Origin: Chloroflexota bacterium
Lineage (GTDB): Bacteria > Chloroflexota > Dehalococcoidia > Lucifugimonadales > QGNO01
DNA: 64,000 bases
Direction: 5' to 3'
NCBI GenBank assembly: GCA_003228195.2
Contig: QGNO01000001.1
Coordinates: 1-64,000, forward strand
This document shows positions 1-64,000 of this stretch, one piece after another. Position numbers and translations under genes: made by a program. Positions within the stretch are counted from its first letter, which is position 1; the number at the start of each line of letters is the position of its first letter. The notes under the pieces are model-generated. The model did no database searches and was not told the origin of the DNA. It saw only the letters and a program-made list of their open reading frames with translations.

Positions 1-190
1 AGAGGTATCTGACGAGGCTGTAGTGGAAGAGGTATCTGACGAGGCTGTAGTGGAAGAGGTATCTGACGAGGCTGTAGTGGAAGAGGTATCTGACGAGGCT
101 GTAGTGGAAGAGGTATCTGACGAAGCTGTAGTGGAAGAGGTATCTGACGAAGCCGTAGTGGAAGATAAGCCAGAAAAGGAATCATCTTGA
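1..190 (+). CDS. C-terminal acidic tail of a ribosomal protein, probably S17 (5' partial)
   Basis: An open frame enters from the left edge (codons begin at base 2) and stops at TGA 188-190. It encodes six copies of the nonapeptide EVSDEAVVE followed by DKPEKESS, so only a strongly acidic, probably disordered tail is visible. The stop overlaps the TTG start of rplN (TTGA). In the conserved S10/spc gene order the gene before rplN is rpsQ, so this is most likely an S17 protein with a long acidic C-terminal extension. That identity rests on position alone because no S17 core is in the window. Confidence 0.6.
2..163 (+). repeat. 27-bp in-frame tandem repeat (6 visible copies)
   Basis: Six head-to-tail 27-bp units start at 2, 29, 56, 83, 110 and 137, each encoding EVSDEAVVE. 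The first four are identical. The last two differ by synonymous changes (GAG to GAA, GCT to GCC). More copies may lie left of the window. The period is a multiple of three, so copy-number change would lengthen or shorten the acidic tail without a frameshift. Confidence 0.95.
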
Positions 191-555
191 TACAGATTTA
201 CACAAGGCTAAAGGTTGCAGATAATTCAGGAGCTAGAGTGCTCATGTGTATTAACGTGCCTGGTGGAACCGGGAAGCGGTATGCGCGAGTTGGAGATGTA
301 ATCGTGGCTACCGTAAAAGAAGCTACGCCGAATACTTCTATAAAGGCGGGTGATGTGGTTAGGGCGGTGGTAGTGAGGACGGCACAGCCTTATCGAAGGC
401 CGGATGGATCTTACATAAGGTTTGACGATAACGCGGCCGTGGTTCTCTCAGACCAACTGCAACCTAGGGGCACTCGCATATTTGGACCCGTTGCCCGAGA
501 GCTTCGTGAGAAAGAATACATGCGCATAGTTTCGTTGGCACCAGAGGTTTTGTGA
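187..555 (+). CDS. rplN: 50S ribosomal protein L14
   Basis: The 122-residue product is the normal L14 length and matches the family throughout: it opens [19 protein letters not shown] and ends in the typical region [21 protein letters not shown]14 is a core large-subunit protein that contacts 23S rRNA and the inter-subunit bridge region. The start is TTG at 187, overlapping the stop of the preceding acidic-tailed gene, which implies translational coupling. It is followed by rplX through a TGATG overlap. Nothing in it is unusual apart from the TTG start. Confidence 0.97.
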
Positions 556-869
556 TGAATGTAAGGAGAAATGATACGGTACAAGTTATATCTGGCAAAG
601 ATGCTGGAAAGCGAGGAGTAATTCAACAGGTAAACATTGCCAAAGACAGGGTTATGGTAGAGGGCGTTAATTTGGTTAAGAAAAACCAGAAACCTTCCGG
701 CGATGCCAGGCAGGCCGGAATAATTCAAATGGAGGCTCCCTTACACGTTTCAAAGGTTCGACTTATTTGCCCAAATTGTGACAAAGCGGTAAGAATTGGT
801 CATACTTATCTTGATGATGGGCGGAAAGTGAGAGTTTGTAAGGCTTGTAAGGAAATGGTTGATTCCTAG
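555..869 (+). CDS. rplX: 50S ribosomal protein L24
   Basis: The 104-residue product has the L24 KOW motif near the start (VQVISGKDAGKRGVIQQV) and the conserved GVNLVKKNQKP segment. A CPNC...CKAC pair sits in the C-terminal third, as in zinc-binding versions of L24. L24 initiates large-subunit assembly. I chose ATG 555, which overlaps the rplN stop as TGATG; a GTG three bases earlier is also in frame. The gene lies in conserved order between rplN and rplE. Confidence 0.96.
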   Translation: MNVRRNDTVQVISGKDAGKRGVIQQVNIAKDRVMVEGVNLVKKNQKPSGDARQAGIIQMEAPLHVSKVRLICPNCDKAVRIGHTYLDDGRKVRVCKACKEMVDS

Positions 870-874
870 GAACG

Positions 875-1654
875 ATGATGAACGAAGAAAAGTTGGAAAA
901 TCAAGAGACTAGCTCAACCGATTCAACCAAAGCTGAATCGGTTGGTAAAAGCCAGAGTAAGCGGCAACAATCCGCCAAAGCTGAATCGGTTGGTAAAAGC
1001 CAGAGTAAGCGGCAACAATCCGCCAAAGCTGAATCGGTTGGTAAAAGCCAGAGTAAGCGGCAACAATCCGCCAAAGCTTCGGTAAATTCTTCCAATACGC
1101 AGCCCCCAAGTTTGCTTCGTAGATATAGGGAAGAATTTGCCCCCCAGTTGATGAAGGAGTTTGGCTATACAGTTCTTCTACAGGTTCCAAGACTGGAAAA
1201 AATAGTCATGAATGTGGGTCTTGGAGAGGCGTTAACTAACTCGAATGCTATAGATAATGTCACTCAAATGTTGACTGCGATATCTGGTCAGAAACCAGTT
1301 GTCACTAAAGCTAAGAAGTCGATAGCTGGCTTTAAGATTAGAGAAGGAATGCAAATAGGAGCCATGGTCACTCTCAGAGGACGAAGGATGTACGAATTTG
1401 CAGAGAGATTAACCAGAGCAGCTCTGCCTAGAATTCGCGATTTTAGAGGCGTCCCTGCTAACAGCTTTGATGGTCAAGGAAATTATTCCTTTGGTATTAG
1501 AGAACAGATGATTTTCCCAGAAATAGACTACAATCGAATAGATAGAATACGTAGTTTTCAAGTCACTTTTGTAACCACTGCGCAAAAAGATCAGGAAGCA
1601 TTTCGACTCTTGGAACTATTTGGAGTTCCGTTCGCAAAAGTGAGTGGTAATTGA
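875..1654 (+). CDS. rplE: 50S ribosomal protein L5 with repetitive basic N-terminal extension
   Basis: The core from about residue 78 ([19 protein letters not shown]) to the end is ordinary L5, including [30 protein letters not shown] and the [10 protein letters not shown] stretch. L5 holds 5S rRNA in the central protuberance. At 259 residues it is about 80 longer than usual. The excess is an N-terminal extension with three identical 16-residue repeats rich in Lys, Ser and Gln. The reading frame runs unbroken from ATG 875 (a second ATG is at 878), and AGGA precedes it. No better start lies close to the L5 core, so the extension is probably translated. Confidence 0.95.
929..1072 (+). repeat. 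48-bp perfect tandem repeat inside rplE (3 copies)
   Basis: Three identical 48-bp units lie at 929-976, 977-1024 and 1025-1072, followed by the first few bases of a fourth. Each encodes [16 protein letters not shown]. Complete nucleotide identity, including all third positions, points to recent expansion or to homogenisation by slippage or recombination. Confidence 0.97.
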
Positions 1655-1661
1655 GGTATAT

Positions 1662-1847
1662 ATGGCCAAAACAGCAAAAATAGCGAAGTGGCGCAAACCG
1701 CCAAAATATAAAGTGCAGTACCATAGTCGCTGTAATCTCTGTGGGAGGCCTAGGGCGTATATTCGCCATTTTGGATTATGTAGAATTTGTTTCAGAACAC
1801 ATGCCCTTCGCGGCGAAATTCCTGGCATCAGAAAGGCTAGTTGGTAG
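1662..1847 (+). CDS. rpsZ: 30S ribosomal protein S14, zinc-binding type
   Basis: From ATG 1662 the product is 61 residues, the normal size of the short zinc-type S14. CNLC at mid-protein and CRIC near the C-terminal third form the four-cysteine zinc site. The family sequence [18 protein letters not shown] is intact. An in-frame start 18 bases upstream would add MVIEVY, which is not conserved, so I reject it. S14 sits in the head of the small subunit. The gene is in the canonical L5-S14-S8 order. Confidence 0.96.
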
Positions 1848-1855
1848 GTGAAAAA

Positions 1856-2254
1856 GTGAGTCAATCAGACCCTATTGCAGATATGTTAACGAGAATACGT
1901 AATGGTATGGCGGTCCAGCGGGACTGGATTTCCGCGCCATCTTCCAAACAAAAGGCTGCCATCGTAGAGCTATTGAAGAATGAGGGCTTTATTCTTGACT
2001 ATCAAGTCTTGGAAGAAGCAGGGCGGCAACAATTACGAATCAAGCTTGGGTACGACGAGATAAATAGGCCAATTATTAAAGGGCTTAGACGTGTTAGTAA
2101 ACCGGGATTACGGGTTTACATAGGGAAAAAGCAGCTACCAAAATTCTTTGCTGGTCGTGGCTTGTCGGTAGTGTCGACATCTAAAGGTTTAATGACCGGC
2201 CGTGAGGCGTGGAAGCGAGGAATTGGGGGAGAAATACTTTGTTACGTGTGGTAG
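1856..2254 (+). CDS. rpsH: 30S ribosomal protein S8
   Basis: The 132-residue product has the S8 N-terminus (DPIADMLTRIRNGM) and the conserved C-terminal GLSVVSTSKGLMTGREA. S8 binds helix 21 of 16S rRNA, and in many bacteria it is the translational repressor of this operon. The start is taken as GTG 1856, with a GGTAGGTG Shine-Dalgarno a few bases upstream. A TTG at 1841 in the same frame would overlap the rpsZ end and adds non-conserved residues. Confidence 0.95.
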   Translation: MSQSDPIADMLTRIRNGMAVQRDWISAPSSKQKAAIVELLKNEGFILDYQVLEEAGRQQLRIKLGYDEINRPIIKGLRRVSKPGLRVYIGKKQLPKFFAGRGLSVVSTSKGLMTGREAWKRGIGGEILCYVW

Positions 2255-2258
2255 TCAT

Positions 2259-2804
2259 ATGTCACGAATAGGTAGGCAGCCGATAGACATACCGTCTGGA
2301 GTCCAGGTTAAGGTGGGCAATTCTGAGGTCTTGGTAGATGGGCCTAAGGGCTCGCTTTCGCAGGGAATTGTGGGCGGCATAGGAGTGGAAATCAGAGAAT
2401 CCTCGGTGATAGTTACGAGAGAATCTGAGAATAGAAATAATAGGTCTTTGCACGGACTGACTCGTACTCTGATCTCAAATATGATTGTGGGTGTATCGGA
2501 GGGATTTCAGAAAACACTGGATATAGTGGGGGTAGGATACAGGGTGCAACAGTCCGGGGAAGGTGTGACGGTCAATGTGGGGTACTCGCATCTCGTGGAG
2601 GTGCACCCTGTCGAGGGAATTACGTTAGAGGTCGAAGGTAATAATCGAATACATGTAAAGGGGACAGATAAGCAATTAGTGGGTGAAATAGCTGCTCGAA
2701 TTAAGAGAATACGAAAACCCAATGTGTATACAGGCAAAGGTATTAGATATCTAGATGAGCAAGTCAGGCTAAAGCCTGGCAAGAGTGCAGCTAGGTCAAG
2801 GTAA
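2259..2804 (+). CDS. rplF: 50S ribosomal protein L6
   Basis: The 181-residue product starts [15 protein letters not shown] and contains the duplicated L6 fold. The signature [16 protein letters not shown] is at the C-terminal domain, ending [11 protein letters not shown]6 binds 23S rRNA near the sarcin-ricin loop and factor-binding site. ATG 2259 is preferred over an in-frame start at 2202, which would run back through the end of rpsH. It lies four bases after the rpsH stop and six before rplR. Confidence 0.96.
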
Positions 2805-2809
2805 GGAAG

Positions 2810-3172
2810 ATGGGACGTTATAGTAATAGAAGTAGTGGCAGAAAATTAAGGCACATAAGGGTGAGGAAGAAGGTTGTTGGGACACCTGGAAGACCTCGCT
2901 TGAATGTATTTCGTAGTGCGCGCCAAGTATACGCACAACTTATAGATGACTCTATAGGACATACTATGGCATCGGCATCTAGTTTACCCTTAAAAAAGGA
3001 TTACAAAGAATCCAGCAAAACAAATGTAGCGGCGGTTGTAGGCACAAATATAGCAGAAGCTGCAGTAAAGCTGGGTGTTTCGAGAATAGTTTTCGATAGA
3101 GGTGGCTATAAATATCACGGCAGAATTAAGGCACTCGCTGAAGCTGCACGTGCAGGAGGTCTTGAATTCTAA
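2810..3172 (+). CDS. rplR: 50S ribosomal protein L18
   Basis: The 120-residue product has the L18 pattern: a basic N-terminus with [20 protein letters not shown] and the C-terminal [20 protein letters not shown] signature. L18 binds 5S rRNA with L5 in the central protuberance. The stop TAA (3170-3172) directly abuts the ATG of rpsE. The length is typical and no anomaly is seen. Confidence 0.96.
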
Positions 3173-3766
3173 ATGACAACACGAACTGACAGAAGGGGTC
3201 AAGGTTTCTTTGAAAAAGGGCAATCAGCTCTCACGGAAAAAGTAGTCAAGATACGTCGGGTAGCTAAGGTTGTCAAAGGTGGCCGTCATCTCACTTTCAG
3301 TGCGTTGGTCGTCGTTGGTGATAACCAAGGTAGGGTGGGTTCTGGATTGGGCAAAGCGGTGGCTATTCCGGACGCTGTGAGGAAAGGCGTTACTATAGCT
3401 GAAAAGTCTTTAATCACAGTGCCTATGAACGGCAGTACCATTCCTCATCAAGTAGAGGCTAAATATGGAGCGGCTAAAGTTTTGGTAAAACCCGCCCCTC
3501 CAGGGACTGGCATAAAAGCCGGACCTTCGATGCGTGTAGTTTTAGATATGGTAGGAGCTAAGGATATAGTTGCCAAATCCCTCCGTAGCCAAAACCCTAT
3601 TAACGTAGTTCGTGCCACAATTGAGGCACTTAGCAAGCTGGAAAAAAGGCCGGAACAAACGAAAGGTGACACAGTCGACCTGGCCCCTGAATCACATGAA
3701 CCTCATGTGCAGGAGGACCCAGTCGTTGTGGAAGAGTTAAATGAGGAGGATGAAGGCGCTGAATGA
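3173..3766 (+). CDS. rpsE: 30S ribosomal protein S5 with acidic C-terminal tail
   Basis: The 197-residue product contains both S5 domains: the dsRBD-like N-terminal half (EKVVKIRRVAKVVKGGRHLT) and the C-terminal half with PAPPGTGIKAGPSMRVVLD. S5 lines the mRNA entry site and affects decoding fidelity. After the core (about residue 155) there is an extra tail of roughly 40 residues dominated by Glu and Asp, ending EELNEEDEGAE. This tail is longer than in most S5 proteins and parallels the other charged tails in this cluster. Confidence 0.96.
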   Translation: MTTRTDRRGQGFFEKGQSALTEKVVKIRRVAKVVKGGRHLTFSALVVVGDNQGRVGSGLGKAVAIPDAVRKGVTIAEKSLITVPMNGSTIPHQVEAKYGAAKVLVKPAPPGTGIKAGPSMRVVLDMVGAKDIVAKSLRSQNPINVVRATIEALSKLEKRPEQTKGDTVDLAPESHEPHVQEDPVVVEELNEEDEGAE

Positions 3767-3780
3767 AGTTCCTTTAGATC

Positions 3781-3960
3781 ATGAGTGATTTGTTGATAAC
3801 GTGGAGCAAGAGCACTATAGGATACCCACAGGCACAGCGGCGAGTTATTAAGGCGCTTGGCTTGAGGAAACTAAACCACACTGTTAAGCATGCCAATACT
3901 CCAACCATTCGTGGGATGCTTCATAAGGTGAGGCATCTCATAAAAGTTGAAGGACTTTAG
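3781..3960 (+). CDS. rpmD: 50S ribosomal protein L30
   Basis: This is a short gene of 59 codons plus stop, from ATG 3781 to TAG 3960. The product begins MSDLLITWSKSTIGYPQAQR and carries the L30 family features: the ITWxKSTIG strand, KALGLRKLNHTV, and IRGMLHKVRHLIKVE at the end. L30 is a small non-essential large-subunit protein. Its position between rpsE and rplO is canonical. The length is normal for bacterial L30. Confidence 0.95.
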   Translation: MSDLLITWSKSTIGYPQAQRRVIKALGLRKLNHTVKHANTPTIRGMLHKVRHLIKVEGL

Positions 3961-3975
3961 GTTATTAGGTGAGAG

Positions 3976-4419
3976 ATGAAACAACATGAACTAAGTGGTA
4001 ATAAAGGCTCTCGAACTCGAAGCCACCGTGTGGGTCGAGGTGATGGGAGCGGACGTGGTAATTACTCTGGCCGTGGAATGAAGGGACAAAAGTCACGTAG
4101 TGGCGGTAAGCTGCGCCGTGGTTTTGCCGGGGGTACGTTGCCAATGATGAAGGCGTTACCTATGCTGAAAGGTTTCACCAACATATTCCGGGTGGAATAT
4201 CAGGAGGTGAATCTTGAAAGGCTAGGGTCATTTCCGCCTGGGGCGATCGTTACTCCGGAGGTTCTTAAGGATCACGGCATCATTAAGAGTAGCAATAAGC
4301 GAGTCAAGATATTGGGTAGAGGAGAGTTGGGCAATTCAATCAGGGTGATTGCTCATAAATTTAGTAGATCCGCAAAAGCGGGTATCGAATCCGTAGGCGG
4401 ATCGACAGAATCATTATGA
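3976..4419 (+). CDS. rplO: 50S ribosomal protein L15
   Basis: The 147-residue product has the L15 glycine- and arginine-rich N-terminal arm (HRVGRGDGSGRGNYSGRGMKG, part of which threads into 23S rRNA). The C-terminal domain contains VKILGRGELGN and the HKFSRSAKAGIE segment. L15 is a late assembly protein of the large subunit. The stop overlaps the secY start by four bases (ATGA), implying coupling. Confidence 0.96.
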   Translation: MKQHELSGNKGSRTRSHRVGRGDGSGRGNYSGRGMKGQKSRSGGKLRRGFAGGTLPMMKALPMLKGFTNIFRVEYQEVNLERLGSFPPGAIVTPEVLKDHGIIKSSNKRVKILGRGELGNSIRVIAHKFSRSAKAGIESVGGSTESL

Positions 4420-5762
4420 CGACAAGAGCTACATCCTCAAGACAGACACCGTCTTCAAGGCCTGCCTTATTGCAGGCTATGATCGATGCGTTTCGTGTGC
4501 CAGATCTAAGGTACAGAATTCTTTTTCTATTGGGTATGTTGGTGATTTTTAGATTCTTAGCCCATGTGCCAGTGACTAATATAGATCGCGACGCTTTAAG
4601 TGGAGCATTTGAGAGCAATGCGCTTCTTGGATTCATGGACCTGTTTAGTGGTGGAGGGTTACGCAATCTGAGCATAATGGCCTTGGGTGTTTACCCATAT
4701 ATAACGGCGTCAATTGTAATGCAGCTAATGTCCCCTGTTATACCGCGCCTGCAGGCAATGGCTAAAGAAGGCGAAGCGGGTAGGCAGAAAATGAATCAAA
4801 TAACCCATTACCTAATGATTCCTATAGCCATGGCCCAAGGGTATGGTCAGATTCATTTGATTAACCGCTTTGGGGGGCTTGCCGGTTCGGACTTTGTTGG
4901 CGGACTGGATTTAACACTTATGACAATGGTCCTTTCTATGACAGCTGGTTCTGTGTTTCTAGTTTGGCTTGGTGAACTCATAACGGAGAAAGGCATTGGT
5001 AATGGAGTTTCAATCATAATATTTGCAGGCATAGTAGCGCAGTTTCCTCAGCTTGTAGGCCAAGGATTCCTTGAGCGTAACAATCTTGGTGGCTTATTAC
5101 TCCTCGTTGCGATTGGTGTGCTCATTGTTTATCTCATTGTGGTATTCACCGAGGCACAACGCCGAGTTCCAGTGCAGTATGGCAAGAGCATATTTCGGGG
5201 AGGAAGGATGTATAGACAATCAGGGGCCAGTTACGTGCCACTGCGTGTTAATTCTGCCGGGATGATACCATTGATTTTTGCCTTTTCAATAATGATTCTC
5301 CCTGCTACTTTAGCCAGTTACATCGCCAGCCCGACTAGCACCACAGTATTTGGGCAAATTGCACGCTTTTTTGAGACTTCTTTGGCACCGACAGGACTAA
5401 CTTATTGGGCCTTCGTTTTTATTTTAGTGGTTTTGTTTACATTCTTTTACACTCTGGTAACATTTCAGCAGCAAGACCTAGCTGGAAACCTGCAAAAGAA
5501 TGGTGGGTTCATACCCGGAATAAGGCCGGGACGTTCCACATCCGATTTTCTTAACCGTGTTGTAATACGTATCACTTGGGGTGGCGCTATATTTCTTGGT
5601 GGCGTAGCCGTCATTCCATATTTTGCTACACAGATAACTGATATTAGGGCGATACAATTAAGCAGTGCCAGCCTTCTTATCATGGTTGGAGTGGCATTGG
5701 ACACGTTGCGGCAGATTGAGGCTCAACTGCTCATGCGAAATTATGAAGGCTTTTTGAGTTAG
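4416..5762 (+). CDS. secY: Preprotein translocase subunit SecY
   Basis: The 448-residue, ten-helix membrane protein forms the protein-conducting channel of the Sec translocon in the cytoplasmic membrane. Family landmarks are visible: GVYPYITASIVMQL in the plug/TM2 region, GEAGRQKMNQITHYL, GIGNGVSIIIFAGI, EAQRRVPVQYGK and the C-terminal GNLQKNGGFIPGIRPG loop that contacts the ribosome. It overlaps rplO by four bases and precedes adk, the standard arrangement. Confidence 0.97.
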   Translation: MTTRATSSRQTPSSRPALLQAMIDAFRVPDLRYRILFLLGMLVIFRFLAHVPVTNIDRDALSGAFESNALLGFMDLFSGGGLRNLSIMALGVYPYITASIVMQLMSPVIPRLQAMAKEGEAGRQKMNQITHYLMIPIAMAQGYGQIHLINRFGGLAGSDFVGGLDLTLMTMVLSMTAGSVFLVWLGELITEKGIGNGVSIIIFAGIVAQFPQLVGQGFLERNNLGGLLLLVAIGVLIVYLIVVFTEAQRRVPVQYGKSIFRGGRMYRQSGASYVPLRVNSAGMIPLIFAFSIMILPATLASYIASPTSTTVFGQIARFFETSLAPTGLTYWAFVFILVVLFTFFYTLVTFQQQDLAGNLQKNGGFIPGIRPGRSTSDFLNRVVIRITWGGAIFLGGVAVIPYFATQITDIRAIQLSSASLLIMVGVALDTLRQIEAQLLMRNYEGFLS

Positions 5763-5770
5763 GAGATGGT

Positions 5771-6424
5771 TTGAGAATAGTAATGCTTGGATTAGCTGGA
5801 GCTGGAAAGGGGACTCAAAGCCAGATACTGAAGGATGAGTTGTCCTTAAGTTTATTGTCTTCTGGGGACCTCTTTCGGCATCACCAGAATGAGGGGACTG
5901 AGCTTGGTATGCTTGCCAAGAATTATATGAAAAATGGGCAGCTAGTGCCGGATGAAATAACGATAAATATGATACTTGATGGCGTGAACGACGTTGGATC
6001 AGGAGGGTTCGTCTTGGATGGGTTTCCGAGGACGCTTTCACAGGCGGAAGCCTTGGATAAAGCCCTGACACACGATCCTATAGATTGCGTTGTTTATATT
6101 AGGGTGAATGAGGGCGAGCTTCTCATAAGATTAACGGATAGGTTAATTTGTCGATCCTGTGGAGCCCCATATAGTAAAAGAATTTTAGGGCCAATCAAAG
6201 ATTGTGGGAAATGTGGCGGGCAGTTATACAAAAGAGAAGATGATAAACCAGAGGTGGTAAAAAAGAGATTTAAGGCACAACTTCCAGGGCTTCACCAGTT
6301 GGTTAGTTATTACTCTGGCCAGAGTAAGCTAGTTGAAGTCAATGGGGATCAATCGGTTGCGGAAGTTTCGCGTGAAGCCTTGCAGGCGTCATCAGAAATG
6401 ATGGTTGGAAATCCATCTAAATAA
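5771..6424 (+). CDS. adk: Adenylate kinase, zinc-lid type
   Basis: This 217-residue cytosolic enzyme interconverts ATP + AMP and 2 ADP. The P-loop is GLAGAGKGTQ near the N-terminus and DGFPRTLSQAEAL is the AMP/adenine region. The LID domain carries CRSC and CGKC pairs, the zinc-binding form of the long adenylate kinases. The start is TTG 5771 after AGGAGATGG. Its place between secY and map is conserved in many bacteria. Confidence 0.96.
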   Translation: MRIVMLGLAGAGKGTQSQILKDELSLSLLSSGDLFRHHQNEGTELGMLAKNYMKNGQLVPDEITINMILDGVNDVGSGGFVLDGFPRTLSQAEALDKALTHDPIDCVVYIRVNEGELLIRLTDRLICRSCGAPYSKRILGPIKDCGKCGGQLYKREDDKPEVVKKRFKAQLPGLHQLVSYYSGQSKLVEVNGDQSVAEVSREALQASSEMMVGNPSK

Positions 6425-6433
6425 CTATAGATA

Positions 6434-7270
6434 ATGAAATTAGAAATCGATAAACCAGAAAATGCTGTTCTTGAAAAACTTACGTCAAACGTGAGGGGTA
6501 TAACCTTGAAGAGCAGTGCCGAGCTTCATCAGATGCGTCTGGCGGGACAGGTTGTATCCGCTGTTATAGAAGTGCTGATTGAATCGATTAAGCCTGGGAT
6601 TAAGGCTAAAGACCTTGATTACATCGCAGCTATGGAAATAGAAAGGCTAGGCGCGAAGCCCTCATTCAAAGGATATAGAGGATTCCCGGCCACTATCTGC
6701 GTGTCATTTAACGAAGAAATAGTTCACGGAATACCAGGGGAGAGAATTGTATCTGATGGTGACGTGTTGAGTTTAGATGTTGGCGCTATAGTGGGCGGAT
6801 ATCATAGTGATAGCGCCGTTACTGTTGCGGTTGGGGGTGTCGATCCAGTGGTTTCGGACCTTATTGAAGCTACGCGTCTTAGTTTGGAAGAAGGTATTTC
6901 TAAAGCGATTGTCGGAGGTCGAATTGGTGATGTGTCTTCTGCGGTTCAGAATTTTGCAGAATCTAGAGGGTACGGTGTAGTTCGGGAGTATGTGGGGCAT
7001 GGAATAGGTAAGGCTCTGCACGAAGAACCTTCCGTGCCTAACTTTGGTGATTCAGGTAAAGGCTTATTGTTGAGGTCCGGCATGGTGATTGCGGTGGAGC
7101 CTATGCTGAATATGGGATCATGGCGGACTAGAGTATTGGAAGACGATTGGACGGTTGTTACCGAAGACGGGTCTCTTTCAGCACATTTTGAACATACGAT
7201 CGCTATAACTGACGAGGGCCCTGAGGTATTAACTAGGCGTAATAATGAATGTATTGGTGAATCAGGCTGA
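6434..7270 (+). CDS. map: Methionine aminopeptidase, type I
   Basis: This enzyme removes the initiator methionine from nascent proteins. The metal ligands are visible: Asp in LSLDVGA, Asp in YHSDSAV, His in [14 protein letters not shown], Glu in AVEPMLNMG and Glu in AHFEHTIAI. The 278-residue product has about 25 residues before the usual start of the family ([14 protein letters not shown]). ATG 6434 has no clear Shine-Dalgarno and GTG 6491 is an alternative giving 259 residues, so the exact start is uncertain. Confidence 0.95.
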
Positions 7271-7277
7271 GTTTCTT

Positions 7278-7502
7278 ATGGCCAAGAAAGAAGTAGAAAA
7301 AATCGAAGTGGAGGGAGTGGTGCTTGAGGCATTGCCTAATGCGGTGTTTAAAGTAGAGCTTGCGAATAAGCACCGAGTATTGGCGCATATCTCTGGTAAA
7401 ATGAGAATGCATTTTATAAGAGTACTTCCAGGCGACAGAGTTTTGGTTGAATTGTCGCCGTATGATTTATCTCGTGGAAGGGTTACTTTCCGCTTTAGGT
7501 AG
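7278..7502 (+). CDS. infA: Translation initiation factor IF-1
   Basis: The 74-residue S1/OB-fold protein binds the A site of the 30S subunit during initiation. The sequence from ATG 7278 ([20 protein letters not shown]) to the end ([13 protein letters not shown]) is full-length IF-1, with [19 protein letters not shown] at the centre. An upstream in-frame ATG at 7245 overlaps the end of map and adds non-conserved residues, so I did not use it. Confidence 0.96.
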
Positions 7503-7514
7503 GGTGTGACGATA

Positions 7515-7628
7515 ATGAAAGTTAGAGCTTCAGTAAAGAAAATTTGTGATAAATGTAAGGTAATTAGGCGAGAAGGCCGAGTAAGGGTCATATGTATTAT
7601 TGGTAAACATAAGCAGAGACAAGGTTAA
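7515..7628 (+). CDS. rpmJ: 50S ribosomal protein L36
   Basis: This 37-codon gene encodes [19 protein letters not shown]... ending KHKQRQG, the whole of L36. The zinc ligands are Cys11, Cys14, Cys27 and the His of KHKQRQG. It lies between infA and rpsM exactly as in other bacteria. It is too short for ordinary ORF length cut-offs but unmistakable from sequence. Confidence 0.97.
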
Positions 7629-7672
7629 GTGCGGTCGGCAGATATAACATATATTTATAGGTAAGGTTAAAT

Positions 7673-8050
7673 ATGGCACGTGTAGCAGGAGTAGATATTC
7701 CAGATGGCAAGAGAGTAGAAGTTGCTCTCAGGCGCATATATGGCATTGGCCCTACGATAGCGCTTAGGGTTCTAGATAGCGCCGGAGTAAACGGAAATCC
7801 GAGAGTGCAGGATCTGCCTGAAGCAGACCTTAATAGAATTAGAGAAGTTATAGATAAGGAAAATAAGGTGGAAGGGGATTTGCGTAGAGAGATAAACATG
7901 AACATCCGTAGGCTCATGGATATTGGTAGCTATAGAGGCTTAAGGCATCGACGCGGCTTGCCTGTGCATGGGCAACGCACCAAGACCAATGCAAGAACAA
8001 AGCGAGGAGGCCGGAGAACAGTTGCCGGCCGCCGTCAGACGAGAAAGTAG
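7673..8050 (+). CDS. rpsM: 30S ribosomal protein S13
   Basis: The 125-residue product starts [19 protein letters not shown] and has the helix-two-turn-helix GIGPTIA segment. The basic C-terminal tail includes [21 protein letters not shown]13 sits at the top of the 30S head and contacts tRNA and L5. Gene order with rpsK, rpsD and rpoA is that of the alpha operon. Confidence 0.97.
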
Positions 8051-8065
8051 TAGGAGAATCAAAAG

Positions 8066-8455
8066 ATGGCAAGAGAAAAATCGAGACCACGCAAAAAAGA
8101 AAGGAAGTATATACCTAGAGGTAGAGCGTATATCCAATCGACCTTTAACAATACTTTGATTACTCTAACTGATCCGGATGGGAACGTACTTTCGTGGGGC
8201 AGTTCGGGCATCGTAGGGTTCAAAGGTTCTAGGAAAGGCACTGCCTTCGCTGCTCAAAGGGCTGCTGACACTGCTGCTCGAAAGGCTATGGATCACGGAG
8301 TGCGCGAGGTAGAGGTTTTTATCAAAGGACCAGGCGCAGGAAGGGAGGCGGCTATCCGTTCTATACAAGCTGCAGGTATAAATGTTACGAGTATACGGGA
8401 CGTTACTCCTATACCTCACAATGGCTGCAGGCCGCCAAGTAAAAGGAGAGTTTAA
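8066..8455 (+). CDS. rpsK: 30S ribosomal protein S11
   Basis: The 129-residue product contains the S11 core: [47 protein letters not shown] and the C-terminal [17 protein letters not shown] signature. S11 lies on the 30S platform near the E-site mRNA path. The length and position are normal. Confidence 0.97.
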
Positions 8456-8461
8456 AAGAAT

Positions 8462-9088
8462 ATGGCTAGATATACTGGCCCTGCCTGTCGGCTGTGTCGA
8501 CGCGTAGGTGAAAAATTATTTCTAAAAGGTGAGCGATGTCATAGCCCAAAATGTGCAGTTGACCGTCGAAGGCGTCCCCCAGGAGGAGCTATGCCGAGGC
8601 GTAGAACAGCTAGTGATTGGGGCTTACAACTTCGAGAGAAACAAAAGGCTCGCGTTACATTTGGCTTGTTGGAGCGGCAGTTTCGGAACTACTTCGAATC
8701 TGCCAAGAAAAACCCTGAAAATACAGGCGAGGTTCTGCTTCGGTTGCTCGAGCAACGTCTTGACAACGTGGTCTATAGATTGGACTTCGCGGAGTCTAGG
8801 CAGCAAGCCCGGCAGATGGTTAGACATGGACATTTTACGGTCGATGGAAAGAAGGTGAACATACCATCATATCAATTGAAGCCAGATCAGGTGATTTCAT
8901 GGAAACCTGCTGATGCTGAGAAACCTTTTGTGAAAGAACTTGTTTCAGCCATGCCTAGAAAAGCCGTGCCTGCATGGCTAACTTGTGACTCAGGCAATCT
9001 AAAGGGCACAGTGATTAGGCGACCAAAAATTGATGAGATGGAGGGTGGCATCGAAACGAGATTAATAGTGGAGTTTTATTCGAAGTAA
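8462..9088 (+). CDS. rpsD: 30S ribosomal protein S4
   Basis: The 208-residue product has the S4 N-terminal domain with a CRLC...C...C set of cysteines, the zinc-type N-terminus. The S4 RNA-binding domain follows (LDNVVYRLDFAESRQQARQMV and HGHFTVDGKKVNIPSYQ). S4 nucleates 30S assembly and often represses the alpha operon. The start is ATG 8462, six bases after the rpsK stop, and the C-terminus ends EFYSK, close to the family norm. Confidence 0.96.
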   Translation: MARYTGPACRLCRRVGEKLFLKGERCHSPKCAVDRRRRPPGGAMPRRRTASDWGLQLREKQKARVTFGLLERQFRNYFESAKKNPENTGEVLLRLLEQRLDNVVYRLDFAESRQQARQMVRHGHFTVDGKKVNIPSYQLKPDQVISWKPADAEKPFVKELVSAMPRKAVPAWLTCDSGNLKGTVIRRPKIDEMEGGIETRLIVEFYSK

Positions 9089-9128
9089 TGGCTATGTTGA
9101 TTAAAGATGTGTACCAATTGGAGGTGCT

Positions 9129-10214
9129 GTGTTGCTGACCCCTGTTTCAGAGATTGAAGTCCCTCAACCAGAGATTAAGGTTGAGGAGATTACTAATGGA
9201 TATGGTAAGTTCGTAATAGGGCCTCTGGAGCGGGGTTACGGAACCACTTTGGGTAATCCCTTGAGGAGAGTTCTATTAAGCTCTATACCAGGCACGGCAA
9301 TTACTTGGGTTAAGGTAGAAGGGACTCCTAGGTCCGGAAAAGTTAGTGGATCTGTCCAACACGAGTATGAAACGTTGCCTCATGTTAAAGAGGGAGTTTC
9401 TGATCTTCTCATGAATTTCAAGGCTATCAGGCTTCGCTCCCTTACAGATCGCCCCGGTAAGCTTAGGTTAGATGTCCAGACGGAAGGTAGGGTTACTGCT
9501 GGTGATATCCTAGCCTCTGCTGATTTTGAAATAGCTAACCCTGAGTTGCATATTGCCACGTTAGATTCCTCAGAGGCGAAGATGGTAGTAGAATTCAATG
9601 TGGAGCAGGGGGTTGGGTATGTCCCTGCTATACAAGGTGATGGCTTGCCGATAGGAGTGTTGCCAGTGGACTCAATATACACTCCTGTTCGCCGTGTAAA
9701 CTTTGCAGTTGATCTCACAAGAGTTGGACACAGAACAGACTTTGAGCTACTTGTGCTGGAGATATGGACTGATGAGACACTAGGTCCACTTGAAGCTCTT
9801 TCGAAAGCAGGAGAGCTGTTGGTCGACCAATTTTTCTTATTTGCTAACATTCGTAAGATCGGTGAGGCAGCGGGTGATTTAGCTGCACTATCTGCTGCAG
9901 TACCTGCAGAAGTTTATAATATGGCAGTAGAGAAGCTGGATCTTTCTGCCCGTACGCTTAATTGTCTGAAGCGTGCACACATCAATCGGATTGGAGAGGT
10001 ATTAGAAAGAGAGAAATCAGACCTTCTGAAAATACGTAATTTTGGGCAAAAATCTTTAGATGAACTCTTTAACACACTTGAGGAGAGAGGCTATCTTCCT
10101 AAGGAAGGGACTGAGCCTCTAATTGATAGTGAACAGCAAGATACGACGAGTTTGGACGGAACAGATTATCAAGATGAGCTGAATGAAATTTCCTTAGAAA
10201 GCGAGGCTAATTAG
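9129..10214 (+). CDS. rpoA: RNA polymerase alpha subunit
   Basis: The 361-residue product has the dimerising N-terminal domain (GPLERGYGTTLGNPLRRVLL, IPGTAITWVKVEG). The C-terminal domain, joined by a linker, binds UP elements and activators (LDLSARTLNCLKRAHINRIG, LLKIRNFGQKSLDEL). After the CTD there is an extra tail of about 40 mainly acidic residues. The start is GTG 9129 (TTG 9132 is also possible) behind GGAGGTG. Confidence 0.96.
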   Translation: MLLTPVSEIEVPQPEIKVEEITNGYGKFVIGPLERGYGTTLGNPLRRVLLSSIPGTAITWVKVEGTPRSGKVSGSVQHEYETLPHVKEGVSDLLMNFKAIRLRSLTDRPGKLRLDVQTEGRVTAGDILASADFEIANPELHIATLDSSEAKMVVEFNVEQGVGYVPAIQGDGLPIGVLPVDSIYTPVRRVNFAVDLTRVGHRTDFELLVLEIWTDETLGPLEALSKAGELLVDQFFLFANIRKIGEAAGDLAALSAAVPAEVYNMAVEKLDLSARTLNCLKRAHINRIGEVLEREKSDLLKIRNFGQKSLDELFNTLEERGYLPKEGTEPLIDSEQQDTTSLDGTDYQDELNEISLESEAN

Positions 10215-10216
10215 GC

Positions 10217-10567
10217 GTGAGACATAGAATCGCAGGAAAAAAGCTGAACCGAAACCCAGCGCAAAGGAAGCACTTGTATCGGGGCTTGATAAGAGATCTT
10301 TTGATTAATGAAAGAATCATTACCACCGAGGCGAAGGCGAAGGCGGCTCGTCCTCTGGCAGAGCGCTTTATTACGTATGGCAAGAAAGGTTCGCTGCACC
10401 ACCGGCGGTTAGCGCTCTCATCCATTCCTGACAAAGATGTTGTAGCTAAGGTTTTCGATGATCTTAGCCAAAGGTATGCTGAGAGAGCTGGCGGGTATAC
10501 GAGAGTGCTTAAACTTGAGCCGCGAAAGGGTGATAGTGCTCCGATGGCATTACTGGAGTTGGTTTAG
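10217..10567 (+). CDS. rplQ: 50S ribosomal protein L17
   Basis: The 116-residue product starts at GTG 10217 and begins MRHRIAGKKLNRNPAQRKHL, the L17 signature. It continues with LLINERIITTEAKAKAARPL and ends with YTRVLKLEPRKGDSAPMAL. L17 lies near the peptide exit tunnel. It is two bases after the rpoA stop and completes the alpha operon. Confidence 0.96.
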   Translation: MRHRIAGKKLNRNPAQRKHLYRGLIRDLLINERIITTEAKAKAARPLAERFITYGKKGSLHHRRLALSSIPDKDVVAKVFDDLSQRYAERAGGYTRVLKLEPRKGDSAPMALLELV

Positions 10568-10569
10568 CT

Positions 10570-11352
10570 ATGAACGAGTTAATGGAACATAAGGCAGCAC
10601 TCATCGTAGAGTATGATGGAACTCGGTATCACGGATTCCAGGATCAACCTGAATTAGGCACTGTCCAATTTGAGATAGAGTCAGCTATAGAGAGACTGAC
10701 GTCAGAGAAAGTACGAGTTAGAGCTGCCGGTCGTACTGACAGTGGGGTTCATGCAAAGGGGCAAGTAGTTGCTTTTTCAACAGGAAATATGCTCCCTTCA
10801 CCAAAACTAATAAGTGGGCTTAATCATTTTTTGCCACAGGACATTGCAATTAAAGAGGCGTATCATACAAATTCTGGTTTTGATCCACGTAGACATGCTG
10901 TTAGCAGGCTTTATGAATATGCAATCATTAATAGTCAATGGCGTTCCCCTCTTCGGGAACGTTATGCGGTCAGGGTACAAGAACAACTAGATGACGTTGC
11001 TATGGGCAAGGCCCTGAAATATCTTGAGGGTGTACACGATTTTGCAAATTTTAGTGGTCAGGTATCGCCAGGAATGAGTACAATTAGAAATATCTGGTCT
11101 ACTAGTGTCCAGCGCAAAGATGACATAGTGAGAGTGAAGGTCGAGGCTAATGCGTTCCTTCCGAACCAAATGCGCAGAATCGCGGGCCTTTTGGTGGCAG
11201 TTGGAACTAGACGTGTGCTTGCCGAAGGAGCACTAGAGACATTGGAAGGTACAATCGACCCGTGGAGTTCAGGTGTGGCAAGAAGTATGGCTCCGCAAGG
11301 GTTATGTCTTATGCAAGTAAATTACAAGGATTTTCCACCTGATGACTATTAA
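10570..11352 (+). CDS. truA: tRNA pseudouridine(38-40) synthase
   Basis: The 260-residue enzyme isomerises U38-U40 in the anticodon arm of many tRNAs. The catalytic Asp is in RAAGRTDSGVHAKGQVV, and VEANAFLPNQMRRIAGLLVA is the typical C-terminal motif. It follows rplQ by two bases and overlaps rplM by eleven bases, so rplQ-truA-rplM-rpsI look co-transcribed, as is common. Confidence 0.96.
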   Translation: MNELMEHKAALIVEYDGTRYHGFQDQPELGTVQFEIESAIERLTSEKVRVRAAGRTDSGVHAKGQVVAFSTGNMLPSPKLISGLNHFLPQDIAIKEAYHTNSGFDPRRHAVSRLYEYAIINSQWRSPLRERYAVRVQEQLDDVAMGKALKYLEGVHDFANFSGQVSPGMSTIRNIWSTSVQRKDDIVRVKVEANAFLPNQMRRIAGLLVAVGTRRVLAEGALETLEGTIDPWSSGVARSMAPQGLCLMQVNYKDFPPDDY

Positions 11353-11905
11353 TCAACGCAAAACATATAGTGCGAAACTCTCAGAAGTGGATAGCAGTTG
11401 GCAAGTTGTTGACGCAGCCGGGAAGCCGCTTGGGAGGTTGGCAACAGAAATCGCCAGGGTTTTACAGGGTAAACACAAGGCTATTTATACGCCTAGCATG
11501 CTGACTGGAGACTATGTAATTGTATTGAATGCGTCACAGGTGGCAACTACTGGCAAGAAGCTAGAACAAAAGATGTATTATCGCCATTCAGGATATCCGA
11601 GTGGCTTGCGAGCTACACCTCTGCAAGCTCTTTTGAATAAACATCCGGAAAGGGTTATTCAGGCGGCTGTTAAAGGAATGTTGCCTAGGAATATCTTGGG
11701 GAGGCACATGTTGAGGCGACTGAAAGTTTATCCAGGTCCTCAACACCCTCATGCTGCTCAGGTTAACGCTAATAAGGACCTCACAGAAGACAGCAAGCCC
11801 GCCAAACGGGTGAAGGCTGTCGATGAAAGCAGAGGCAGGCGTGAGAAGGAAGAAATAACTGAACAAAATGATCCATCGGGCACTAGAAAGCGGAGGAGTA
11901 AATGA
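11342..11905 (+). CDS. rplM: 50S ribosomal protein L13 with charged C-terminal extension
   Basis: The L13 core is intact: AAGKPLGRLATEIARVLQGK, YRHSGYPSGLR and VKGMLPRNILGRHMLRRLKVYPG. L13 is an early-assembling large-subunit protein. At 187 residues it exceeds the usual length by about 45. The added C-terminal stretch (from about residue 141) is rich in Lys, Arg, Glu and Asp and has no recognisable fold, ending GTRKRRSK. The stop overlaps the rpsI start (ATGA). Confidence 0.95.
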   Translation: MTINQRKTYSAKLSEVDSSWQVVDAAGKPLGRLATEIARVLQGKHKAIYTPSMLTGDYVIVLNASQVATTGKKLEQKMYYRHSGYPSGLRATPLQALLNKHPERVIQAAVKGMLPRNILGRHMLRRLKVYPGPQHPHAAQVNANKDLTEDSKPAKRVKAVDESRGRREKEEITEQNDPSGTRKRRSK

Positions 11906-12297
11906 CGGAACAAAGGTACTATCATGGTCTGGGCAAGCGCAAGACTGCTATCGCACAGGTCCGACTTTTCCTGGAACCTGGCGGAATTTTTATCAATGGA
12001 AAACCGCTAGACGAGGCGATGCCTTGGAAGCCATTGCAGGAGATGGCTCTGAAACCTTTGGAGGTTACCGGAAGTGTTGGGAAATACAGTATTAAGACTA
12101 AGGTTGAAGGCGGAGGAACAAGCAGCCGCGCGTGGGCTGTGGGACATGGAGTCGCAAGAGCGCTTGTATCTTTGGATGAAGGCTTCAGAAAAGAATTACG
12201 TCGACACGGCTTGCTAACCCGCGATTCTAGGATAAAGGAAAGCAAGAAGTATGGGCTGAAGCGAGCTAGAAAGGCCGAGCAATACAGTAAGCGCTAA
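11902..12297 (+). CDS. rpsI: 30S ribosomal protein S9
   Basis: The 131-residue product has GLGKRKTAIAQVRLF at the N-terminus and the C-terminal tail RDSRIKESKKYGLKRARKAEQYSKR, whose terminal KR reaches the P-site tRNA anticodon loop. It overlaps rplM by four bases. This is the last gene of the ribosomal block; the next gene is convergent, 56 bases away. No clear intrinsic terminator is visible between them. Confidence 0.97.
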   Translation: MTEQRYYHGLGKRKTAIAQVRLFLEPGGIFINGKPLDEAMPWKPLQEMALKPLEVTGSVGKYSIKTKVEGGGTSSRAWAVGHGVARALVSLDEGFRKELRRHGLLTRDSRIKESKKYGLKRARKAEQYSKR

Positions 12298-12353
12298 ACT
12301 AAGTTTTAGGGCTAGTTTCCTGAATTAGACGGTCTTAATGTCGAGAATGCCAG

Positions 12354-13772
12354 CTAGACACCTGTTAGCAGGCGTCCTTCTTCTAGTAGCAGCGAAACGT
12401 CGTTTTCTTTTCTAGATTCTGCATAGATCCTCAGCAATGGTTCAGTTCCTGAAAAACGTATAAGCAGCCAGCTACCGTCTTCTAGTGTGTAACGCACTCC
12501 GTCATGATCGTCACGATGTAAGACCTTCAATCCGATCAGTGACCCTAGTTTTTTTGAATGAACACGGCTCTCGACTTTCTGCCGGTCTTCCCCAGAAAAC
12601 GGGATATCAAGCCGGTCGTAGTAGTGGGCGCCAACTTTGCTGAACAAATACTCTAATAGCTCCGAAGGTCGTTTACCGGTCCTTATGACCATGTCTATAA
12701 GGAATAAACCACTTAGAATGCCGTCACGTTCTGGTATATGACCTCTAAATGCGAACCCACCACTTTCTTCCCCCGCTGCTAAAGCATTCTCCTTTATCAT
12801 CAATGGTCCCAATGATTTGAATCCAACGGGAGCATCATATACAGGTACGTTGAAAAGTTCCCCTAATTTGTAAATCATACTAGTCATAGTTGTTGATTTT
12901 ACCAATGGCCCAGTTTGCCCTCTTTGTTCTAGTAGGTACATAACCAACAGCGAGAAAGTCTGCAGTGTATTGATGTATCTACCGTTTTCGTCCATCAATC
13001 CAACCCGATCAGCATCACCGTCCAGTGCTATGCCAATATCGGCTCCACTCGATTGTATGCATTCTGCAAGAGGAGTTAAATTATGTTTGACTGGCTCGGG
13101 TTGAATCATTCCTGGAAACGCGGGATTGGGGGTTGCTCTGATCTCGTTGACGGTCGTTTTCCCTCCCTCTAAGAGCTGTGTAAGATAACCTCCTCCTGCA
13201 CCGTGCATTGCGTCCACGGCAACCTTCAATCCGCTATTTTTAATTGCAGTCAAGTCTACAAGTTTGGCAAGGTGGTTAATATACGGGGGGGTAGGGTCTA
13301 TATCTTGCAATAAGTTCTGGTCCCGTGCTTTGTTGAGTGAAAGCATTTCTATCGAACCTTGCGCGGCCTTGTTGATTTCTGTTTCTAAAGCTTCAACTAT
13401 TTCCGACGATGCACTGCCTGCGTATTCTGGTTTGTATTTGAATCCATTCCAGTTTGGCGGGTTATGGCTAGCTGTAATTACCACGCCTCCTCCAGCAGAC
13501 CGATCCATTATGTTGTAACTTACTGCTGGAGTTGGTGCTGTCGTAGAACAGAGGTAGGTGGGCACTTGAAGAGCGGTTGTGACGCTTGCTACCTCGGATG
13601 CGAAATCTTTAGATGCAAAACGGGTATCGTAGCCTACCACTAGGCCACGTTGATCTAACCCTCTCTTCTTTAAGTACAGTGCAGTGCCAGCTGCACAGGC
13701 TCTCACATTCTCCGCAGTGTAATCCCATCCGATTAGTGCACGCCAACCGTCTGTACCGAATCGGATGGTCAT
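12354..13772 (-). CDS. Phosphoglucomutase/phosphomannomutase family enzyme
   Basis: This 472-residue alpha-D-phosphohexomutase has all four family signatures. The phosphoserine loop is TASHNPPNWNGFKY, the Mg-binding loop LDGDADRVGL, the sugar loop GEESGGFAFRG and the C-terminal phosphate-binding loop RFSGTEPLLRIYAE. It interconverts 6-phospho and 1-phospho sugars; sequence alone does not fix glucose, mannose or glucosamine as substrate. It is the last gene of the SAM-riboswitch unit, 13 bases after metK, an unusual partner for methionine-cycle genes. Confidence 0.9.
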   Translation of the reverse strand: MTIRFGTDGWRALIGWDYTAENVRACAAGTALYLKKRGLDQRGLVVGYDTRFASKDFASEVASVTTALQVPTYLCSTTAPTPAVSYNIMDRSAGGGVVITASHNPPNWNGFKYKPEYAGSASSEIVEALETEINKAAQGSIEMLSLNKARDQNLLQDIDPTPPYINHLAKLVDLTAIKNSGLKVAVDAMHGAGGGYLTQLLEGGKTTVNEIRATPNPAFPGMIQPEPVKHNLTPLAECIQSSGADIGIALDGDADRVGLMDENGRYINTLQTFSLLVMYLLEQRGQTGPLVKSTTMTSMIYKLGELFNVPVYDAPVGFKSLGPLMIKENALAAGEESGGFAFRGHIPERDGILSGLFLIDMVIRTGKRPSELLEYLFSKVGAHYYDRLDIPFSGEDRQKVESRVHSKKLGSLIGLKVLHRDDHDGVRYTLEDGSWLLIRFSGTEPLLRIYAESRKENDVSLLLEEGRLLTGV

Positions 13773-13785
13773 ATTGAGATCTCCT

Positions 13786-14997
13786 TCAATTTATTCCAGC
13801 CTCAGCCTTAAGTAATTCGGCTTTATCAGTTTGCTCCCATGGTAGATTCAAGTCGTTACGTCCAAAGTGTCCGTACGCTGCCGTTTGCTTGTATATCGGT
13901 CGGCGTAAGTCTAACTCGCTGATTATGGCGTCAGGCCGTAGATCAAAGTGCTTATTGATGAGTTTAAGAATTATTTCGTCCGAGACTTTCCCGGTATCGA
14001 AAGTCTCTATGCTAATTGATATAGGACTAGCTACACCTATAGCGTAGGAAATCTGTACTTCAATTCTTTCAGCCAATTGTGCCGCCACAACGGTTTTTGC
14101 TACCCAACGAGCTGCATAAGCAGCTGACCTGTCCACTTTTGTGGGGTCTTTTCCTGAAAAAGCTCCTCCGCCATGCCTAGCAGCTCCGCCATAAGTATCT
14201 ACGAGAATCTTACGCCCAGTGAGCCCGGTATCAGCGTGTGGGCCTCCGATCACGAATCTTCCGGAGGGATTAATGAAAAACTTCGTTTCGTTGTCGATAA
14301 GATTGGAGGGTATAACTTTTTCAATTACGTCTTTATGCAAATCAGCAGTCAATGTACTCATGGTTACATCGGGCCCATGTTGTGTGCTTAGTACCACGGT
14401 ATGAACCCGCTTAGGTTTCCCATATGCGTACTCTATAGTTACTTGAGACTTCCCGTCGGGTCGCAAGTATTCTAATTCGCGGGTTTTCCTTACCGTTGCA
14501 AGTTGTTGAGTCAGTTTGTGAGCGAGGGATATTGGTAAAGGCATAAGTTCTGGTGTTTCGTCACATGCAAATCCTACCATCATTCCTTGATCACCAGCCC
14601 CAGTTGTTTCTTCCTCTTGACTGCTGGATTTTCCACGTGTCTCGAATGAATTGGTAACCGCTACTGAAATGTCAGGAGATTGTTCTTGTACAGATACCAT
14701 TACACCGCATGTTTTGGAGTCTATACCGAAATCTGAGTTGGTATATCCCACTTCTTCTAAGGTATCCCTTGCTATCTGAGCAATATCTACGTAGCTTGCG
14801 GTAGTAATTTCCCCCATTACTACTACAAGCCCAGTTGTGGTAATTACCTCGCAAGCTACTCTGGCTAGGGGATCTTGACTTAATATAATATCCAATATCC
14901 CATCTGAAATTTGATCGCAAAGTTTGTCTGGGTGCCCTTCAGTCACCGATTCAGAGGTGAACAAGTAAGAAGGTGATTCTAGAAAACTTGGTGCCAA
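13786..14997 (-). CDS. metK: S-adenosylmethionine synthetase
   Basis: The 403-residue enzyme makes SAM from methionine and ATP. It has the N-terminal [20 protein letters not shown], the signature [16 protein letters not shown] and the P-loop-like [19 protein letters not shown]. The length is normal. It lies 37 bases after ahcY and 13 before the mutase on the - strand, in a unit headed by a SAM-I riboswitch, so transcription should fall when SAM is high. AGGAGG lies just upstream of the ATG. Confidence 0.97.
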
Positions 14998-15034
14998 TTA
15001 ATGTTCCTCCTTTAGCTAAATGCCTTGGGCCCGC

Positions 15035-17271
<2,237 letters not shown>

Positions 17272-17279
<8 letters not shown>

Positions 17280-17706
17280 TTTCGGCTTTCTTAACTGGGC
17301 GCTTAGGTGGCTTCGGTTTTTCTTCTTCGGCTGACTTCTTTGAAGTAGTCCGAGTTTGCTTTGGCTTTTCTTTGCTAGCTGAGTCGGGCTGGTCCGCCTT
17401 TTTTAATTTACCTGCATTTCTTTTGTTGGAAGACTCATCTGTGATGGCAGACGATTCAATTTCGTCAGCTTGTTGCTCTGGTTTCAGTGGAGCCTCAAGC
17501 TCCACTTTATGAGCACTTTTTGCGCTCTTTGCAGGGCTTGTTGCTGTTGTGGCTTGTGATGAGCTTTGTTTTACATTTGAAACCGCACGTCTACTATGTC
17601 GTTCTTGTGCTGTAGGCTCAGGCAAAGTAGATACTTTTTGTAGGGATTCAAATCTTTTCTTGGTTTGGCGCTGCTTTCGTTTAGCTACTTTTTTGCGTTT
17701 GTTCAT
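17272..17706 (-). CDS. Lys/Ser/Ala/Glu-rich disordered basic protein
   Basis: The 144-residue product has no globular domain that I can recognise. It opens with a very basic segment (MNKRKKVAKRKQRQTKKRF). A middle part rich in Ser, Ala, Gln and Glu follows, and then a histone-H1-like C-terminus of Lys, Pro and Ala ending PPKRPVKKAESA. Such composition fits nucleic-acid binding or a structural tail, but no function is assigned. It lies 29 bases after the rhodanese gene and overlaps the PfkB kinase start, so it belongs to the SAM-riboswitch unit. Confidence 0.75.
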
Positions 17707-17735
17707 ATCAACCTTCTAGATAATAGATTAGTGCG

Positions 17736-18083
17736 TTAACTGTCGTTTCCGTAAGTTGTTGGGTATCCACGGTCTATCCAAGCTCCGGTTCCTTCTTCTA
17801 TGTTAAATAAGGCGCTCGATTCTCTACCCATCGCTGCTGCCATTTCACAGGCCAGGGCACTTCGAACTCCTTGGGCGCATATGAATAGCAAATCTCCACC
17901 ACTTGGCAGACTATCGACCCGGGATATTACATCTTCGACAGGTATGTGAATGGCACCACTGACGTGACCAGCGTTCCATTCATCAAGCTGCCTAACGTCC
18001 ACCACAGTGGAATTCGCCTCCCCATATAATTTATAGGCCTCATCGACGGAAATTCTTTTGAATGGTTCACTTTGTTCCGACAT
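17736..18083 (-). CDS. Single-domain rhodanese-like protein
   Basis: This is a 115-residue rhodanese domain. The active-site loop FICAQGVRSA has Cys and Arg in the expected CxxxxR spacing, and VVDVRQLDEWNAGHVSGAIHIP is the CH2A-like motif near the N-terminus. Such proteins carry sulfane sulfur as a persulfide. It is 23 bases downstream of the MtnA-like gene and under the SAM-I riboswitch. A role linked to sulfur amino acid metabolism is likely, but the partner is unknown. Confidence 0.92.
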   Translation of the reverse strand: MSEQSEPFKRISVDEAYKLYGEANSTVVDVRQLDEWNAGHVSGAIHIPVEDVISRVDSLPSGGDLLFICAQGVRSALACEMAAAMGRESSALFNIEEGTGAWIDRGYPTTYGNDS

Positions 18084-18106
18084 ATATATATTTCCTCAGC
18101 AGAATC

Positions 18107-19207
18107 TTAACTTTTTGCGAACGATTGTCCATGTGACATTTCTTTGGAATCTTCTTGGTGTATCCCAGTATTGGGCTTGGAGAATTTCTCAAGATCATTG
18201 CCGAAAGGCGGTTCAATAGTACCTTTTTCAGTAACGATTCCAGTTATATATTTGCTTGGGGTGATATCAACAGAAGGATTGTGCATGTTTACCCCTTTTG
18301 GAACTATCAGTGGCTTACTGAATTGGAGTATTTCTGTTGATAGTCGGTCTACGAGCCCGATCGACTCCCATGTTTTCTCAGATTGGTCTATATTCGAAGT
18401 CGGAGACATTACATAGAAAGGCACTTGGTTTGCATGTGCGATCACGGCGAGGGGATAGGTGCCTATTACTCCCGCCACATCTCCAGTAGGAGAAATTCTG
18501 TCACCTCCCACCACGACACAATTCACCTTACCAGAGGCGATATATTTACCCGATGCTGAATCCACAATTAGTGTGCTTGGTATTCCGAGCTGAACTAGTT
18601 CCCACATTGTGAGCCTAGAACCCTCCAGCATCGGCCTTGTTTCAGCTACGATGACCTGCAATTTCTTGCTGCGATTGTGTGCTGATCTTATGGCTCCCAA
18701 AGCTGTACCATACCCAGTAGTTGCCAAAGCCCCGCTATTAGACATGGTTAGAATAGCCCCTTCCGTAGGCAATAGATACGAGCCAATTTCTCCAATGAGT
18801 TGATTTGCTGCCAAGTCTTCCCGGTGTATTGCTATAGCCTCGTCTTCCATTTGGCTTCGCACTGACGAAATGACCTTAGCCGCATATCCTGCTAGAAGAA
18901 CCCGAGAGATCGACTTTTCAAGACTGAGGTTCATTGGATTTGCATCTAGCACTTCTTTGCCAACATCTCCTAAGTAGTTAAACATTCTTTGTAAGTCGAG
19001 GGTGTTAATGGACTTGGATGCCAGTACCAACGCGTATGCGCCTGCGACCGCAACTAAAGAAGTGCCCCTTATCTGCATGTTGTTTACAGTTGAAATGACT
19101 TCCGTGTGTGTGTGGACAGTCACTACAGACTGCTCTTGCGGAAGCATTAGCTGGTCTAGCAAGCGTAAGGAATCTCCGGTCCATTCTAACGGGACTATTT
19201 CGGGCAT
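18107..19207 (-). CDS. MtnA/eIF2B-alpha-family isomerase with Cys-to-Ser change
   Basis: The 366-residue product matches methylthioribose-1-phosphate isomerase (MtnA) and related aldose-phosphate isomerases: MQIRGTSLVAVAGAYAL, SGALATTGYGTALGAIRSA and VVGGDRISPTGDVAGVIGTY. The Asp of GGDRI is kept. In MtnA the catalytic Cys lies in a TxCNxG motif; here the segment reads TMSNSG (ATG TCT AAT AGC GGG), so the Cys is Ser. Activity may therefore be altered or lost. The start ATG 19207 has CGGAGA upstream; an ATG at 19225 would begin inside the terminator tail. It is the first gene after the SAM-I riboswitch. Confidence 0.85.
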   Translation of the reverse strand: MPEIVPLEWTGDSLRLLDQLMLPQEQSVVTVHTHTEVISTVNNMQIRGTSLVAVAGAYALVLASKSINTLDLQRMFNYLGDVGKEVLDANPMNLSLEKSISRVLLAGYAAKVISSVRSQMEDEAIAIHREDLAANQLIGEIGSYLLPTEGAILTMSNSGALATTGYGTALGAIRSAHNRSKKLQVIVAETRPMLEGSRLTMWELVQLGIPSTLIVDSASGKYIASGKVNCVVVGGDRISPTGDVAGVIGTYPLAVIAHANQVPFYVMSPTSNIDQSEKTWESIGLVDRLSTEILQFSKPLIVPKGVNMHNPSVDITPSKYITGIVTEKGTIEPPFGNDLEKFSKPNTGIHQEDSKEMSHGQSFAKS

Positions 19208-19225
19208 ATGGTTTCTCCGGTACAT

Positions 19226-19259
19226 AAAAAAACTTCTCGATGAGTCGAGAAGTTTTTTT
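19226..19259 (-). terminator. Intrinsic terminator of the SAM-I riboswitch
   Basis: On the - strand a nine-base-pair stem (ACTTCTCGA / TCGAGAAGT) closes a four-base loop and is followed by a run of seven T. It sits between the riboswitch aptamer and the Shine-Dalgarno of the MtnA-like gene. This is the expected place for the SAM-dependent expression platform. Confidence 0.92.
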
Positions 19260-19260
19260 A

Positions 19261-19382
19261 CTCTTCGCTCCCATCTTTCAAGCTGTCAAGCTTGCCGGAG
19301 TTGGCACCGTATCGCTTTTTCATATATGCGACCGGTTGCCGGGCTTCACAGGGCCGGTTCCCTCTGCCACTCTTGATAAGAG
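19261..19382 (-). ncRNA. SAM-I (S-box) riboswitch aptamer
   Basis: Read on the - strand, the leader begins CTCTTATCAAGAGTGGCAGA, followed by the conserved GGGAACCGGCCCTGTGAAGC and CCCGGCAACC core, then GGTGCCAACTCC. The 5' CTCTT pairs with AAGAG at the far end to close P1. These are the hallmarks of the SAM-I class, which binds S-adenosylmethionine and promotes termination. It controls the - strand unit running from the MtnA-like gene to the mutase, including ahcY and metK. Confidence 0.95.
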
Positions 19383-19406
19383 AATGTACCTATGGAATTG
19401 TACGAA

Positions 19407-19435
19407 ATACTACTATGCTAGGCACGTAGTGTCAA
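19407..19435 (-). promoter_or_regulatory. Sigma-70-type promoter of the SAM-cycle unit
   Basis: On the - strand TTGACA (19435-19430) and TAGTAT (19412-19407) are separated by exactly 17 bases. Transcription would start about 18 bases upstream of the riboswitch P1 stem. The match and position make this a convincing promoter. Confidence 0.85.
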
Positions 19436-19485
19436 GATATACACCTGTTATTGGCGATGGGTATTGTTGCTGTTCTTGGCAATCT

Positions 19486-19507
19486 GGCGGTCATAATTAT
19501 GGCCGCC
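19486..19507 (-). terminator. Palindromic hairpin at the end of the MazG-like gene
   Basis: The inverted repeat GGCGG-TCATAATTATGG-CCGCC, with an inner CATAATTATG palindrome, straddles the stop codon of the MazG-like gene. It lies about 50 bases before the promoter of the SAM unit. It could end transcription from the ggt operon, but no T-run follows it on the - strand, so termination is only a suggestion. Confidence 0.4.
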
Positions 19508-19844
19508 GGGAAACTTTGCCAACTTCGTTAACGTAGTGAGTAATCAGGGTCTTGGCGTTGTTTTTATATATCACTTCTCTCAAGGCCAATGAGGCAGTTC
19601 CTGAATTTAGTCGTAGTACAGTTCCGATTGCTACATACAGGACATCCACTGCTTCATTGGCGATTCGCTCATCACTTTCATTTAGAACCGAGTAATTTAA
19701 CTCTCTAACCTCTTCTTCTTGAATAGGTATACGACTAAGGAGTTCTTTTTGTGTTATTTCCCCCGTGATTCCAAAGCGGTTATGAAATGACTGAACCGAT
19801 TCGGAAAGTTTGGAGATTAGATCTTGTACCTCAGTGATTGTCAT
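19497..19844 (-). CDS. MazG-like nucleotide pyrophosphohydrolase
   Basis: The 115-residue all-alpha protein has the metal-binding pattern of the MazG/HisE/dUTPase-like superfamily. EEEVRELN supplies the first acidic cluster and NEAVDVLYVAIG the ExxD motif in the following helix. Such enzymes hydrolyse NTPs or phosphoribosyl-ATP to the monophosphate and PPi. The substrate cannot be read from sequence. It lies about 100 bases downstream of ggt on the same strand and may be the last gene of that unit. Confidence 0.8.
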   Translation of the reverse strand: MTITEVQDLISKLSESVQSFHNRFGITGEITQKELLSRIPIQEEEVRELNYSVLNESDERIANEAVDVLYVAIGTVLRLNSGTASLALREVIYKNNAKTLITHYVNEVGKVSRRP

Positions 19845-19946
19845 GGTGCCCTCTAGTTATTGTGGGAGTTCTTGGTTGTCTGCTCGTTGCTTCTGGACGG
19901 GAGTGTGCATTGAATCTGCCAAAATGGAGCAGCCGTCTCTTATAGT

Positions 19947-21734
19947 TTAGCGCCCCATCGCGTATCCCTCGCGACGGGCATCTGCTCCTCCTATGATAAT
20001 GCCCTTATCTCTGTCAATCTGAATTGCACATACGTTCCCAACTCGACCCGTCCATTCTTCCCAGACATCTATCTTATGCCCGCGGGCTTTAAGGTTTTCA
20101 ATTACGTCTGCCTCTATACGTGCTTCTGCTGCAGCTTGGCCGGGATAGTATGAATGGGGCCAAAATGAGCTAGGAAAACTAAAAGTTGCAACCCTAGGGG
20201 CCTCTACGGCCTCCTGCGGGTTCATTCCAAATTCGACCATGTTAAGTAGTGATTGCACCATAGACTGACACTGTGTGTCGCCACCAGGAGTTCCGTAGGC
20301 CATCCAGAACTGCCCATTCTTGAACGCCATTGCCGGATTAGGGGTTAGCCGAGGACGTTTCCCGGGCTGTAGTGAACTGGCGTGTTTAGGATCTAGCCAG
20401 CTTTGTGATCCTCTTGCGGACGCGATCATTCCGAGTCCGGGAACTATTGGGGCCCCGTAGATGCCATCGCTTGGCGTGATGGAAAAAGCGTTGCCCCAGC
20501 GGTCGACGGTGCATGCGTAGCTAGTGTCAGGTTGAAGAGGTCCGTCCTTTTGTGCCGGAGATCGAGGGATTCCACTTCTGTTATCTCCTTGGTATGGCCA
20601 AGGATCCCCTGCTGCCGGCATTTCAGGGAAAGCATTCATCATGTCTATGGTTTGGTGCCTCATGGCGGCGTATCCCTTCGATGTCAGACCATTAATTGGA
20701 ACGTCAACAAATTCAGGATCACCATAGAAGGCTTCCCGGTCAGCGAATGACAACTTCAACGCTTCGATTATCACGTGGAGATAGTCGGCACTATTGTGCC
20801 CCATCGATTTTAGATCAAAGGATTCAAGAATTTGTAGCGCTTGGATGTTAACCGGTCCTTGAGACCATGGCCCACAAGTTCTAATTTCAACATCTCGAAA
20901 GTGACCGGTAGTTGGGGGCTCAATTAGTACTCTATAGGATGCCATGTCAGCCATACTGAGTAACCCACCTTGTGACTGTATGAAATCAGTGATTTCTTTG
21001 GCAATCTCGCCTTTGTAAAAAAAATCTCGAGTCGCTTCAAGTGCCGCTTCCCGTCCTTTGTTTGACTTGGACCTTTCTACAGCAATTAGCCTTGAGAAGG
21101 TTTTAGCAAGATCTTTTTGAAATATCACTTGTCCAATCGCTGGCACTTTACCATCAGGCATGAAAATGCTATTCGTAGATGGCCAAGTGTGAATGTTGCC
21201 CTCTGCACCCTGAGTCCCACTTCCAGTCCGTAATTCGAACGCCGTAGTTTGTGCCGTCCCAATTTCTAGGGCCTCTTTCAACGAAATTGAAGTTGGGAAT
21301 CCAGTTTCGGCAAGCTCTAGCGCAGGCGTTACAATTTGCTCAAAGGACATACTGCCATATTTTTTCAGTGCAGAGAAGTATGCATCTGGGGCTCCGGGAG
21401 TTATGCATTGCAGGACCCCTGAACGTATCTCTCCTCCAGAATGCGAGTTGAAATATTCAATATTTGCTGCGCTAGGCCAGCGACCTAGACCATCGATACT
21501 GACGGTTTCTCCGCGATCAGCCCTATGGATGATCATCGGCGCTACTCCTCCAAAGCTTACCCAATGTGGGAGTACTGTGCCTAAGACGATGCCGGCTGCA
21601 ACTCCCGCATCAATGGCATTTCCGCCTTGTTCTAAGATGCGATAACCAGCTGCAGTTGCGAGCCAGTGTCCGGAAGACACCATATGAGTTGTCCCAGTAA
21701 TTGCGGGTCTGTAAGAAGTTAGCCCAGAAGGCAA
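19947..21734 (-). CDS. Gamma-glutamyltransferase family protein
   Basis: The 595-residue Ntn-hydrolase-type enzyme has the N-terminal part typical of GGT (SGHWLATAAGYRILEQGGNA). The autoprocessing/nucleophile Thr region is DTSYACTVDRWGNAFS, and GTPGGDTQCQSMVQSLLNM marks the small subunit. GGT cleaves the gamma-glutamyl bond of glutathione and related peptides. No obvious signal peptide is seen, so it may act in the cytoplasm. It follows pxpC by 54 bases; together with pxpABC this suggests gamma-glutamyl/5-oxoproline recycling to glutamate. Confidence 0.9.
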   Translation of the reverse strand: MPSGLTSYRPAITGTTHMVSSGHWLATAAGYRILEQGGNAIDAGVAAGIVLGTVLPHWVSFGGVAPMIIHRADRGETVSIDGLGRWPSAANIEYFNSHSGGEIRSGVLQCITPGAPDAYFSALKKYGSMSFEQIVTPALELAETGFPTSISLKEALEIGTAQTTAFELRTGSGTQGAEGNIHTWPSTNSIFMPDGKVPAIGQVIFQKDLAKTFSRLIAVERSKSNKGREAALEATRDFFYKGEIAKEITDFIQSQGGLLSMADMASYRVLIEPPTTGHFRDVEIRTCGPWSQGPVNIQALQILESFDLKSMGHNSADYLHVIIEALKLSFADREAFYGDPEFVDVPINGLTSKGYAAMRHQTIDMMNAFPEMPAAGDPWPYQGDNRSGIPRSPAQKDGPLQPDTSYACTVDRWGNAFSITPSDGIYGAPIVPGLGMIASARGSQSWLDPKHASSLQPGKRPRLTPNPAMAFKNGQFWMAYGTPGGDTQCQSMVQSLLNMVEFGMNPQEAVEAPRVATFSFPSSFWPHSYYPGQAAAEARIEADVIENLKARGHKIDVWEEWTGRVGNVCAIQIDRDKGIIIGGADARREGYAMGR

Positions 21735-21788
21735 TTTCCGCCTCCAAAAAACAATTTTGGCTGATGGTAGGCTTCTAAGAGGGCAGTG

Positions 21789-22904
21789 TCAAGTGAAGTT
21801 TTGTTCCTCGACTTTCACATTGAAACTAAAAGAATGCCCATTTACCTTGGCGTGGATGGTAGTGCGTTTTGAAGATGGAGCGGCCTCAGGTGATAATCTG
21901 GTTTCAACGGCGTAGTTTTCATTGTCTAAGGATACGGTGAAATGCTGTTTCGAAAAGAAGGAGGGTGCTAACTGCGCAACTCTTTTGATAATATCCGCTT
22001 CTTTCATTAATTTCCCTAAACTTCTATTCACGGTTGTTTTGCGGAATTGAATAATGTCCCCTGGCGCCGCTTGGGCAAGCGCAGCTATGTCGGAACTAAT
22101 CACAGTTCCTATTTTGGTATAGCCCCCGGTAGTACCTCTATCAGACATAAGAATGATCGGAAGTCCATCACCGGTTACTTGGATGGCTCCGAAAGGAATT
22201 CCATCTGAGATAATGTCCGCCCCTCGTTTATGTTGAACTTTCGGCCCTGTCAATCTGTAGCCTATTCGATCGGATTGAGTGGTAATCTCATATTCGGATT
22301 TAAACAGTGTATTAATACCTTTTTCAGTGAATGCATTATCTTGCGGCCCCAAGATCACATCTAGTTTGTGAGAATGTCCGTATTGCGGGACGAACTTTTG
22401 TGGTAAATAACGCCCCTCTATTCGACTTGGCACGGGCGAATTTGAAAGTACGTCACCAGTTGATAGTTGTCGTCCATGGAACCCACCGATTTTCGCTCTA
22501 GTATAGGTCGAGCGACTACCCAAAATAGGCTCGACATTTATTCCTCCAGCCACTGATAGGTATGCTCTCGCACCATCCTTGATGTCCCCAAAGGTTAGGA
22601 TAGAGCCTTGTTGCGCAACAGTTGCCTCCCACATTGGTATGGGTTCGCCATCTAACGCAGGACTTAGATTACCCCCTGTAATAGCTATAAGGTTATCGTT
22701 GACAAATTTGAGATCTGGGCCTACCAGAGTTATTTCCAGACCTGCTTGATATTGCTCATTGCCTACCAGCAGGTTCGCTATCCTTAATGAGAATAGATCC
22801 ATTGCCCCAGAGACTGGTACTCCGTAACGCTGATATCCGTAACGACCTAAATCTTGGATAGTTGTGAACAGCCCCCCAGCAATAACCTCTATGAATTTGT
22901 TCAT
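21789..22904 (-). CDS. pxpC: 5-oxoprolinase subunit C
   Basis: The 371-residue product belongs to the family once called biotin-dependent carboxyltransferase/KipA. The N-terminus is GGLFTTIQDLGRYGYQRYGV followed by PVSGAMDLFSLRIAN, and SDRGTTGGYTKIGTVIS lies further on. PxpC works with PxpA and PxpB in ATP-dependent opening of 5-oxoproline to glutamate. Its start overlaps the pxpB stop by four bases. The C-terminal 80 or so residues look like a less conserved extension. Confidence 0.92.
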   Translation of the reverse strand: MNKFIEVIAGGLFTTIQDLGRYGYQRYGVPVSGAMDLFSLRIANLLVGNEQYQAGLEITLVGPDLKFVNDNLIAITGGNLSPALDGEPIPMWEATVAQQGSILTFGDIKDGARAYLSVAGGINVEPILGSRSTYTRAKIGGFHGRQLSTGDVLSNSPVPSRIEGRYLPQKFVPQYGHSHKLDVILGPQDNAFTEKGINTLFKSEYEITTQSDRIGYRLTGPKVQHKRGADIISDGIPFGAIQVTGDGLPIILMSDRGTTGGYTKIGTVISSDIAALAQAAPGDIIQFRKTTVNRSLGKLMKEADIIKRVAQLAPSFFSKQHFTVSLDNENYAVETRLSPEAAPSSKRTTIHAKVNGHSFSFNVKVEEQNFT

Positions 22905-23617
22905 TGGTTTGTTTGCTCGAATTCAAGTTGGTTATTTTCGCTTGCTATTCGTTCGTATTCCTCGGAAGAGATTGGGGTAAATCTTATATAGTCGCCTGGT
23001 TCAACTATTACCGGTGGGTTTTTCGTGGGGTCAAATAGTTTGACAGGAGTTCGTCCTATAAGCTGCCATCCGCCGGGACTTTCAATGGGATAAATCCCTG
23101 TTTGTTGTTCCGCGATGCCAACCGATCCCGCAGGAATTTCAGTTCTGGGTGTTTGTAATCTAGGTGTCACTATTCTGTCTGACAGCCCTCCCAAATATGT
23201 AAAACCAGGAGTGAAGCCCATTGCGTAAACGAGATAATCGTTACTTGAATGGATATCTATTACCTCTAGTTCCGTAAGTCCGTTGAATTGGGCCACGTAA
23301 CTCAATTCGGGCCCATAATTACCCCCATAAACAGTAGGTATTTCTATTGTTCTAGGTGATTCTACAACGGAATCGTTTATGGCTTTTCCGAGCTCTTTTA
23401 TCTTAATTGTTAAATCATTCAACGAGGAGATTAATGGGTCATAATTAATCAGGATCGAACAGTAAGCGGGTACGATGTCCAGAACCGCTGGAATCTGTTG
23501 TTTTTCTAAAGCGATGGCTAAGTTTCGAACAGTTAAGTTAATTTCTGGGGATATTGTGTCACCGACTTTAATAGCAAGTGCCCTGTCTCCAGCGGGGGCG
23601 ATAGTTAGTCGGGGCAT
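22901..23617 (-). CDS. pxpB: 5-oxoprolinase subunit B (KipI family)
   Basis: The 238-residue product has the KipI/PxpB features: APAGDRALAIKVGD near the N-terminus, MGFTPGFTYLGGLSDRIVTP in the middle, and IYPIESPGGWQLIGRTP followed by LFDP. It is the partner of PxpC in the 5-oxoprolinase complex. It lies three bases after pxpA and overlaps pxpC by four bases, so the three genes are coupled. Confidence 0.93.
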   Translation of the reverse strand: MPRLTIAPAGDRALAIKVGDTISPEINLTVRNLAIALEKQQIPAVLDIVPAYCSILINYDPLISSLNDLTIKIKELGKAINDSVVESPRTIEIPTVYGGNYGPELSYVAQFNGLTELEVIDIHSSNDYLVYAMGFTPGFTYLGGLSDRIVTPRLQTPRTEIPAGSVGIAEQQTGIYPIESPGGWQLIGRTPVKLFDPTKNPPVIVEPGDYIRFTPISSEEYERIASENNQLEFEQTNQ

Positions 23618-23620
23618 TGA

Positions 23621-24388
23621 TTATATTATCTCACTCAGGTTTGTTATATTGACCCCGACAGACTCCAGCCCCGATTTGACAGCCTTCGCCATTTCTATTG
23701 CCCCTGGAGTATCTCCGTGAAGACAAAGTGTATCGGCTCTTATACTCACATCTTCGCCGGTTATGGCTTTCACTTTTCCTTCTGTAACCATCTGGATGCT
23801 TCTCTCAACCACCTCTGCCAAGTCGTGTATAATAGATCCAGGCTTTGATCTCGATACTAGGGTTCCGTCTGCGTTCAATGCCCTGTCTGCGAATGCCTCC
23901 TCAGCCACTTTAAGCCCCATGCTCCGGGCTAAATCGGCCCATGGACTACCAGCCAATACGATTATAATCATCTCGGGGTCCGTTCCTAGAACGGCTTCAT
24001 TAATAGCCTTCGCTAAGTCAGTATTATCAACAGCCATATTGTACATTGCGCCGTGCGGCTTCACATGTTGTAGCCGGTAACTTTTTGTGAATGCTTGCAA
24101 TGCCCCTATTTGATAAGCAACGTCGTTATGTGCTTCTGTGGGTGTCACTGACATATTACGACGTCCAAAGCCTTGTAGATCTGGAAATCCGGGATGCGCT
24201 CCAACGGCGACCCTATGTTTCTCAGCGAGCTCTACCGTGTATCGCATTGATTGCGGGTCTCCAGCATGGAACCCGCATGCGACACTCGCAGACGTGATGT
24301 ATTTGATCACCTCTTCATCACAGCCTAGCTTGTATTGGCCGAAGCTTTCTCCCATGTCGCAATTGAAATCAACTACTACTGTCATCAC
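23621..24388 (-). CDS. pxpA: 5-oxoprolinase subunit A (LamB/YcsF family)
   Basis: The 255-residue product matches PxpA along its whole length: DFNCDMGESFGQYKLG, VACGFHAGDPQSMR, VGAHPGFPDLQGFGRR, VKPHGAMYNM and LCLHGDTPGA. The family is a metal-dependent TIM-barrel partner of PxpB/PxpC converting 5-oxoproline to glutamate with ATP. It is the first gene of a - strand unit that continues with pxpB, pxpC and ggt, and it diverges from the decarboxylase genes at 24.5 kb. Confidence 0.94.
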   Translation of the reverse strand: MMTVVVDFNCDMGESFGQYKLGCDEEVIKYITSASVACGFHAGDPQSMRYTVELAEKHRVAVGAHPGFPDLQGFGRRNMSVTPTEAHNDVAYQIGALQAFTKSYRLQHVKPHGAMYNMAVDNTDLAKAINEAVLGTDPEMIIIVLAGSPWADLARSMGLKVAEEAFADRALNADGTLVSRSKPGSIIHDLAEVVERSIQMVTEGKVKAITGEDVSIRADTLCLHGDTPGAIEMAKAVKSGLESVGVNITNLSEII

Positions 24389-24522
24389 GCCTCCGTTATC
24401 GTGGTTCGCCTAGCGAGCTGACACGAATCACTGTATCGTAATGCCGTCAGCTGGTTATATACTATCAGCATAGCATTTTTGGTTGACTATAAGTTTTGGC
24501 TTGAGAGGTAAGCCGATTCAAA

Positions 24523-24771
24523 ATGAAAATTGAGGGAATTGAGCAAGCTATAGAAGTGACCTTACTAGGTCTTTCCACTGCTTTCGTGGGAGTAATTGGG
24601 CTGATGGGGTTGATATTCGTTATAGGGCGGCTCCTTGATTCAGAATGGTTCAAGACCAGAATTTTCAACTATATGGGAAAACGGGCTGAGGAAAAAGGAA
24701 TGGCGGCCGCTTTGGGTGTTGGATTGTTGGTGGCTCAACAGAAACAAGAAACACCAGACGATAGCCGATAG
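24523..24771 (+). CDS. OadG-like gamma subunit of a sodium-pumping decarboxylase
   Basis: This small 82-residue protein has one hydrophobic helix near the N-terminus (about residues 16-38, FVGVIGLMGLIFVIGRLL) and a charged C-terminal part. It lies nine bases before an unmistakable OadB-type gene, the standard place for the gamma (OadG/MmdD) subunit that anchors the soluble parts to the membrane. The sequence itself is weakly conserved, so the call rests on size, topology and neighbours. Confidence 0.75.
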   Translation: MKIEGIEQAIEVTLLGLSTAFVGVIGLMGLIFVIGRLLDSEWFKTRIFNYMGKRAEEKGMAAALGVGLLVAQQKQETPDDSR

Positions 24772-24779
24772 GAATTGAT

Positions 24780-25958
24780 GTGCTGGGCCTTACTCAATAT
24801 ATAAATCAGACGGGTTTCTTTAATCTATCTTTAGGGAACCTGCTGCTAATTTTGGTCGGATTAGTTTTTATATACTTGGCCATTGCGAAGAAAACAGAAC
24901 CCTACGAGTTGTTGCCTATAGGTTTTGGAATAATACTTGCGAACCTACCGCTAAACACTTTGACCCAAATAGCAGATGGAGATCCTATGGCTCCAATCGC
25001 CCTGCAGAAGTCAGGTATTCTGGGGCTCACTTTCCACTTTGCGCTGTCCTTTTGGAATATATTGCCACCGTTGATCTTTTTGGGACTCGGCGCACTCACA
25101 GATTTTACACCGATTATTGCTAAGCCGAAGACGTTGCTGTTGGGAGCTGCTGCTCAGATCGGGATTTTCGTAGCGTTCTGGGGAGCTTTATTTATTAGTG
25201 TGGTTCCAGCACTCGGAGTCAAATTCTCTATTGAAGAAGCTGCAGCAATAAGTATTATTGGCGGAGCTGATGGACCAACCACAATATTTCTCTCAGCGAT
25301 ACTCGCTCCCGATTTATTGGGCAGAACGGCTGTAGTAGCTTACTCTTACATGGCAGGCTTGGTGTTCATACAGCCGCCATTAATGAGACTGCTTACTAGT
25401 AGAAAAGAAAGGCAGATCGTAATGTCACCGCCGAGAGAAGTTTCCAGGGTTGAAAAACTAACATTTCCGATAGTTGGAATGATAATTATTATACTTTTAG
25501 TCCCGAATGCCGCACCATTGATCGGAATGTTTATGCTCGGCAATATCATGGCTGTTAGCGGTGTTGTGCCAAGGCTTAGTAGTGCCGCATCTAATGAAGT
25601 CATAAATGTAGTTACTATATTCTTGATGGTGACGGTGGGATCGCAGCTTTCTGCTGAAAGAGTGCTTCATATTGAAACACTGGCAATACTTGCGCTTGGT
25701 CTGATTGCATTAGCGTTTGGAACCACTGGCGGTATAGTTTTAGCGAAGGTTATCAATTTGCTATCGAAAGAGAAGATAAATCCATTGATAGGTGCAGCCG
25801 GCGTATCGGCCGTTCCGATGGCGGCTAGGATTGCCCATTCAGAAGGGCAGAAGGCGAATCCAGAAAACTTTCTTTTACCTCATGCCATGGGGCCTAATGT
25901 TGCTGGGGTGATTGGATCAGCTGTTGTGGCCGGAGTTTTCACCTCACTGTTGGGTTAA
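24780..25958 (+). CDS. Sodium-transporting decarboxylase beta subunit (OadB family)
   Basis: This 392-residue polytopic membrane protein carries the family signature IIGGADGPTTIFLSA, with the Asp used in sodium transport, and the C-terminal HAMGPNVAGVIGSAVVAGV. The family decarboxylates carboxybiotin and couples this to Na+ export in oxaloacetate, methylmalonyl-CoA or glutaconyl-CoA decarboxylases. The start is GTG 24780 after GGAATTG. The biotin carrier gene follows two bases later. No alpha (carboxyltransferase) gene is adjacent, so the substrate is undetermined. Confidence 0.93.
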   Translation: MLGLTQYINQTGFFNLSLGNLLLILVGLVFIYLAIAKKTEPYELLPIGFGIILANLPLNTLTQIADGDPMAPIALQKSGILGLTFHFALSFWNILPPLIFLGLGALTDFTPIIAKPKTLLLGAAAQIGIFVAFWGALFISVVPALGVKFSIEEAAAISIIGGADGPTTIFLSAILAPDLLGRTAVVAYSYMAGLVFIQPPLMRLLTSRKERQIVMSPPREVSRVEKLTFPIVGMIIIILLVPNAAPLIGMFMLGNIMAVSGVVPRLSSAASNEVINVVTIFLMVTVGSQLSAERVLHIETLAILALGLIALAFGTTGGIVLAKVINLLSKEKINPLIGAAGVSAVPMAARIAHSEGQKANPENFLLPHAMGPNVAGVIGSAVVAGVFTSLLG

Positions 25959-25960
25959 TA

Positions 25961-26350
25961 ATGAATAAACGGGTTAGGGTCAAAGTTCGCGATAAGTGGT
26001 ATGAAGTAGAGTTAAGCGGAAATTTGGCTAACCCCATTAAGGTGTTGGTTGATGGTGATCCTGTAGAGGTGTTTGTAGAAGGTCTTCATGAAAACGAAAT
26101 TCCGGAAACGTACTCTGCAGTAACTGGGGCCGACACAATAACAGAAGTCAGATCGCCTATGCCTGGATTGATAGTGTCCGTTAATGTTGAAATAGGGCAG
26201 AAAGTGCAACAGGGTGAAGCCCTGTGTGTTCTTGAGGCGATAAAACTACAGCAGGCGATAAGATCGCCAGTTGGGGCAGTGGTGCGGGCAATACATGTCG
26301 CCGTCAATCAGGAAGTATCCGTCGGGACCTCGTTGATAGATCTAATTTAA
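25961..26350 (+). CDS. Biotin/lipoyl-attachment carrier protein
   Basis: The 129-residue product has a C-terminal biotinyl domain (PMPGLIVSVNVEIGQKVQQG ... IRSPVGAVVRAIHVAVNQEV). The acceptor Lys is in LEAIKLQQ, where the usual motif is EAMKM, so both flanking Met are changed. The N-terminal half is short and charged. It follows the OadB-type gene by two bases and probably carries CO2 to it. The stop overlaps the convergent EamA gene stop. Confidence 0.88.
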   Translation: MNKRVRVKVRDKWYEVELSGNLANPIKVLVDGDPVEVFVEGLHENEIPETYSAVTGADTITEVRSPMPGLIVSVNVEIGQKVQQGEALCVLEAIKLQQAIRSPVGAVVRAIHVAVNQEVSVGTSLIDLI

Positions 26351-27258
26351 CTCCCAAGCTTTTGAGTCCTCCCGTGCTTTATAGCCGTATATATTCCGGA
26401 AAGTATCAAGAATCCGCCTAGAATAGTGGATAAACTAGGAGTTTCTGATAGGAATATTGCGGCAGCGCCTGTAGCAAGAACAGGCTCCGCCATAACTGCA
26501 ATTGCGACAGTAGTAGCCGTCACATGGCCGAGCGACCAATTTAACAGTGAGTGTCCTATCGCCTGCGGAACTAATCCTAAGATTAATATCCACAAGTATG
26601 TTTCTGCAGAGTAACCCGTAAAAGAGACTTCCATAATTAGAGTTATTGCAAATAGGATAAAGGTAGCACCTGTATACACTAGAGAGTTGTATGTTAATGA
26701 GGGGACGTGGCTCCGTAATCTTCGCCCGGCCAACATATAACCGGCAACTGAGAGGGCACCAAGAAATGCAAGGAAGTCACCGGCTAGCGCTGTCCCACTA
26801 CCTGAATCGCCGATCGCAATTACGCCTCCCCCCACAATTCCAATGCCTGTTCCAATTACAGTATGTCTGTGGATTGGCTCTTTGAATAAACCTCTTGATG
26901 CGATCGATAGTATGAAAGGGCTTGTAGTAACTAACACTACTGAGCTGGCTACTGACGTGTATTCAAGGGACAGAATCCAAGCCCAGAAGTGCATGGAAAG
27001 GCAAATTGCAGATATCACGATAATTGGCATGTCTCGTTTGGTAATGCGTGATAAGTAGTTAGTTCCATGCCTGTACCACGAACCCATAGCTATGCCGAGC
27101 ATAACCGAAGCACCAATCGCCATTCTATAAGAAGCTATAATTAAGGGTGGAGCATCAGCGAGACGAATGAATAGTGCAGCCGAAGACACCGATATTACTC
27201 CGATGATTATCCCAACATTCAGGTTTGAGTTAATGGGTTTGTATCGCAAGCTATCCAA
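26347..27258 (-). CDS. EamA/DMT-superfamily transporter
   Basis: The 303-residue product has about ten predicted transmembrane helices in two repeated halves, as in EamA-type drug/metabolite transporters. The N-terminal repeat contains SAALFIRLADAPPLIIASYR and the C-terminal one a conserved EPVLATGAAAIFLSE segment. These proteins export amino acids or other small metabolites; the substrate is unknown. It is the last gene of a - strand run including alaX and the D-aminoacylase homologue. Confidence 0.88.
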   Translation of the reverse strand: MDSLRYKPINSNLNVGIIIGVISVSSAALFIRLADAPPLIIASYRMAIGASVMLGIAMGSWYRHGTNYLSRITKRDMPIIVISAICLSMHFWAWILSLEYTSVASSVVLVTTSPFILSIASRGLFKEPIHRHTVIGTGIGIVGGGVIAIGDSGSGTALAGDFLAFLGALSVAGYMLAGRRLRSHVPSLTYNSLVYTGATFILFAITLIMEVSFTGYSAETYLWILILGLVPQAIGHSLLNWSLGHVTATTVAIAVMAEPVLATGAAAIFLSETPSLSTILGGFLILSGIYTAIKHGRTQKLGS

Positions 27259-27293
27259 CCTACAACATAGAACGTGCGTTTGTTCGGGACATA

Positions 27294-28007
27294 TTACTTG
27301 TCAGCTATTTCTATTCGTAGCCGTTTATTGATTCGCCCCTTACTTTCATGGCCTACGACTCGTATTAGTCCGACCTCTGTAGTGTTGGCTACGTGTGTGC
27401 CGCCATCTGCTTGCATGTCAAGGTTATGTATGTTGACCACTCGGATCTGTTTTATATCAGTGGGCAAAAGGTTGATTTTAGTGCGTATAAGGTCTGGAAT
27501 TTTCATCGCCTGTTCACGTTCAAGGAAATCTGTAGATACTGGTCTCGAAGCGGCTACTTCGGCATTAACCTTTTGTTCTACATCCTTAGCGAAATCGGCG
27601 GACATGTGCTCCAACTCGAAGTCCATTCGTGCCTTCAGTGGCTGCATGTCTCCTCCTGTTACCAGTGCCCCATAGTCTCTCCATATTATCCCACAAAGGA
27701 TATGCAGACCGGTGTGCGTTCGCATTAGTTGATAGCGCCTTCCCCAGTTTATTACCCCGGTAATTTCTGTGCCTATTTCTGGTGTTTCTCCATCAATTAC
27801 ATGGATGAGGCTAGCATAATTCCGCTTTATTCTTGTGACGGAATATTCGATGGATCCAGCTTTCAGGATTCCCTCATCACTGGGCTGGCCGCCGCCACCC
27901 GGGTAGAAGGCAGACTGATGTAATATCACTCCACCGTCCACTTTTTCGACTATTGTTGCGTGGAATTCTTTAAGATAACTGTCCTCGTGGTACAGAGGTC
28001 TAGTCAT
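27294..28007 (-). CDS. AlaX-type alanyl-tRNA editing protein
   Basis: The 237-residue stand-alone editing domain resembles the second half of AlaRS. It has FYPGGGGQPSDEG, the HxxxH zinc motif in RTHTGLHILCG, and QADGGTHVANTTEVG. It would deacylate mischarged Ser- or Gly-tRNA(Ala). In AlaRS the last motif begins CGGTH, whereas here Asp replaces that Cys. The gene overlaps the upstream unknown gene by four bases. Confidence 0.88.
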   Translation of the reverse strand: MTRPLYHEDSYLKEFHATIVEKVDGGVILHQSAFYPGGGGQPSDEGILKAGSIEYSVTRIKRNYASLIHVIDGETPEIGTEITGVINWGRRYQLMRTHTGLHILCGIIWRDYGALVTGGDMQPLKARMDFELEHMSADFAKDVEQKVNAEVAASRPVSTDFLEREQAMKIPDLIRTKINLLPTDIKQIRVVNIHNLDMQADGGTHVANTTEVGLIRVVGHESKGRINKRLRIEIADK

Positions 28008-28771
28008 GATGATTCTGGGGATTCTTTTTGTAGTTCCTCTATCATTTTTTCGAGTTCCCCAAGGCCGTCCAAATTCTCATCTACTATTTTGTAACATCGG
28101 TCAAGGTAAAATTGTGCGAGCTTAGAGTTGTTTGGTCCAGGTTGGCTAACCGCATCTACTATTTGGGGTATGTGGTACTTTTCCGGCAAGTGTTTTGTTA
28201 GCAGAGTGATTTCACCTTCGGACTCCTCTATAAGGCGCTTGTCAGCCCCCTCAACGGCAAACTGGAGTTTGCTAAGTAATTTGGCCAGTTCTCCCAATTT
28301 GTCTCTTTCACTCATTAGTGAAAGCATAACCTCGCCGACGTCCAAGTCTGAGCTTGAATCTATTGGAGAAGAATTACTACTATCTGACATCGACATGTGC
28401 TGAATAGCATTTTGGTACATTGATGCGTATGTTTGAACCGCGTCATTAACCTGATTTGCTGCGTCTAGTGGGTCATCTTCCCGGACGTTTCCGGCATATA
28501 TAAGATCGTCACCACGAAAGTCTGCAAGGCGCTCAAGATATTCGAAATGTGGTACTTCTTCAGGGACTGGAGGAATTGCGAAAGATGAGAACTCATCAAT
28601 CCCAGACGATTTCATTTGAGACGCAAGGAAGGGAGGCACATATTTGCTGATGTCCAGCTCAAGCGGCAACACTGCCAAGTATGTTGCCAGGATTTTTTCC
28701 CCAGCTAGGTAGTAAAGTAGTGCATGACCTTTGGGTTGGTCTTTGCTCCCTTTCTCGAAAGTTAAGTCCAT
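28004..28771 (-). CDS. Conserved protein of unknown function
   Basis: I do not recognise this 255-residue protein. It begins MDLTFEKGSKDQPKGHALLYY and contains a Pro-rich stretch (FAIPPVPEEVPHFEY) at about residues 64-78. A Ser/Asp-rich linker lies near residues 127-143, and the rest is mainly charged helix with a Glu/Lys-rich C-terminus that could form a coiled coil. No signal peptide or membrane segment is apparent. The four-base overlap with the AlaX gene implies coupled translation. Confidence 0.8.
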   Translation of the reverse strand: MDLTFEKGSKDQPKGHALLYYLAGEKILATYLAVLPLELDISKYVPPFLASQMKSSGIDEFSSFAIPPVPEEVPHFEYLERLADFRGDDLIYAGNVREDDPLDAANQVNDAVQTYASMYQNAIQHMSMSDSSNSSPIDSSSDLDVGEVMLSLMSERDKLGELAKLLSKLQFAVEGADKRLIEESEGEITLLTKHLPEKYHIPQIVDAVSQPGPNNSKLAQFYLDRCYKIVDENLDGLGELEKMIEELQKESPESS

Positions 28772-28803
28772 TAATACATCATAACCTATTTAAGTACATT
28801 TGA

Positions 28804-30417
28804 TTAACCATCGAATCGTCTTATAACTTTGCCTGGCCGCTCGTTCGTCAAGGTCCCGTTATTCACAACCTGAACACCGTTTACCATCACATGGGGAATT
28901 CCAGTTGCATAGCTGTGAGGACTGGCGAATGTGGCTGTGTCCATAATTTTTGCTGGGTCGAAAATTACTATATCGGCCCAAAAGCCTGGCAATATCGCAC
29001 CTCTTTGGGAGAGGTTCAGGCGAGAGGCCGGCAGTGATGTCATTTTGCGAATTGCCTCCTCAAGTGAAACGACGCATCTTTCCCTCACGTACCTGGCGAG
29101 AAACCTGGGGAATGTCCCGTAGCTTCTAGGGTGTGGCTTGCCAGTGGATAAGACCCCCGACGTTTTGATGGAAGATCCATCGCTGGCTACAGAAACCCAC
29201 TTACCTTGGGCAATTATCTCCACGTCTGGCTCATCCATGGAGTGAAGGATTACAGACGTTTCGCTTTCTCGGTAAATCATGATTGCAACTTCGCTAGGAC
29301 TATTGCCTAGCTTCTCGGCAATTTCAGCAAGATTCTTCCCTTCCAGTGATCTGTCACTAGGGTAATTAGCAATTACTATCTTGTCTGCCCCGCCACGACG
29401 CTCGATGTCAGCGGCTATACCTTCCACTATCGACGGATACAGAGATTCATCAGAGAGTTTTTTCAGAGTTCCTTCGCGGCCTCCTGTCTGTGTCCATCTC
29501 GGGAAGATTGCACCGGTAATATTTGTGCTGCCCGCTGTGTAAGGGTACTGATCACCAGCGACATCTATGGATTCGTTTCTGGCATGTTCTATGCGGGACA
29601 GTAGTTCAGCCGCCTGCCCCCAAGTTTCAGGGCCGAGGCACTTCAAGTGAGATATTTGCACCCGCGCCCCAGAAAGCCTGCCGATGGAGATGCTCTCTTC
29701 AATCGAGCCTATGAGGCTGATGGAGTAATTGCTCTCATCACGCATGTGAGTCGAATAAAGCTTGTTTTTTTTAGCTGCTTCACGAGCTAGGACTACTATT
29801 TCATCCGTTCTAGCATAACTTCCCGGTGCATAGAAAAGGCCAGTAGAAAAACCAAGTGCTCCCGCGTCTAGGCTTTCCGAAACTAGTGTCGCCATACTTG
29901 TTATTTCATCGACTGTTGGGGCACGGTCATCAAAGCCTATAACACCGGCACGGATCGTCCCATGGCCTACCTGAGACGCTATGTTTAAGGTAGACCCTTT
30001 GGAGTCCAATGTGTCCATATAATCGCCGAAGGACCTCCAGTGAAGGGTATTCTCAGGCTGGTTAATCGCAATGTCTGGACCGTACATTTGCCAGCGCTGC
30101 TCAGATTGTTCGACCGCGGCTCCTTGTACTGGGGCACAGAAGCTCATGCCGCAATTGCCAGCTAATTCTAGGGTACAGCCTTGTCGGACTTTACTGTCTG
30201 CGCTGGGGTCTATAAGAAACGAGGCGTCACTATGAGTGTGTAGATCAATAAAACCTGGTGAGACGGTCAGCCCTGAGGCATCGATAATGCTTGCAGCTTC
30301 AGATTCGAGTTTGCCTATCGCGACGATCCGCCCGTTGGCGATTCCTATGTCGGCCGAATACGATTGAAAGCCCCTACCGTCAATTATTGCACCGTTGACT
30401 ATCTTTAAATCGTACAT
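28804..30417 (-). CDS. N-acyl-D-amino-acid deacylase (D-aminoacylase) family
   Basis: The 537-residue amidohydrolase has the composite beta-sandwich/TIM-barrel layout of D-aminoacylases. The metal motif is IDLHTHSDASFL, followed by GNCGMSFCAPV, YSTHMRDESN, QISHLKC and the C-terminal ASDGSSIKTSGVL. The family hydrolyses N-acyl-D-amino acids or related cyclic amides and ureides. The precise substrate is unknown. It is 32 bases upstream of the unknown gene and 86 bases downstream of the SPFH gene on the same strand. Confidence 0.88.
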   Translation of the reverse strand: MYDLKIVNGAIIDGRGFQSYSADIGIANGRIVAIGKLESEAASIIDASGLTVSPGFIDLHTHSDASFLIDPSADSKVRQGCTLELAGNCGMSFCAPVQGAAVEQSEQRWQMYGPDIAINQPENTLHWRSFGDYMDTLDSKGSTLNIASQVGHGTIRAGVIGFDDRAPTVDEITSMATLVSESLDAGALGFSTGLFYAPGSYARTDEIVVLAREAAKKNKLYSTHMRDESNYSISLIGSIEESISIGRLSGARVQISHLKCLGPETWGQAAELLSRIEHARNESIDVAGDQYPYTAGSTNITGAIFPRWTQTGGREGTLKKLSDESLYPSIVEGIAADIERRGGADKIVIANYPSDRSLEGKNLAEIAEKLGNSPSEVAIMIYRESETSVILHSMDEPDVEIIAQGKWVSVASDGSSIKTSGVLSTGKPHPRSYGTFPRFLARYVRERCVVSLEEAIRKMTSLPASRLNLSQRGAILPGFWADIVIFDPAKIMDTATFASPHSYATGIPHVMVNGVQVVNNGTLTNERPGKVIRRFDG

Positions 30418-30503
30418 TGCCTCTCCTCAGGGGTTGCCAAAAGTCACCGTTAATGCTGTTCAATTGCGGTTGCCAGCTAGGATTTCTGAATTACAGTGGG
30501 TTC

Positions 30504-31364
30504 CTATTCTGTATAGGAATCCCCGCTCTTGGTATTGCTCATGAAGTTGCTTAACATACTAGTAAACTCCAAGGGGAAGATGAATTTGGTAGCTTCTCCC
30601 TCACCCAATTTTTCGAGTGTCTCAAAGTACTCTAGGCTCATAGTTCGTCCGTCTATTCCCTGTGCTACGTTATTTACCTCTGTTAGTGCTTGCGCTTGTC
30701 CTTCCGAAATTAGTATGGCAGCTTGGCGATTTCCTTCAGCCTTTAGTATCGCTGCTTCTCTCTCTCCCTGTGCAGAAAGGATAGCCGCTTGTTTCTCACC
30801 TTCAGCCCGGTTGATTTGAGCTTGCCTGTGCCCCTCAGATTCAGTGATATCTGCAGTTTTTATGGCAGCGGCTGATTTTTCACGTTCCATAGCATTCTTG
30901 ACGCCATCCGGCGGGTCGATTTCGTTAATAGCTACCCCTTGAACTTTCACACCCCACCTAGGAGTGTTTTCATCCAGCGCTGATTGTAACTGGCTTTGAA
31001 TGCGTTCCCTTTCTGAAAGGGCCTCACCGAGTGTGACGTTACCCAAAATAGCCCGCAGTTCTCCCATCGCCAAATTCCTTACCGCGAGTCTATGGTCCGC
31101 TACTACCAAGACAGCCTTGTCAGCTTCTTCGGGGATTACACGGTAGTAGAGGACGAAGTCCATATTTACAACAACATTGTCCTTCGTTATATATTGCTGT
31201 GTGGGCACACGCTCTGGAATCTCACGAGTGTCAATCACAATACCAGTTTCAAGGAGGGGTATTAGAAAATGGAACCCCGGACCTTTTATACTTCCGACGT
31301 ACCGGCCCAAGCGTAACTTAACCATTCGTTGATACTGATTGACTATGATTATTCCAGTTGCCAT
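30504..31364 (-). CDS. SPFH/band 7 (stomatin-like) protein
   Basis: The 286-residue product has the SPFH domain (GRYVGSIKGPGFHFLIPLLE, DTREIPERVPTQQYITKDNV). A helical stretch of repeated Ala-Glu heptads follows (AEGEKQAAILSAQGEREAAI), as in flotillin/stomatin proteins. The chosen start at 31364 has GGGGGA upstream; a longer frame to 31403 adds a non-conserved segment. It lies downstream of an NfeD gene, the classic NfeD-stomatin pair, and probably scaffolds a membrane microdomain. Confidence 0.92.
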   Translation of the reverse strand: MATGIIIVNQYQRMVKLRLGRYVGSIKGPGFHFLIPLLETGIVIDTREIPERVPTQQYITKDNVVVNMDFVLYYRVIPEEADKAVLVVADHRLAVRNLAMGELRAILGNVTLGEALSERERIQSQLQSALDENTPRWGVKVQGVAINEIDPPDGVKNAMEREKSAAAIKTADITESEGHRQAQINRAEGEKQAAILSAQGEREAAILKAEGNRQAAILISEGQAQALTEVNNVAQGIDGRTMSLEYFETLEKLGEGEATKFIFPLEFTSMLSNFMSNTKSGDSYTE

Positions 31365-31451
31365 TTGATTCCCCCCTACGAATTTGTCTTTACAGACTAT
31401 CATTGCATGGATGCCACAGTCTATTTGCCAGAGATTTGCTTATCAGTCTGA

Positions 31452-32855
31452 TTATAATCTTGAGACCGTCAGCACTATGCCATCCACTTTAACCACCTTA
31501 ACTCGCACCCCACTGCTTATCAGATCGCCTTCTTCGTCGGATATGGCTGTCCATAGTTCATTTCTCGCGTGAACCGTTCCTTTAGGGTTTAAATCAGTGG
31601 CGACTGTTGCAATTTCTCCTGTAGGCGGAACAACAGGAGTATCATGTTCCCCATCTCTCGATTTATATGCGAACCAGGATAAGATCCCCCCAATTAACCC
31701 AACAGTTGACACGACAGGTATGAGCACCCAAAGGCTGACTGACACAGACAGTTGAGACATGGGTGAGCCAGTTCCAGTGTGAAAAAATAACAACAGACCG
31801 CCAATACAGAAACTTATTATCGCCCCAACGCCCAGAACACCAAAGCCGGCAACATAAACTTCCAATGTTCCCAGTGCTATTGCAAAAGCGATTAATACAG
31901 CACCAGCCCAATTTACTGGCAAGTTTCCCAAGCTAACCCAAGCTAGTATTAATAGTATGACCCCAGTTACTCCAGGATAGATATTCCCTGGATTATAAAG
32001 CTCTGCGATTACACCTATACCACCCAAAGTAAGCAACAAGAATGATATGTTTGGATCTGCAAGGAAATTGAGGAACTTTTCTACTAAGCTCATGTTCAAC
32101 CTATTGATGCTGAGTCCCGCTGTTTCTATAGTAACTTTTGCACCATCTGGAGGCTTCACTATTGTTTGTAAGCCATCCAGCTTAACAATCAGATCATCCA
32201 AATCACTGGCTAGTAAGTCGATGACATTTTCTTCTAAGGCTTCTGAGGCTGTATAGGACAAAGACTGCAATACGGTGGCCTCCAGCTTTTCTGTGTTTCT
32301 ACCCCTGAGCGTAGCTATGCTACGCATTTCAGCTGCCGCGTCATTAAACACCTTGGCTTTTTGAGTATCCGTTAGCTCCTCGCCAGTTCCACTAACTGGG
32401 CTTGCGGCCCCTATATTTGTGCCAGGCGCCATCGCGGAAAAGTTTGCAGCAGAAGCAATAAATGTTCCTGCTGATCCCGCTTGAGCTCCACGGGGACTGA
32501 CGTAGACTACAGATGGTACTTCGGCTTCAAGTAGGTGTTGAGTGATGTCACGGGTCGAGCTAAGTAACCCCCCAGGCGTATCGAGTTCAATTATTATTAA
32601 TTCAGCCCCATCGCCTGTTGCTTTTTCGACGCCTCTTTTAATGAACCCTTCAGATATTGGATGTACAATTCCATCAATCTCTAACACAAGAACGTGTCCT
32701 TGCTGAGCGAGTGCAGGTCCAGTAAGTCCTGCCACTATACAAATGATGGAGAAAAAGAGCACTAGCAAGCGTTTTATTCTTATTTGTGTTACGAATATGC
32801 CGTCCATTCCATATAGCTTATCATTACTGTTGACACCATCAATTTTGGGGGACAT
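31452..32855 (-). CDS. NfeD family protein with ClpP-class protease domain
   Basis: This 467-residue long-form NfeD has three parts. A signal/anchor segment lies at about residues 28-50. A ClpP-like serine protease domain follows (IIIELDTPGGLLSSTRDITQ and SPRGAQAGSAGTFIASAA, where the Ser of AGSAG is the likely nucleophile). Several membrane helices come next, and a soluble OB-fold end (NPKGTVHARNELWTAISD). Long NfeD proteins cleave or regulate their stomatin partner. The start ATG 32855 has AAAGGGA upstream. The SPFH gene follows 87 bases later. Confidence 0.92.
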   Translation of the reverse strand: MSPKIDGVNSNDKLYGMDGIFVTQIRIKRLLVLFFSIICIVAGLTGPALAQQGHVLVLEIDGIVHPISEGFIKRGVEKATGDGAELIIIELDTPGGLLSSTRDITQHLLEAEVPSVVYVSPRGAQAGSAGTFIASAANFSAMAPGTNIGAASPVSGTGEELTDTQKAKVFNDAAAEMRSIATLRGRNTEKLEATVLQSLSYTASEALEENVIDLLASDLDDLIVKLDGLQTIVKPPDGAKVTIETAGLSINRLNMSLVEKFLNFLADPNISFLLLTLGGIGVIAELYNPGNIYPGVTGVILLILAWVSLGNLPVNWAGAVLIAFAIALGTLEVYVAGFGVLGVGAIISFCIGGLLLFFHTGTGSPMSQLSVSVSLWVLIPVVSTVGLIGGILSWFAYKSRDGEHDTPVVPPTGEIATVATDLNPKGTVHARNELWTAISDEEGDLISSGVRVKVVKVDGIVLTVSRL

Positions 32856-32893
32856 AATTCCCTTTTAAGAGAGTGATACAGGAGCTTTATAAT

Positions 32894-33874
32894 ATGAAAC
32901 CCAGGTTTGAATCTGACACATCAGACTTGAACTGTACCATAGTGGGGTCTACCGGATCAGCATCTAAGGATGGCGTTCCTTTTATAGCAAGTACAAGTGA
33001 CGATCCATTCACGACCAGGACCAAGTTGGTTGTAGAGGAACCTTCAGATGGGTACAGATTTGTTGCCACGCAAATAGTGACTTTACCAGGATACGATCCA
33101 GTGGAATTTCAACATATGCATACTCGTGGAGTTAATGACAAAGGCTTCGCTTATGTATGGTCCGGTGCGCCTCCTAATACGCAATATGAGCCTGACTATA
33201 GAGACGCGTTTGGCATACCATTTGATCAGTTTGGGAGAATGTTGTTGGGTAAAGCAGCGTCCGTGCAAGAGGGGATAAGTATTTTTGAAAACAATCCTAG
33301 GGCAATTCATGGAAACTTTCTTTTGGCCGATTCATTGGGAGAAATTGCCATCATCGAAGTGAGTACACAATCCATGCATGTTGAGACAAGCACTTCTGAT
33401 GGCTGGATTGCAAGGAGCAATCATTGGGTTTCTGAGGAAATGGGATATAAGGGTCGTTCATCTGGAGATCAAAGTTCTAGCGGTGTACGTCTTGGTAGAG
33501 CGACCGAGTTAATGGCGAACGGAGCAGGTAGGATAGATGTAGCTTACCTTTCAGAATTATATAGAGACCACGAGACCTTGGGTGAAACTGGGTGGTCCAT
33601 ATGCGCACATGGACACACAAAATCTTCGGACGGTGAACGGAGTGGAACTGTCAGCTCTGAAATATTAGAGCCGACTACACGTACATTTAATTACTGCTAC
33701 GGGTGGCCTTGTGGTGGAATAGCAGAATACGATAAAGAGCAACAATACCAAGAGTTCTCATGGGGTCACTATTTGCCATTCAAACTTGATTATTTGGAGC
33801 CAGGTGAATATGTGTCTCCTTATGGCAGGCTCACGCCTCTGGCGGTGAAATATTTGGCTCTAATGGGCAAATAG
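32894..33874 (+). CDS. Ntn-hydrolase (acyltransferase/C45-C69-like)
   Basis: The 326-residue product resembles N-terminal-nucleophile hydrolases of the acyl-CoA:6-APA acyltransferase/dipeptidase group. A Cys near the N-terminus (LNCTIVGSTGSASKDG) would become the nucleophile after cleavage, and GNFLLADSLGEIAIIEV and ARSNHW are family-like. It probably hydrolyses an amide bond; the substrate is unknown. I start at ATG 32894, nine bases after GGAG; the GTG at 32873 overlaps that site. It diverges from nfeD. Confidence 0.75.
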   Translation: MKPRFESDTSDLNCTIVGSTGSASKDGVPFIASTSDDPFTTRTKLVVEEPSDGYRFVATQIVTLPGYDPVEFQHMHTRGVNDKGFAYVWSGAPPNTQYEPDYRDAFGIPFDQFGRMLLGKAASVQEGISIFENNPRAIHGNFLLADSLGEIAIIEVSTQSMHVETSTSDGWIARSNHWVSEEMGYKGRSSGDQSSSGVRLGRATELMANGAGRIDVAYLSELYRDHETLGETGWSICAHGHTKSSDGERSGTVSSEILEPTTRTFNYCYGWPCGGIAEYDKEQQYQEFSWGHYLPFKLDYLEPGEYVSPYGRLTPLAVKYLALMGK

Positions 33875-33943
33875 AGCCACAGTAAATGAGTAAGTTTTTA
33901 AGAATCAGCTACTTATAAAGAACTTTTCAACACTGTCAGCTTT

Positions 33944-34744
33944 TCACTTGGTTCTTAAAAGGTTCACCAGATTTTTCGTAGTAGCCTTCGCGACCGTTTC
34001 CAGGCTCAACCCTTTCAGCTCAGCAATTTTCATAGCTATTGCCTTGACATCTTTTGGCTCTGTCCACCTCGATCTGTTCCGCTTGAAATATTGCGGATAG
34101 GAGTCTGTTTCTAGGACTATATGATCTAAAGGAATACTCTTAACAGTTTCCTGAAGTTGTGGTATTCGGAGCAGTGGCTTGCCAATGGACACCAGCAAGT
34201 CGAGGTCGAAGCAGACTTGGGCCACGGCCTCGTCCCATTGGAAGTAGTGCATAGCTCCTCCAACTTCTTGTATTTTTTCTTCACGAAGCACTGCAAGTGT
34301 CTTATAATGATCTATTGACCTGCCTGGATGCTCCCGAGAATGAAATATGACAGGTAAAGCTAGTTCACGTGCGAGCCTGATTTGCTTTCTGAGAACTTGT
34401 ATTTGGAGGCTTATATTAGGCATGCCAGGGCTGAAATCTAAGCCTATCTCGCTTATGCAGACCACTTTTGTATTAGCTGCTGCCATGGATTTAAATCTAT
34501 TGTAACTCGCTAAAGTCATTGGTTCTTTTATGTCCATTGGATGGATTCCTATCCCCGCAAAAACAGAATCATGGCTATTGGCAATCTCTATGCATTTTCG
34601 TGAAGATTCTTCTGTTACACCAGCCGCAATTATGAGATCGACTCCAGCGTCAATTGCGCTTCCTAGGATTCCAAGAATCTCTGAAGGGTCGAATTGATCC
34701 AAATGAGTGTGTGAGTCAGCTAGATATCCATTCATGGTTGACAA
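33944..34744 (-). CDS. TatD-family metal-dependent hydrolase
   Basis: The 266-residue TIM-barrel hydrolase has LADSHTHLDQF at the N-terminus, GIGIHPMDIKE, CISEIGLDFSPG, PVIFHSREH and the C-terminal VLETDSYPQYFKRNR. TatD-family proteins are Mg-dependent DNases or related phosphoesterases, and the metal ligands are in these motifs. The start is ATG 34744, with an internal ATG at codon 4 as an alternative. It lies 39 bases downstream of an MFS transporter gene. Confidence 0.9.
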   Translation of the reverse strand: MSTMNGYLADSHTHLDQFDPSEILGILGSAIDAGVDLIIAAGVTEESSRKCIEIANSHDSVFAGIGIHPMDIKEPMTLASYNRFKSMAAANTKVVCISEIGLDFSPGMPNISLQIQVLRKQIRLARELALPVIFHSREHPGRSIDHYKTLAVLREEKIQEVGGAMHYFQWDEAVAQVCFDLDLLVSIGKPLLRIPQLQETVKSIPLDHIVLETDSYPQYFKRNRSRWTEPKDVKAIAMKIAELKGLSLETVAKATTKNLVNLLRTK

Positions 34745-34783
34745 TTAACTATACCTAGTCATAAATGAGTCCTTTAGTAGAAA

Positions 34784-36076
34784 CTAACGTTCATCGGGGT
34801 TCGCAAAATTGTATGGAATGGGAGGTTTTGCGAACCATATCAATATCGCTGACATTAAATAAAGTCCTATGAAAGCGGCATATGCTGGTCTGTACGAGCC
34901 GGTAAGATCGAAAACGAGATTTATCAATACGGGTCCGCCACCTGATATTAATACTTGCAAAGGCAGTGAAGTAGAACGAACAGTTCCTAGGGTCAATCTA
35001 CCGTAGTAATTAGCCCATAAGACTTCTTGAATTATCATCATTCCAGTAAAGCCTGCACCGTAGACTACTATACCAAACCATAGCATTGCATTTGTGTCAG
35101 CTAAAGTTAATAAAGCTGTCGCCAGTAATTGAATTAAGAAAGGAATTACTCTTATTGTTGGTAAGTGAACGTGTTCGCTGAGCATGCCCCACATAGGGGT
35201 AACTAAAATTGTTGCAACCGATCTAGCCATAAGCATTAATGCTATGGCTGCTGCTCCAAATCCCAAGTCTTCTGCATAAGGAGCAATACTTATATTTACG
35301 CCTTGAAACGCGAACATGGAAGAAGAGATTGCTGTGATAAGCAGCCAGAAGGCAGGAGTTCTGACGACTTGCCTTCGTGTCCAAACTGCCTCTTTAGTTG
35401 AATCGTATTGGACACTTTTCTCGGGTTGTAAATTGCTGTAATCATTGCTATTCACTACTTCGCCATCGGGTTTTAATCCCATGTCTTCGGGTCTGCGCTT
35501 CATTATTAAAGCGGACGGAATAACAACCACTAACCACGCAAGAACTGCAAAGAATATCCACGCCGTTTGCCATCCCCATACTGCAATGACTGCTACAGTT
35601 ATTGGTGAAATTATCAACATCCCGGTACTTGTTCCCATGCCAGCTAAGGCGATTGCTCGACCTCTGCGTACCACGAACCAATTTGAAATCGTTGTGTTAG
35701 TTACCAACATGCTAACTAGTGAGAAGCCTATAGCCATGAATATGCCCCTCACTAAATAAAACTGCCATAAATTGGTCATGGCACTTAGGCCCATGAAACC
35801 CAGGCTAAGAATTATCCCACCGACTACCAATATCCAACGGGAACCGTAGCGGTCCAACAACGTCCCTACAATTGGAGAAGTTATCCCTTCGAATAGTCTG
35901 GATAGGGTCAGGACTCCTGCGATGCTGGTCCTAGACCAACCAAGTTGCGCATTAAGAGGCGTGAAAAAAAGCCCAAGAATCGATGCATTGCCGCTCGCAA
36001 ATGAAAATCGTGACAGAAACGCAGCTCCAATTATGTTCCACCCGTAAAAGTAGCCCGAATTATTCTTTGCTTTCAT
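34784..36076 (-). CDS. Major facilitator superfamily transporter
   Basis: The 430-residue protein has about twelve transmembrane helices and the MFS loop motif GTLLDRYGSRWILVVGG between helices 2 and 3. A hydrophilic central loop follows helix 6 (around KRRPEDMGLKPDGEVVNS), a layout seen in MFS members of the monocarboxylate/oxalate-formate type. The substrate is unknown. It lies between a second MFS gene upstream (104-base gap) and tatD downstream. Confidence 0.9.
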   Translation of the reverse strand: MKAKNNSGYFYGWNIIGAAFLSRFSFASGNASILGLFFTPLNAQLGWSRTSIAGVLTLSRLFEGITSPIVGTLLDRYGSRWILVVGGIILSLGFMGLSAMTNLWQFYLVRGIFMAIGFSLVSMLVTNTTISNWFVVRRGRAIALAGMGTSTGMLIISPITVAVIAVWGWQTAWIFFAVLAWLVVVIPSALIMKRRPEDMGLKPDGEVVNSNDYSNLQPEKSVQYDSTKEAVWTRRQVVRTPAFWLLITAISSSMFAFQGVNISIAPYAEDLGFGAAAIALMLMARSVATILVTPMWGMLSEHVHLPTIRVIPFLIQLLATALLTLADTNAMLWFGIVVYGAGFTGMMIIQEVLWANYYGRLTLGTVRSTSLPLQVLISGGGPVLINLVFDLTGSYRPAYAAFIGLYLMSAILIWFAKPPIPYNFANPDER

Positions 36077-36180
36077 TAAATTTCCAAGGTAATAATACTT
36101 TTGAGCCTTATGTAAGTATCAGTTACGTTCAAATAACGACTGCAGAATCACAGATGATGAGAACTTCGTTAATAACATGT

Positions 36181-37332
36181 CTAGTAGCGACTACTGGATG
36201 GTTGGTTCCTTAGCATTTCTACGAAGATAGTTATTGGTATTGCAGTGAGTGCCGCTGCAGCGCCGAAGATAAAAGGCCCTGCGCCGGCATCTCCTTGGAA
36301 TTCCAATATTACGCCGCTGCCAGTCGAGCCCGCGACCACACCCAAGGAGTAGATCGCGTAAAATACGCCGAATGCTCGACCTCGATTATGGCTTGAAGTA
36401 GCTTCGGTTAGTATTGTTTTCATTGTGGGGAAGAGCATACCGAATCCAGTGCCGAAAACTGCCATACTAATCATCGCCCCCCAAATTCCGCTCAGAAAAC
36501 TCAGTAATATCAAACCTAAGCCGATAAGCCCTAATCCGAAAGTTAATGAGACAATTCGGGTATTGGCGTCTCCTTTAGACATTAACGGGCTTATCATGGT
36601 TGCCATTCCAAAGAGTGACAAAGTGGCGAAACTTATACCTGAAGAAGAACGAGGACCGGCTTCGCTAATGACCCAGTTTGGCAGATTTGTAACTAGCGCC
36701 CCAAATCCTATAGTCATTGCTAGGGCTGCGAAATAAGCGTTGAACATCCTTCCAAAGTCGACTTTATGTTGCTCATTAGCATTGAGTGAATCGTAGCTGC
36801 TTTTCTGCGTTGTCAGTGTCTGAGTTGAGGAGTAAATGAAGCTTGCAAAAACCACTATCATTAGCAATGAACTTAATAAGAACACAGATGAATAGCCTGC
36901 AGTTTCGCTTAACCATACTGACAAGAGCGGGCCTACTACCGCGGCTATCGCTATAGGCAAGCTATTTATACCCATGCTGCTCATGATATTGCGAGATCTT
37001 GTTAAATCGCCCAAAAGTGCGAACGCTCCAGGGGCAAGCACCGAGGCGCTTAATCCGTGCAAAGCTCGAGAGACTAGCAATTGGGATGGAGATGTTGCAA
37101 AAACGTATCCCAATAATGCCAAAGAGGTCATTAATAGTCCTGCGCCCAAAGGAAGTCTGCGCCCCCACTTGTCTAGGGCGATACCGGCGACAAGATTGCC
37201 CGCCATATTGGTTAGAGAATAGGTGCCTACTATAATCCCGGTTAAGGCGGATGTTGATCCCAGACTTTTCGCGAAAGGAGCGATTATTGGGAACTGCATA
37301 AACAGATCTAGGAATGCAACTGCGGCTACCAA
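36181..37332 (-). CDS. Major facilitator superfamily transporter
   Basis: The 383-residue protein has about twelve membrane helices. The loop 2-3 MFS motif is AGIALDKWGRRLPLGAGLL and the second-half counterpart includes SSHNRGRAFGVFYAIYSLG, typical of drug or sugar efflux permeases. It starts at TTG 37332 after CTAAGG, so the start is not certain. It is not closely similar to the following MFS gene and its substrate is unknown. Confidence 0.88.
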   Translation of the reverse strand: MVAAVAFLDLFMQFPIIAPFAKSLGSTSALTGIIVGTYSLTNMAGNLVAGIALDKWGRRLPLGAGLLMTSLALLGYVFATSPSQLLVSRALHGLSASVLAPGAFALLGDLTRSRNIMSSMGINSLPIAIAAVVGPLLSVWLSETAGYSSVFLLSSLLMIVVFASFIYSSTQTLTTQKSSYDSLNANEQHKVDFGRMFNAYFAALAMTIGFGALVTNLPNWVISEAGPRSSSGISFATLSLFGMATMISPLMSKGDANTRIVSLTFGLGLIGLGLILLSFLSGIWGAMISMAVFGTGFGMLFPTMKTILTEATSSHNRGRAFGVFYAIYSLGVVAGSTGSGVILEFQGDAGAGPFIFGAAAALTAIPITIFVEMLRNQPSSSRY

Positions 37333-37538
37333 CCTTAGAATAATTGGGTTAATTGGAGTCCCTCATGTATTCTGAATGTGCGGAAAACTCCTCATTAAAA
37401 GTTGAAAGATACATTGGCAGTTATTCGAAGACAGTCTTTAAAGAATTAACCTTACATAAGCATTTCGAATCGTTTAAGTTGCTATTTTGCAACTAAAAAA
37501 GCAAGAGGATTCGATATGATTTATTAAGCCATGTGAAC

Positions 37539-37940
37539 TTATCTTGAGCTTTGTCCTCCAGGCACGAATTTCAATGAAATGGAATTTACACAATGTCGTG
37601 TATTAGTTTCTGTAAAAGCTTCCCCAATGAAAACGTGACCTAGGTGACTGTTGCAGTTGGAGCATTGAATTTCGATACGTATTCCGTCTGGGTCAGGCAG
37701 TCGGATGACAGCTCCAACTACCTCTTTATCGAAAGCGGGCCACCCACAATGGGCATCAAACTTATCTGCTGATTTATAGAGTTCCGTCTCGCATTTACGG
37801 CATATGTAAGTGCCTAGCTCGTAAAAATCATCATATTCGCCAGTAAATGGGGGTTCAGTTCCCTTTTCTTCTATGATGAAACTTTCTTCTGGAGTTAGTG
37901 GGTTGTAACTGATTTCTTTCATTAACGTACTCCTGTTCAT
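37539..37940 (-). CDS. msrB: Peptide-methionine (R)-S-oxide reductase
   Basis: The 133-residue enzyme reduces methionine-R-sulfoxide in proteins. The two CxxC zinc pairs (YICRKCE and QCSNCNSHLGHVF), the substrate motif HCGWPAFDKEV and the catalytic Cys in NTRHCVNSISLKF are all visible. Length and motif order are normal. It stands alone on the - strand between an MFS gene and the tRNA. The ~200 bases downstream (37333-37538) show only a weak inverted repeat. Confidence 0.95.
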   Translation of the reverse strand: MNRSTLMKEISYNPLTPEESFIIEEKGTEPPFTGEYDDFYELGTYICRKCETELYKSADKFDAHCGWPAFDKEVVGAVIRLPDPDGIRIEIQCSNCNSHLGHVFIGEAFTETNTRHCVNSISLKFVPGGQSSR

Positions 37941-37998
37941 TTAAATTTCGCAATACGGTGTATGTACGCCGAAGTTTTTGCTACCGGAAAGATTGGCT

Positions 37999-38075
37999 TG
38001 GTGCCCCCAAGGGGATTCGAACCCCTGATCTCCACCTTGAAAGGGTGGCGTGCTAGGCCGCTACACCATGGGGGC
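37999..38075 (-). tRNA. tRNA-Glu (UUC)
   Basis: On the - strand the acceptor stem GCCCCCA pairs with TGGGGGC. The anticodon stem CCACC/GGTGG encloses loop CTTTCAA with anticodon TTC (38039-38041), and the T-arm is AGGGGTTCGAATCCCCT. The discriminator base is A, and a CCA end is encoded at 38001-37999. The cloverleaf is complete. It lies just downstream of argC on the same strand. Confidence 0.96.
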
Positions 38076-38102
38076 ATTCTGATAACATAACACGTTGTCG
38101 CG

Positions 38103-39128
38103 TCAGGGATAAAGAGATGGGTTTTCTAAGCCAGTAGTCTCTTCCAGCCCAAACATCAAATTCATGTTTTGAACAGCTTGTCCTGCGGCTCCTTTAACTA
38201 AATTGTCAAGGCAACTCACAACTACCAAGCGTTCTGTTTCTTCATCTATGGTTGGATAAACCAGACAATTGTTGCTACCCAAAGTATGCTTGGTTTGCGG
38301 TGGTACCTTAGTGACGTGCACAAAAGGCTCGGCCCTGTAGTAGTCTTGATATATATCTACAACTTCGCTTTTGGTCATGGGGTTCTTTAGAGGAGCGTAG
38401 CAAGTCGAAAGTATCCCACGTGTCATAGGTATACGGTGAGGGACGAACGTTACTCTAGCTATGTTGTTAGTGCTCAGTTGTGCTAGTTCTTGAGTTATTT
38501 CTGGCTTGTGGCCATGGCCATCTAAGCCGTACGCAATTACATTTTCATTGGCTTCTGCGTATAGGTCCATTAAGTTGCTGCTTAAGCCACCGCGACCTGC
38601 TCCAGAGATCCCAGATTTCGCGTCTATAATAATGTCGTTAGATATGATGTCTGAAATTATTGCGGGTGCGAGCGCTAGTATAGAAGCTTCTGGATAACAC
38701 CCGGGGTTGGCTACAAGTTTAGTTGATTTAATTTCCGTTCTATGGATTTCTGGCATACCGTAAACGGCTTTCTCTAACAGTTCAGGCGCGGGATGCTTTA
38801 CACTATAAGCTTTCTCAAATAAAGACGCATTTCGAATGCGAAAGTCTGCGGCGATATCTATGACCTTGATTTCATTCTTTATGAATGGTAATAAAGCAAT
38901 AGCGCTGGCTCCGCTAGGCAACGCTGAAAAAACTACATCCACAGAAACATCGATGCCTTCCGTTATTGGTAGGTCAACATCCCATAGATATGGCATCACT
39001 TCAGGGATGCGTTTTCCTGCCGCGCTCCTTCCAGTGACAGAAACGATCTCAGCTTCCGGATGGCGCGATAGCAAGCGTGTCAACTCGGACCCAGCGTACC
39101 CAGTGACATTGATGATACCAACCTTCAT
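38103..39128 (-). CDS. argC: N-acetyl-gamma-glutamyl-phosphate reductase
   Basis: The 341-residue NADPH-dependent enzyme catalyses the third step of arginine (or ornithine) synthesis. It has the N-terminal dinucleotide motif GIINVTGYAGSELTRLL, the active-site Cys in ANPGCYPEASILAL, and FVPHRIPMTRGILSTCYA. Length is normal. No other arg gene is in the window. The tRNA-Glu gene is 27 bases downstream on the same strand, so co-transcription is possible. Confidence 0.95.
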   Translation of the reverse strand: MKVGIINVTGYAGSELTRLLSRHPEAEIVSVTGRSAAGKRIPEVMPYLWDVDLPITEGIDVSVDVVFSALPSGASAIALLPFIKNEIKVIDIAADFRIRNASLFEKAYSVKHPAPELLEKAVYGMPEIHRTEIKSTKLVANPGCYPEASILALAPAIISDIISNDIIIDAKSGISGAGRGGLSSNLMDLYAEANENVIAYGLDGHGHKPEITQELAQLSTNNIARVTFVPHRIPMTRGILSTCYAPLKNPMTKSEVVDIYQDYYRAEPFVHVTKVPPQTKHTLGSNNCLVYPTIDEETERLVVVSCLDNLVKGAAGQAVQNMNLMFGLEETTGLENPSLYP

Positions 39129-39213
39129 ACATTTATCCTAAGAAAAGATATCAAGAGTATAGCAATAAGAGTGTTGCCCTAACAAATTTCCAGATTGTAT
39201 TGAAGGTTACTAA

Positions 39214-40149
39214 CTAATCCCTTTTCCGACCAACTACACGCTTTGCTGCATCGACTATGTCGGAAGAACTAAGGCCGTATTTAGTTAATAGCTCATCTGG
39301 TTTACCTGATTCTGCGTATCTTGTAGTTGCTACCATTTCGATAGGCACCGCCCCTTGCCTTGCAGCTGACTGGGCTATAAGACTACCTAGGCCACCATGT
39401 ATGTAATGTTCCTCAGCGGTTACTATCGCCCCAGTGTCCAAAGCGCTCAATACTGCCTTTTCATCAAGAGGTTGCAATGTTGACATGTTTATAACAGTAG
39501 CTTGTATACCCTCTTTGGCTAATTCTGTGGCTGCTTTTAAGGATGCTGATACCATGATTCCGCAGGCGATGATGGACAAGTCTGAGCCCGAACGCAACTC
39601 CTCGGCTTTTCCAAGCACAAAGTTTGTTGGGGTTTGATGAATTACATCTGTAGCAGGCCTTGAAAGTCGTATATAAAAAGGTCCAGAAATCTCTGCTGCC
39701 AACTTTACTACGGACTCTGTTTCGGGGCCATCGGACGGCACGACCACATTAAAGCCTGGAAGTGCGCACATTAGGGCTATGTCCTCAATAGATTGTGCGG
39801 AAATGCCGTCTTCACCGGTTAGCAGTCCAGCGTGAGTGCAAACTATTTTAACGTTTGATTTCATCTGAGCTATATTTACACGTATTTGATCGTAAGGGCG
39901 TGCGGTACCGAATACAGCAAAGGTGGACACGAATGGTATTTTCCCTGAGGCGGCAAGTCCGGCAGCGATACTCATCATGTTCTGTTCGGCAGGGCCTAGA
40001 TCAAAGAAACGGTTCGGAAACTCTTTTGCGAAGAGATGTGCAAAGGTCGATATGTTGAGGTCGCCACCTACCACAACTATGTCTGGGTTTCGATGGCCTA
40101 GTTCCAGTAAAGCTTTTCCGAACGATTCACGTGTAGCCGTAGTAGTCAT
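39214..40149 (-). CDS. Transketolase, C-terminal subunit
   Basis: The 311-residue product contains the pyrimidine-binding and C-terminal domains of a split transketolase: FFDLGPAEQNMMSIAAGLAA, THAGLLTGEDGISAQSIED and the C-terminal AEEHYIHGGLGSLIAQ. With its partner it transfers two-carbon ketol units between sugar phosphates (or is a DXS-like variant). The start lies eight bases after the N-terminal subunit gene, so the two are made together. Split transketolases are common in archaea and several deep-branching bacteria. Confidence 0.92.
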   Translation of the reverse strand: MTTTATRESFGKALLELGHRNPDIVVVGGDLNISTFAHLFAKEFPNRFFDLGPAEQNMMSIAAGLAASGKIPFVSTFAVFGTARPYDQIRVNIAQMKSNVKIVCTHAGLLTGEDGISAQSIEDIALMCALPGFNVVVPSDGPETESVVKLAAEISGPFYIRLSRPATDVIHQTPTNFVLGKAEELRSGSDLSIIACGIMVSASLKAATELAKEGIQATVINMSTLQPLDEKAVLSALDTGAIVTAEEHYIHGGLGSLIAQSAARQGAVPIEMVATTRYAESGKPDELLTKYGLSSSDIVDAAKRVVGRKRD

Positions 40150-40157
40150 ATATATTC

Positions 40158-41141
40158 CTAGGTTTGAGATACTTTCATCTGCACGATTGCATTTGAAATG
40201 GAAGAAATCCTTTCAGGTGAATATCCCATAGTCAGCATATCCGCCTTCCAGGCGCTGTCCTTGCCTTCTGGCTTCGCTCCTAGTTCGGCTAATGCAATTG
40301 CTAGCTCGCCCCAAGATGGTGCTTTTCCATGGAACCCCGGATTATTTTCCATGAAACTTACCCCTTTACCTTTTATCGTTTTGGCTATTATCACGGTTGG
40401 CTGACCTTTTGTTTGTTTGGCTTGTACAAAGGCTTTGTAAAGGGCAGGAACGCTATGCCCATTTACTGTCAATACCCTCCAGCCAAACGCCCGCCATTTT
40501 TGAGCTAACGGTTCCAATTCCATTACTTCGCTGGTAAAGCGGTCATTTTGGATCCCATTTCTGTCTACAATTGCGGTAATAGTGTCTAGTTTGTAGTGGG
40601 AAGCTGCCATGGCAGCTTCCCATATTTGGCCTTCGTCACATTCGCCATCTCCGAGAAGAACATAAGTATTGTGATTCTTTGAATCCACCCTGGCGGCCAA
40701 AGCAATACCTATTCCAAATGACAGTCCCATTCCTAGGGATCCGCCAGACATTTCGACTCCTGGCGTACCTATTCGGGTGTGCCCTTGTAAGTGGCTATCA
40801 ATCTTACGAAAGCTACTAAGATCACTCATAGGGAAGTAACCCCTGTCTGCCAAGACCGTGTACAGGGCAGGGCAGGCATGTGCTTTGCTCAGAATAAACC
40901 GATCTCTTGATGGCAAGCTCGGGTTTTGGGGATCGTGTGTCAGGATCGAGTAGTAAAGAGTAGTTAGTATGTCTGTCTCAGAAAGAGACCCGCCGGAATG
41001 ACCACTTCCGGCTTCCGCAACGGTAACCAGAAGATTGCGCCTTATTCTTTGGGCTACTCTCTTAAGTGCGACGACTTCATCTTTGGACAAGCCGTTACTC
41101 AAGTTATTTGTCAGCAGGGCTTGCCTACGGACGATGGTCAT
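40158..41141 (-). CDS. Transketolase, N-terminal subunit
   Basis: The 327-residue product is the thiamine-diphosphate-binding half. It has EAGSGHSGGSLSETDILTTL, the TPP motif LLGDGECDEGQIWEAAMAA ending in DRNGIQND, and IKGKGVSFMENNPGFHGKAP. GAGGAG lies about ten bases before ATG 41141. It pairs with the C-terminal half immediately downstream, forming a two-subunit transketolase in the pentose-phosphate network. Confidence 0.93.
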   Translation of the reverse strand: MTIVRRQALLTNNLSNGLSKDEVVALKRVAQRIRRNLLVTVAEAGSGHSGGSLSETDILTTLYYSILTHDPQNPSLPSRDRFILSKAHACPALYTVLADRGYFPMSDLSSFRKIDSHLQGHTRIGTPGVEMSGGSLGMGLSFGIGIALAARVDSKNHNTYVLLGDGECDEGQIWEAAMAASHYKLDTITAIVDRNGIQNDRFTSEVMELEPLAQKWRAFGWRVLTVNGHSVPALYKAFVQAKQTKGQPTVIIAKTIKGKGVSFMENNPGFHGKAPSWGELAIALAELGAKPEGKDSAWKADMLTMGYSPERISSISNAIVQMKVSQT

Positions 41142-41252
41142 ATTGATTTAACTCCTCGTGACTTCGCTCGGAATTATAGCAGCCTTAGCAGGTATTGTAA
41201 TCACCCGCGGTATCTGGAATTCTACAGTATAGTGTATGCTTCGATCGTTAAC

Positions 41253-42101
41253 ATGATAATAGACTTCCATACACACATTTTCCCTCCTTCATTTGAAGAT
41301 AGACGTGCGGATTACCTGAGTCGCGATGCTACGTTAGCTGCTCTGTATTCTAATAGTGATCTGCCTATGGCTTCCGCTGAAGATCTTGTTTCGGCTATGG
41401 ATGAGGCACAGATTGAAAAATCTGTGGTGATGGGCTTAGGCTGGACCGATTTGGAAGCGGCCAAGGCATCCAACGATTATATTTTGAATTCGGCAGCTCG
41501 TTATGAGGGTAGATTGATACCATTTTGCTCTGTTAATCCTGCCTGGGGCGAAATGGCCCTCAAAGAAATTGAGAATAATGTTGCTTCAGGAGCCAGAGGT
41601 GTTGGTGAACTCCATCCGGACACTCAAGGATTTTCTTTTTCCGATTCCGCCGTCATGGATCCATTTATGAGCTTACTGAGATCTTATGGCGTGATACTGT
41701 TGACACATGCTTCTGAGCCTGTTGGTCATCAATATCCAGGTAAGGGTACTATAACGCCATCAATCTTAATGAATCTTATCGATAGGTACCCAGAAGTAAA
41801 TATTGTTTGCTCACACTGGGGTGGTGGACTCCCAATATATCGATTGATGCCAGAAGTAGATTCAGCTTTAAGTAACGTTTACTTTGACAGCGCTGCTTCA
41901 CCTTTTCTTTATCGGGCGTCGATATATTCAGTTATGTCAAAAATAGCAAGATCTGGATCGATACTTTTTGGATCTGACTATCCTTTGTTGAACCCACAAC
42001 GCCTTATTCGCCACATCAGGGCGGCAGATATTTCTGATAAAGAAAAAAGCCGAATCCTAGGCGAGAATGCTAATAATTTATTGGGACTTGATACTGTTTG
42101 A
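41253..42101 (+). CDS. Amidohydrolase family 2 (ACMSD-like) protein
   Basis: The 282-residue TIM-barrel protein starts MIIDFHTHIFPPSFEDRRA, giving the HxH metal motif. Downstream are LTHASEPVGHQYPG, CSHWGGGLPIY and the C-terminal GSDYPLLNPQRLIRHI with the catalytic Asp. The family includes decarboxylases (ACMSD, resorcylate) and hydrolases of aromatic or heterocyclic acids; the substrate is unknown. The open frame extends upstream to 40998, but that part overlaps the transketolase start and lacks family similarity, so ATG 41253 is used. Confidence 0.85.
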   Translation: MIIDFHTHIFPPSFEDRRADYLSRDATLAALYSNSDLPMASAEDLVSAMDEAQIEKSVVMGLGWTDLEAAKASNDYILNSAARYEGRLIPFCSVNPAWGEMALKEIENNVASGARGVGELHPDTQGFSFSDSAVMDPFMSLLRSYGVILLTHASEPVGHQYPGKGTITPSILMNLIDRYPEVNIVCSHWGGGLPIYRLMPEVDSALSNVYFDSAASPFLYRASIYSVMSKIARSGSILFGSDYPLLNPQRLIRHIRAADISDKEKSRILGENANNLLGLDTV

Positions 42102-42120
42102 ATGTTGAGACAAGTTTTTC

Positions 42121-42706
42121 ATGGGCAGACTTTTTGTAGCAGCCGACTTGGATGATTCCATCGAAAAACACCTTAGTGAAGTTGCAGGAGATCTCAGTGA
42201 TTTATTCAGTCTAAAAATACGCTGGGTACCACGGGAGAATCGCCACTTAACATTGACATTCATAGGCGCCGTAGACGAATGTCAGACCCTTTGAGGTATC
42301 GATGATATTAAACGCCCTTCGTTAGGAATTCCCAGATTTATCGTAGTGATCGATGGATTGATAATCTTCCCACAACAAGGAACCCCTGGGATTTTGGCGC
42401 TGAGGGTACTGGATGAATCAAGGCGGCTTTCTTGTGCTAAGCGTATATTGGAAACACGGCTCGTTGATTTAGGATTAGAAATTGAGACTGGGACTCCCCC
42501 CCCCACATATTACCCTCGGTAGGATGCGTGGCAATTTCTCATCATATGAAGGAGCAGTATTGGATAATTTAAAGAAGCTTGTTGTCCAGATAGGTTACCA
42601 AAGCGTTGCTGTCAATGGTCTTAATCTTAATAGCAGCACTTTGACACGAGAGGGTGCGTTTTATATTCGGGGGGGGTCTTTAAAAATGAATCTAGATTTA
42701 CCCTAA
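42121..42706 (+). pseudogene. Broken RNA 2',3'-cyclic phosphodiesterase (ThpR/LigT-like)
   Basis: The reading frame from ATG 42121 (MGRLFVAADLDDSIEKHL) carries the first HxTx motif in NRHLTLTFIGAV and then meets TGA 42292-42294. The same frame continues with family-like sequence until a C9 tract (42496-42504). There the frame must shift by one (as if one C were inserted) to give the second motif PPPHITLGRMRG and the C-terminus at 42706. Both catalytic motifs are thus present but separated by a stop and a frameshift. It looks like a recently disabled gene, or one affected by sequence error at the homopolymer. Confidence 0.8.
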
Positions 42707-42762
42707 TCAGTTGTTTGTGATATACTTCCCAAACTTTTTAGGATGTAGTAAGGGAGGATATA

Positions 42763-42975
42763 GTGGAGGCTCAGTTAATTAATTGTCAACAATGTTCCAG
42801 TGGCTCTCTGGTTCCGCTGTCGGATTTCGGAAGCCATGGGGCTCCTATTCAATATAAGGCTTGGGTTTGTACAAACCCAGATTGTGGATTTAACATCAAG
42901 ATCAGGAATGGAGATGTTTATTTGAACGAGCCGATACACAGTGGTTCGCATCAAGCTTCCAGAGTTCGTCAATAA
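42763..42975 (+). CDS. Small zinc-ribbon-like protein
   Basis: The 70-residue product starts at GTG 42763 behind GGGAGG. It has two cysteine pairs, NCQQCSSGSL near the N-terminus and WVCTNPDCGFNIKI in the middle, a likely structural zinc ribbon. No further domain is present. Function is unknown; such mini-ribbons often bind nucleic acid or act as subunits of larger assemblies. It stands alone between the thpR pseudogene and the sortase gene. Confidence 0.7.
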   Translation: MEAQLINCQQCSSGSLVPLSDFGSHGAPIQYKAWVCTNPDCGFNIKIRNGDVYLNEPIHSGSHQASRVRQ

Positions 42976-43021
42976 CACGCTTTAGGTACGAAAGGTTCAA
43001 CAGGTTTTTTAGCATGGGTTT

Positions 43022-43054
43022 GCCAATTTATACGATATGTAAAATCGTATTGGC
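43022..43054. other. Strong inverted repeat (hairpin) after the zinc-ribbon gene
   Basis: The arms GCCAATTTATACGAT (43022-43036) and ATCGTATTGGC (43044-43054) can pair over 11-12 bases around a seven-base loop, with two or three unpaired T in the left arm. TTTG follows on the + strand. It may be a weak terminator for the upstream gene or an operator near the sortase promoter; the sequence does not decide. Confidence 0.5.
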
Positions 43055-43140
43055 TTTGTAGGTTGTAAACGTTTATTATCTGGGGTGAATTGATTGAGCT
43101 CCCGTTTTTCGATTGTGGTGTTTCGCTATTCTGATGACCT

Positions 43141-44019
43141 ATGAATTACCAGCTGGGCCGTTTTTTTGGCATAACCGTGATATTAGTTGGGTTTATAGTC
43201 CTTTCTGCTGGTCTAATCATGTTTGCGGTGAGTTGGGTGGGTGGGCAATCTCTAAAAGCGCTTGAATTTACCGAGGCAATAACTCCTATAGCTTCATTTG
43301 ATCAGCAATCTGGAGTCACGCTCCAGCAAGTTAAGGGTCTGAATATTGGCGAAGTCGGGTCAGAAGCCAAGGAAGTATTTGTCTCTGCACCAGACCCTAG
43401 ATATATACAGTTGTATCCTGGGGAAAATCTCCCATTTTCACTCTGGAAAGAACCAAGAACAAATGAACCTTTCGATAATAAATCATCGAATATCTTGGAA
43501 GGATTCTTGCCCATTGGGGCGTTTGAGATTGGGTCGACTGGGCAAATGCCAGTAGCAAAAGGTCTTAGAATTCCAATACTGGAGTTAGAGGCCACTGTGA
43601 CTGAGCTAGGGATAGTAGATTTGGGAGATTCTCTGGAATATGAAACACCTAAGCGAGTAGTTGGGCACATACCTGAAACTGCCAATCCAGGCGAATCTGG
43701 AAGGGTTTGGCTTTTCGGACACTTGCAAAGCCCACTTCGTGGAGAAGGATCTGTATTTAGAGACCTCCCTCTGATTCCAAAGAAATTGAGAAATGGTGAA
43801 CAGGTGTACGCATTGCTTGATGGTTCTCGAGGCACATATTTGTACGAGATTAGGTCTTCCGAGGTACTCTCAGAGGAAGACCTGTACCTCTATTCTACGC
43901 TTGATTCCACTATAACATTGGTCACATGTGTGCCGCGCTTTACGTACGATCATAGGTTGCTCATACACGGAGAGCTAATTGGGTTCAAACCAAATTTTCG
44001 TAGCGGTAGCATGATTTAA
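43141..44019 (+). CDS. Sortase family transpeptidase
   Basis: The 292-residue membrane-anchored protein has a single N-terminal helix (about residues 9-31, ITVILVGFIVLSAGLIMFAV). A long extracytoplasmic linker follows, then a sortase domain with the catalytic His in GRVWLFGHLQSP, Cys in TLVTCVPRF and Arg in FTYDHRLLIHG. The TLxTC...R pattern is that of class D/E-like sortases. It would attach or crosslink secreted proteins. No LPxTG-type substrate gene is seen nearby. Confidence 0.9.
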   Translation: MNYQLGRFFGITVILVGFIVLSAGLIMFAVSWVGGQSLKALEFTEAITPIASFDQQSGVTLQQVKGLNIGEVGSEAKEVFVSAPDPRYIQLYPGENLPFSLWKEPRTNEPFDNKSSNILEGFLPIGAFEIGSTGQMPVAKGLRIPILELEATVTELGIVDLGDSLEYETPKRVVGHIPETANPGESGRVWLFGHLQSPLRGEGSVFRDLPLIPKKLRNGEQVYALLDGSRGTYLYEIRSSEVLSEEDLYLYSTLDSTITLVTCVPRFTYDHRLLIHGELIGFKPNFRSGSMI

Positions 44020-44057
44020 AGAGAATGCACTATTTTGGTTATATGGAATGGATTTTC

Positions 44058-44086
44058 TTGACAGTAATTTACGGCCTACTTATACT
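44058..44086 (+). promoter_or_regulatory. Sigma-70 promoter of the trpS-trp operon
   Basis: TTGACA at 44058-44063 and TATACT at 44081-44086 are separated by exactly 17 bases, a near-consensus housekeeping promoter. Transcription should begin around 44093, just ahead of the T-box leader. Confidence 0.9.
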
Positions 44087-44099
44087 CATTGCAGATGCA

Positions 44100-44331
44100 A
44101 ATAACATGCTGAGAACGGAGATAGTAAGTCTTTAGCAATGGTCAGAGAGCCGGATAAGGTGAGAGCCGGTACAAAATGCGAAGGCTGAATGGGTCCGGGA
44201 GCAGCAACCCGAAATCGGAAGAAAGTAGGCGTTGCCGGAGGAGCACCGATAACTGCTCAGTCGCATGTGTCGGCAATACTAAATGCGATGAAAGGTCCAC
44301 AAGTTGTGGATGAATAAGGGTGGCACCACGG
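44100..44331 (+). ncRNA. T-box riboswitch leader, tryptophan-specific
   Basis: The leader has the T-box landmarks. An AGAGAGCCGG...GGTGAGAGCCGG stem I region comes first. A likely UGG (Trp) specifier follows at 44190-44192, preceded by GAA as in many T-boxes. The invariant T-box element AGGGTGGCACCACGG lies at 44317-44331, next to an intrinsic terminator. Uncharged tRNA-Trp would bind the specifier and the T-box bulge to favour the antiterminator. The genes below (trpS, trpE-B) agree with Trp specificity. The specifier was read by eye, without folding. Confidence 0.93.
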
Positions 44332-44370
44332 AAAAGCCCCGTCCCTGTTGGGATGGGGCTTTTCCGTTTA
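44329..44370 (+). terminator. Intrinsic terminator of the Trp T-box
   Basis: The arms CGGAAAAGCCCC (44329-44340) and GGGGCTTTTCCG (44355-44366) pair perfectly, with an inner GTCCC/GGGAT extension and a short TGTT loop, followed by TTTA. The 5' arm begins inside the T-box element, so terminator and antiterminator are mutually exclusive. Confidence 0.92.
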
Positions 44371-44447
44371 ATAAGTACGAAAATTAATGGGACTACAGAA
44401 AATGGCAAACGGCTATCTGCTATCAGTGCTATACAAGATGAGGAAGA

Positions 44448-45467
44448 TTGGTGACAAATAAAGACAAGAAACGCATATTAACAGGTGTCAGGCCCACTGG
44501 GGCTTTGCACTTAGGACATTACGTTGGTGCCCTAGAGAATTGGACTAGGCTTCAAGAAGAGTACGATTGCTTCTTTCTTATCGCTGATTATCAGGCGATG
44601 GGAGACCATTTGGATGACATTGAGGGTATAAGACGTTCAGTATATGAAGTAACTCTAGATTGGCTTAGTGTTGGTTTAGATCCGGGAAAAAGTTCGTTTG
44701 TCATACAGAGCCATGTGCCGGAGCATGCTGAGCTCGCGATGCTGCTGTCTATGGTAACTCCGTTAGGATGGTTGGAGCGTAATCCTACATTGAAAGCTGA
44801 GCGTGTGCGGCTAGAGAGTGAGGGACTGTCTGTTGGTTTCTATACGTATCCAGTAAGCCAAGTAGCTGATATAGCACTGCCAAAAGCAAACTTGGTTCCT
44901 GTAGGTGAAGATCAGGTCCCGCATATTGAGATGACTAGGGAGGTTGTCAGACGCTTTAATCGAATGTTTGGGCAAACTTTCCCAGAGCCCGATAGCTTGG
45001 TTGGGCGAGTTGCCAGGCTTCCTGGCACGGATGGAGAAGCCAAGATGAGTAAGAGTTTAGGCAACGTGATATATCTCTCTGATGAAGAGGAGGCCGTGAA
45101 TCAGAAAGTGAGAAGTATGTACACCGACCCCAACCGGACCCGCGCAGATATACCTGGGCGAGTTGAAGGAAATCCAGTGTTTGCTTATCACGATGCGTTC
45201 AATTCGGACCATGATGAAGTTAGTGACCTTAAAGATCGTTATACAAAAGGCTTGGTAGGGGATGTTGAAGTGAAACAGAAACTGGCGAATGCGATAAACA
45301 GATTTCTGGATCCCATCAGAGAGAAAAGGACCTACTATGAGGGGCATCCTATGGTGGTTAAGGAGGCATTGTTTGAGGGGACAAGAAAGGCCAAGTCGGT
45401 TGCGGAAGCTACAATGCGTGAAGTGAGAGAAAAAATGGGCATCAGTTATTTTGTTGACGAATCTTGA
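44448..45467 (+). CDS. trpS: Tryptophanyl-tRNA synthetase
   Basis: The 339-residue class I synthetase charges tRNA-Trp. The HIGH-type motif is ALHLGHYVGALENW after TGVRPTG, and the KMSKS loop is AKMSKSLGN. The start is TTG 44448 or GTG 44451, with GAGGAAG just upstream; the surrounding bases do not decide. It is the first gene after the T-box and is followed 37 bases later by trpE, so tRNA charging and Trp synthesis respond to the same signal. Confidence 0.95.
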   Translation: MVTNKDKKRILTGVRPTGALHLGHYVGALENWTRLQEEYDCFFLIADYQAMGDHLDDIEGIRRSVYEVTLDWLSVGLDPGKSSFVIQSHVPEHAELAMLLSMVTPLGWLERNPTLKAERVRLESEGLSVGFYTYPVSQVADIALPKANLVPVGEDQVPHIEMTREVVRRFNRMFGQTFPEPDSLVGRVARLPGTDGEAKMSKSLGNVIYLSDEEEAVNQKVRSMYTDPNRTRADIPGRVEGNPVFAYHDAFNSDHDEVSDLKDRYTKGLVGDVEVKQKLANAINRFLDPIREKRTYYEGHPMVVKEALFEGTRKAKSVAEATMREVREKMGISYFVDES

Positions 45468-45504
45468 GTAGCAACAAAAAGCGAGTAAGCAAGGGCATAT
45501 ATAT

Positions 45505-46965
45505 ATGATTTATAACCCAACTCTGGACGAAGTAAAATTAATTTTCCGGGAAAATAAATGGAATATGGTTCCTTTATACCGAGACATCAATATAGATTTG
45601 GAAACCCCAGTAACAGCATTCTTGAAGGTTGCTACTGGGCCGTATTCATTTTTACTTGAAAGTGCTGAGGGAGGAGAACGCCAGGCTCGGTACAGCTTTA
45701 TAGGTACCGAACCTTATGACATTTTGAAGACAGGACCACGAACTGAACTAGGCGCCATAGATCCGCTAATTCCATTACAAGAGAAATTGTCACGGTACAA
45801 GTCTTTAGCAGCCAGAGACTTGCCTAGGTTCTTGGGTGGCGCAATAGGATATCTTTCATACGAAACATTTCGTTACTACGAACCGCGGGTTACTTCGCCT
45901 GAAGCTGATCCATTGGGAGTTCCTGAATCGGTACTAATGTTCACTGACACTATGCTAGTGTTTGATCATGTGAAGCACGTTATAAAATTAGTTTCTCACG
46001 TCCATTTGCAGGATAATGTAGAAATGGCTTATCGCGAGGCCGCAGACCGAATTGAAACTATGGCACGGAGGCTGGAAACGGATGTGATGGTTTCTAAAGA
46101 GTCATGCATTGCCAACTACACACAGGCCGAAGTTTCAAACTTTTCAAAAAACGAATACATAGATGTAGTGAATCGTTGCAAGCAGTACATTATTGCCGGG
46201 GATATCATACAGGTGGTGCCATCTCGACGAATTGCCCGAAACACTTATGCAGATCCGTTTAGCATTTACCAGGCTCTGAGAGTGCTCAATCCGTCACCCT
46301 ATATGTACTTTTTAAAGATGGACGATTTTTACATTATAGGTGCGTCTCCAGAGACTCTAGTGAGAGTAGAGGAAGGTTTTGTTTATAACTACCCTCTTGC
46401 AGGTACAGTGCGTCGTGGAGTAGATCCTGAAGAAGACGCAAGATTGGAAGAAAAACTGCGGAATGATGAAAAAGAGATGGCCGAGCACATAATGTTAGTG
46501 GATCTCGGGCGCAATGATGTAGGTAAAGTTTCGGAGTCTGGGTCTGTTAAAGTGAATGATCTAGCCAGGGTAGTTAAGTATTCCCATGTCATGCATCTTG
46601 AATCTGAGATTGAAGGAAAATTAAGGAGTGATAAGACTATATTTGATGCCCTACGATCGTGTATGCCGGCGGGCACGCTTTCAGGCGCGCCCAAGATTCG
46701 GGCTATGGAAATAATTGCAGAAGTTGAGCATGAAAAGCGTGGTCCTTACGGCGCTGCAGTTGGGTACTTCGGTTTTCAGGGCAATATGGACACTGCAATA
46801 CCGATAAGGACAATAGTTATGAAGAATGGCGTGGCCTATCTCCAAGCTGGTGGAGGGATTGTTTATGACAGTGACCCTGAATCTGAATGGCAGGAGACCG
46901 TGAACAAAATGGCGGCTCCAGCGAGGGCTATTGTGGTGGCCGAAGAGTCGCAGTTCTCTAAATAG
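45505..46965 (+). CDS. trpE: Anthranilate synthase component I
   Basis: The 486-residue chorismate-utilising enzyme makes anthranilate with TrpG. It has the Trp feedback element FLLESAEGGERQARYSF near the N-terminus. The catalytic C-terminal half includes GASPETLVRVEEG, NYPLAGTVRRG, EHIMLVDLGRNDVG, GTLSGAPKIRAMEI and YLQAGGGIVYDSDPE. LLES suggests allosteric inhibition by Trp in addition to the T-box. Length is normal. Confidence 0.96.
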   Translation: MIYNPTLDEVKLIFRENKWNMVPLYRDINIDLETPVTAFLKVATGPYSFLLESAEGGERQARYSFIGTEPYDILKTGPRTELGAIDPLIPLQEKLSRYKSLAARDLPRFLGGAIGYLSYETFRYYEPRVTSPEADPLGVPESVLMFTDTMLVFDHVKHVIKLVSHVHLQDNVEMAYREAADRIETMARRLETDVMVSKESCIANYTQAEVSNFSKNEYIDVVNRCKQYIIAGDIIQVVPSRRIARNTYADPFSIYQALRVLNPSPYMYFLKMDDFYIIGASPETLVRVEEGFVYNYPLAGTVRRGVDPEEDARLEEKLRNDEKEMAEHIMLVDLGRNDVGKVSESGSVKVNDLARVVKYSHVMHLESEIEGKLRSDKTIFDALRSCMPAGTLSGAPKIRAMEIIAEVEHEKRGPYGAAVGYFGFQGNMDTAIPIRTIVMKNGVAYLQAGGGIVYDSDPESEWQETVNKMAAPARAIVVAEESQFSK

Positions 46966-47010
46966 CTGTCATGGTAGTTAGTTCGAAGTAGACTGGGAAT
47001 AAGAAAGACA

Positions 47011-47577
47011 ATGATTTTATTAATAGATAATTACGATAGTTTTACCTATAACCTTTACCAATATTTGACGGAGTTGGGCGCCAAGGTTAGTGTCGAACGT
47101 AACGATAGCATAACGCTTAGTGATGTAAGGCATTTAAAGCCAGCAAAAATTGTAATTTCACCAGGACCTTGTACTCCCCTGGAAGCTGGAATTTCTACTG
47201 ATGTTATACGTGAATTCGGCATGGACGTTCCCATTTTGGGGGTGTGCCTTGGTCACCAGTGCATAGGTGAGGCGTTTGGTGCTACCGTAGGATATGCTGG
47301 GGAGATAGTCCACGGAAAAATTTCCACGATAAACCATGACGGAGAAGGTGTGTTTCGTAACCTACCTAATCCAATCAAGGGCATACGTTACCATTCTCTC
47401 TCTGTCTACAAGGAGACTCTTCCGCCTGAGTTGAAGGTTACCGCTTTTTCAAATACGAATGTGGTAATGGGGTTACGTCACACAGTTTATCCGATAGAAG
47501 GGATACAATTTCATCCAGAATCAATAATGACTGAATATGGTAAAGACTTACTAAGAAATTTCTTGAAAGGCAACTAA
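47011..47577 (+). CDS. trpG: Anthranilate synthase component II (glutamine amidotransferase)
   Basis: The 188-residue class I amidotransferase supplies ammonia to TrpE. IDNYDSFTYNLYQYL is the N-terminal signature, the nucleophile Cys is in GVCLGHQCIGEAFG, and the His-Glu dyad is in IQFHPESIMTEYG. It lies 45 bases after trpE. In some bacteria this protein also serves PabB; no pab gene is in the window. Confidence 0.95.
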   Translation: MILLIDNYDSFTYNLYQYLTELGAKVSVERNDSITLSDVRHLKPAKIVISPGPCTPLEAGISTDVIREFGMDVPILGVCLGHQCIGEAFGATVGYAGEIVHGKISTINHDGEGVFRNLPNPIKGIRYHSLSVYKETLPPELKVTAFSNTNVVMGLRHTVYPIEGIQFHPESIMTEYGKDLLRNFLKGN

Positions 47578-47654
47578 ACAGCAAAAACCAACTGAGTGGT
47601 TAGGAAATGCAGTTTTTCTGAAACAATTCCTAGTTTTTAGGTAGGGCGTGAACA

Positions 47655-48677
47655 ATGATTAAAGAAGCGATTGCATTACTAGTTCAAGGCGAGAATCTTT
47701 CACAAGAAGATTCGGCACAGGTCATGAATGAAATTATGAACAATGACGCTACGGAGGCGCAAATTGGTTCTTTCGTCACAGCACTTCGAATGAAAGGTGA
47801 GACTGTTCAGGAAATAACTGGCATGGCTCAAACAATGAGAGAAAAGTCTCTTAAGGTTTCTATTAGTTTGCAAAATAATAAACTTGTGGATACTGCGGGG
47901 ACTGGCGGCGATGGCCAGAACACCATGAATGTTTCTACTGCTGCCGCTATTGTTGCTTCTGCTGCTGGTGCAAAAGTGGCCAAACATGGTAACCGTGCGG
48001 TATCTAGCATGTGTGGCAGTGCGGATATACTTGAAGCTGTTGGGGTGAAAGTGGACCTGTCTCCTGATGGCGTAACTAGATGTATTGATGAAGTTGGCCT
48101 AGGATTTATGTTTGCTCCTATTTTCCATCCCGCAATGCGATATGCGGCGGCGCCAAGAAGAGATATTGGTATAAGAACGGTGTTTAATATATTGGGGCCT
48201 CTTACCAATCCTGCCAATGCAGATGCACAGGTGTTGGGTGTGGCGGACTCGACTTTCGGCGACTTAATGGCAAAGTCTTTGGCCTTGTTGGGGACACAAC
48301 GGGCGATGGTTGTACATGGCAACGATGGTATGGATGAGCTATCCATTACCGGGGCTACTAGCATTTGGGAACTTTCTTACGGTGAAATAAGTTCATACAA
48401 TATCGTTCCGGAAGATGTGAATATGGAAAGAGCTGATCTCAAAGATTTGCAGGGTGGGAGTTTGGAACGTAATCTTGATCTTTTCAATAGTGTCCTTCAA
48501 GGGGTACCGAGTCCAGCTTTGGAAATAGTAGTACTGAATGCCGCTGCGACATTGGTTGTTGCTGAAAAGGCAGACGATTTATCTGACGGAGTTGTGCTCG
48601 CACGCGATGCAATAGTTAGTGGTGCCGCCGACGAGAAAATCAGAGCATTTGCGACGTTGAGCCAGAAGCTTAGTTAG
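47655..48677 (+). CDS. trpD: Anthranilate phosphoribosyltransferase
   Basis: The 340-residue enzyme transfers phosphoribose from PRPP to anthranilate. It has the GTGGDGQNTMNVSTAAAIV phosphate-binding loop, KHGNRAVSSMCGSADILEA and FAPIFHPAMRYAAAPRRDIG. Length is normal. It is separated from trpG by 77 bases and from trpC by 79 bases, larger gaps than elsewhere in the operon, but no terminator is evident in either. Confidence 0.96.
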   Translation: MIKEAIALLVQGENLSQEDSAQVMNEIMNNDATEAQIGSFVTALRMKGETVQEITGMAQTMREKSLKVSISLQNNKLVDTAGTGGDGQNTMNVSTAAAIVASAAGAKVAKHGNRAVSSMCGSADILEAVGVKVDLSPDGVTRCIDEVGLGFMFAPIFHPAMRYAAAPRRDIGIRTVFNILGPLTNPANADAQVLGVADSTFGDLMAKSLALLGTQRAMVVHGNDGMDELSITGATSIWELSYGEISSYNIVPEDVNMERADLKDLQGGSLERNLDLFNSVLQGVPSPALEIVVLNAAATLVVAEKADDLSDGVVLARDAIVSGAADEKIRAFATLSQKLS

Positions 48678-48756
48678 AATTGGAAATGGACGGAGTAAGA
48701 ATTCGCTCGCTGAAATATGTAGATAGATAAATAAAGAAAAGAAGTTCAAGGTTGTT

Positions 48757-49548
48757 ATGGTCACTACAATTCTTAACCAAATTGTGAATAAAAAAACCGA
48801 GCGGGTAATGGAGCAAAAGCTGACCATGCCTTTGCATGTGTTGGAGTCTAGGATTCCTGAATTGGCGTCACCCAGGAATTTCTCAGGAGCGCTTTGGGGC
48901 TCTGGCGTTAGGTTGATCGCTGAAGTCAAAAAAACCTCACCTTCTAAAGGTCTTCTCAGGAGCCCCTATGATCCTGTGAGTTTAGCTTGTACATATGCAG
49001 AAAATGGAGCAGGCGCGATTTCTGTTCTAACCGAATCGGACCATTTTCATGGAAGCCTAGATCACTTAACCGATGTAAAGAAAGGAATGGGTGAGTTAGA
49101 ATTACCCGTTTTACGCAAAGATTTTATATTTGATCCGTATCAGGTCGTGGAATCTCGGGTCGCTGGGGCGGATGCTATTTTGTTAATAGTGGGAATTTTA
49201 GGCGTGAATCAAATAAAAGAGTTACTCGGGTTGTGTCAGTCTTTGTGGATGCAGGCATTGGTTGAGGTACATTCTGAAAGAGAACTTGACATTGCTCTGA
49301 ATGCCGGGGCTGATATTATAGGCATAAACAATAGAAATCTCAGTACATTTGAAACGGATATCTCATTATCCCAGCGACTCAGACATTTGATTCCCGCAGG
49401 AAAGATAGTAGTCGCGGAAAGTGGGATAAAGTCTAGAGAAGACGTAGTCCAACTAAAAAAAGCTAGAATAGATGCTGTGTTGGTGGGTGAGGCTATCATG
49501 ACCGCCAAAGACATTGGAGCTAAAGTCCGGGAGTTGGTTGGTACATGA
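48757..49548 (+). CDS. trpC: Indole-3-glycerol phosphate synthase
   Basis: The 263-residue TIM-barrel enzyme closes the indole ring. Conserved elements are LIAEVKKTSPSKGLLR (substrate phosphate and catalytic Lys), LRKDFIFDPYQV, IIGINNRNLSTFETD and VAESGIKSREDV. The stop overlaps the trpF start by four bases, indicating coupling. The start ATG 48757 is preceded by AAGG. Confidence 0.95.
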   Translation: MVTTILNQIVNKKTERVMEQKLTMPLHVLESRIPELASPRNFSGALWGSGVRLIAEVKKTSPSKGLLRSPYDPVSLACTYAENGAGAISVLTESDHFHGSLDHLTDVKKGMGELELPVLRKDFIFDPYQVVESRVAGADAILLIVGILGVNQIKELLGLCQSLWMQALVEVHSERELDIALNAGADIIGINNRNLSTFETDISLSQRLRHLIPAGKIVVAESGIKSREDVVQLKKARIDAVLVGEAIMTAKDIGAKVRELVGT

Positions 49549-50204
49549 CGGGCGTCAAGATTTGTAGTGTCCAGCAGCTAGATCATGTCTTAGCGGCTGC
49601 CGAAGCTGGAGCAGATTATGTCGGCATTAATTTTGTACCTGGTGTAAGAAGACAAATCGTTCAGAGTGAAGCAAGGTGGATGATTCAAACGTTTCGCTAT
49701 GAGTACGGTTATTCAGGCCCTGAATTCGTTGGTATTTTTGCCGATCAGGTTATAGATGAAGTCAACCGAATTATCGACGATTGTGATTTGGACCTTGCGC
49801 AGTTAAGCGGACATGAATCAGTGGAATATGCGACTCAAGTTTCAAAGCCGGTAATTAAAGCTATACACGTTTCTGCCCACAAGTCGGTTGAAGAGAGCAT
49901 TCATGATATAGCCCCTTTAATCCACCGGTTTCATTCTTTGGGAATTGTCCCACTTCTGGACCCGGACGTAGGTTCGGCTCTTGGAGGGACTGGAACGACC
50001 TTTGATTGGGGTATAGCAAAGGCGCTGGCAAGCGAAGGAGACTTTCTTTTGGGGGGAGGTTTAAACCCAGATACAGTGACTTCCGCTGTCCAGAATGTAC
50101 GGCCGTGGGGAGTGGACGTATCTAGCGGAGTTGAGACAAATGGGATGAAGGACACAGAGAAGATCAAGAAATTTATTGAAAGAGTCAAGGCGCAGAAGGA
50201 GTAA
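49545..50204 (+). CDS. trpF: Phosphoribosylanthranilate isomerase
   Basis: The 219-residue TIM-barrel isomerase has the catalytic Cys in [27 protein letters not shown], the catalytic Asp in [12 protein letters not shown] and the phosphate-binding GGGLNPDTV and [11 protein letters not shown]. It converts PRA to CdRP. It overlaps trpC by four bases and precedes trpB by five. Length is normal. Confidence 0.94.
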
Positions 50205-50209
50205 TAACC

Positions 50210-51394
50210 GTGACCGATACAGTTCCCAATGAACAGGGTAGATTCGGCGATTTTGGTGGTCGGTTTGTTCCAGAGACACTTATGGCTCCATTACAGGAAT
50301 TGGAACAAGCTTACGAAGAGATAAGGGTCGATGATTCGTTTGGAAAAGAATATTTGTACCTGTTAAAAAATTATGTTGGGCGACCCACTCCTTTATATCA
50401 CGCTACTAACCTTAGTAAGCAGCTAGGTGGGGCACAAATTTATTTGAAAAGAGAGGATTTGGCACATACAGGTGCGCACAAGATCAACAATGCATTAGGA
50501 CAGGGGTTGTTAGCTCGTCGCTTGGGTAAAAAGAGGATCATAGCTGAGACTGGAGCAGGACAACACGGCGTTGCCACAGCAACTGTATGTGCAATGTTGG
50601 GTTTGGAGTGCATCGTTTATATGGGTGAGAAAGACATTAAGCGCCAAATGCCTAATGTATATCGAATGAGACTTCTTGGAGCTGAAGTACGGCCAGTGAC
50701 GAGCGGCACAAGAACCCTTAAAGATGCGATAAATGAAGCAATTAGAGACTGGGTTACGAATGTGGTTGACACTCACTATTTGATTGGTAGCGTAGTAGGC
50801 CCACATCCTTATCCGGTGATGGTTCGCGATTTCCAGTCGGTAATTGGAAACGAGGCGAAAAACCAGATATTGGAGATTTCGGATAAGCTTCCTAATTATG
50901 TTGTTGCTTGTGTAGGTGGAGGTAGCAATGCCATTGGCCTATTCCACGCTTTTATTCCCGAAGCTGAGGTTAAATTGATAGGAGTAGAAGCAGGAGGCGA
51001 AGGTATTGAGAGTGGAAAGCACGCCGCATCAATCGTTGCAGGCCGACCTGGTGTGTTACACGGCTCCTACTCTTATTTGTTACAAGATGATGACGGCCAG
51101 ATAGTTGGCACGCATAGTGTGTCTGCTGGGCTTGATTACCCAGGAGTAGGTCCGGAACATGCTTATTTGGCAGATAGCGGGCGTGCAACTTATGTTGCAA
51201 CGACTGATAAAGAAGCTTTGGAGGGATTTCAATTACTAAGTCGTGAAGAAGGCATAATCCCAGCTTTAGAGCCCGCTCATGCTATTGCGTACGTAGCAAA
51301 ACTTGCACCGACACTGGGGCAGGATGCCACAATTCTTATCGGTCTAAGTGGCAGGGGGGACAAGGACCTAGAAGCGGTACAGAATCTGCTTTGA
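50210..51394 (+). CDS. trpB: Tryptophan synthase beta chain
   Basis: The 394-residue PLP enzyme joins indole and serine. The PLP Lys is in [19 protein letters not shown], the glutamine/phosphate loop is [15 protein letters not shown], and [16 protein letters not shown] opens the protein. This is the standard TrpB1 form that normally pairs with TrpA. The trpA gene is not adjacent: the next gene is convergent after a hairpin, so trpA must lie elsewhere or be missing. Confidence 0.96.
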
Positions 51395-51407
51395 ATGGAT
51401 TTGGCAT

Positions 51408-51429
51408 TCTGATTTAGAATAAAATCAGA
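51408..51429. terminator. Putative bidirectional hairpin terminator after trpB
   Basis: The arms TCTGATTT (51408-51415) and AAATCAGA (51422-51429) form an eight-base-pair stem around a six-base loop, between the convergent ends of trpB and the MaoC-like gene. No long T-run follows on either strand, so efficiency is uncertain. Confidence 0.55.
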
Positions 51430-51430
51430 T

Positions 51431-51865
51431 CTAAGATTGAATATTCTTAGGTCTTGAATCAAGATTAACGATCGCTGACCCAGGCGTGGTTTTATACCCT
51501 TCGTCGTTTTCGATCCAAATAGTGCAATCAACTAAGGATAGTCCATTTTCCCTGTAGCGTCTTGAAACGAACCCTTTGCAAATTAGAGTCGAGTTGGGGA
51601 AGTCCATATCCCTATGTGCACAAGTTAACTTTCTTAAGCGCCCTGACCCTTGAATCCAATCCGTGATTAATTGGGCTAGAAAAGCGTTTTTAAGCCCGCC
51701 TTGTACGATTACGCCTGGCAAACCGATACTCTTGGCATACTCTTCATCGTAATGGATACGGTACAGGTCTCCAGTGACGCTCGCATACCTCAGTAACATT
51801 TCTTTTGTGGGATACTTTTCCAGAGACGGTATTTCAGTCCCTATTCGAACATCTTCCCAATACAT
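51431..51865 (-). CDS. MaoC-like hot-dog hydratase (catalytic type)
   Basis: The 144-residue hot-dog domain has the MaoC catalytic pattern, with Asp and His in SVTGDLYRIHYDEEYAKSI, then GLPGVIVQGGL on the central helix. Such proteins hydrate enoyl-CoA in the (R) direction. It lies 25 bases downstream of a second hot-dog gene that lacks the His, so the pair probably forms a heterodimer, as in HadA/HadB-type dehydratases. The CoA substrate is unknown. Confidence 0.85.
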   Translation of the reverse strand: MYWEDVRIGTEIPSLEKYPTKEMLLRYASVTGDLYRIHYDEEYAKSIGLPGVIVQGGLKNAFLAQLITDWIQGSGRLRKLTCAHRDMDFPNSTLICKGFVSRRYRENGLSLVDCTIWIENDEGYKTTPGSAIVNLDSRPKNIQS

Positions 51866-51890
51866 TATTTATAGCGTCCTTTATAATTGG

Positions 51891-52346
51891 TCAGTAGGTT
51901 ATTCGGGTCCATTTATGTATTGCCACCACTTTCGAGTGTTGGTTTGTGTATTTAAATTCTCGTGTCCAAATAAGCATTTTCCCCAATTTACCCGTTTTTT
52001 CTAAAACATCTAGCAGTTTATCCACAACAGTTATGTTGTCTCCAGCTAGAATTGGCTCAAAATAGTTCCATTCACTGCCACCATCCAGAAGGTGGGCTCC
52101 AAGATGTTCCGGGTTGTTTTCTGAACGGCTTCCCTTTAGCGTACGAAGGAAAGTGGGTGGCGCAACAATATTATTTAAGCCACGACGCTTTGCAAGGTTT
52201 CTTTCTCGATATATTTCGTTGAAATCACCTACTGCGTCGGTGAAATCTATGATGTCACTTGTACCTACTACATATGTGATTGGGGCTGATTCAACTCCAA
52301 TGGAACGTTTAATTACTGAATCAGAGATGGAATCGAATTCGCTCAT
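51891..52346 (-). CDS. MaoC-like hot-dog protein (N-terminal, non-catalytic type)
   Basis: The 151-residue hot-dog domain resembles the N-terminal half of two-domain MaoC hydratases: DFTDAVGDFNEIYRE and NNIVAPPTFLRTL. In the place of the catalytic Asp-x4-His, Tyr replaces His, which is common for the structural partner. The start ATG 52346 overlaps the stop of the upstream GNAT gene (ATGA); an ATG six bases earlier is also possible. It probably pairs with the MaoC-like protein encoded just downstream. Confidence 0.8.
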   Translation of the reverse strand: MSEFDSISDSVIKRSIGVESAPITYVVGTSDIIDFTDAVGDFNEIYRERNLAKRRGLNNIVAPPTFLRTLKGSRSENNPEHLGAHLLDGGSEWNYFEPILAGDNITVVDKLLDVLEKTGKLGKMLIWTREFKYTNQHSKVVAIHKWTRITY

Positions 52347-52924
52347 TGCCACCCATTCTTATTGACGACATCAATCTTACGTAAAGGGGCAAGTTTAGAA
52401 CTCCTGTGTTGCAACCAGTAGCCGCGCTCAAGTTCCATGCGAATTAAATCTCTTCCGCTGCGATGTATCGTTTTTTTAGGGATAAATCCACACTTTTGGA
52501 AGCTTCTTTGTGCTCTGAAATTCCAATCTAAAGTGTGTAGATATAAGAGGCGCAGCTCTCTAGTCATGAACATGTGGTCTATTAGGCCTGCCAAAGTGTG
52601 ATAGCCGAAGCCTTTGTTCCAGTATTCACGCTTGCCAATCATAACGCCTAGTTCAGCCTCTCCGAAATTCAAATTTATGTCATAACACATTACGTTTCCA
52701 ATGTGATTCCCACTTAGATCGTCTATCGCAAATTTTATCGATGAAGATGACTGACGATTCAGATCATCTTTGTAATACCTTAGAAATTCATCAAATGATT
52801 GCCTAATTGGGCTTGACGCATCTAGTTCAGCTAATTCCTCGTCGCATCGCCAAGCGTAATCATCTTCAGCATCCTCTATGTGTTTGGGTCTGAGAATTAC
52901 ATGCCCGGCCCTAATTTGTTGCAA
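52343..52924 (-). CDS. GNAT-family N-acetyltransferase (RimJ/RimL-like)
   Basis: The 193-residue product begins HVILRPKHIEDAEDDYAW and has MIGKREYWNKGFGYHTLAGL, the acetyl-CoA pyrophosphate loop. YLHTLDWNFRAQRSFQKCGF is the usual GNAT C-terminal motif. It probably acetylates an amino group of a protein or small molecule. The start appears to be TTG 52924 because the nearby ATG is out of frame. It is coupled to the MaoC-like gene by a four-base overlap. Confidence 0.87.
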   Translation of the reverse strand: MQQIRAGHVILRPKHIEDAEDDYAWRCDEELAELDASSPIRQSFDEFLRYYKDDLNRQSSSSIKFAIDDLSGNHIGNVMCYDINLNFGEAELGVMIGKREYWNKGFGYHTLAGLIDHMFMTRELRLLYLHTLDWNFRAQRSFQKCGFIPKKTIHRSGRDLIRMELERGYWLQHRSSKLAPLRKIDVVNKNGWQ

Positions 52925-53026
52925 TTTTATTGTCCATGTTCATTCTTTTCTTTTAACCGCACTACCAATGAAGTTTCCTTGAAGATGTACACGTTCGAAT
53001 ATTCTTGGTGGAGTTGGTGCCAATTC

Positions 53027-53461
53027 TCACATTAGAAGCGGTACTATTGTTAGAGCTTTTTCTACTATTTTGATTTCATCACTATAAGTCATGATTCTCA
53101 GGGCATCATTTTTTGAGTGCCAACCAACTTCGTCAAACTCGGGGTCATGCAGAGAAAAATCGCCTCCAATTGGTGTCATAAGGTAAAAGTGGACCCGTTT
53201 CTCGCATTTGACATTGTCTTGTTTTCGTATGAACGAGTATTCAATAAACCCCAGAGAGTCCAGAATACTTACTTCTAGGCCAGTTTCTTCACTGACTTCC
53301 CTCAACGCCGTTTGCTCCATCGACTCACCGATCTCGGGGGTACCCTTTGGTAGGGCCCATAACTCGGGTGCTTTTCTATGGCATATGGCTATCTCAATGT
53401 CATGCCCGGACCAACGGCAAACGACTCCACCCATTGAGACATGGTGCTCAATTTTTCTCAC
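53027..53461 (-). CDS. Nudix hydrolase
   Basis: The 144-residue product has a complete Nudix box, GTPEIGESMEQTALREVSEE followed by TGLEV, fitting Gx5Ex7REUxEExGU. It hydrolyses a nucleoside diphosphate linked to some moiety X; the N-terminal MGGVVCRW and the LWALPKG lead-in resemble the Ap4A/8-oxo-dGTP-type Nudix enzymes. The start is GTG 53461 after AAGGA. The substrate is not determined. The 285 bases upstream (53462-53746) hold no gene and probably contain divergent promoters. Confidence 0.92.
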   Translation of the reverse strand: MRKIEHHVSMGGVVCRWSGHDIEIAICHRKAPELWALPKGTPEIGESMEQTALREVSEETGLEVSILDSLGFIEYSFIRKQDNVKCEKRVHFYLMTPIGGDFSLHDPEFDEVGWHSKNDALRIMTYSDEIKIVEKALTIVPLLM

Positions 53462-53746
53462 GGTTATCCTTCTGCAAAACCTTTTTAGTACTCAATCGAA
53501 TCATGCGCTTTTGACTTTAAGTATACCTTTAAATGGCAGGTAAGAAACTTTCCTTACGGATGGTTCATTTTGTCGAATAGTCGACTGGTATCGAACTTTT
53601 CACCTAAACGAAGAATTTTTCAAGATTTTCAAGATATAGATTTACGGCTTGTTTGCGGTGTGCGTACATTGTGAACGGATCAAATGTGCTAATATCCGAT
53701 GATTAGTATCGGCAAAACTGTGGACTGTTTGGTATTGGGAGGGATG

Positions 53747-55081
53747 ATGCAAGATATCTTGGCAGGATTGAGAATTATCGACAGTACAACGGCTGTAGCA
53801 ATGCCGACGGCCATGCACATTATGGCTGATCTTGGTGCGGAAATCATCAAAGTGGAAAGCCACACGCTCACCAGAGATGAAACCGGCCCTTATGCGGACA
53901 ATGATCCTGGTGACGAACCTTGGAATAGGGACGCCAGTTTTCAGCATTTGCATAGAGGTAAATATAGCCTTACGTTAGATTTAAAGACTGCTGAGGGTAT
54001 CAAGGCTTACAAGGAGTTGGCTAGGGTCACCGATGTAATAGTTGAGAACAATCGGGCTGGCACTATGGATCGGTTGGGTTTGGGTTACGGTGAGATACGT
54101 AATTTGAAGCCAGACATCATTTATTTTTCAAATACTGGCTTTGGTCATACTGGACCTTGGAAAAGGTACGCTGGCATTGGGAGTATGCTTGAACTCATTT
54201 GTGGATTGAGCCAATTCACTGGGTATCCAGATGAAGGCACGCCTCGCAGAGTTGGAGCGGCTTGGTTTGATTTGCATGTCGCGTGGATGGCCGTGTTCGC
54301 AATCATGGCTGCTTTGCACTACAGAAGTGACACTGGGAAAGGTCAGTGGGTAGACTTCGCGATGTATCAAATCGGGGTTTCGACTTTGGGAGATGCAATA
54401 TTGGATTATTCCATAAATGGACGAAACGGGCGATTGATGGGGAATCGACACCCGGTTCATGCTCCTTATGGAGTGTACAGATGTCAGGGTGACGACAAAT
54501 GGATAGCGATCGGGATAGAGACCGACGAACAATGGGTTTCTCTAGGCAGCATTTTAGGAAACGGATTAATGGATAATCCCAAGTTTGAAGATCCACTTTC
54601 CCGTAAGCACCACGAGGATGAACTGGACAATTATATAGCTGAATGGACTGGAGATAAGAATGCTGAGGTAATCATGAAAACTCTTCAAGAGGCTGGAGTG
54701 CCGGCTTATCCAGTTAAGAACACTAAGGAGCTTCTAACTGATTCCCATATGGAAGCCAGGAACTTTTATGAACGATTTACTCATCCCCCAGAGTCTGGCA
54801 TTGGTATTCGTGCCTACGTCAGCCGTCCTTGGAGAATGCCTGAGATGCCATCTGTAATTCACAGGCCAGCGCCACGGCTTGGAGAACAAAATGAGCACAT
54901 AATTTCAGACTTGCTCGGCTGGTCAGATGCTGAGGTGTCTAAGCTTTATGCCCTTGATGTAATGGGCAAAATACCCAGTAATACATTTGAAAGGAAGCCG
55001 GTAAACCTTGAGGCGGCCGTGGATGAAGGGACTATTGCCGAGATTGACCCTGACTTTAAAGAAACGTTGAGGTATCAATAA
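53747..55081 (+). CDS. CaiB/BaiF class III CoA-transferase (catalytic)
   Basis: The 444-residue product has the family N-terminus (ILAGLRIIDSTTAVAMPTAM, ADLGAEIIKVES) and the region WFDLHVAWMAVFAIMAALHY followed by RSDTGKGQWVDFAM. The Asp of WFDLH sits where class III enzymes have their catalytic Asp that forms the acyl-anhydride. I start at ATG 53747, just after GGGAGGG; ATG 53744 or 53699 are alternatives. The next CoA-transferase gene begins at the base after the stop. The carboxylate substrate is unknown. Confidence 0.9.
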   Translation: MQDILAGLRIIDSTTAVAMPTAMHIMADLGAEIIKVESHTLTRDETGPYADNDPGDEPWNRDASFQHLHRGKYSLTLDLKTAEGIKAYKELARVTDVIVENNRAGTMDRLGLGYGEIRNLKPDIIYFSNTGFGHTGPWKRYAGIGSMLELICGLSQFTGYPDEGTPRRVGAAWFDLHVAWMAVFAIMAALHYRSDTGKGQWVDFAMYQIGVSTLGDAILDYSINGRNGRLMGNRHPVHAPYGVYRCQGDDKWIAIGIETDEQWVSLGSILGNGLMDNPKFEDPLSRKHHEDELDNYIAEWTGDKNAEVIMKTLQEAGVPAYPVKNTKELLTDSHMEARNFYERFTHPPESGIGIRAYVSRPWRMPEMPSVIHRPAPRLGEQNEHIISDLLGWSDAEVSKLYALDVMGKIPSNTFERKPVNLEAAVDEGTIAEIDPDFKETLRYQ

Positions 55082-56311
55082 ATGGAAGCAGTCATTGGTT
55101 CAGCGCTTGGGAAATTTCGAATAATCGACCTAACTATGGGTATAGCAGGTCCATATGCTAGTAAGCTTTTTGCTGACTACGGTTCAGACGTTATAAAGGT
55201 GGAGCCACCAGGATCTGGTGACATAGCCAGAAGCATTGGACCATTCTATGGCGATGATCCACACCCTGAGAAGTGCTTGCTTTTTCTTTGTCTCAACTGT
55301 AACAAGCGGGGCGTGACGCTAAATCTCGAAAATCTAGCTGGGAGAAAAATAATTCGTGAATTGGTGAAGACCGCAGACGTGGTATTTGAGAGCTTTAGTC
55401 CTGGCTATCTTGATGAGTTGGGACTGGGGTATGATGAACTGTCTTCAATAAATCCAAACCTTGTCATGACATCGATCAGCCCATTTGGGCAGACGGGTCC
55501 GTATCGTGACTACGAAGGAAACGATCTGATTTACCAAGCTGCTGGTGGAATAATGTATACCAGTGGTGCGTATGATAGAGAGCCGTTGAAGCATGGGCAT
55601 CCCCAGAGCCTCTATTTTGGAGGCATAACTGCTGCCTACGCTACTTCTATTGCTCTTTACGGCAGAAGCGTGATTGGTCACGGACAACACCTCGACTTTT
55701 CTCTCGCCGAATCGGCTGCAGCTCACCAGTATCAGCCGGTAATCAGGTACGCATTTCTCGGCGCAATTGACCGTAGAGCGCCAAAAACTGACACTGATAA
55801 TCTAAAGAGTACGGGTTGGCAAGGAATAGTACCTACTAAGGACGGATTTGTGAGCCCGACCCTCCGGCCTCCTCGAAGGTCTCTTAGCGGAGCAGTAGCG
55901 TGGAAGGAATATGCGAACATCATTGGAAGGCCAGAATTAGGTGACGCGCTGGCTGAGGCAAGGACGGGTAAAGAGCGTGATGAGATATTGATGCCTGCTC
56001 TGAAGGAAATAGGCAAATTTGATTATTATCACAATATTATGTCCCGCGAATGGCTTGGAGGTGTAGTCCAAACATCTGAAGATTTAGTCAATTGCCCCCA
56101 GTTGGAGGAGAGGGGTTTTTGGACTGAAGTGACGCATCCAGTGATGGGGAAGGTAAAGTTGCCTGGAGAGTTGTTCAGAATGCCTGAAAGCCCGTGGAGC
56201 ATGCGGTACCCCGCACCATTGTTGGGTCAACATAACTCGGCCGTTTATAAGGGCGAGCTCGGGTATTCCGATCAGGACGTTATTAGATTACGCCAGCAGC
56301 ATGCGATTTAG
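55082..56311 (+). CDS. CaiB/BaiF class III CoA-transferase homologue lacking the catalytic Asp
   Basis: The 409-residue product has KFRIIDLTMGIAGPYASKLF, ADYGSDVIKVEPPGSGDIAR and the later GRSVIGHGQHLDFSLAE, so it is a clear family member. In the helix where the partner has WFDLH, this protein reads SLYFGGITAAYATSIALYGR, with no Asp at or near the aligned position. It may be a structural subunit of a heteromer with the preceding protein, as in two-gene class III enzymes such as BbsEF, or may use another residue. It follows its partner without a gap. Confidence 0.88.
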   Translation: MEAVIGSALGKFRIIDLTMGIAGPYASKLFADYGSDVIKVEPPGSGDIARSIGPFYGDDPHPEKCLLFLCLNCNKRGVTLNLENLAGRKIIRELVKTADVVFESFSPGYLDELGLGYDELSSINPNLVMTSISPFGQTGPYRDYEGNDLIYQAAGGIMYTSGAYDREPLKHGHPQSLYFGGITAAYATSIALYGRSVIGHGQHLDFSLAESAAAHQYQPVIRYAFLGAIDRRAPKTDTDNLKSTGWQGIVPTKDGFVSPTLRPPRRSLSGAVAWKEYANIIGRPELGDALAEARTGKERDEILMPALKEIGKFDYYHNIMSREWLGGVVQTSEDLVNCPQLEERGFWTEVTHPVMGKVKLPGELFRMPESPWSMRYPAPLLGQHNSAVYKGELGYSDQDVIRLRQQHAI

Positions 56312-56320
56312 ATTTGAATT

Positions 56321-57238
56321 TCATAATCGAAACCCGAATGGATCGCCTTCAACTGACATATCGCTTATTGCGGATTGAATTGCTGGCATAAGGATCTCGT
56401 CGTTCGCAGAGAGATGCTTTTGCAGAGTGCTTTTAGCTGCTGGTCCGTCTATAAGAGATAGAGCTTTTATAGATGCGAGTTGTATTTCAGTGTCATCGTT
56501 ATTAATCAGTTCTGATAGATATGGTATGCTGGCGTCTTCGGCTAACTCTCCCATAGATACGGCTGCCTCGTATCGCATTGCAGGCTCTTCGTCACTCACA
56601 GCTTCCATTAATAGAGACAACCACTTCCGATCCGCTGTTTTGCCCATTGCGAAAACAGCACTTACACGCACGTTTAACCGTTTGCTACCGTAAGCTTGGT
56701 AGATCAGTTTACTGATCTCAGAGGTATCGAAAACAGCAGCTGCTTCCAAGGCTCTTCTCCAGACCTCTGGTTCTTCAGTTTTATTCTCTAGCAACTCCAA
56801 TAAAACCTGCCTGATTTCATTGCTGTCTTTTGTTAATAGCTTCCCGTCCTGCGCCAAAATGCAGAACTTTCCAAGGGCTGTAGCAGCTGATGCCCGCACA
56901 TCTTTATGAGGGTCCACCGATAAAAGGGTTATTAAAGGCTTAATTATAGCCCTGTCGCCGCATTCCCAGAGACCGTTCACTGCCATTGATCTAACTTTAG
57001 GATCTGTGTCTTTTAGGCTATGTTTCAAAACCATAGTGAAATCCAGTTCGATGTTGGCTTCGGCCATGTTTATCATTCGTTCGATAATAGTACGCCGTTG
57101 CTCAACAGGAACAGTCGCCCAAGCGTTCGATAAAGAGGAGAATACCTCTGCAGTTATTCCAGACAACTTTGCTAAGTCAGAGTACTTAATTTTATTGGTG
57201 TTTGATAGTATATGTTCGAACGAGCTATCAGATTCCAT
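56321..57238 (-). CDS. HEAT-repeat protein
   Basis: The 305-residue product is composed of helical HEAT/PBS-lyase-type repeats from about residue 70 onward: DPKVRSMAVNGLWECGDRA, DPHKDVRASAATALGKF, and EEPAMRYEAAVSMGELAEDA. Such proteins are scaffolds for protein contacts. There is no signal peptide or catalytic domain. It begins two bases after the TldE-like stop, so it is probably co-translated with tldD-tldE and may assist that complex. Confidence 0.9.
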   Translation of the reverse strand: MESDSSFEHILSNTNKIKYSDLAKLSGITAEVFSSLSNAWATVPVEQRRTIIERMINMAEANIELDFTMVLKHSLKDTDPKVRSMAVNGLWECGDRAIIKPLITLLSVDPHKDVRASAATALGKFCILAQDGKLLTKDSNEIRQVLLELLENKTEEPEVWRRALEAAAVFDTSEISKLIYQAYGSKRLNVRVSAVFAMGKTADRKWLSLLMEAVSDEEPAMRYEAAVSMGELAEDASIPYLSELINNDDTEIQLASIKALSLIDGPAAKSTLQKHLSANDEILMPAIQSAISDMSVEGDPFGFRL

Positions 57239-57240
57239 TG

Positions 57241-58554
57241 TTACTCTTTCGATGTCACAGATACACTACGGCAGTATATCGCCGGCGTTTTTAGACTGCC
57301 GCCTATCCACCTTGATTCTGTTCCTATCGCTTCAATGCTATTTAGGACGTTATAAACGTTTCCTGAAATGACACAATCTTTAACCCGTCCGATTATTTCA
57401 CCGTTGTTAATTCGATACCCTAGAAGTACGTTTGCATTGAATTCACCAGCGAGGATATTGCCTTGACCCGCACCAAGGACCTGTTCAACTATGATTCCAT
57501 CCGGAATGTCTCTAACCATGTCTGCGTAAGATTCGGCCCCTTCATTTATTATGAGAACTGTTGAGGAGGGTGCTGGTAGCGATGTTAAGCTGCGTGATCC
57601 GTTTCCTGTGCTGGCTGTCCCTGCTTGGCCAGCTGTCTGTAAATCGTACAAAAAGGTGGCAGCAATTCCTTGATCTATTACTATTTTCCTTTTGCTTGCG
57701 ACTCCCTCATCGTCAGATGGGCTACTACCCGGTACGAGGGATAATGTTGGGTCATCCCAAATAGTAATTTGGCTGTCGAGAATTTGTTGCCCTAGCTTGC
57801 CTATTAAGGGGGAAGATCCTTGCAGTACTGTCCGCCCATTAAAGCCAGTTAAAAGAGGTCCTAGCAGAATGCTGGACACTCCATGAGGTGTGAAAATCAC
57901 AGGTAAAGAACCTGACGGTGAATTGGCTATTTTTCTGGCGTTTTCAATTTGGCCAGTAACAGATTTCAGTATTACATCGGTATCTTCTATGGGGCTACAC
58001 GAAGTTTCGCCGTCTCCTACGAAAAGCATATCTTCTCCCTGAATGAGAGTGCCATGCAAGTAGACGCCAAAAGAACTCGCAGTGTGCTGAGCAATGCCCC
58101 CTCGGGAATTCATTATAGTTTGCGTACCGAAAGATTTACCCACTCTGCCCTCGCAGTTAACATCGGCGTGTATACTGCGGAGTTGGTCTATTAGAGTCTG
58201 TCCAGTCTCAACCATTTTCTCAGCCTGGTAGTTCTCGACTGATTTATCCAAAGTGGTTACGTTGGGATATGTAGTCTTGGTCGGAAATGCCAGTTTAGCG
58301 TATGGTCCGAACGGCGCTACTTCCACCGCGGTGTCTACAAGCGATTGCGGATTGCTAAGATCTGTAGTGGCTGCGAAACCTATCCTGCCATTCTTGATAA
58401 TTCTAAGTGCCGCTCCCTCCGTTGCCTGTGTTTCCATGAGTTTCAGACGATTTGCTTCGTAAGTAGCAATAGTTCCATTGTTACTTACGTGAAAAACTTC
58501 AGCTTGTTCAGCTGATTTTAGGGCAAGTTCAATAATATGCTCGATAATTTTCAA
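57241..58554 (-). CDS. tldE: TldE/PmbA-family metalloprotease subunit
   Basis: The 437-residue product matches the PmbA/TldE side of the U62 pair: VIFTPHGVSSILLGPLLTGF, FNGRTVLQGSSPL, IDQGIAATFLYDLQTA and the C-terminal GEFNANVLLGYRINNGEI. It has no HExxxH motif, as expected for TldE, which supports the catalytic TldD. Known TldD/E pairs cleave leader peptides of modified peptides or degrade CcdA-like proteins. The start overlaps the tldD stop by four bases. Confidence 0.93.
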   Translation of the reverse strand: MKIIEHIIELALKSAEQAEVFHVSNNGTIATYEANRLKLMETQATEGAALRIIKNGRIGFAATTDLSNPQSLVDTAVEVAPFGPYAKLAFPTKTTYPNVTTLDKSVENYQAEKMVETGQTLIDQLRSIHADVNCEGRVGKSFGTQTIMNSRGGIAQHTASSFGVYLHGTLIQGEDMLFVGDGETSCSPIEDTDVILKSVTGQIENARKIANSPSGSLPVIFTPHGVSSILLGPLLTGFNGRTVLQGSSPLIGKLGQQILDSQITIWDDPTLSLVPGSSPSDDEGVASKRKIVIDQGIAATFLYDLQTAGQAGTASTGNGSRSLTSLPAPSSTVLIINEGAESYADMVRDIPDGIIVEQVLGAGQGNILAGEFNANVLLGYRINNGEIIGRVKDCVISGNVYNVLNSIEAIGTESRWIGGSLKTPAIYCRSVSVTSKE

Positions 58555-59957
58555 GCTCCACCTACTAGGCAGTTCTGAATACGTATATGGGGGCTACCAT
58601 TTGATACTGGCAGTGGTGATTGCCCTCCTTTGCCACAGCCTCCTCCCTGATTCATTTCCAGGTCGTTACCTATGGCGTCTAGGTTGTTCAAAGTTTCAAA
58701 CAGGTTGCCAGTGAGCAGTATCGGGCGTAACAGTTCTTCTACTTTGCCATCTCGAATCATATATGCCTCTCCGGCGGAAAAGGTGAACATCTCCATGCTT
58801 GTCATTCCACCATACCAATTGCGAGCATATACGCCTTCTTTGACCCCGGAGAGAAGATCTTCTAGCGTGGCGGCTCCAGGCTCTATGTATGTGTTTGTCA
58901 TGCGAACTATCGGCGGGAATCTGTAGTTAATTGCCCTTGCGTTCCCTGTAGGTCGTTCTCCCATCGCCGCTGCGGTCTCTCTGGAATGAAGGCGTCCTAC
59001 CAACAAACCCTCTCTTATAAGATGAGTTTTTGTTGAAGGTGTTCCTTCGTCGTCGTAGGCATAACTGCCACGCAACGCAGGTAATGCTGCTCCATCGACA
59101 ACGTTTAGGTGTTTATCGCCGAAACGCCGCCCCATGTACATGATCTCTTGCAGCCGTTTTTCTTCGTAAACATGGTCAGCTTCCGAAAGATGGCCGAACG
59201 CTTCATGTATGAATACGCCCGCAAGTACAGGATCTAAAATCACTGTGTGCGGTCCGCCTTTTACCTGCGGAGCGCTTAATAGGTCTACTGCTCGTTGGGC
59301 TATGTTCTTGGCTTCTGATTCAAGTGATCGGACGAAAGAAAAGTCCCCCAAAGAACCTAGGCTGATTCCAGCTTGCTGAACATCACTATTGGCCCTTGCC
59401 ATGGCGGATAGCCGCATATTAACGTCTAAGCGTTCTTGTTGAATGAATGCTCCTTCAGAGTTAGCAAAGTAAGTTTTCCTATAATTGTCGCTGTATCCTA
59501 TGTTTGCCGTTTGTACGCCAGGAGTGCTTAATATTATCTCAGCATAGTTGTCAAGAATCTGTTTCTTGTCAGCGATCGAAATTTGCCTCGGGTCTTCTCC
59601 CACATGAGGCGCCACTATTTGATCATATGGAGGAACCTTGGCTAATTCAACTCTAGCACCCCCTACGTGTTTCGCGTGGCTTATTGCAATTTCGACCTTT
59701 TCGTTGATTTCAGACAAGTTATTAAAAGATGCGAACCCCCATCCACCTTTATCTAGGGCTCGCACACACCCACCTAATACGGATGCTTTGGATACATCTT
59801 CTAACGACTTACCTCTATAGGCTAGATTAGTCCCTTCAGCATGCTCAGCCCTTATTTCGATATATCTAGCGTTCTTACCTTTAAGGGCCATTTCTATATC
59901 ATTCCTCAATACGGTTCCTCCGATGGGTTTTTGTGGCGTCGGTATAGCATACCGCAC
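58551..59957 (-). CDS. tldD: TldD-family metalloprotease, catalytic subunit
   Basis: The 468-residue product carries the zinc motif in GVFIHEAFGHLSEADHV (HExxxH). It also has GSYAYDDEGTPSTKTHLIREG, the family signature just downstream, and YGGMTSMEMFTFSAGEAYMI. With TldE it forms a barrel-like heterodimer that degrades unfolded peptides. The frame opens at GTG 59957; an ATG at codon 23 is an alternative start. No cognate peptide gene is evident nearby. Confidence 0.94.
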   Translation of the reverse strand: MRYAIPTPQKPIGGTVLRNDIEMALKGKNARYIEIRAEHAEGTNLAYRGKSLEDVSKASVLGGCVRALDKGGWGFASFNNLSEINEKVEIAISHAKHVGGARVELAKVPPYDQIVAPHVGEDPRQISIADKKQILDNYAEIILSTPGVQTANIGYSDNYRKTYFANSEGAFIQQERLDVNMRLSAMARANSDVQQAGISLGSLGDFSFVRSLESEAKNIAQRAVDLLSAPQVKGGPHTVILDPVLAGVFIHEAFGHLSEADHVYEEKRLQEIMYMGRRFGDKHLNVVDGAALPALRGSYAYDDEGTPSTKTHLIREGLLVGRLHSRETAAAMGERPTGNARAINYRFPPIVRMTNTYIEPGAATLEDLLSGVKEGVYARNWYGGMTSMEMFTFSAGEAYMIRDGKVEELLRPILLTGNLFETLNNLDAIGNDLEMNQGGGCGKGGQSPLPVSNGSPHIRIQNCLVGGA

Positions 59958-60048
59958 AACAAACTTTGATGGGGGTATTATTAATCGAAAACAAAAACGT
60001 ATACTAGGCGCAGGAATTTCTGCAAAGCTCTAAAGCATCCCATTTAAC

Positions 60049-60750
60049 ATGCCTAGGATTATAACAAAAACAACTAATATTATGGTGGAAGAGGTCCTTG
60101 GAAGGCTTTCACAGCAATATGGTCCATTCAGTTGGAAACCACGATTGGAGCCAGTCGCGGAACTTGTTACCACTATCCTATCTCAGAATACCTCCGACAC
60201 CAATGCGGCGAGAGCTTTTCAGGGTTTGATAGATAGATTTGGGTCACTAGTGGAAGTAACCTCGGCAAGAACAGAAGATATTGAGCTATCTATAAAAGTG
60301 GGTGGCCTAGCAAGCCAAAAGGCAGTCTACATTAAGGGGGCGCTCGATCGAATTATTCAGTATCAAGGGAATCTTAGTCTGGACTTTCTCCGAGATTTTT
60401 CTTTAGAAGAGGCGAAGAGTTGGTTGACTTCTATACCAGGAGTGGGCAAGAAAACTGCTGCAGTGACCCTTTGTTTTGCTTTTGGAATGCCCGCTATGGC
60501 GGTAGACACCCATGTTTACCGCGTAACTAAACGTTTAGGCGTTATAAAAGAGAAAACTACAATTGATAGAGCACATGATTTATTGGAACAAATGGTGTCA
60601 CCAGAAAAAATCTACTCCCTACACGTTTGTCTGATTACGCATGGGAGGCAAACTTGTAAGGCGCTTCGACCTCTTTGCAGTTCTTGTACGCTTGCTGATA
60701 TATGTCCAATTGGGAAGACACAGAACATCAAATCCCACACTGAGACTTAG
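60049..60750 (+). CDS. nth: Endonuclease III-like DNA glycosylase
   Basis: The 233-residue helix-hairpin-helix glycosylase has SQNTSDTNAARAFQGL, the HhH loop LTSIPGVGKKTAAVTLCFAF with catalytic Lys and the conserved Asp in AVDTHVYRVTKRLG. The 4Fe-4S cluster pattern Cx6Cx2Cx5C is present in CKALRPLCSSCTLADIC. It excises oxidised pyrimidines in base excision repair. It is convergent with the SbcC-like gene. Confidence 0.93.
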   Translation: MPRIITKTTNIMVEEVLGRLSQQYGPFSWKPRLEPVAELVTTILSQNTSDTNAARAFQGLIDRFGSLVEVTSARTEDIELSIKVGGLASQKAVYIKGALDRIIQYQGNLSLDFLRDFSLEEAKSWLTSIPGVGKKTAAVTLCFAFGMPAMAVDTHVYRVTKRLGVIKEKTTIDRAHDLLEQMVSPEKIYSLHVCLITHGRQTCKALRPLCSSCTLADICPIGKTQNIKSHTET

Positions 60751-60774
60751 ATTGGCCCATAGAGGTTACTTGGT

Positions 60775-63288
60775 TCAGGTTATCGTGAATGTTGCCCCTG
60801 ATTCGGTTTTTTCTACTTCTATTCTTACCGGAAACGACTCTTTCATTTCATCTAGGTGAGTTATAACAATTATTCGTTTGAAATCTTCAGAAATTGATTG
60901 AAGTGTGTCGAGTATTCGTTCGCGGCCTGATGAATCCTGTGTTCCGAATCCTTCATCGATGAAAAGTGTTGGGAGGGGAGCCCCAGATCTATTGGCTAGT
61001 ATTTTAGATAACGCTATCCTTAGTGCCAGATTTATGCGAAAAGCTTCGCCTCCGCTGAACATTTCGTAACTACGGGTACCTAAAGTATCTGCAACATTGA
61101 TCTCCAGTGTTTCTAATTGTTCTCCTTTCTGATTCTGTTTCTGTGTTTCGAGCTTGAGGTGCATCGTATTGTCAGTCATGCGACCTAATAACCTGTTCGC
61201 CTCTGCCTCAAGTTCGGGTAACGCTGATTCTAATAGTAGTGCTTGCACCCCTGTTCTGCCGAAAGCAGTAGATAATTGGTCATAGATTTCTTGTTGGGCC
61301 ACCATTTTTTTCATCTCAGTCGATTTAAGTTGAATGCTAGTTTCAGTATTTTCATATTGTTTGAGCAGAGAAGACAGAATGGTTATTTCCTTTACTAAGG
61401 ATTGATGTATGCCTTCCAATGAAGTTCTTCTTGCTTCTAGTTCAGCATATTCTTGTTCTAATCTGGGTAGAGATTCGGTTTCATTTTTGATTAAACCGAT
61501 TTTACTTTGTACTTGTGATCTGAACTGCTCACGCCTTTCTAGTAGCTCAGCGACACGATCAAGATTCTCTATTTCTTGTGGTAAATTGTGTAAAGCCTCC
61601 TGTAATTGCCTGTATTGCTCTGTTATTTCTCCTAGCCGTTGCGTTTCTAGTTTTATTGCATGATGTTTTTCAGGATCATATCCTAACGACTCTAATTCCT
61701 TGCGAATATTTTCTAGTTGCTTTGGTGCCCTTTTTGCTTCCTCGATCTGTTGTTCAAGATTAGCAATTTGCGCATATATAGACTTTCCTATTTGTTCGAT
61801 ACGGGGTGTTTCCCTTTTTAGGCTTGAAGTTATATTTTCAACTAACGTTTTCAGTTCATCTATGGTCGCTTGATTTCCACGGAATTTGTTTGCTAAATTC
61901 TTGCCTTCCGATTCGTATTCCGCCTGAATGTGTACTTTCGCGTCTTGTCCTAATATAGTGCTGCAAAGAGGGCATTTCGCGTCTGTTTCATCAAGCATGT
62001 CGATCTTTTTCTTGAGTTGATCCATCTCACTACGTAGTCTCTCGTTATTAATTGTCAGTGACTGTTCCTTTACCTCCGTCTCTTGTAGTCTGATTCTCTC
62101 AGAATTTGCTTGTTGTTCTAAGGCGGTCAATTCTGTTTTGGCACTTTTCGCCTTGGTTAATTCCGTTTTCAGGAACCCTAGATTATTAATCTGGTTTTCT
62201 ATGGGCTTCATTCGTTCCGAAAGTCTCGCATAAGGGATTTCCTGTTCACTCAATTTCTGATCTTGCATCATCAGTTTGTTGAAGTTCTTGTGGGATGATT
62301 CAATATGACATCTGTTTTCGTTAATGGTTTTCCATGCAGTGACTTTTCTTTCGTGCATAGACTTTTGATCTTTGAGGTGCCCTTCGTCTTCACGATTTGA
62401 GTCTAATTGGCGGGTTAGGTCGTTCAATTCGGCCTGTCGTTTCTTCATAGAAGTGATTGTGTCTCTAAGGCCACTGGATGAGAGGTCGATGTTGGATAAA
62501 TCTTTGTTGATATCCCCTAATTTTGTTTCCAATCCTGGCAATTTGGATTCGTTATCCGATCTGCCTTCCATTTGCTGTAACAGTATATCTAGTTGACCAT
62601 TTAGCAAATTTGACTCGTTTGCAATTTTTCTAGCCTTTAGCCGAGCACGCTCCGACAATGTTTTGTAAAATCCCAATCCGAGTATTTCACCCAATACCTT
62701 TTGTCTTTCCGCTGGTCTCTTGGCAGTGAATTCATCAGCCCTTCCCTGTACTAGGAATGCACTGTTAACAAAAGTTTCGTAATCCATAGCGACTAGCTTG
62801 CGGATTGCATGTTCAGTTTCCCTAACAGTGCTGCCACCCGCTCCTTGCCATGCCACCCCTTGAACGTCGCTCATTTCAACGGTGGGTGACCAAGTAATTG
62901 CCTGGGTAAAATTCGTATTTCCGTTGGGCCTGCCGCTGCCCAGCATTACCTGTAACTGAAGGTCTGTGCTACCGGACCTCTTGCCTTTACTTCTTGAATA
63001 TCGTCGTATTACCCGGTAAAGCTGTCCTTGTCCTTCTTGATGAGCTGTCCCGCCGGCTAAGAATTCTAATTCTACTCTCATATCTTGTTGCCCAGTGTGC
63101 ACCAATTCGTCCTGTGGTCGATGTACTGCATCTCCCCATAAAGCCCAAGTGATTGCATCTAGTAGGGAAGATTTGCCATGCCCGTTTGGCCCGGTGAGGC
63201 AGGCAATATGTATCCCATCGAGGTTTAACGGAGGAACGTTGTCTCGATAGCACTTAAAGTTTTGAATAGTTAGCTTTACTGGAATCAT
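60775..63288 (-). CDS. SbcC/Rad50-like SMC ATPase
   Basis: The 837-residue product has an N-terminal Walker A (GPNGHGKSSLLDAITWALWG) and long coiled coils at about residues 205-660. A CPLC zinc hook lies near the middle (DAKCPLCSTILG). At the C-terminal end are the ABC signature SGGEAFRINLALRIALSKI and Walker B LFIDEGFGTQDSSGRE. With an SbcD/Mre11 nuclease such proteins process DNA ends and hairpins. No sbcD gene is adjacent in the window. Confidence 0.93.
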   Translation of the reverse strand: MIPVKLTIQNFKCYRDNVPPLNLDGIHIACLTGPNGHGKSSLLDAITWALWGDAVHRPQDELVHTGQQDMRVELEFLAGGTAHQEGQGQLYRVIRRYSRSKGKRSGSTDLQLQVMLGSGRPNGNTNFTQAITWSPTVEMSDVQGVAWQGAGGSTVRETEHAIRKLVAMDYETFVNSAFLVQGRADEFTAKRPAERQKVLGEILGLGFYKTLSERARLKARKIANESNLLNGQLDILLQQMEGRSDNESKLPGLETKLGDINKDLSNIDLSSSGLRDTITSMKKRQAELNDLTRQLDSNREDEGHLKDQKSMHERKVTAWKTINENRCHIESSHKNFNKLMMQDQKLSEQEIPYARLSERMKPIENQINNLGFLKTELTKAKSAKTELTALEQQANSERIRLQETEVKEQSLTINNERLRSEMDQLKKKIDMLDETDAKCPLCSTILGQDAKVHIQAEYESEGKNLANKFRGNQATIDELKTLVENITSSLKRETPRIEQIGKSIYAQIANLEQQIEEAKRAPKQLENIRKELESLGYDPEKHHAIKLETQRLGEITEQYRQLQEALHNLPQEIENLDRVAELLERREQFRSQVQSKIGLIKNETESLPRLEQEYAELEARRTSLEGIHQSLVKEITILSSLLKQYENTETSIQLKSTEMKKMVAQQEIYDQLSTAFGRTGVQALLLESALPELEAEANRLLGRMTDNTMHLKLETQKQNQKGEQLETLEINVADTLGTRSYEMFSGGEAFRINLALRIALSKILANRSGAPLPTLFIDEGFGTQDSSGRERILDTLQSISEDFKRIIVITHLDEMKESFPVRIEVEKTESGATFTIT

Positions 63289-63478
63289 ATAGGTTGAATT
63301 CTAACAATGCTTACGGGTTTAGTAAAAGGCTAATCCGTGTGAAGCTTTTTATGACTGATTAAGTTCATCTATACGGGAAGTTTCGAGTGAATTAACACAA
63401 ATCAAAACTGTGGAATGGTCTCCTGATTTCTAGTAACTGACCCTACAAACCCGTAAATCTTTAAGTTAGAATGATTAT

Positions 63479-64000
63479 ATGTTTGATACCTTAAGTGAAA
63501 AATTGACGTCTGTGATAGGGCAATTCACTAGGCGCGGCAGGTTATCGGAAGTAGATGTAGACCAAGGTCTTAGAGAGATTAGAGTAGCATTACTCGAGGC
63601 AGATGTTAATTTTAGAGTTGCTGGTGATTTAGTAAATCTGATAAGAGACCGTGCGCTCTCTTCCAAGGTCTTACAAAGTCTGACCCCAGGTGAGCAGCTG
63701 GCCAACATTATTTATGAAGAATTGGTCGCGATTTTGAGCAGTGACAATCACGGTCTTTTGTCCTCTCCCCAACCCCCTTCCGTAGCCTTTATTGTTGGGC
63801 TACAAGGCTCTGGTAAGACTACCACATCTGGAAAACTGGCTATGAAACTTAAGCGAGATGGCCATAAGGTGCTTCTTGTAGCCGCGGACCTCAGGAGACC
63901 TGCTGCAATAAAGCAGTTGGAGATTTTAGGAAAGGGTATTGAAGTCCCAGTACATGCAGAAGCATCTTCTGTAAAAATTGAGGATGTTGTCAGTAATAGT
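63479..64000 (+). CDS. ffh: Signal recognition particle protein Ffh (3' partial)
   Basis: The visible 174 residues begin MFDTLSEKLTSVIGQFTRRG. They contain the N domain (VDQGLREIRVALLEADVNF) and the start of the GTPase domain, with P-loop GLQGSGKTTTSGKLA and LLVAADLRRPAAIKQLE. Ffh binds 4.5S RNA and signal sequences to direct membrane proteins to SecY. The gene runs off the right edge. It diverges from the SbcC-like gene across about 190 bases with no gene. Confidence 0.95.
   Translation, partial: MFDTLSEKLTSVIGQFTRRGRLSEVDVDQGLREIRVALLEADVNFRVAGDLVNLIRDRALSSKVLQSLTPGEQLANIIYEELVAILSSDNHGLLSSPQPPSVAFIVGLQGSGKTTTSGKLAMKLKRDGHKVLLVAADLRRPAAIKQLEILGKGIEVPVHAEASSVKIEDVVSNS

Follow-up and report, generated by a model that had tools for sequence, protein, structure and literature searches.

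The window analysed here (the whole stretch of 64,000 nucleotides) contains, behind a SAM riboswitch, a homologue of MtnA in which the catalytic Cys and several other residues lining the substrate site are replaced. We consider it probable (about 0.7) that this protein is a pseudoenzyme derived from MtnA, whose fold or binding function was kept after the supply of its substrate, methylthioribose 1-phosphate (MTR-1-P), had been lost. The regulatory core of eIF2B is believed to descend from isomerases of the MtnA fold, but there the transition from enzyme to regulator lies far back and is hidden from view. In the bacterial group described here the loss of catalysis would be much younger, with active-looking sisters at about 50% identity and a plausible trigger, the loss of MtnP. 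Moreover, two lineages show different degrees of loss. In such a group the passage from enzyme to non-enzyme becomes accessible to experiments.

The gene, its leader and its operon

The gene occupies a minus-strand reading frame with its stop codon (TAA) at 18107-18109 and its start codon (ATG) at 19205-19207, and the sequence GGAG is located at 19215-19218, 7 bases ahead of the start. A longer alternative ATG, at 19225, falls within the U-run of the riboswitch terminator, therefore 19207 is the likely start. The aptamer upstream of mtnA exceeds the Rfam gathering score (44.4) and is followed by a hairpin and U-run; the folding of the leader, terminator hairpin included, is strong (z=-5.5). 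The frame and the RF00162 aptamer are in agreement with the earlier note on this DNA, which had described an MtnA homologue under a SAM riboswitch. As the protein is the only PF01008 member found in the genome (1.52-Mb assembly, 90% complete), the idea of a second copy accompanying a genuine MtnA was rejected.

Table 1. Features of the mtnA operon and of the encoded MtnA homologue (positions in the window)
Feature	Position	Strand	Basis
SAM (S-box) riboswitch aptamer	19268..19382	-	Rfam RF00162, 84.6 bits, E=1.5e-18
Intrinsic terminator hairpin with U-run, between aptamer and start codon	19226..19259	-	sequence and folding
Degenerate MtnA homologue, 366 aa	18107..19207	-	AlphaFold2, profile matches, PDB matches
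Asn90 replacing invariant Arg (RPTAVNL motif to NPMNLSL)	18938..18940	-	alignment
Ser156 (codon TCT) replacing catalytic Cys	18740..18742	-	sequence and alignment
Glu195 replacing invariant Gln (LQG to LEG)	18623..18625	-	alignment
Catalytic Asp236 (codon GAC), kept	18500..18502	-	sequence and alignment
Gly246-Val247 replacing invariant Asn-Lys (NKIGTY to GVIGTY)	18467..18472	-	alignment
Rhodanese-domain protein	17736..18083	-	Pfam and operon comparison
Small Lys-rich protein	17272..17706	-	operon comparison
PfkB-family kinase	16323..17279	-	Pfam PF00294
Adenosylhomocysteinase, ahcY	15035..16378	-	TIGR00936, 624 bits
Methionine adenosyltransferase, metK	13786..14997	-	TIGR01034, 579 bits
Phosphohexomutase (PGM/PMM family), closing the conserved block	12354..13772	-	profile matches and operon comparison

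Downstream of mtnA, the gene order is as follows: rhodanese, Lys-rich protein, PfkB kinase, ahcY, metK and phosphohexomutase. In the canonical relatives mtnP is situated directly behind mtnA, between it and the rhodanese gene, and it is gone from the window operon. The small Lys-rich protein, for which neither Pfam nor NCBIfam gave a match, has a counterpart at the equivalent operon position in a second degenerate family (genomes G031 and G231, see below). The proteins encoded at this site of the SAM operon (window 17272-17706, L080:7807-8112 and L086:10615-11070) are all small and Lys/Arg-rich, and share little sequence similarity past their basic start.

The active site in the window protein and in its relatives

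Codons 155-159 of mtnA read ATG TCT AAT AGC GGG and give the motif TMSNSG, as had been reported earlier, and the GGDRI, GALATTGYGTALGAIRSA and GVIGTY segments were all found in the translation. The protein was aligned with 111 canonical homologues from its own order, its own class and other phyla, among which 65 columns are near-invariant (at least 95% conserved). Position 156 is Cys in 111/111 of these homologues outside the degenerate group; Arg90, Gln195, Asn246 and Lys247, each found in 100% (rounded) of the canonical rows, are Asn, Glu, Gly and Val in the window protein, and its RGAPxxG motif is changed to RGTSxxA. In total, 17 of the 65 near-invariant columns are altered, the maximum in any of the 111 canonical rows being 4. 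The altered columns cluster in the active site, with 9 of the 15 active-site columns and 8 of the 50 columns elsewhere (Fisher P=0.0016); the active-site set is our own manual assignment, based on where the motifs lie and on the contacts reported for a related enzyme (PMC5789824). The change thus involves far more than the Cys alone and exceeds chance.

An assembly error or a pseudogene was rejected, as the differences are spread over many distinct active-site columns, the reading frame is unbroken and the genes of the operon follow each other as in the relatives. Takeover of catalysis by another Cys, the check proposed in the earlier note, was examined by alignment and rejected: the sole Cys of the protein, Cys230, is no substitute, since more than half of all homologues, canonical enzymes among them, have a Cys at this position in addition to a normal Cys156. 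The original observation therefore stands.

The window protein shares up to 52% identity with the canonical MtnA proteins of its own order, and 44-45% with a homologue encoded by two genomes of another family of this order, G031 and G231, in the same operon lacking mtnP. In the latter the motifs read THGNTG and GAQRI, i.e. the catalytic Cys is replaced by Gly and the catalytic Asp by Gln. Ser at the catalytic position, whose fixation the earlier note had suggested checking, is thus not fixed among the degenerate proteins. The remaining MtnA homologues of the order that were read at the residue level (about 70 lower-scoring matches lie outside this reading) have the canonical Cys wherever the stretch is present, and canonical sequences were also found at the 27 class-level loci with the highest scores beyond the three degenerate genomes and in the lone match on a viral contig. 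L078, a remote match (29%), is not an MtnA. A search of the literature, with subscription papers mostly outside its coverage, turned up no description of a catalytically dead MtnA from bacteria.

No SAM riboswitch was found ahead of the degenerate mtnA of G031 and G231. Control by the riboswitch is old in this operon and was inherited from canonical relatives, and its lack in the second family means that it neither defines the degenerate group nor holds the gene in place. In both genomes an alcohol-dehydrogenase-like gene (L080:5327-6382) is located 12 bases upstream of the degenerate mtnA.

What speaks against a pseudoenzyme is the catalytic Asp of the window protein, whose retention would be compatible with a remaining or modified activity of some kind. 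The protein might be a neofunctionalised isomerase acting on another sugar phosphate, with Asp236 as the base and with the role of the Cys either dispensed with or played by Ser156. Arg47-Gly48, Thr154, Asn157 and Gly159 are kept along with Asp236, and promiscuity is known among MtnA enzymes (PMC6302742). We regard such a change of substrate as unlikely, because the residues matching the 1-phosphate and sugar contacts (Arg90, Gln195 and Asn246-Lys247) are gone, G031 and G231, with the same operon, have retained neither the Asp nor the Cys, and a Cys-to-Ser exchange (C135S) is by itself sufficient to abolish catalysis in the related R15P isomerase of P. horikoshii, although the substrate is still bound (PMC5789824).

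Substrate supply, selection and descent

MtnP is present in 194/250 genomes of the order and missing from the window genome (G000), G031 and G231. Among the 140 order genomes with an MtnA match, 6 are without MtnP, namely these three and G117, G160 and G161, which carry a more distant MtnA with the Cys kept; the other side of this count is that MtnP accompanies MtnA in 134 of the 137 MtnA-matching genomes outside the degenerate three. As many as 50 of the 56 order genomes without MtnP are also without any MtnA match, therefore gene loss is the usual outcome and retention is exceptional. The link between the loss of MtnP and degeneration is given here without a P value, since only one or two events underlie the three degenerate genomes.

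The window genome gave no match to TIGR01694 (MtnP) or PF01048, and by these two families neither MtnP nor the MtnN step of the route through MtnN and MtnK was found in it as a source of substrate; the assembly is a draft (90% complete), in which a distant MtnP or nucleosidase might have been missed. G031 and G231 encode a nucleosidase-like PF01048 protein of 184 residues scoring below all curated cut-offs (L118:1417-1971 in G031), which may replace MtnP in G031. Both speD and speE are present and intact in the window genome, therefore MTA should still be made, and the loss of MTA production can be excluded as the cause. The presence of Aldolase_II does not cleanly separate the groups. It is likely that the loss of mtnP triggered the degeneration of MtnA. 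The window genome also encodes an amidohydrolase (L166:1318-2853) close to the 5'-deoxyadenosine/MTA deaminase families and below their curated cut-offs, which is a possible candidate for an alternative MTA route.

Comparison of G031 with G231 gave a dN/dS of 0.127 for mtnA (0.04-0.18 for its operon neighbours), therefore a protein devoid of either catalytic residue is under selection, and in this second family the selection is purifying. The window protein has no relatives close enough for dN/dS, and selection on it is suggested by the open frame, the gap-free alignment and the kept residues. Its gene contains no stops, whereas simulated neutral drift to 70% identity or less left no stop-free frame in 200 runs and produced about 5.6 stops at 70%. 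The alignment of the window protein with that of G031 spans 337 residues with zero gaps, and 41 of the 50 near-invariant columns outside the active site are kept in both. The AlphaFold2 model of the window protein shows a confident MtnA fold (pLDDT 87.7, pTM 0.86), and its best PDB matches are the MtnA proteins of T. maritima and B. subtilis (TM-scores of 0.94-0.96 when normalised by target length).

These results bear on another explanation, in which mtnA is a functionless, decaying remnant that was disabled recently, or whose open first frame merely spares the downstream ahcY and metK from polarity. The gene does head an operon containing essential genes, and the branch of the window protein is fast (0.79 changes per site versus 0.12-0.17 for its canonical f29 neighbours). 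On the other hand, polarity alone would not constrain amino acids in the way seen in the second family, stops and gaps are missing where drift should have introduced stops, and the MtnP-less genomes of the order have for the most part simply no mtnA, all of which makes decay improbable.

In a tree without eIF2B sequences, the window protein is nested deep within bacterial MtnA, among the MtnA proteins of its own order. With all columns included, the three degenerate proteins form one clade (support 98/94); after removal of the active-site columns a single degenerate clade is neither supported nor rejected (P-AU 0.47), and in a tree built from AhcY, MetK and PGM the three genomes fall together with weak support (57/37). 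Ser50 and Ser95, at columns invariant in the 111 canonical rows, are common to both degenerate lineages and would favour one origin of the group, within a range of one or two events.

Comparison with related families and possible function

Judged by profiles, the window protein is an MtnA (PRK05720, 319.2 bits with a cut-off of 271; TIGR00512, 306.3 bits with a cut-off of 279), and this may serve as a warning that profile-based annotation labels a dead-looking protein as a functional MtnA. It is like MtnA (PF01008) in fold, length and operon place, and differs from it in lacking the catalytic Cys of TxCNxG and the substrate-lining Arg90, Gln195, Asn246 and Lys247, in a genome without MtnP; the catalytic Asp of GxDR is present, and is Gln in G031 and G231. 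It is very improbable that an ordinary MtnA still isomerises MTR-1-P here by means of an unusual active site, in spite of the NCBIfam scores, as such cut-offs are blind to the replaced residues, no other Cys is in place and neither MtnP nor any PF01048 enzyme was found in the genome.

The protein does not belong to the ribose-1,5-bisphosphate isomerases either (TIGR00511, 148.6 bits with a cut-off of 314.1; Cys absent). The C135S mutant of R15Pi (structure 5yfs) carries the identical exchange and is dead yet substrate-binding, whereas the window protein has lost further contacts as well (PMC5789824). Human MRDI/MRI1 (4ldq, among the PDB matches) is, like the window protein, an MtnA homologue. 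MRI1 is said to act also outside salvage, in cell invasion, and is held to be an active MtnA, whereas in the window protein the site is gone.

Membership of an eIF2B-alpha-like family, also raised in the earlier note, did not hold, as the window protein falls inside bacterial MtnA, grouping with that of its own order, and scores 102 bits with PRK08335 (eIF2B-alpha/aIF2B; cut-off 339). The two proteins are alike in having a related fold, a lost catalytic Cys and a dead-looking isomerase site in a protein that is, or would be, non-enzymatic, and differ in origin, the window protein being an MtnA by descent. In eIF2B-alpha the position of the catalytic Cys is occupied by Ala or Gly and the 1-phosphate contacts are lost (PMC5789824), and its dead site accommodates sugar phosphates, which activate it (PMC8187479). 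The path of the putative bacterial pseudoenzyme would resemble the rise of eIF2B-alpha from sugar-phosphate isomerases in kind only. We know of no GEF partner in bacteria.

Of the two options put forward in the earlier note, an isomerase of altered specificity is thus the less likely, and a non-enzymatic protein is favoured by the alteration of the whole MTR-1-P site, the lack of MtnP and the second family without the Asp. We propose the following course of events. The ancestral operon would have consisted of the SAM riboswitch, mtnA, mtnP, the rhodanese gene, possibly the gene of the Lys-rich protein, the PfkB kinase gene, ahcY, metK and PGM. Once mtnP had been lost, MTR-1-P would no longer have been made by phosphorolysis, and the active site of MtnA would have been freed from constraint. 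In the window lineage the catalytic Cys has changed together with residues lining the phosphate, the sugar and the substrate, and in the second family both the Cys and the Asp have changed, while the fold and most other conserved residues are kept. Most probably the protein survives as a partner for binding, scaffolding or regulation that is expressed together with the enzymes of the SAM cycle. By analogy with eIF2B-alpha it might even be speculated, rather doubtfully, that a dead salvage isomerase senses a metabolite of the SAM cycle and regulates a partner, perhaps MetK, AhcY or the rhodanese of the operon.

Several other features were observed in the window. A near-perfect 27-bp tandem repeat (6.1 copies) at positions 1-165 encodes an acidic EVSDEAVVE repeat, which runs into a stop codon shortly before a gene for a ribosomal protein and is probably the tail of another ribosomal protein. 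A perfect 48-bp tandem repeat (3.2 copies, 927-1078) is located in the N-terminal extension of the ribosomal protein L5 gene (875-1654). Finally, a T-box leader (44102-44349, 101.8 bits) lies just upstream of a gene at 44448, likely encoding tryptophanyl-tRNA synthetase, which is followed by a trp operon.
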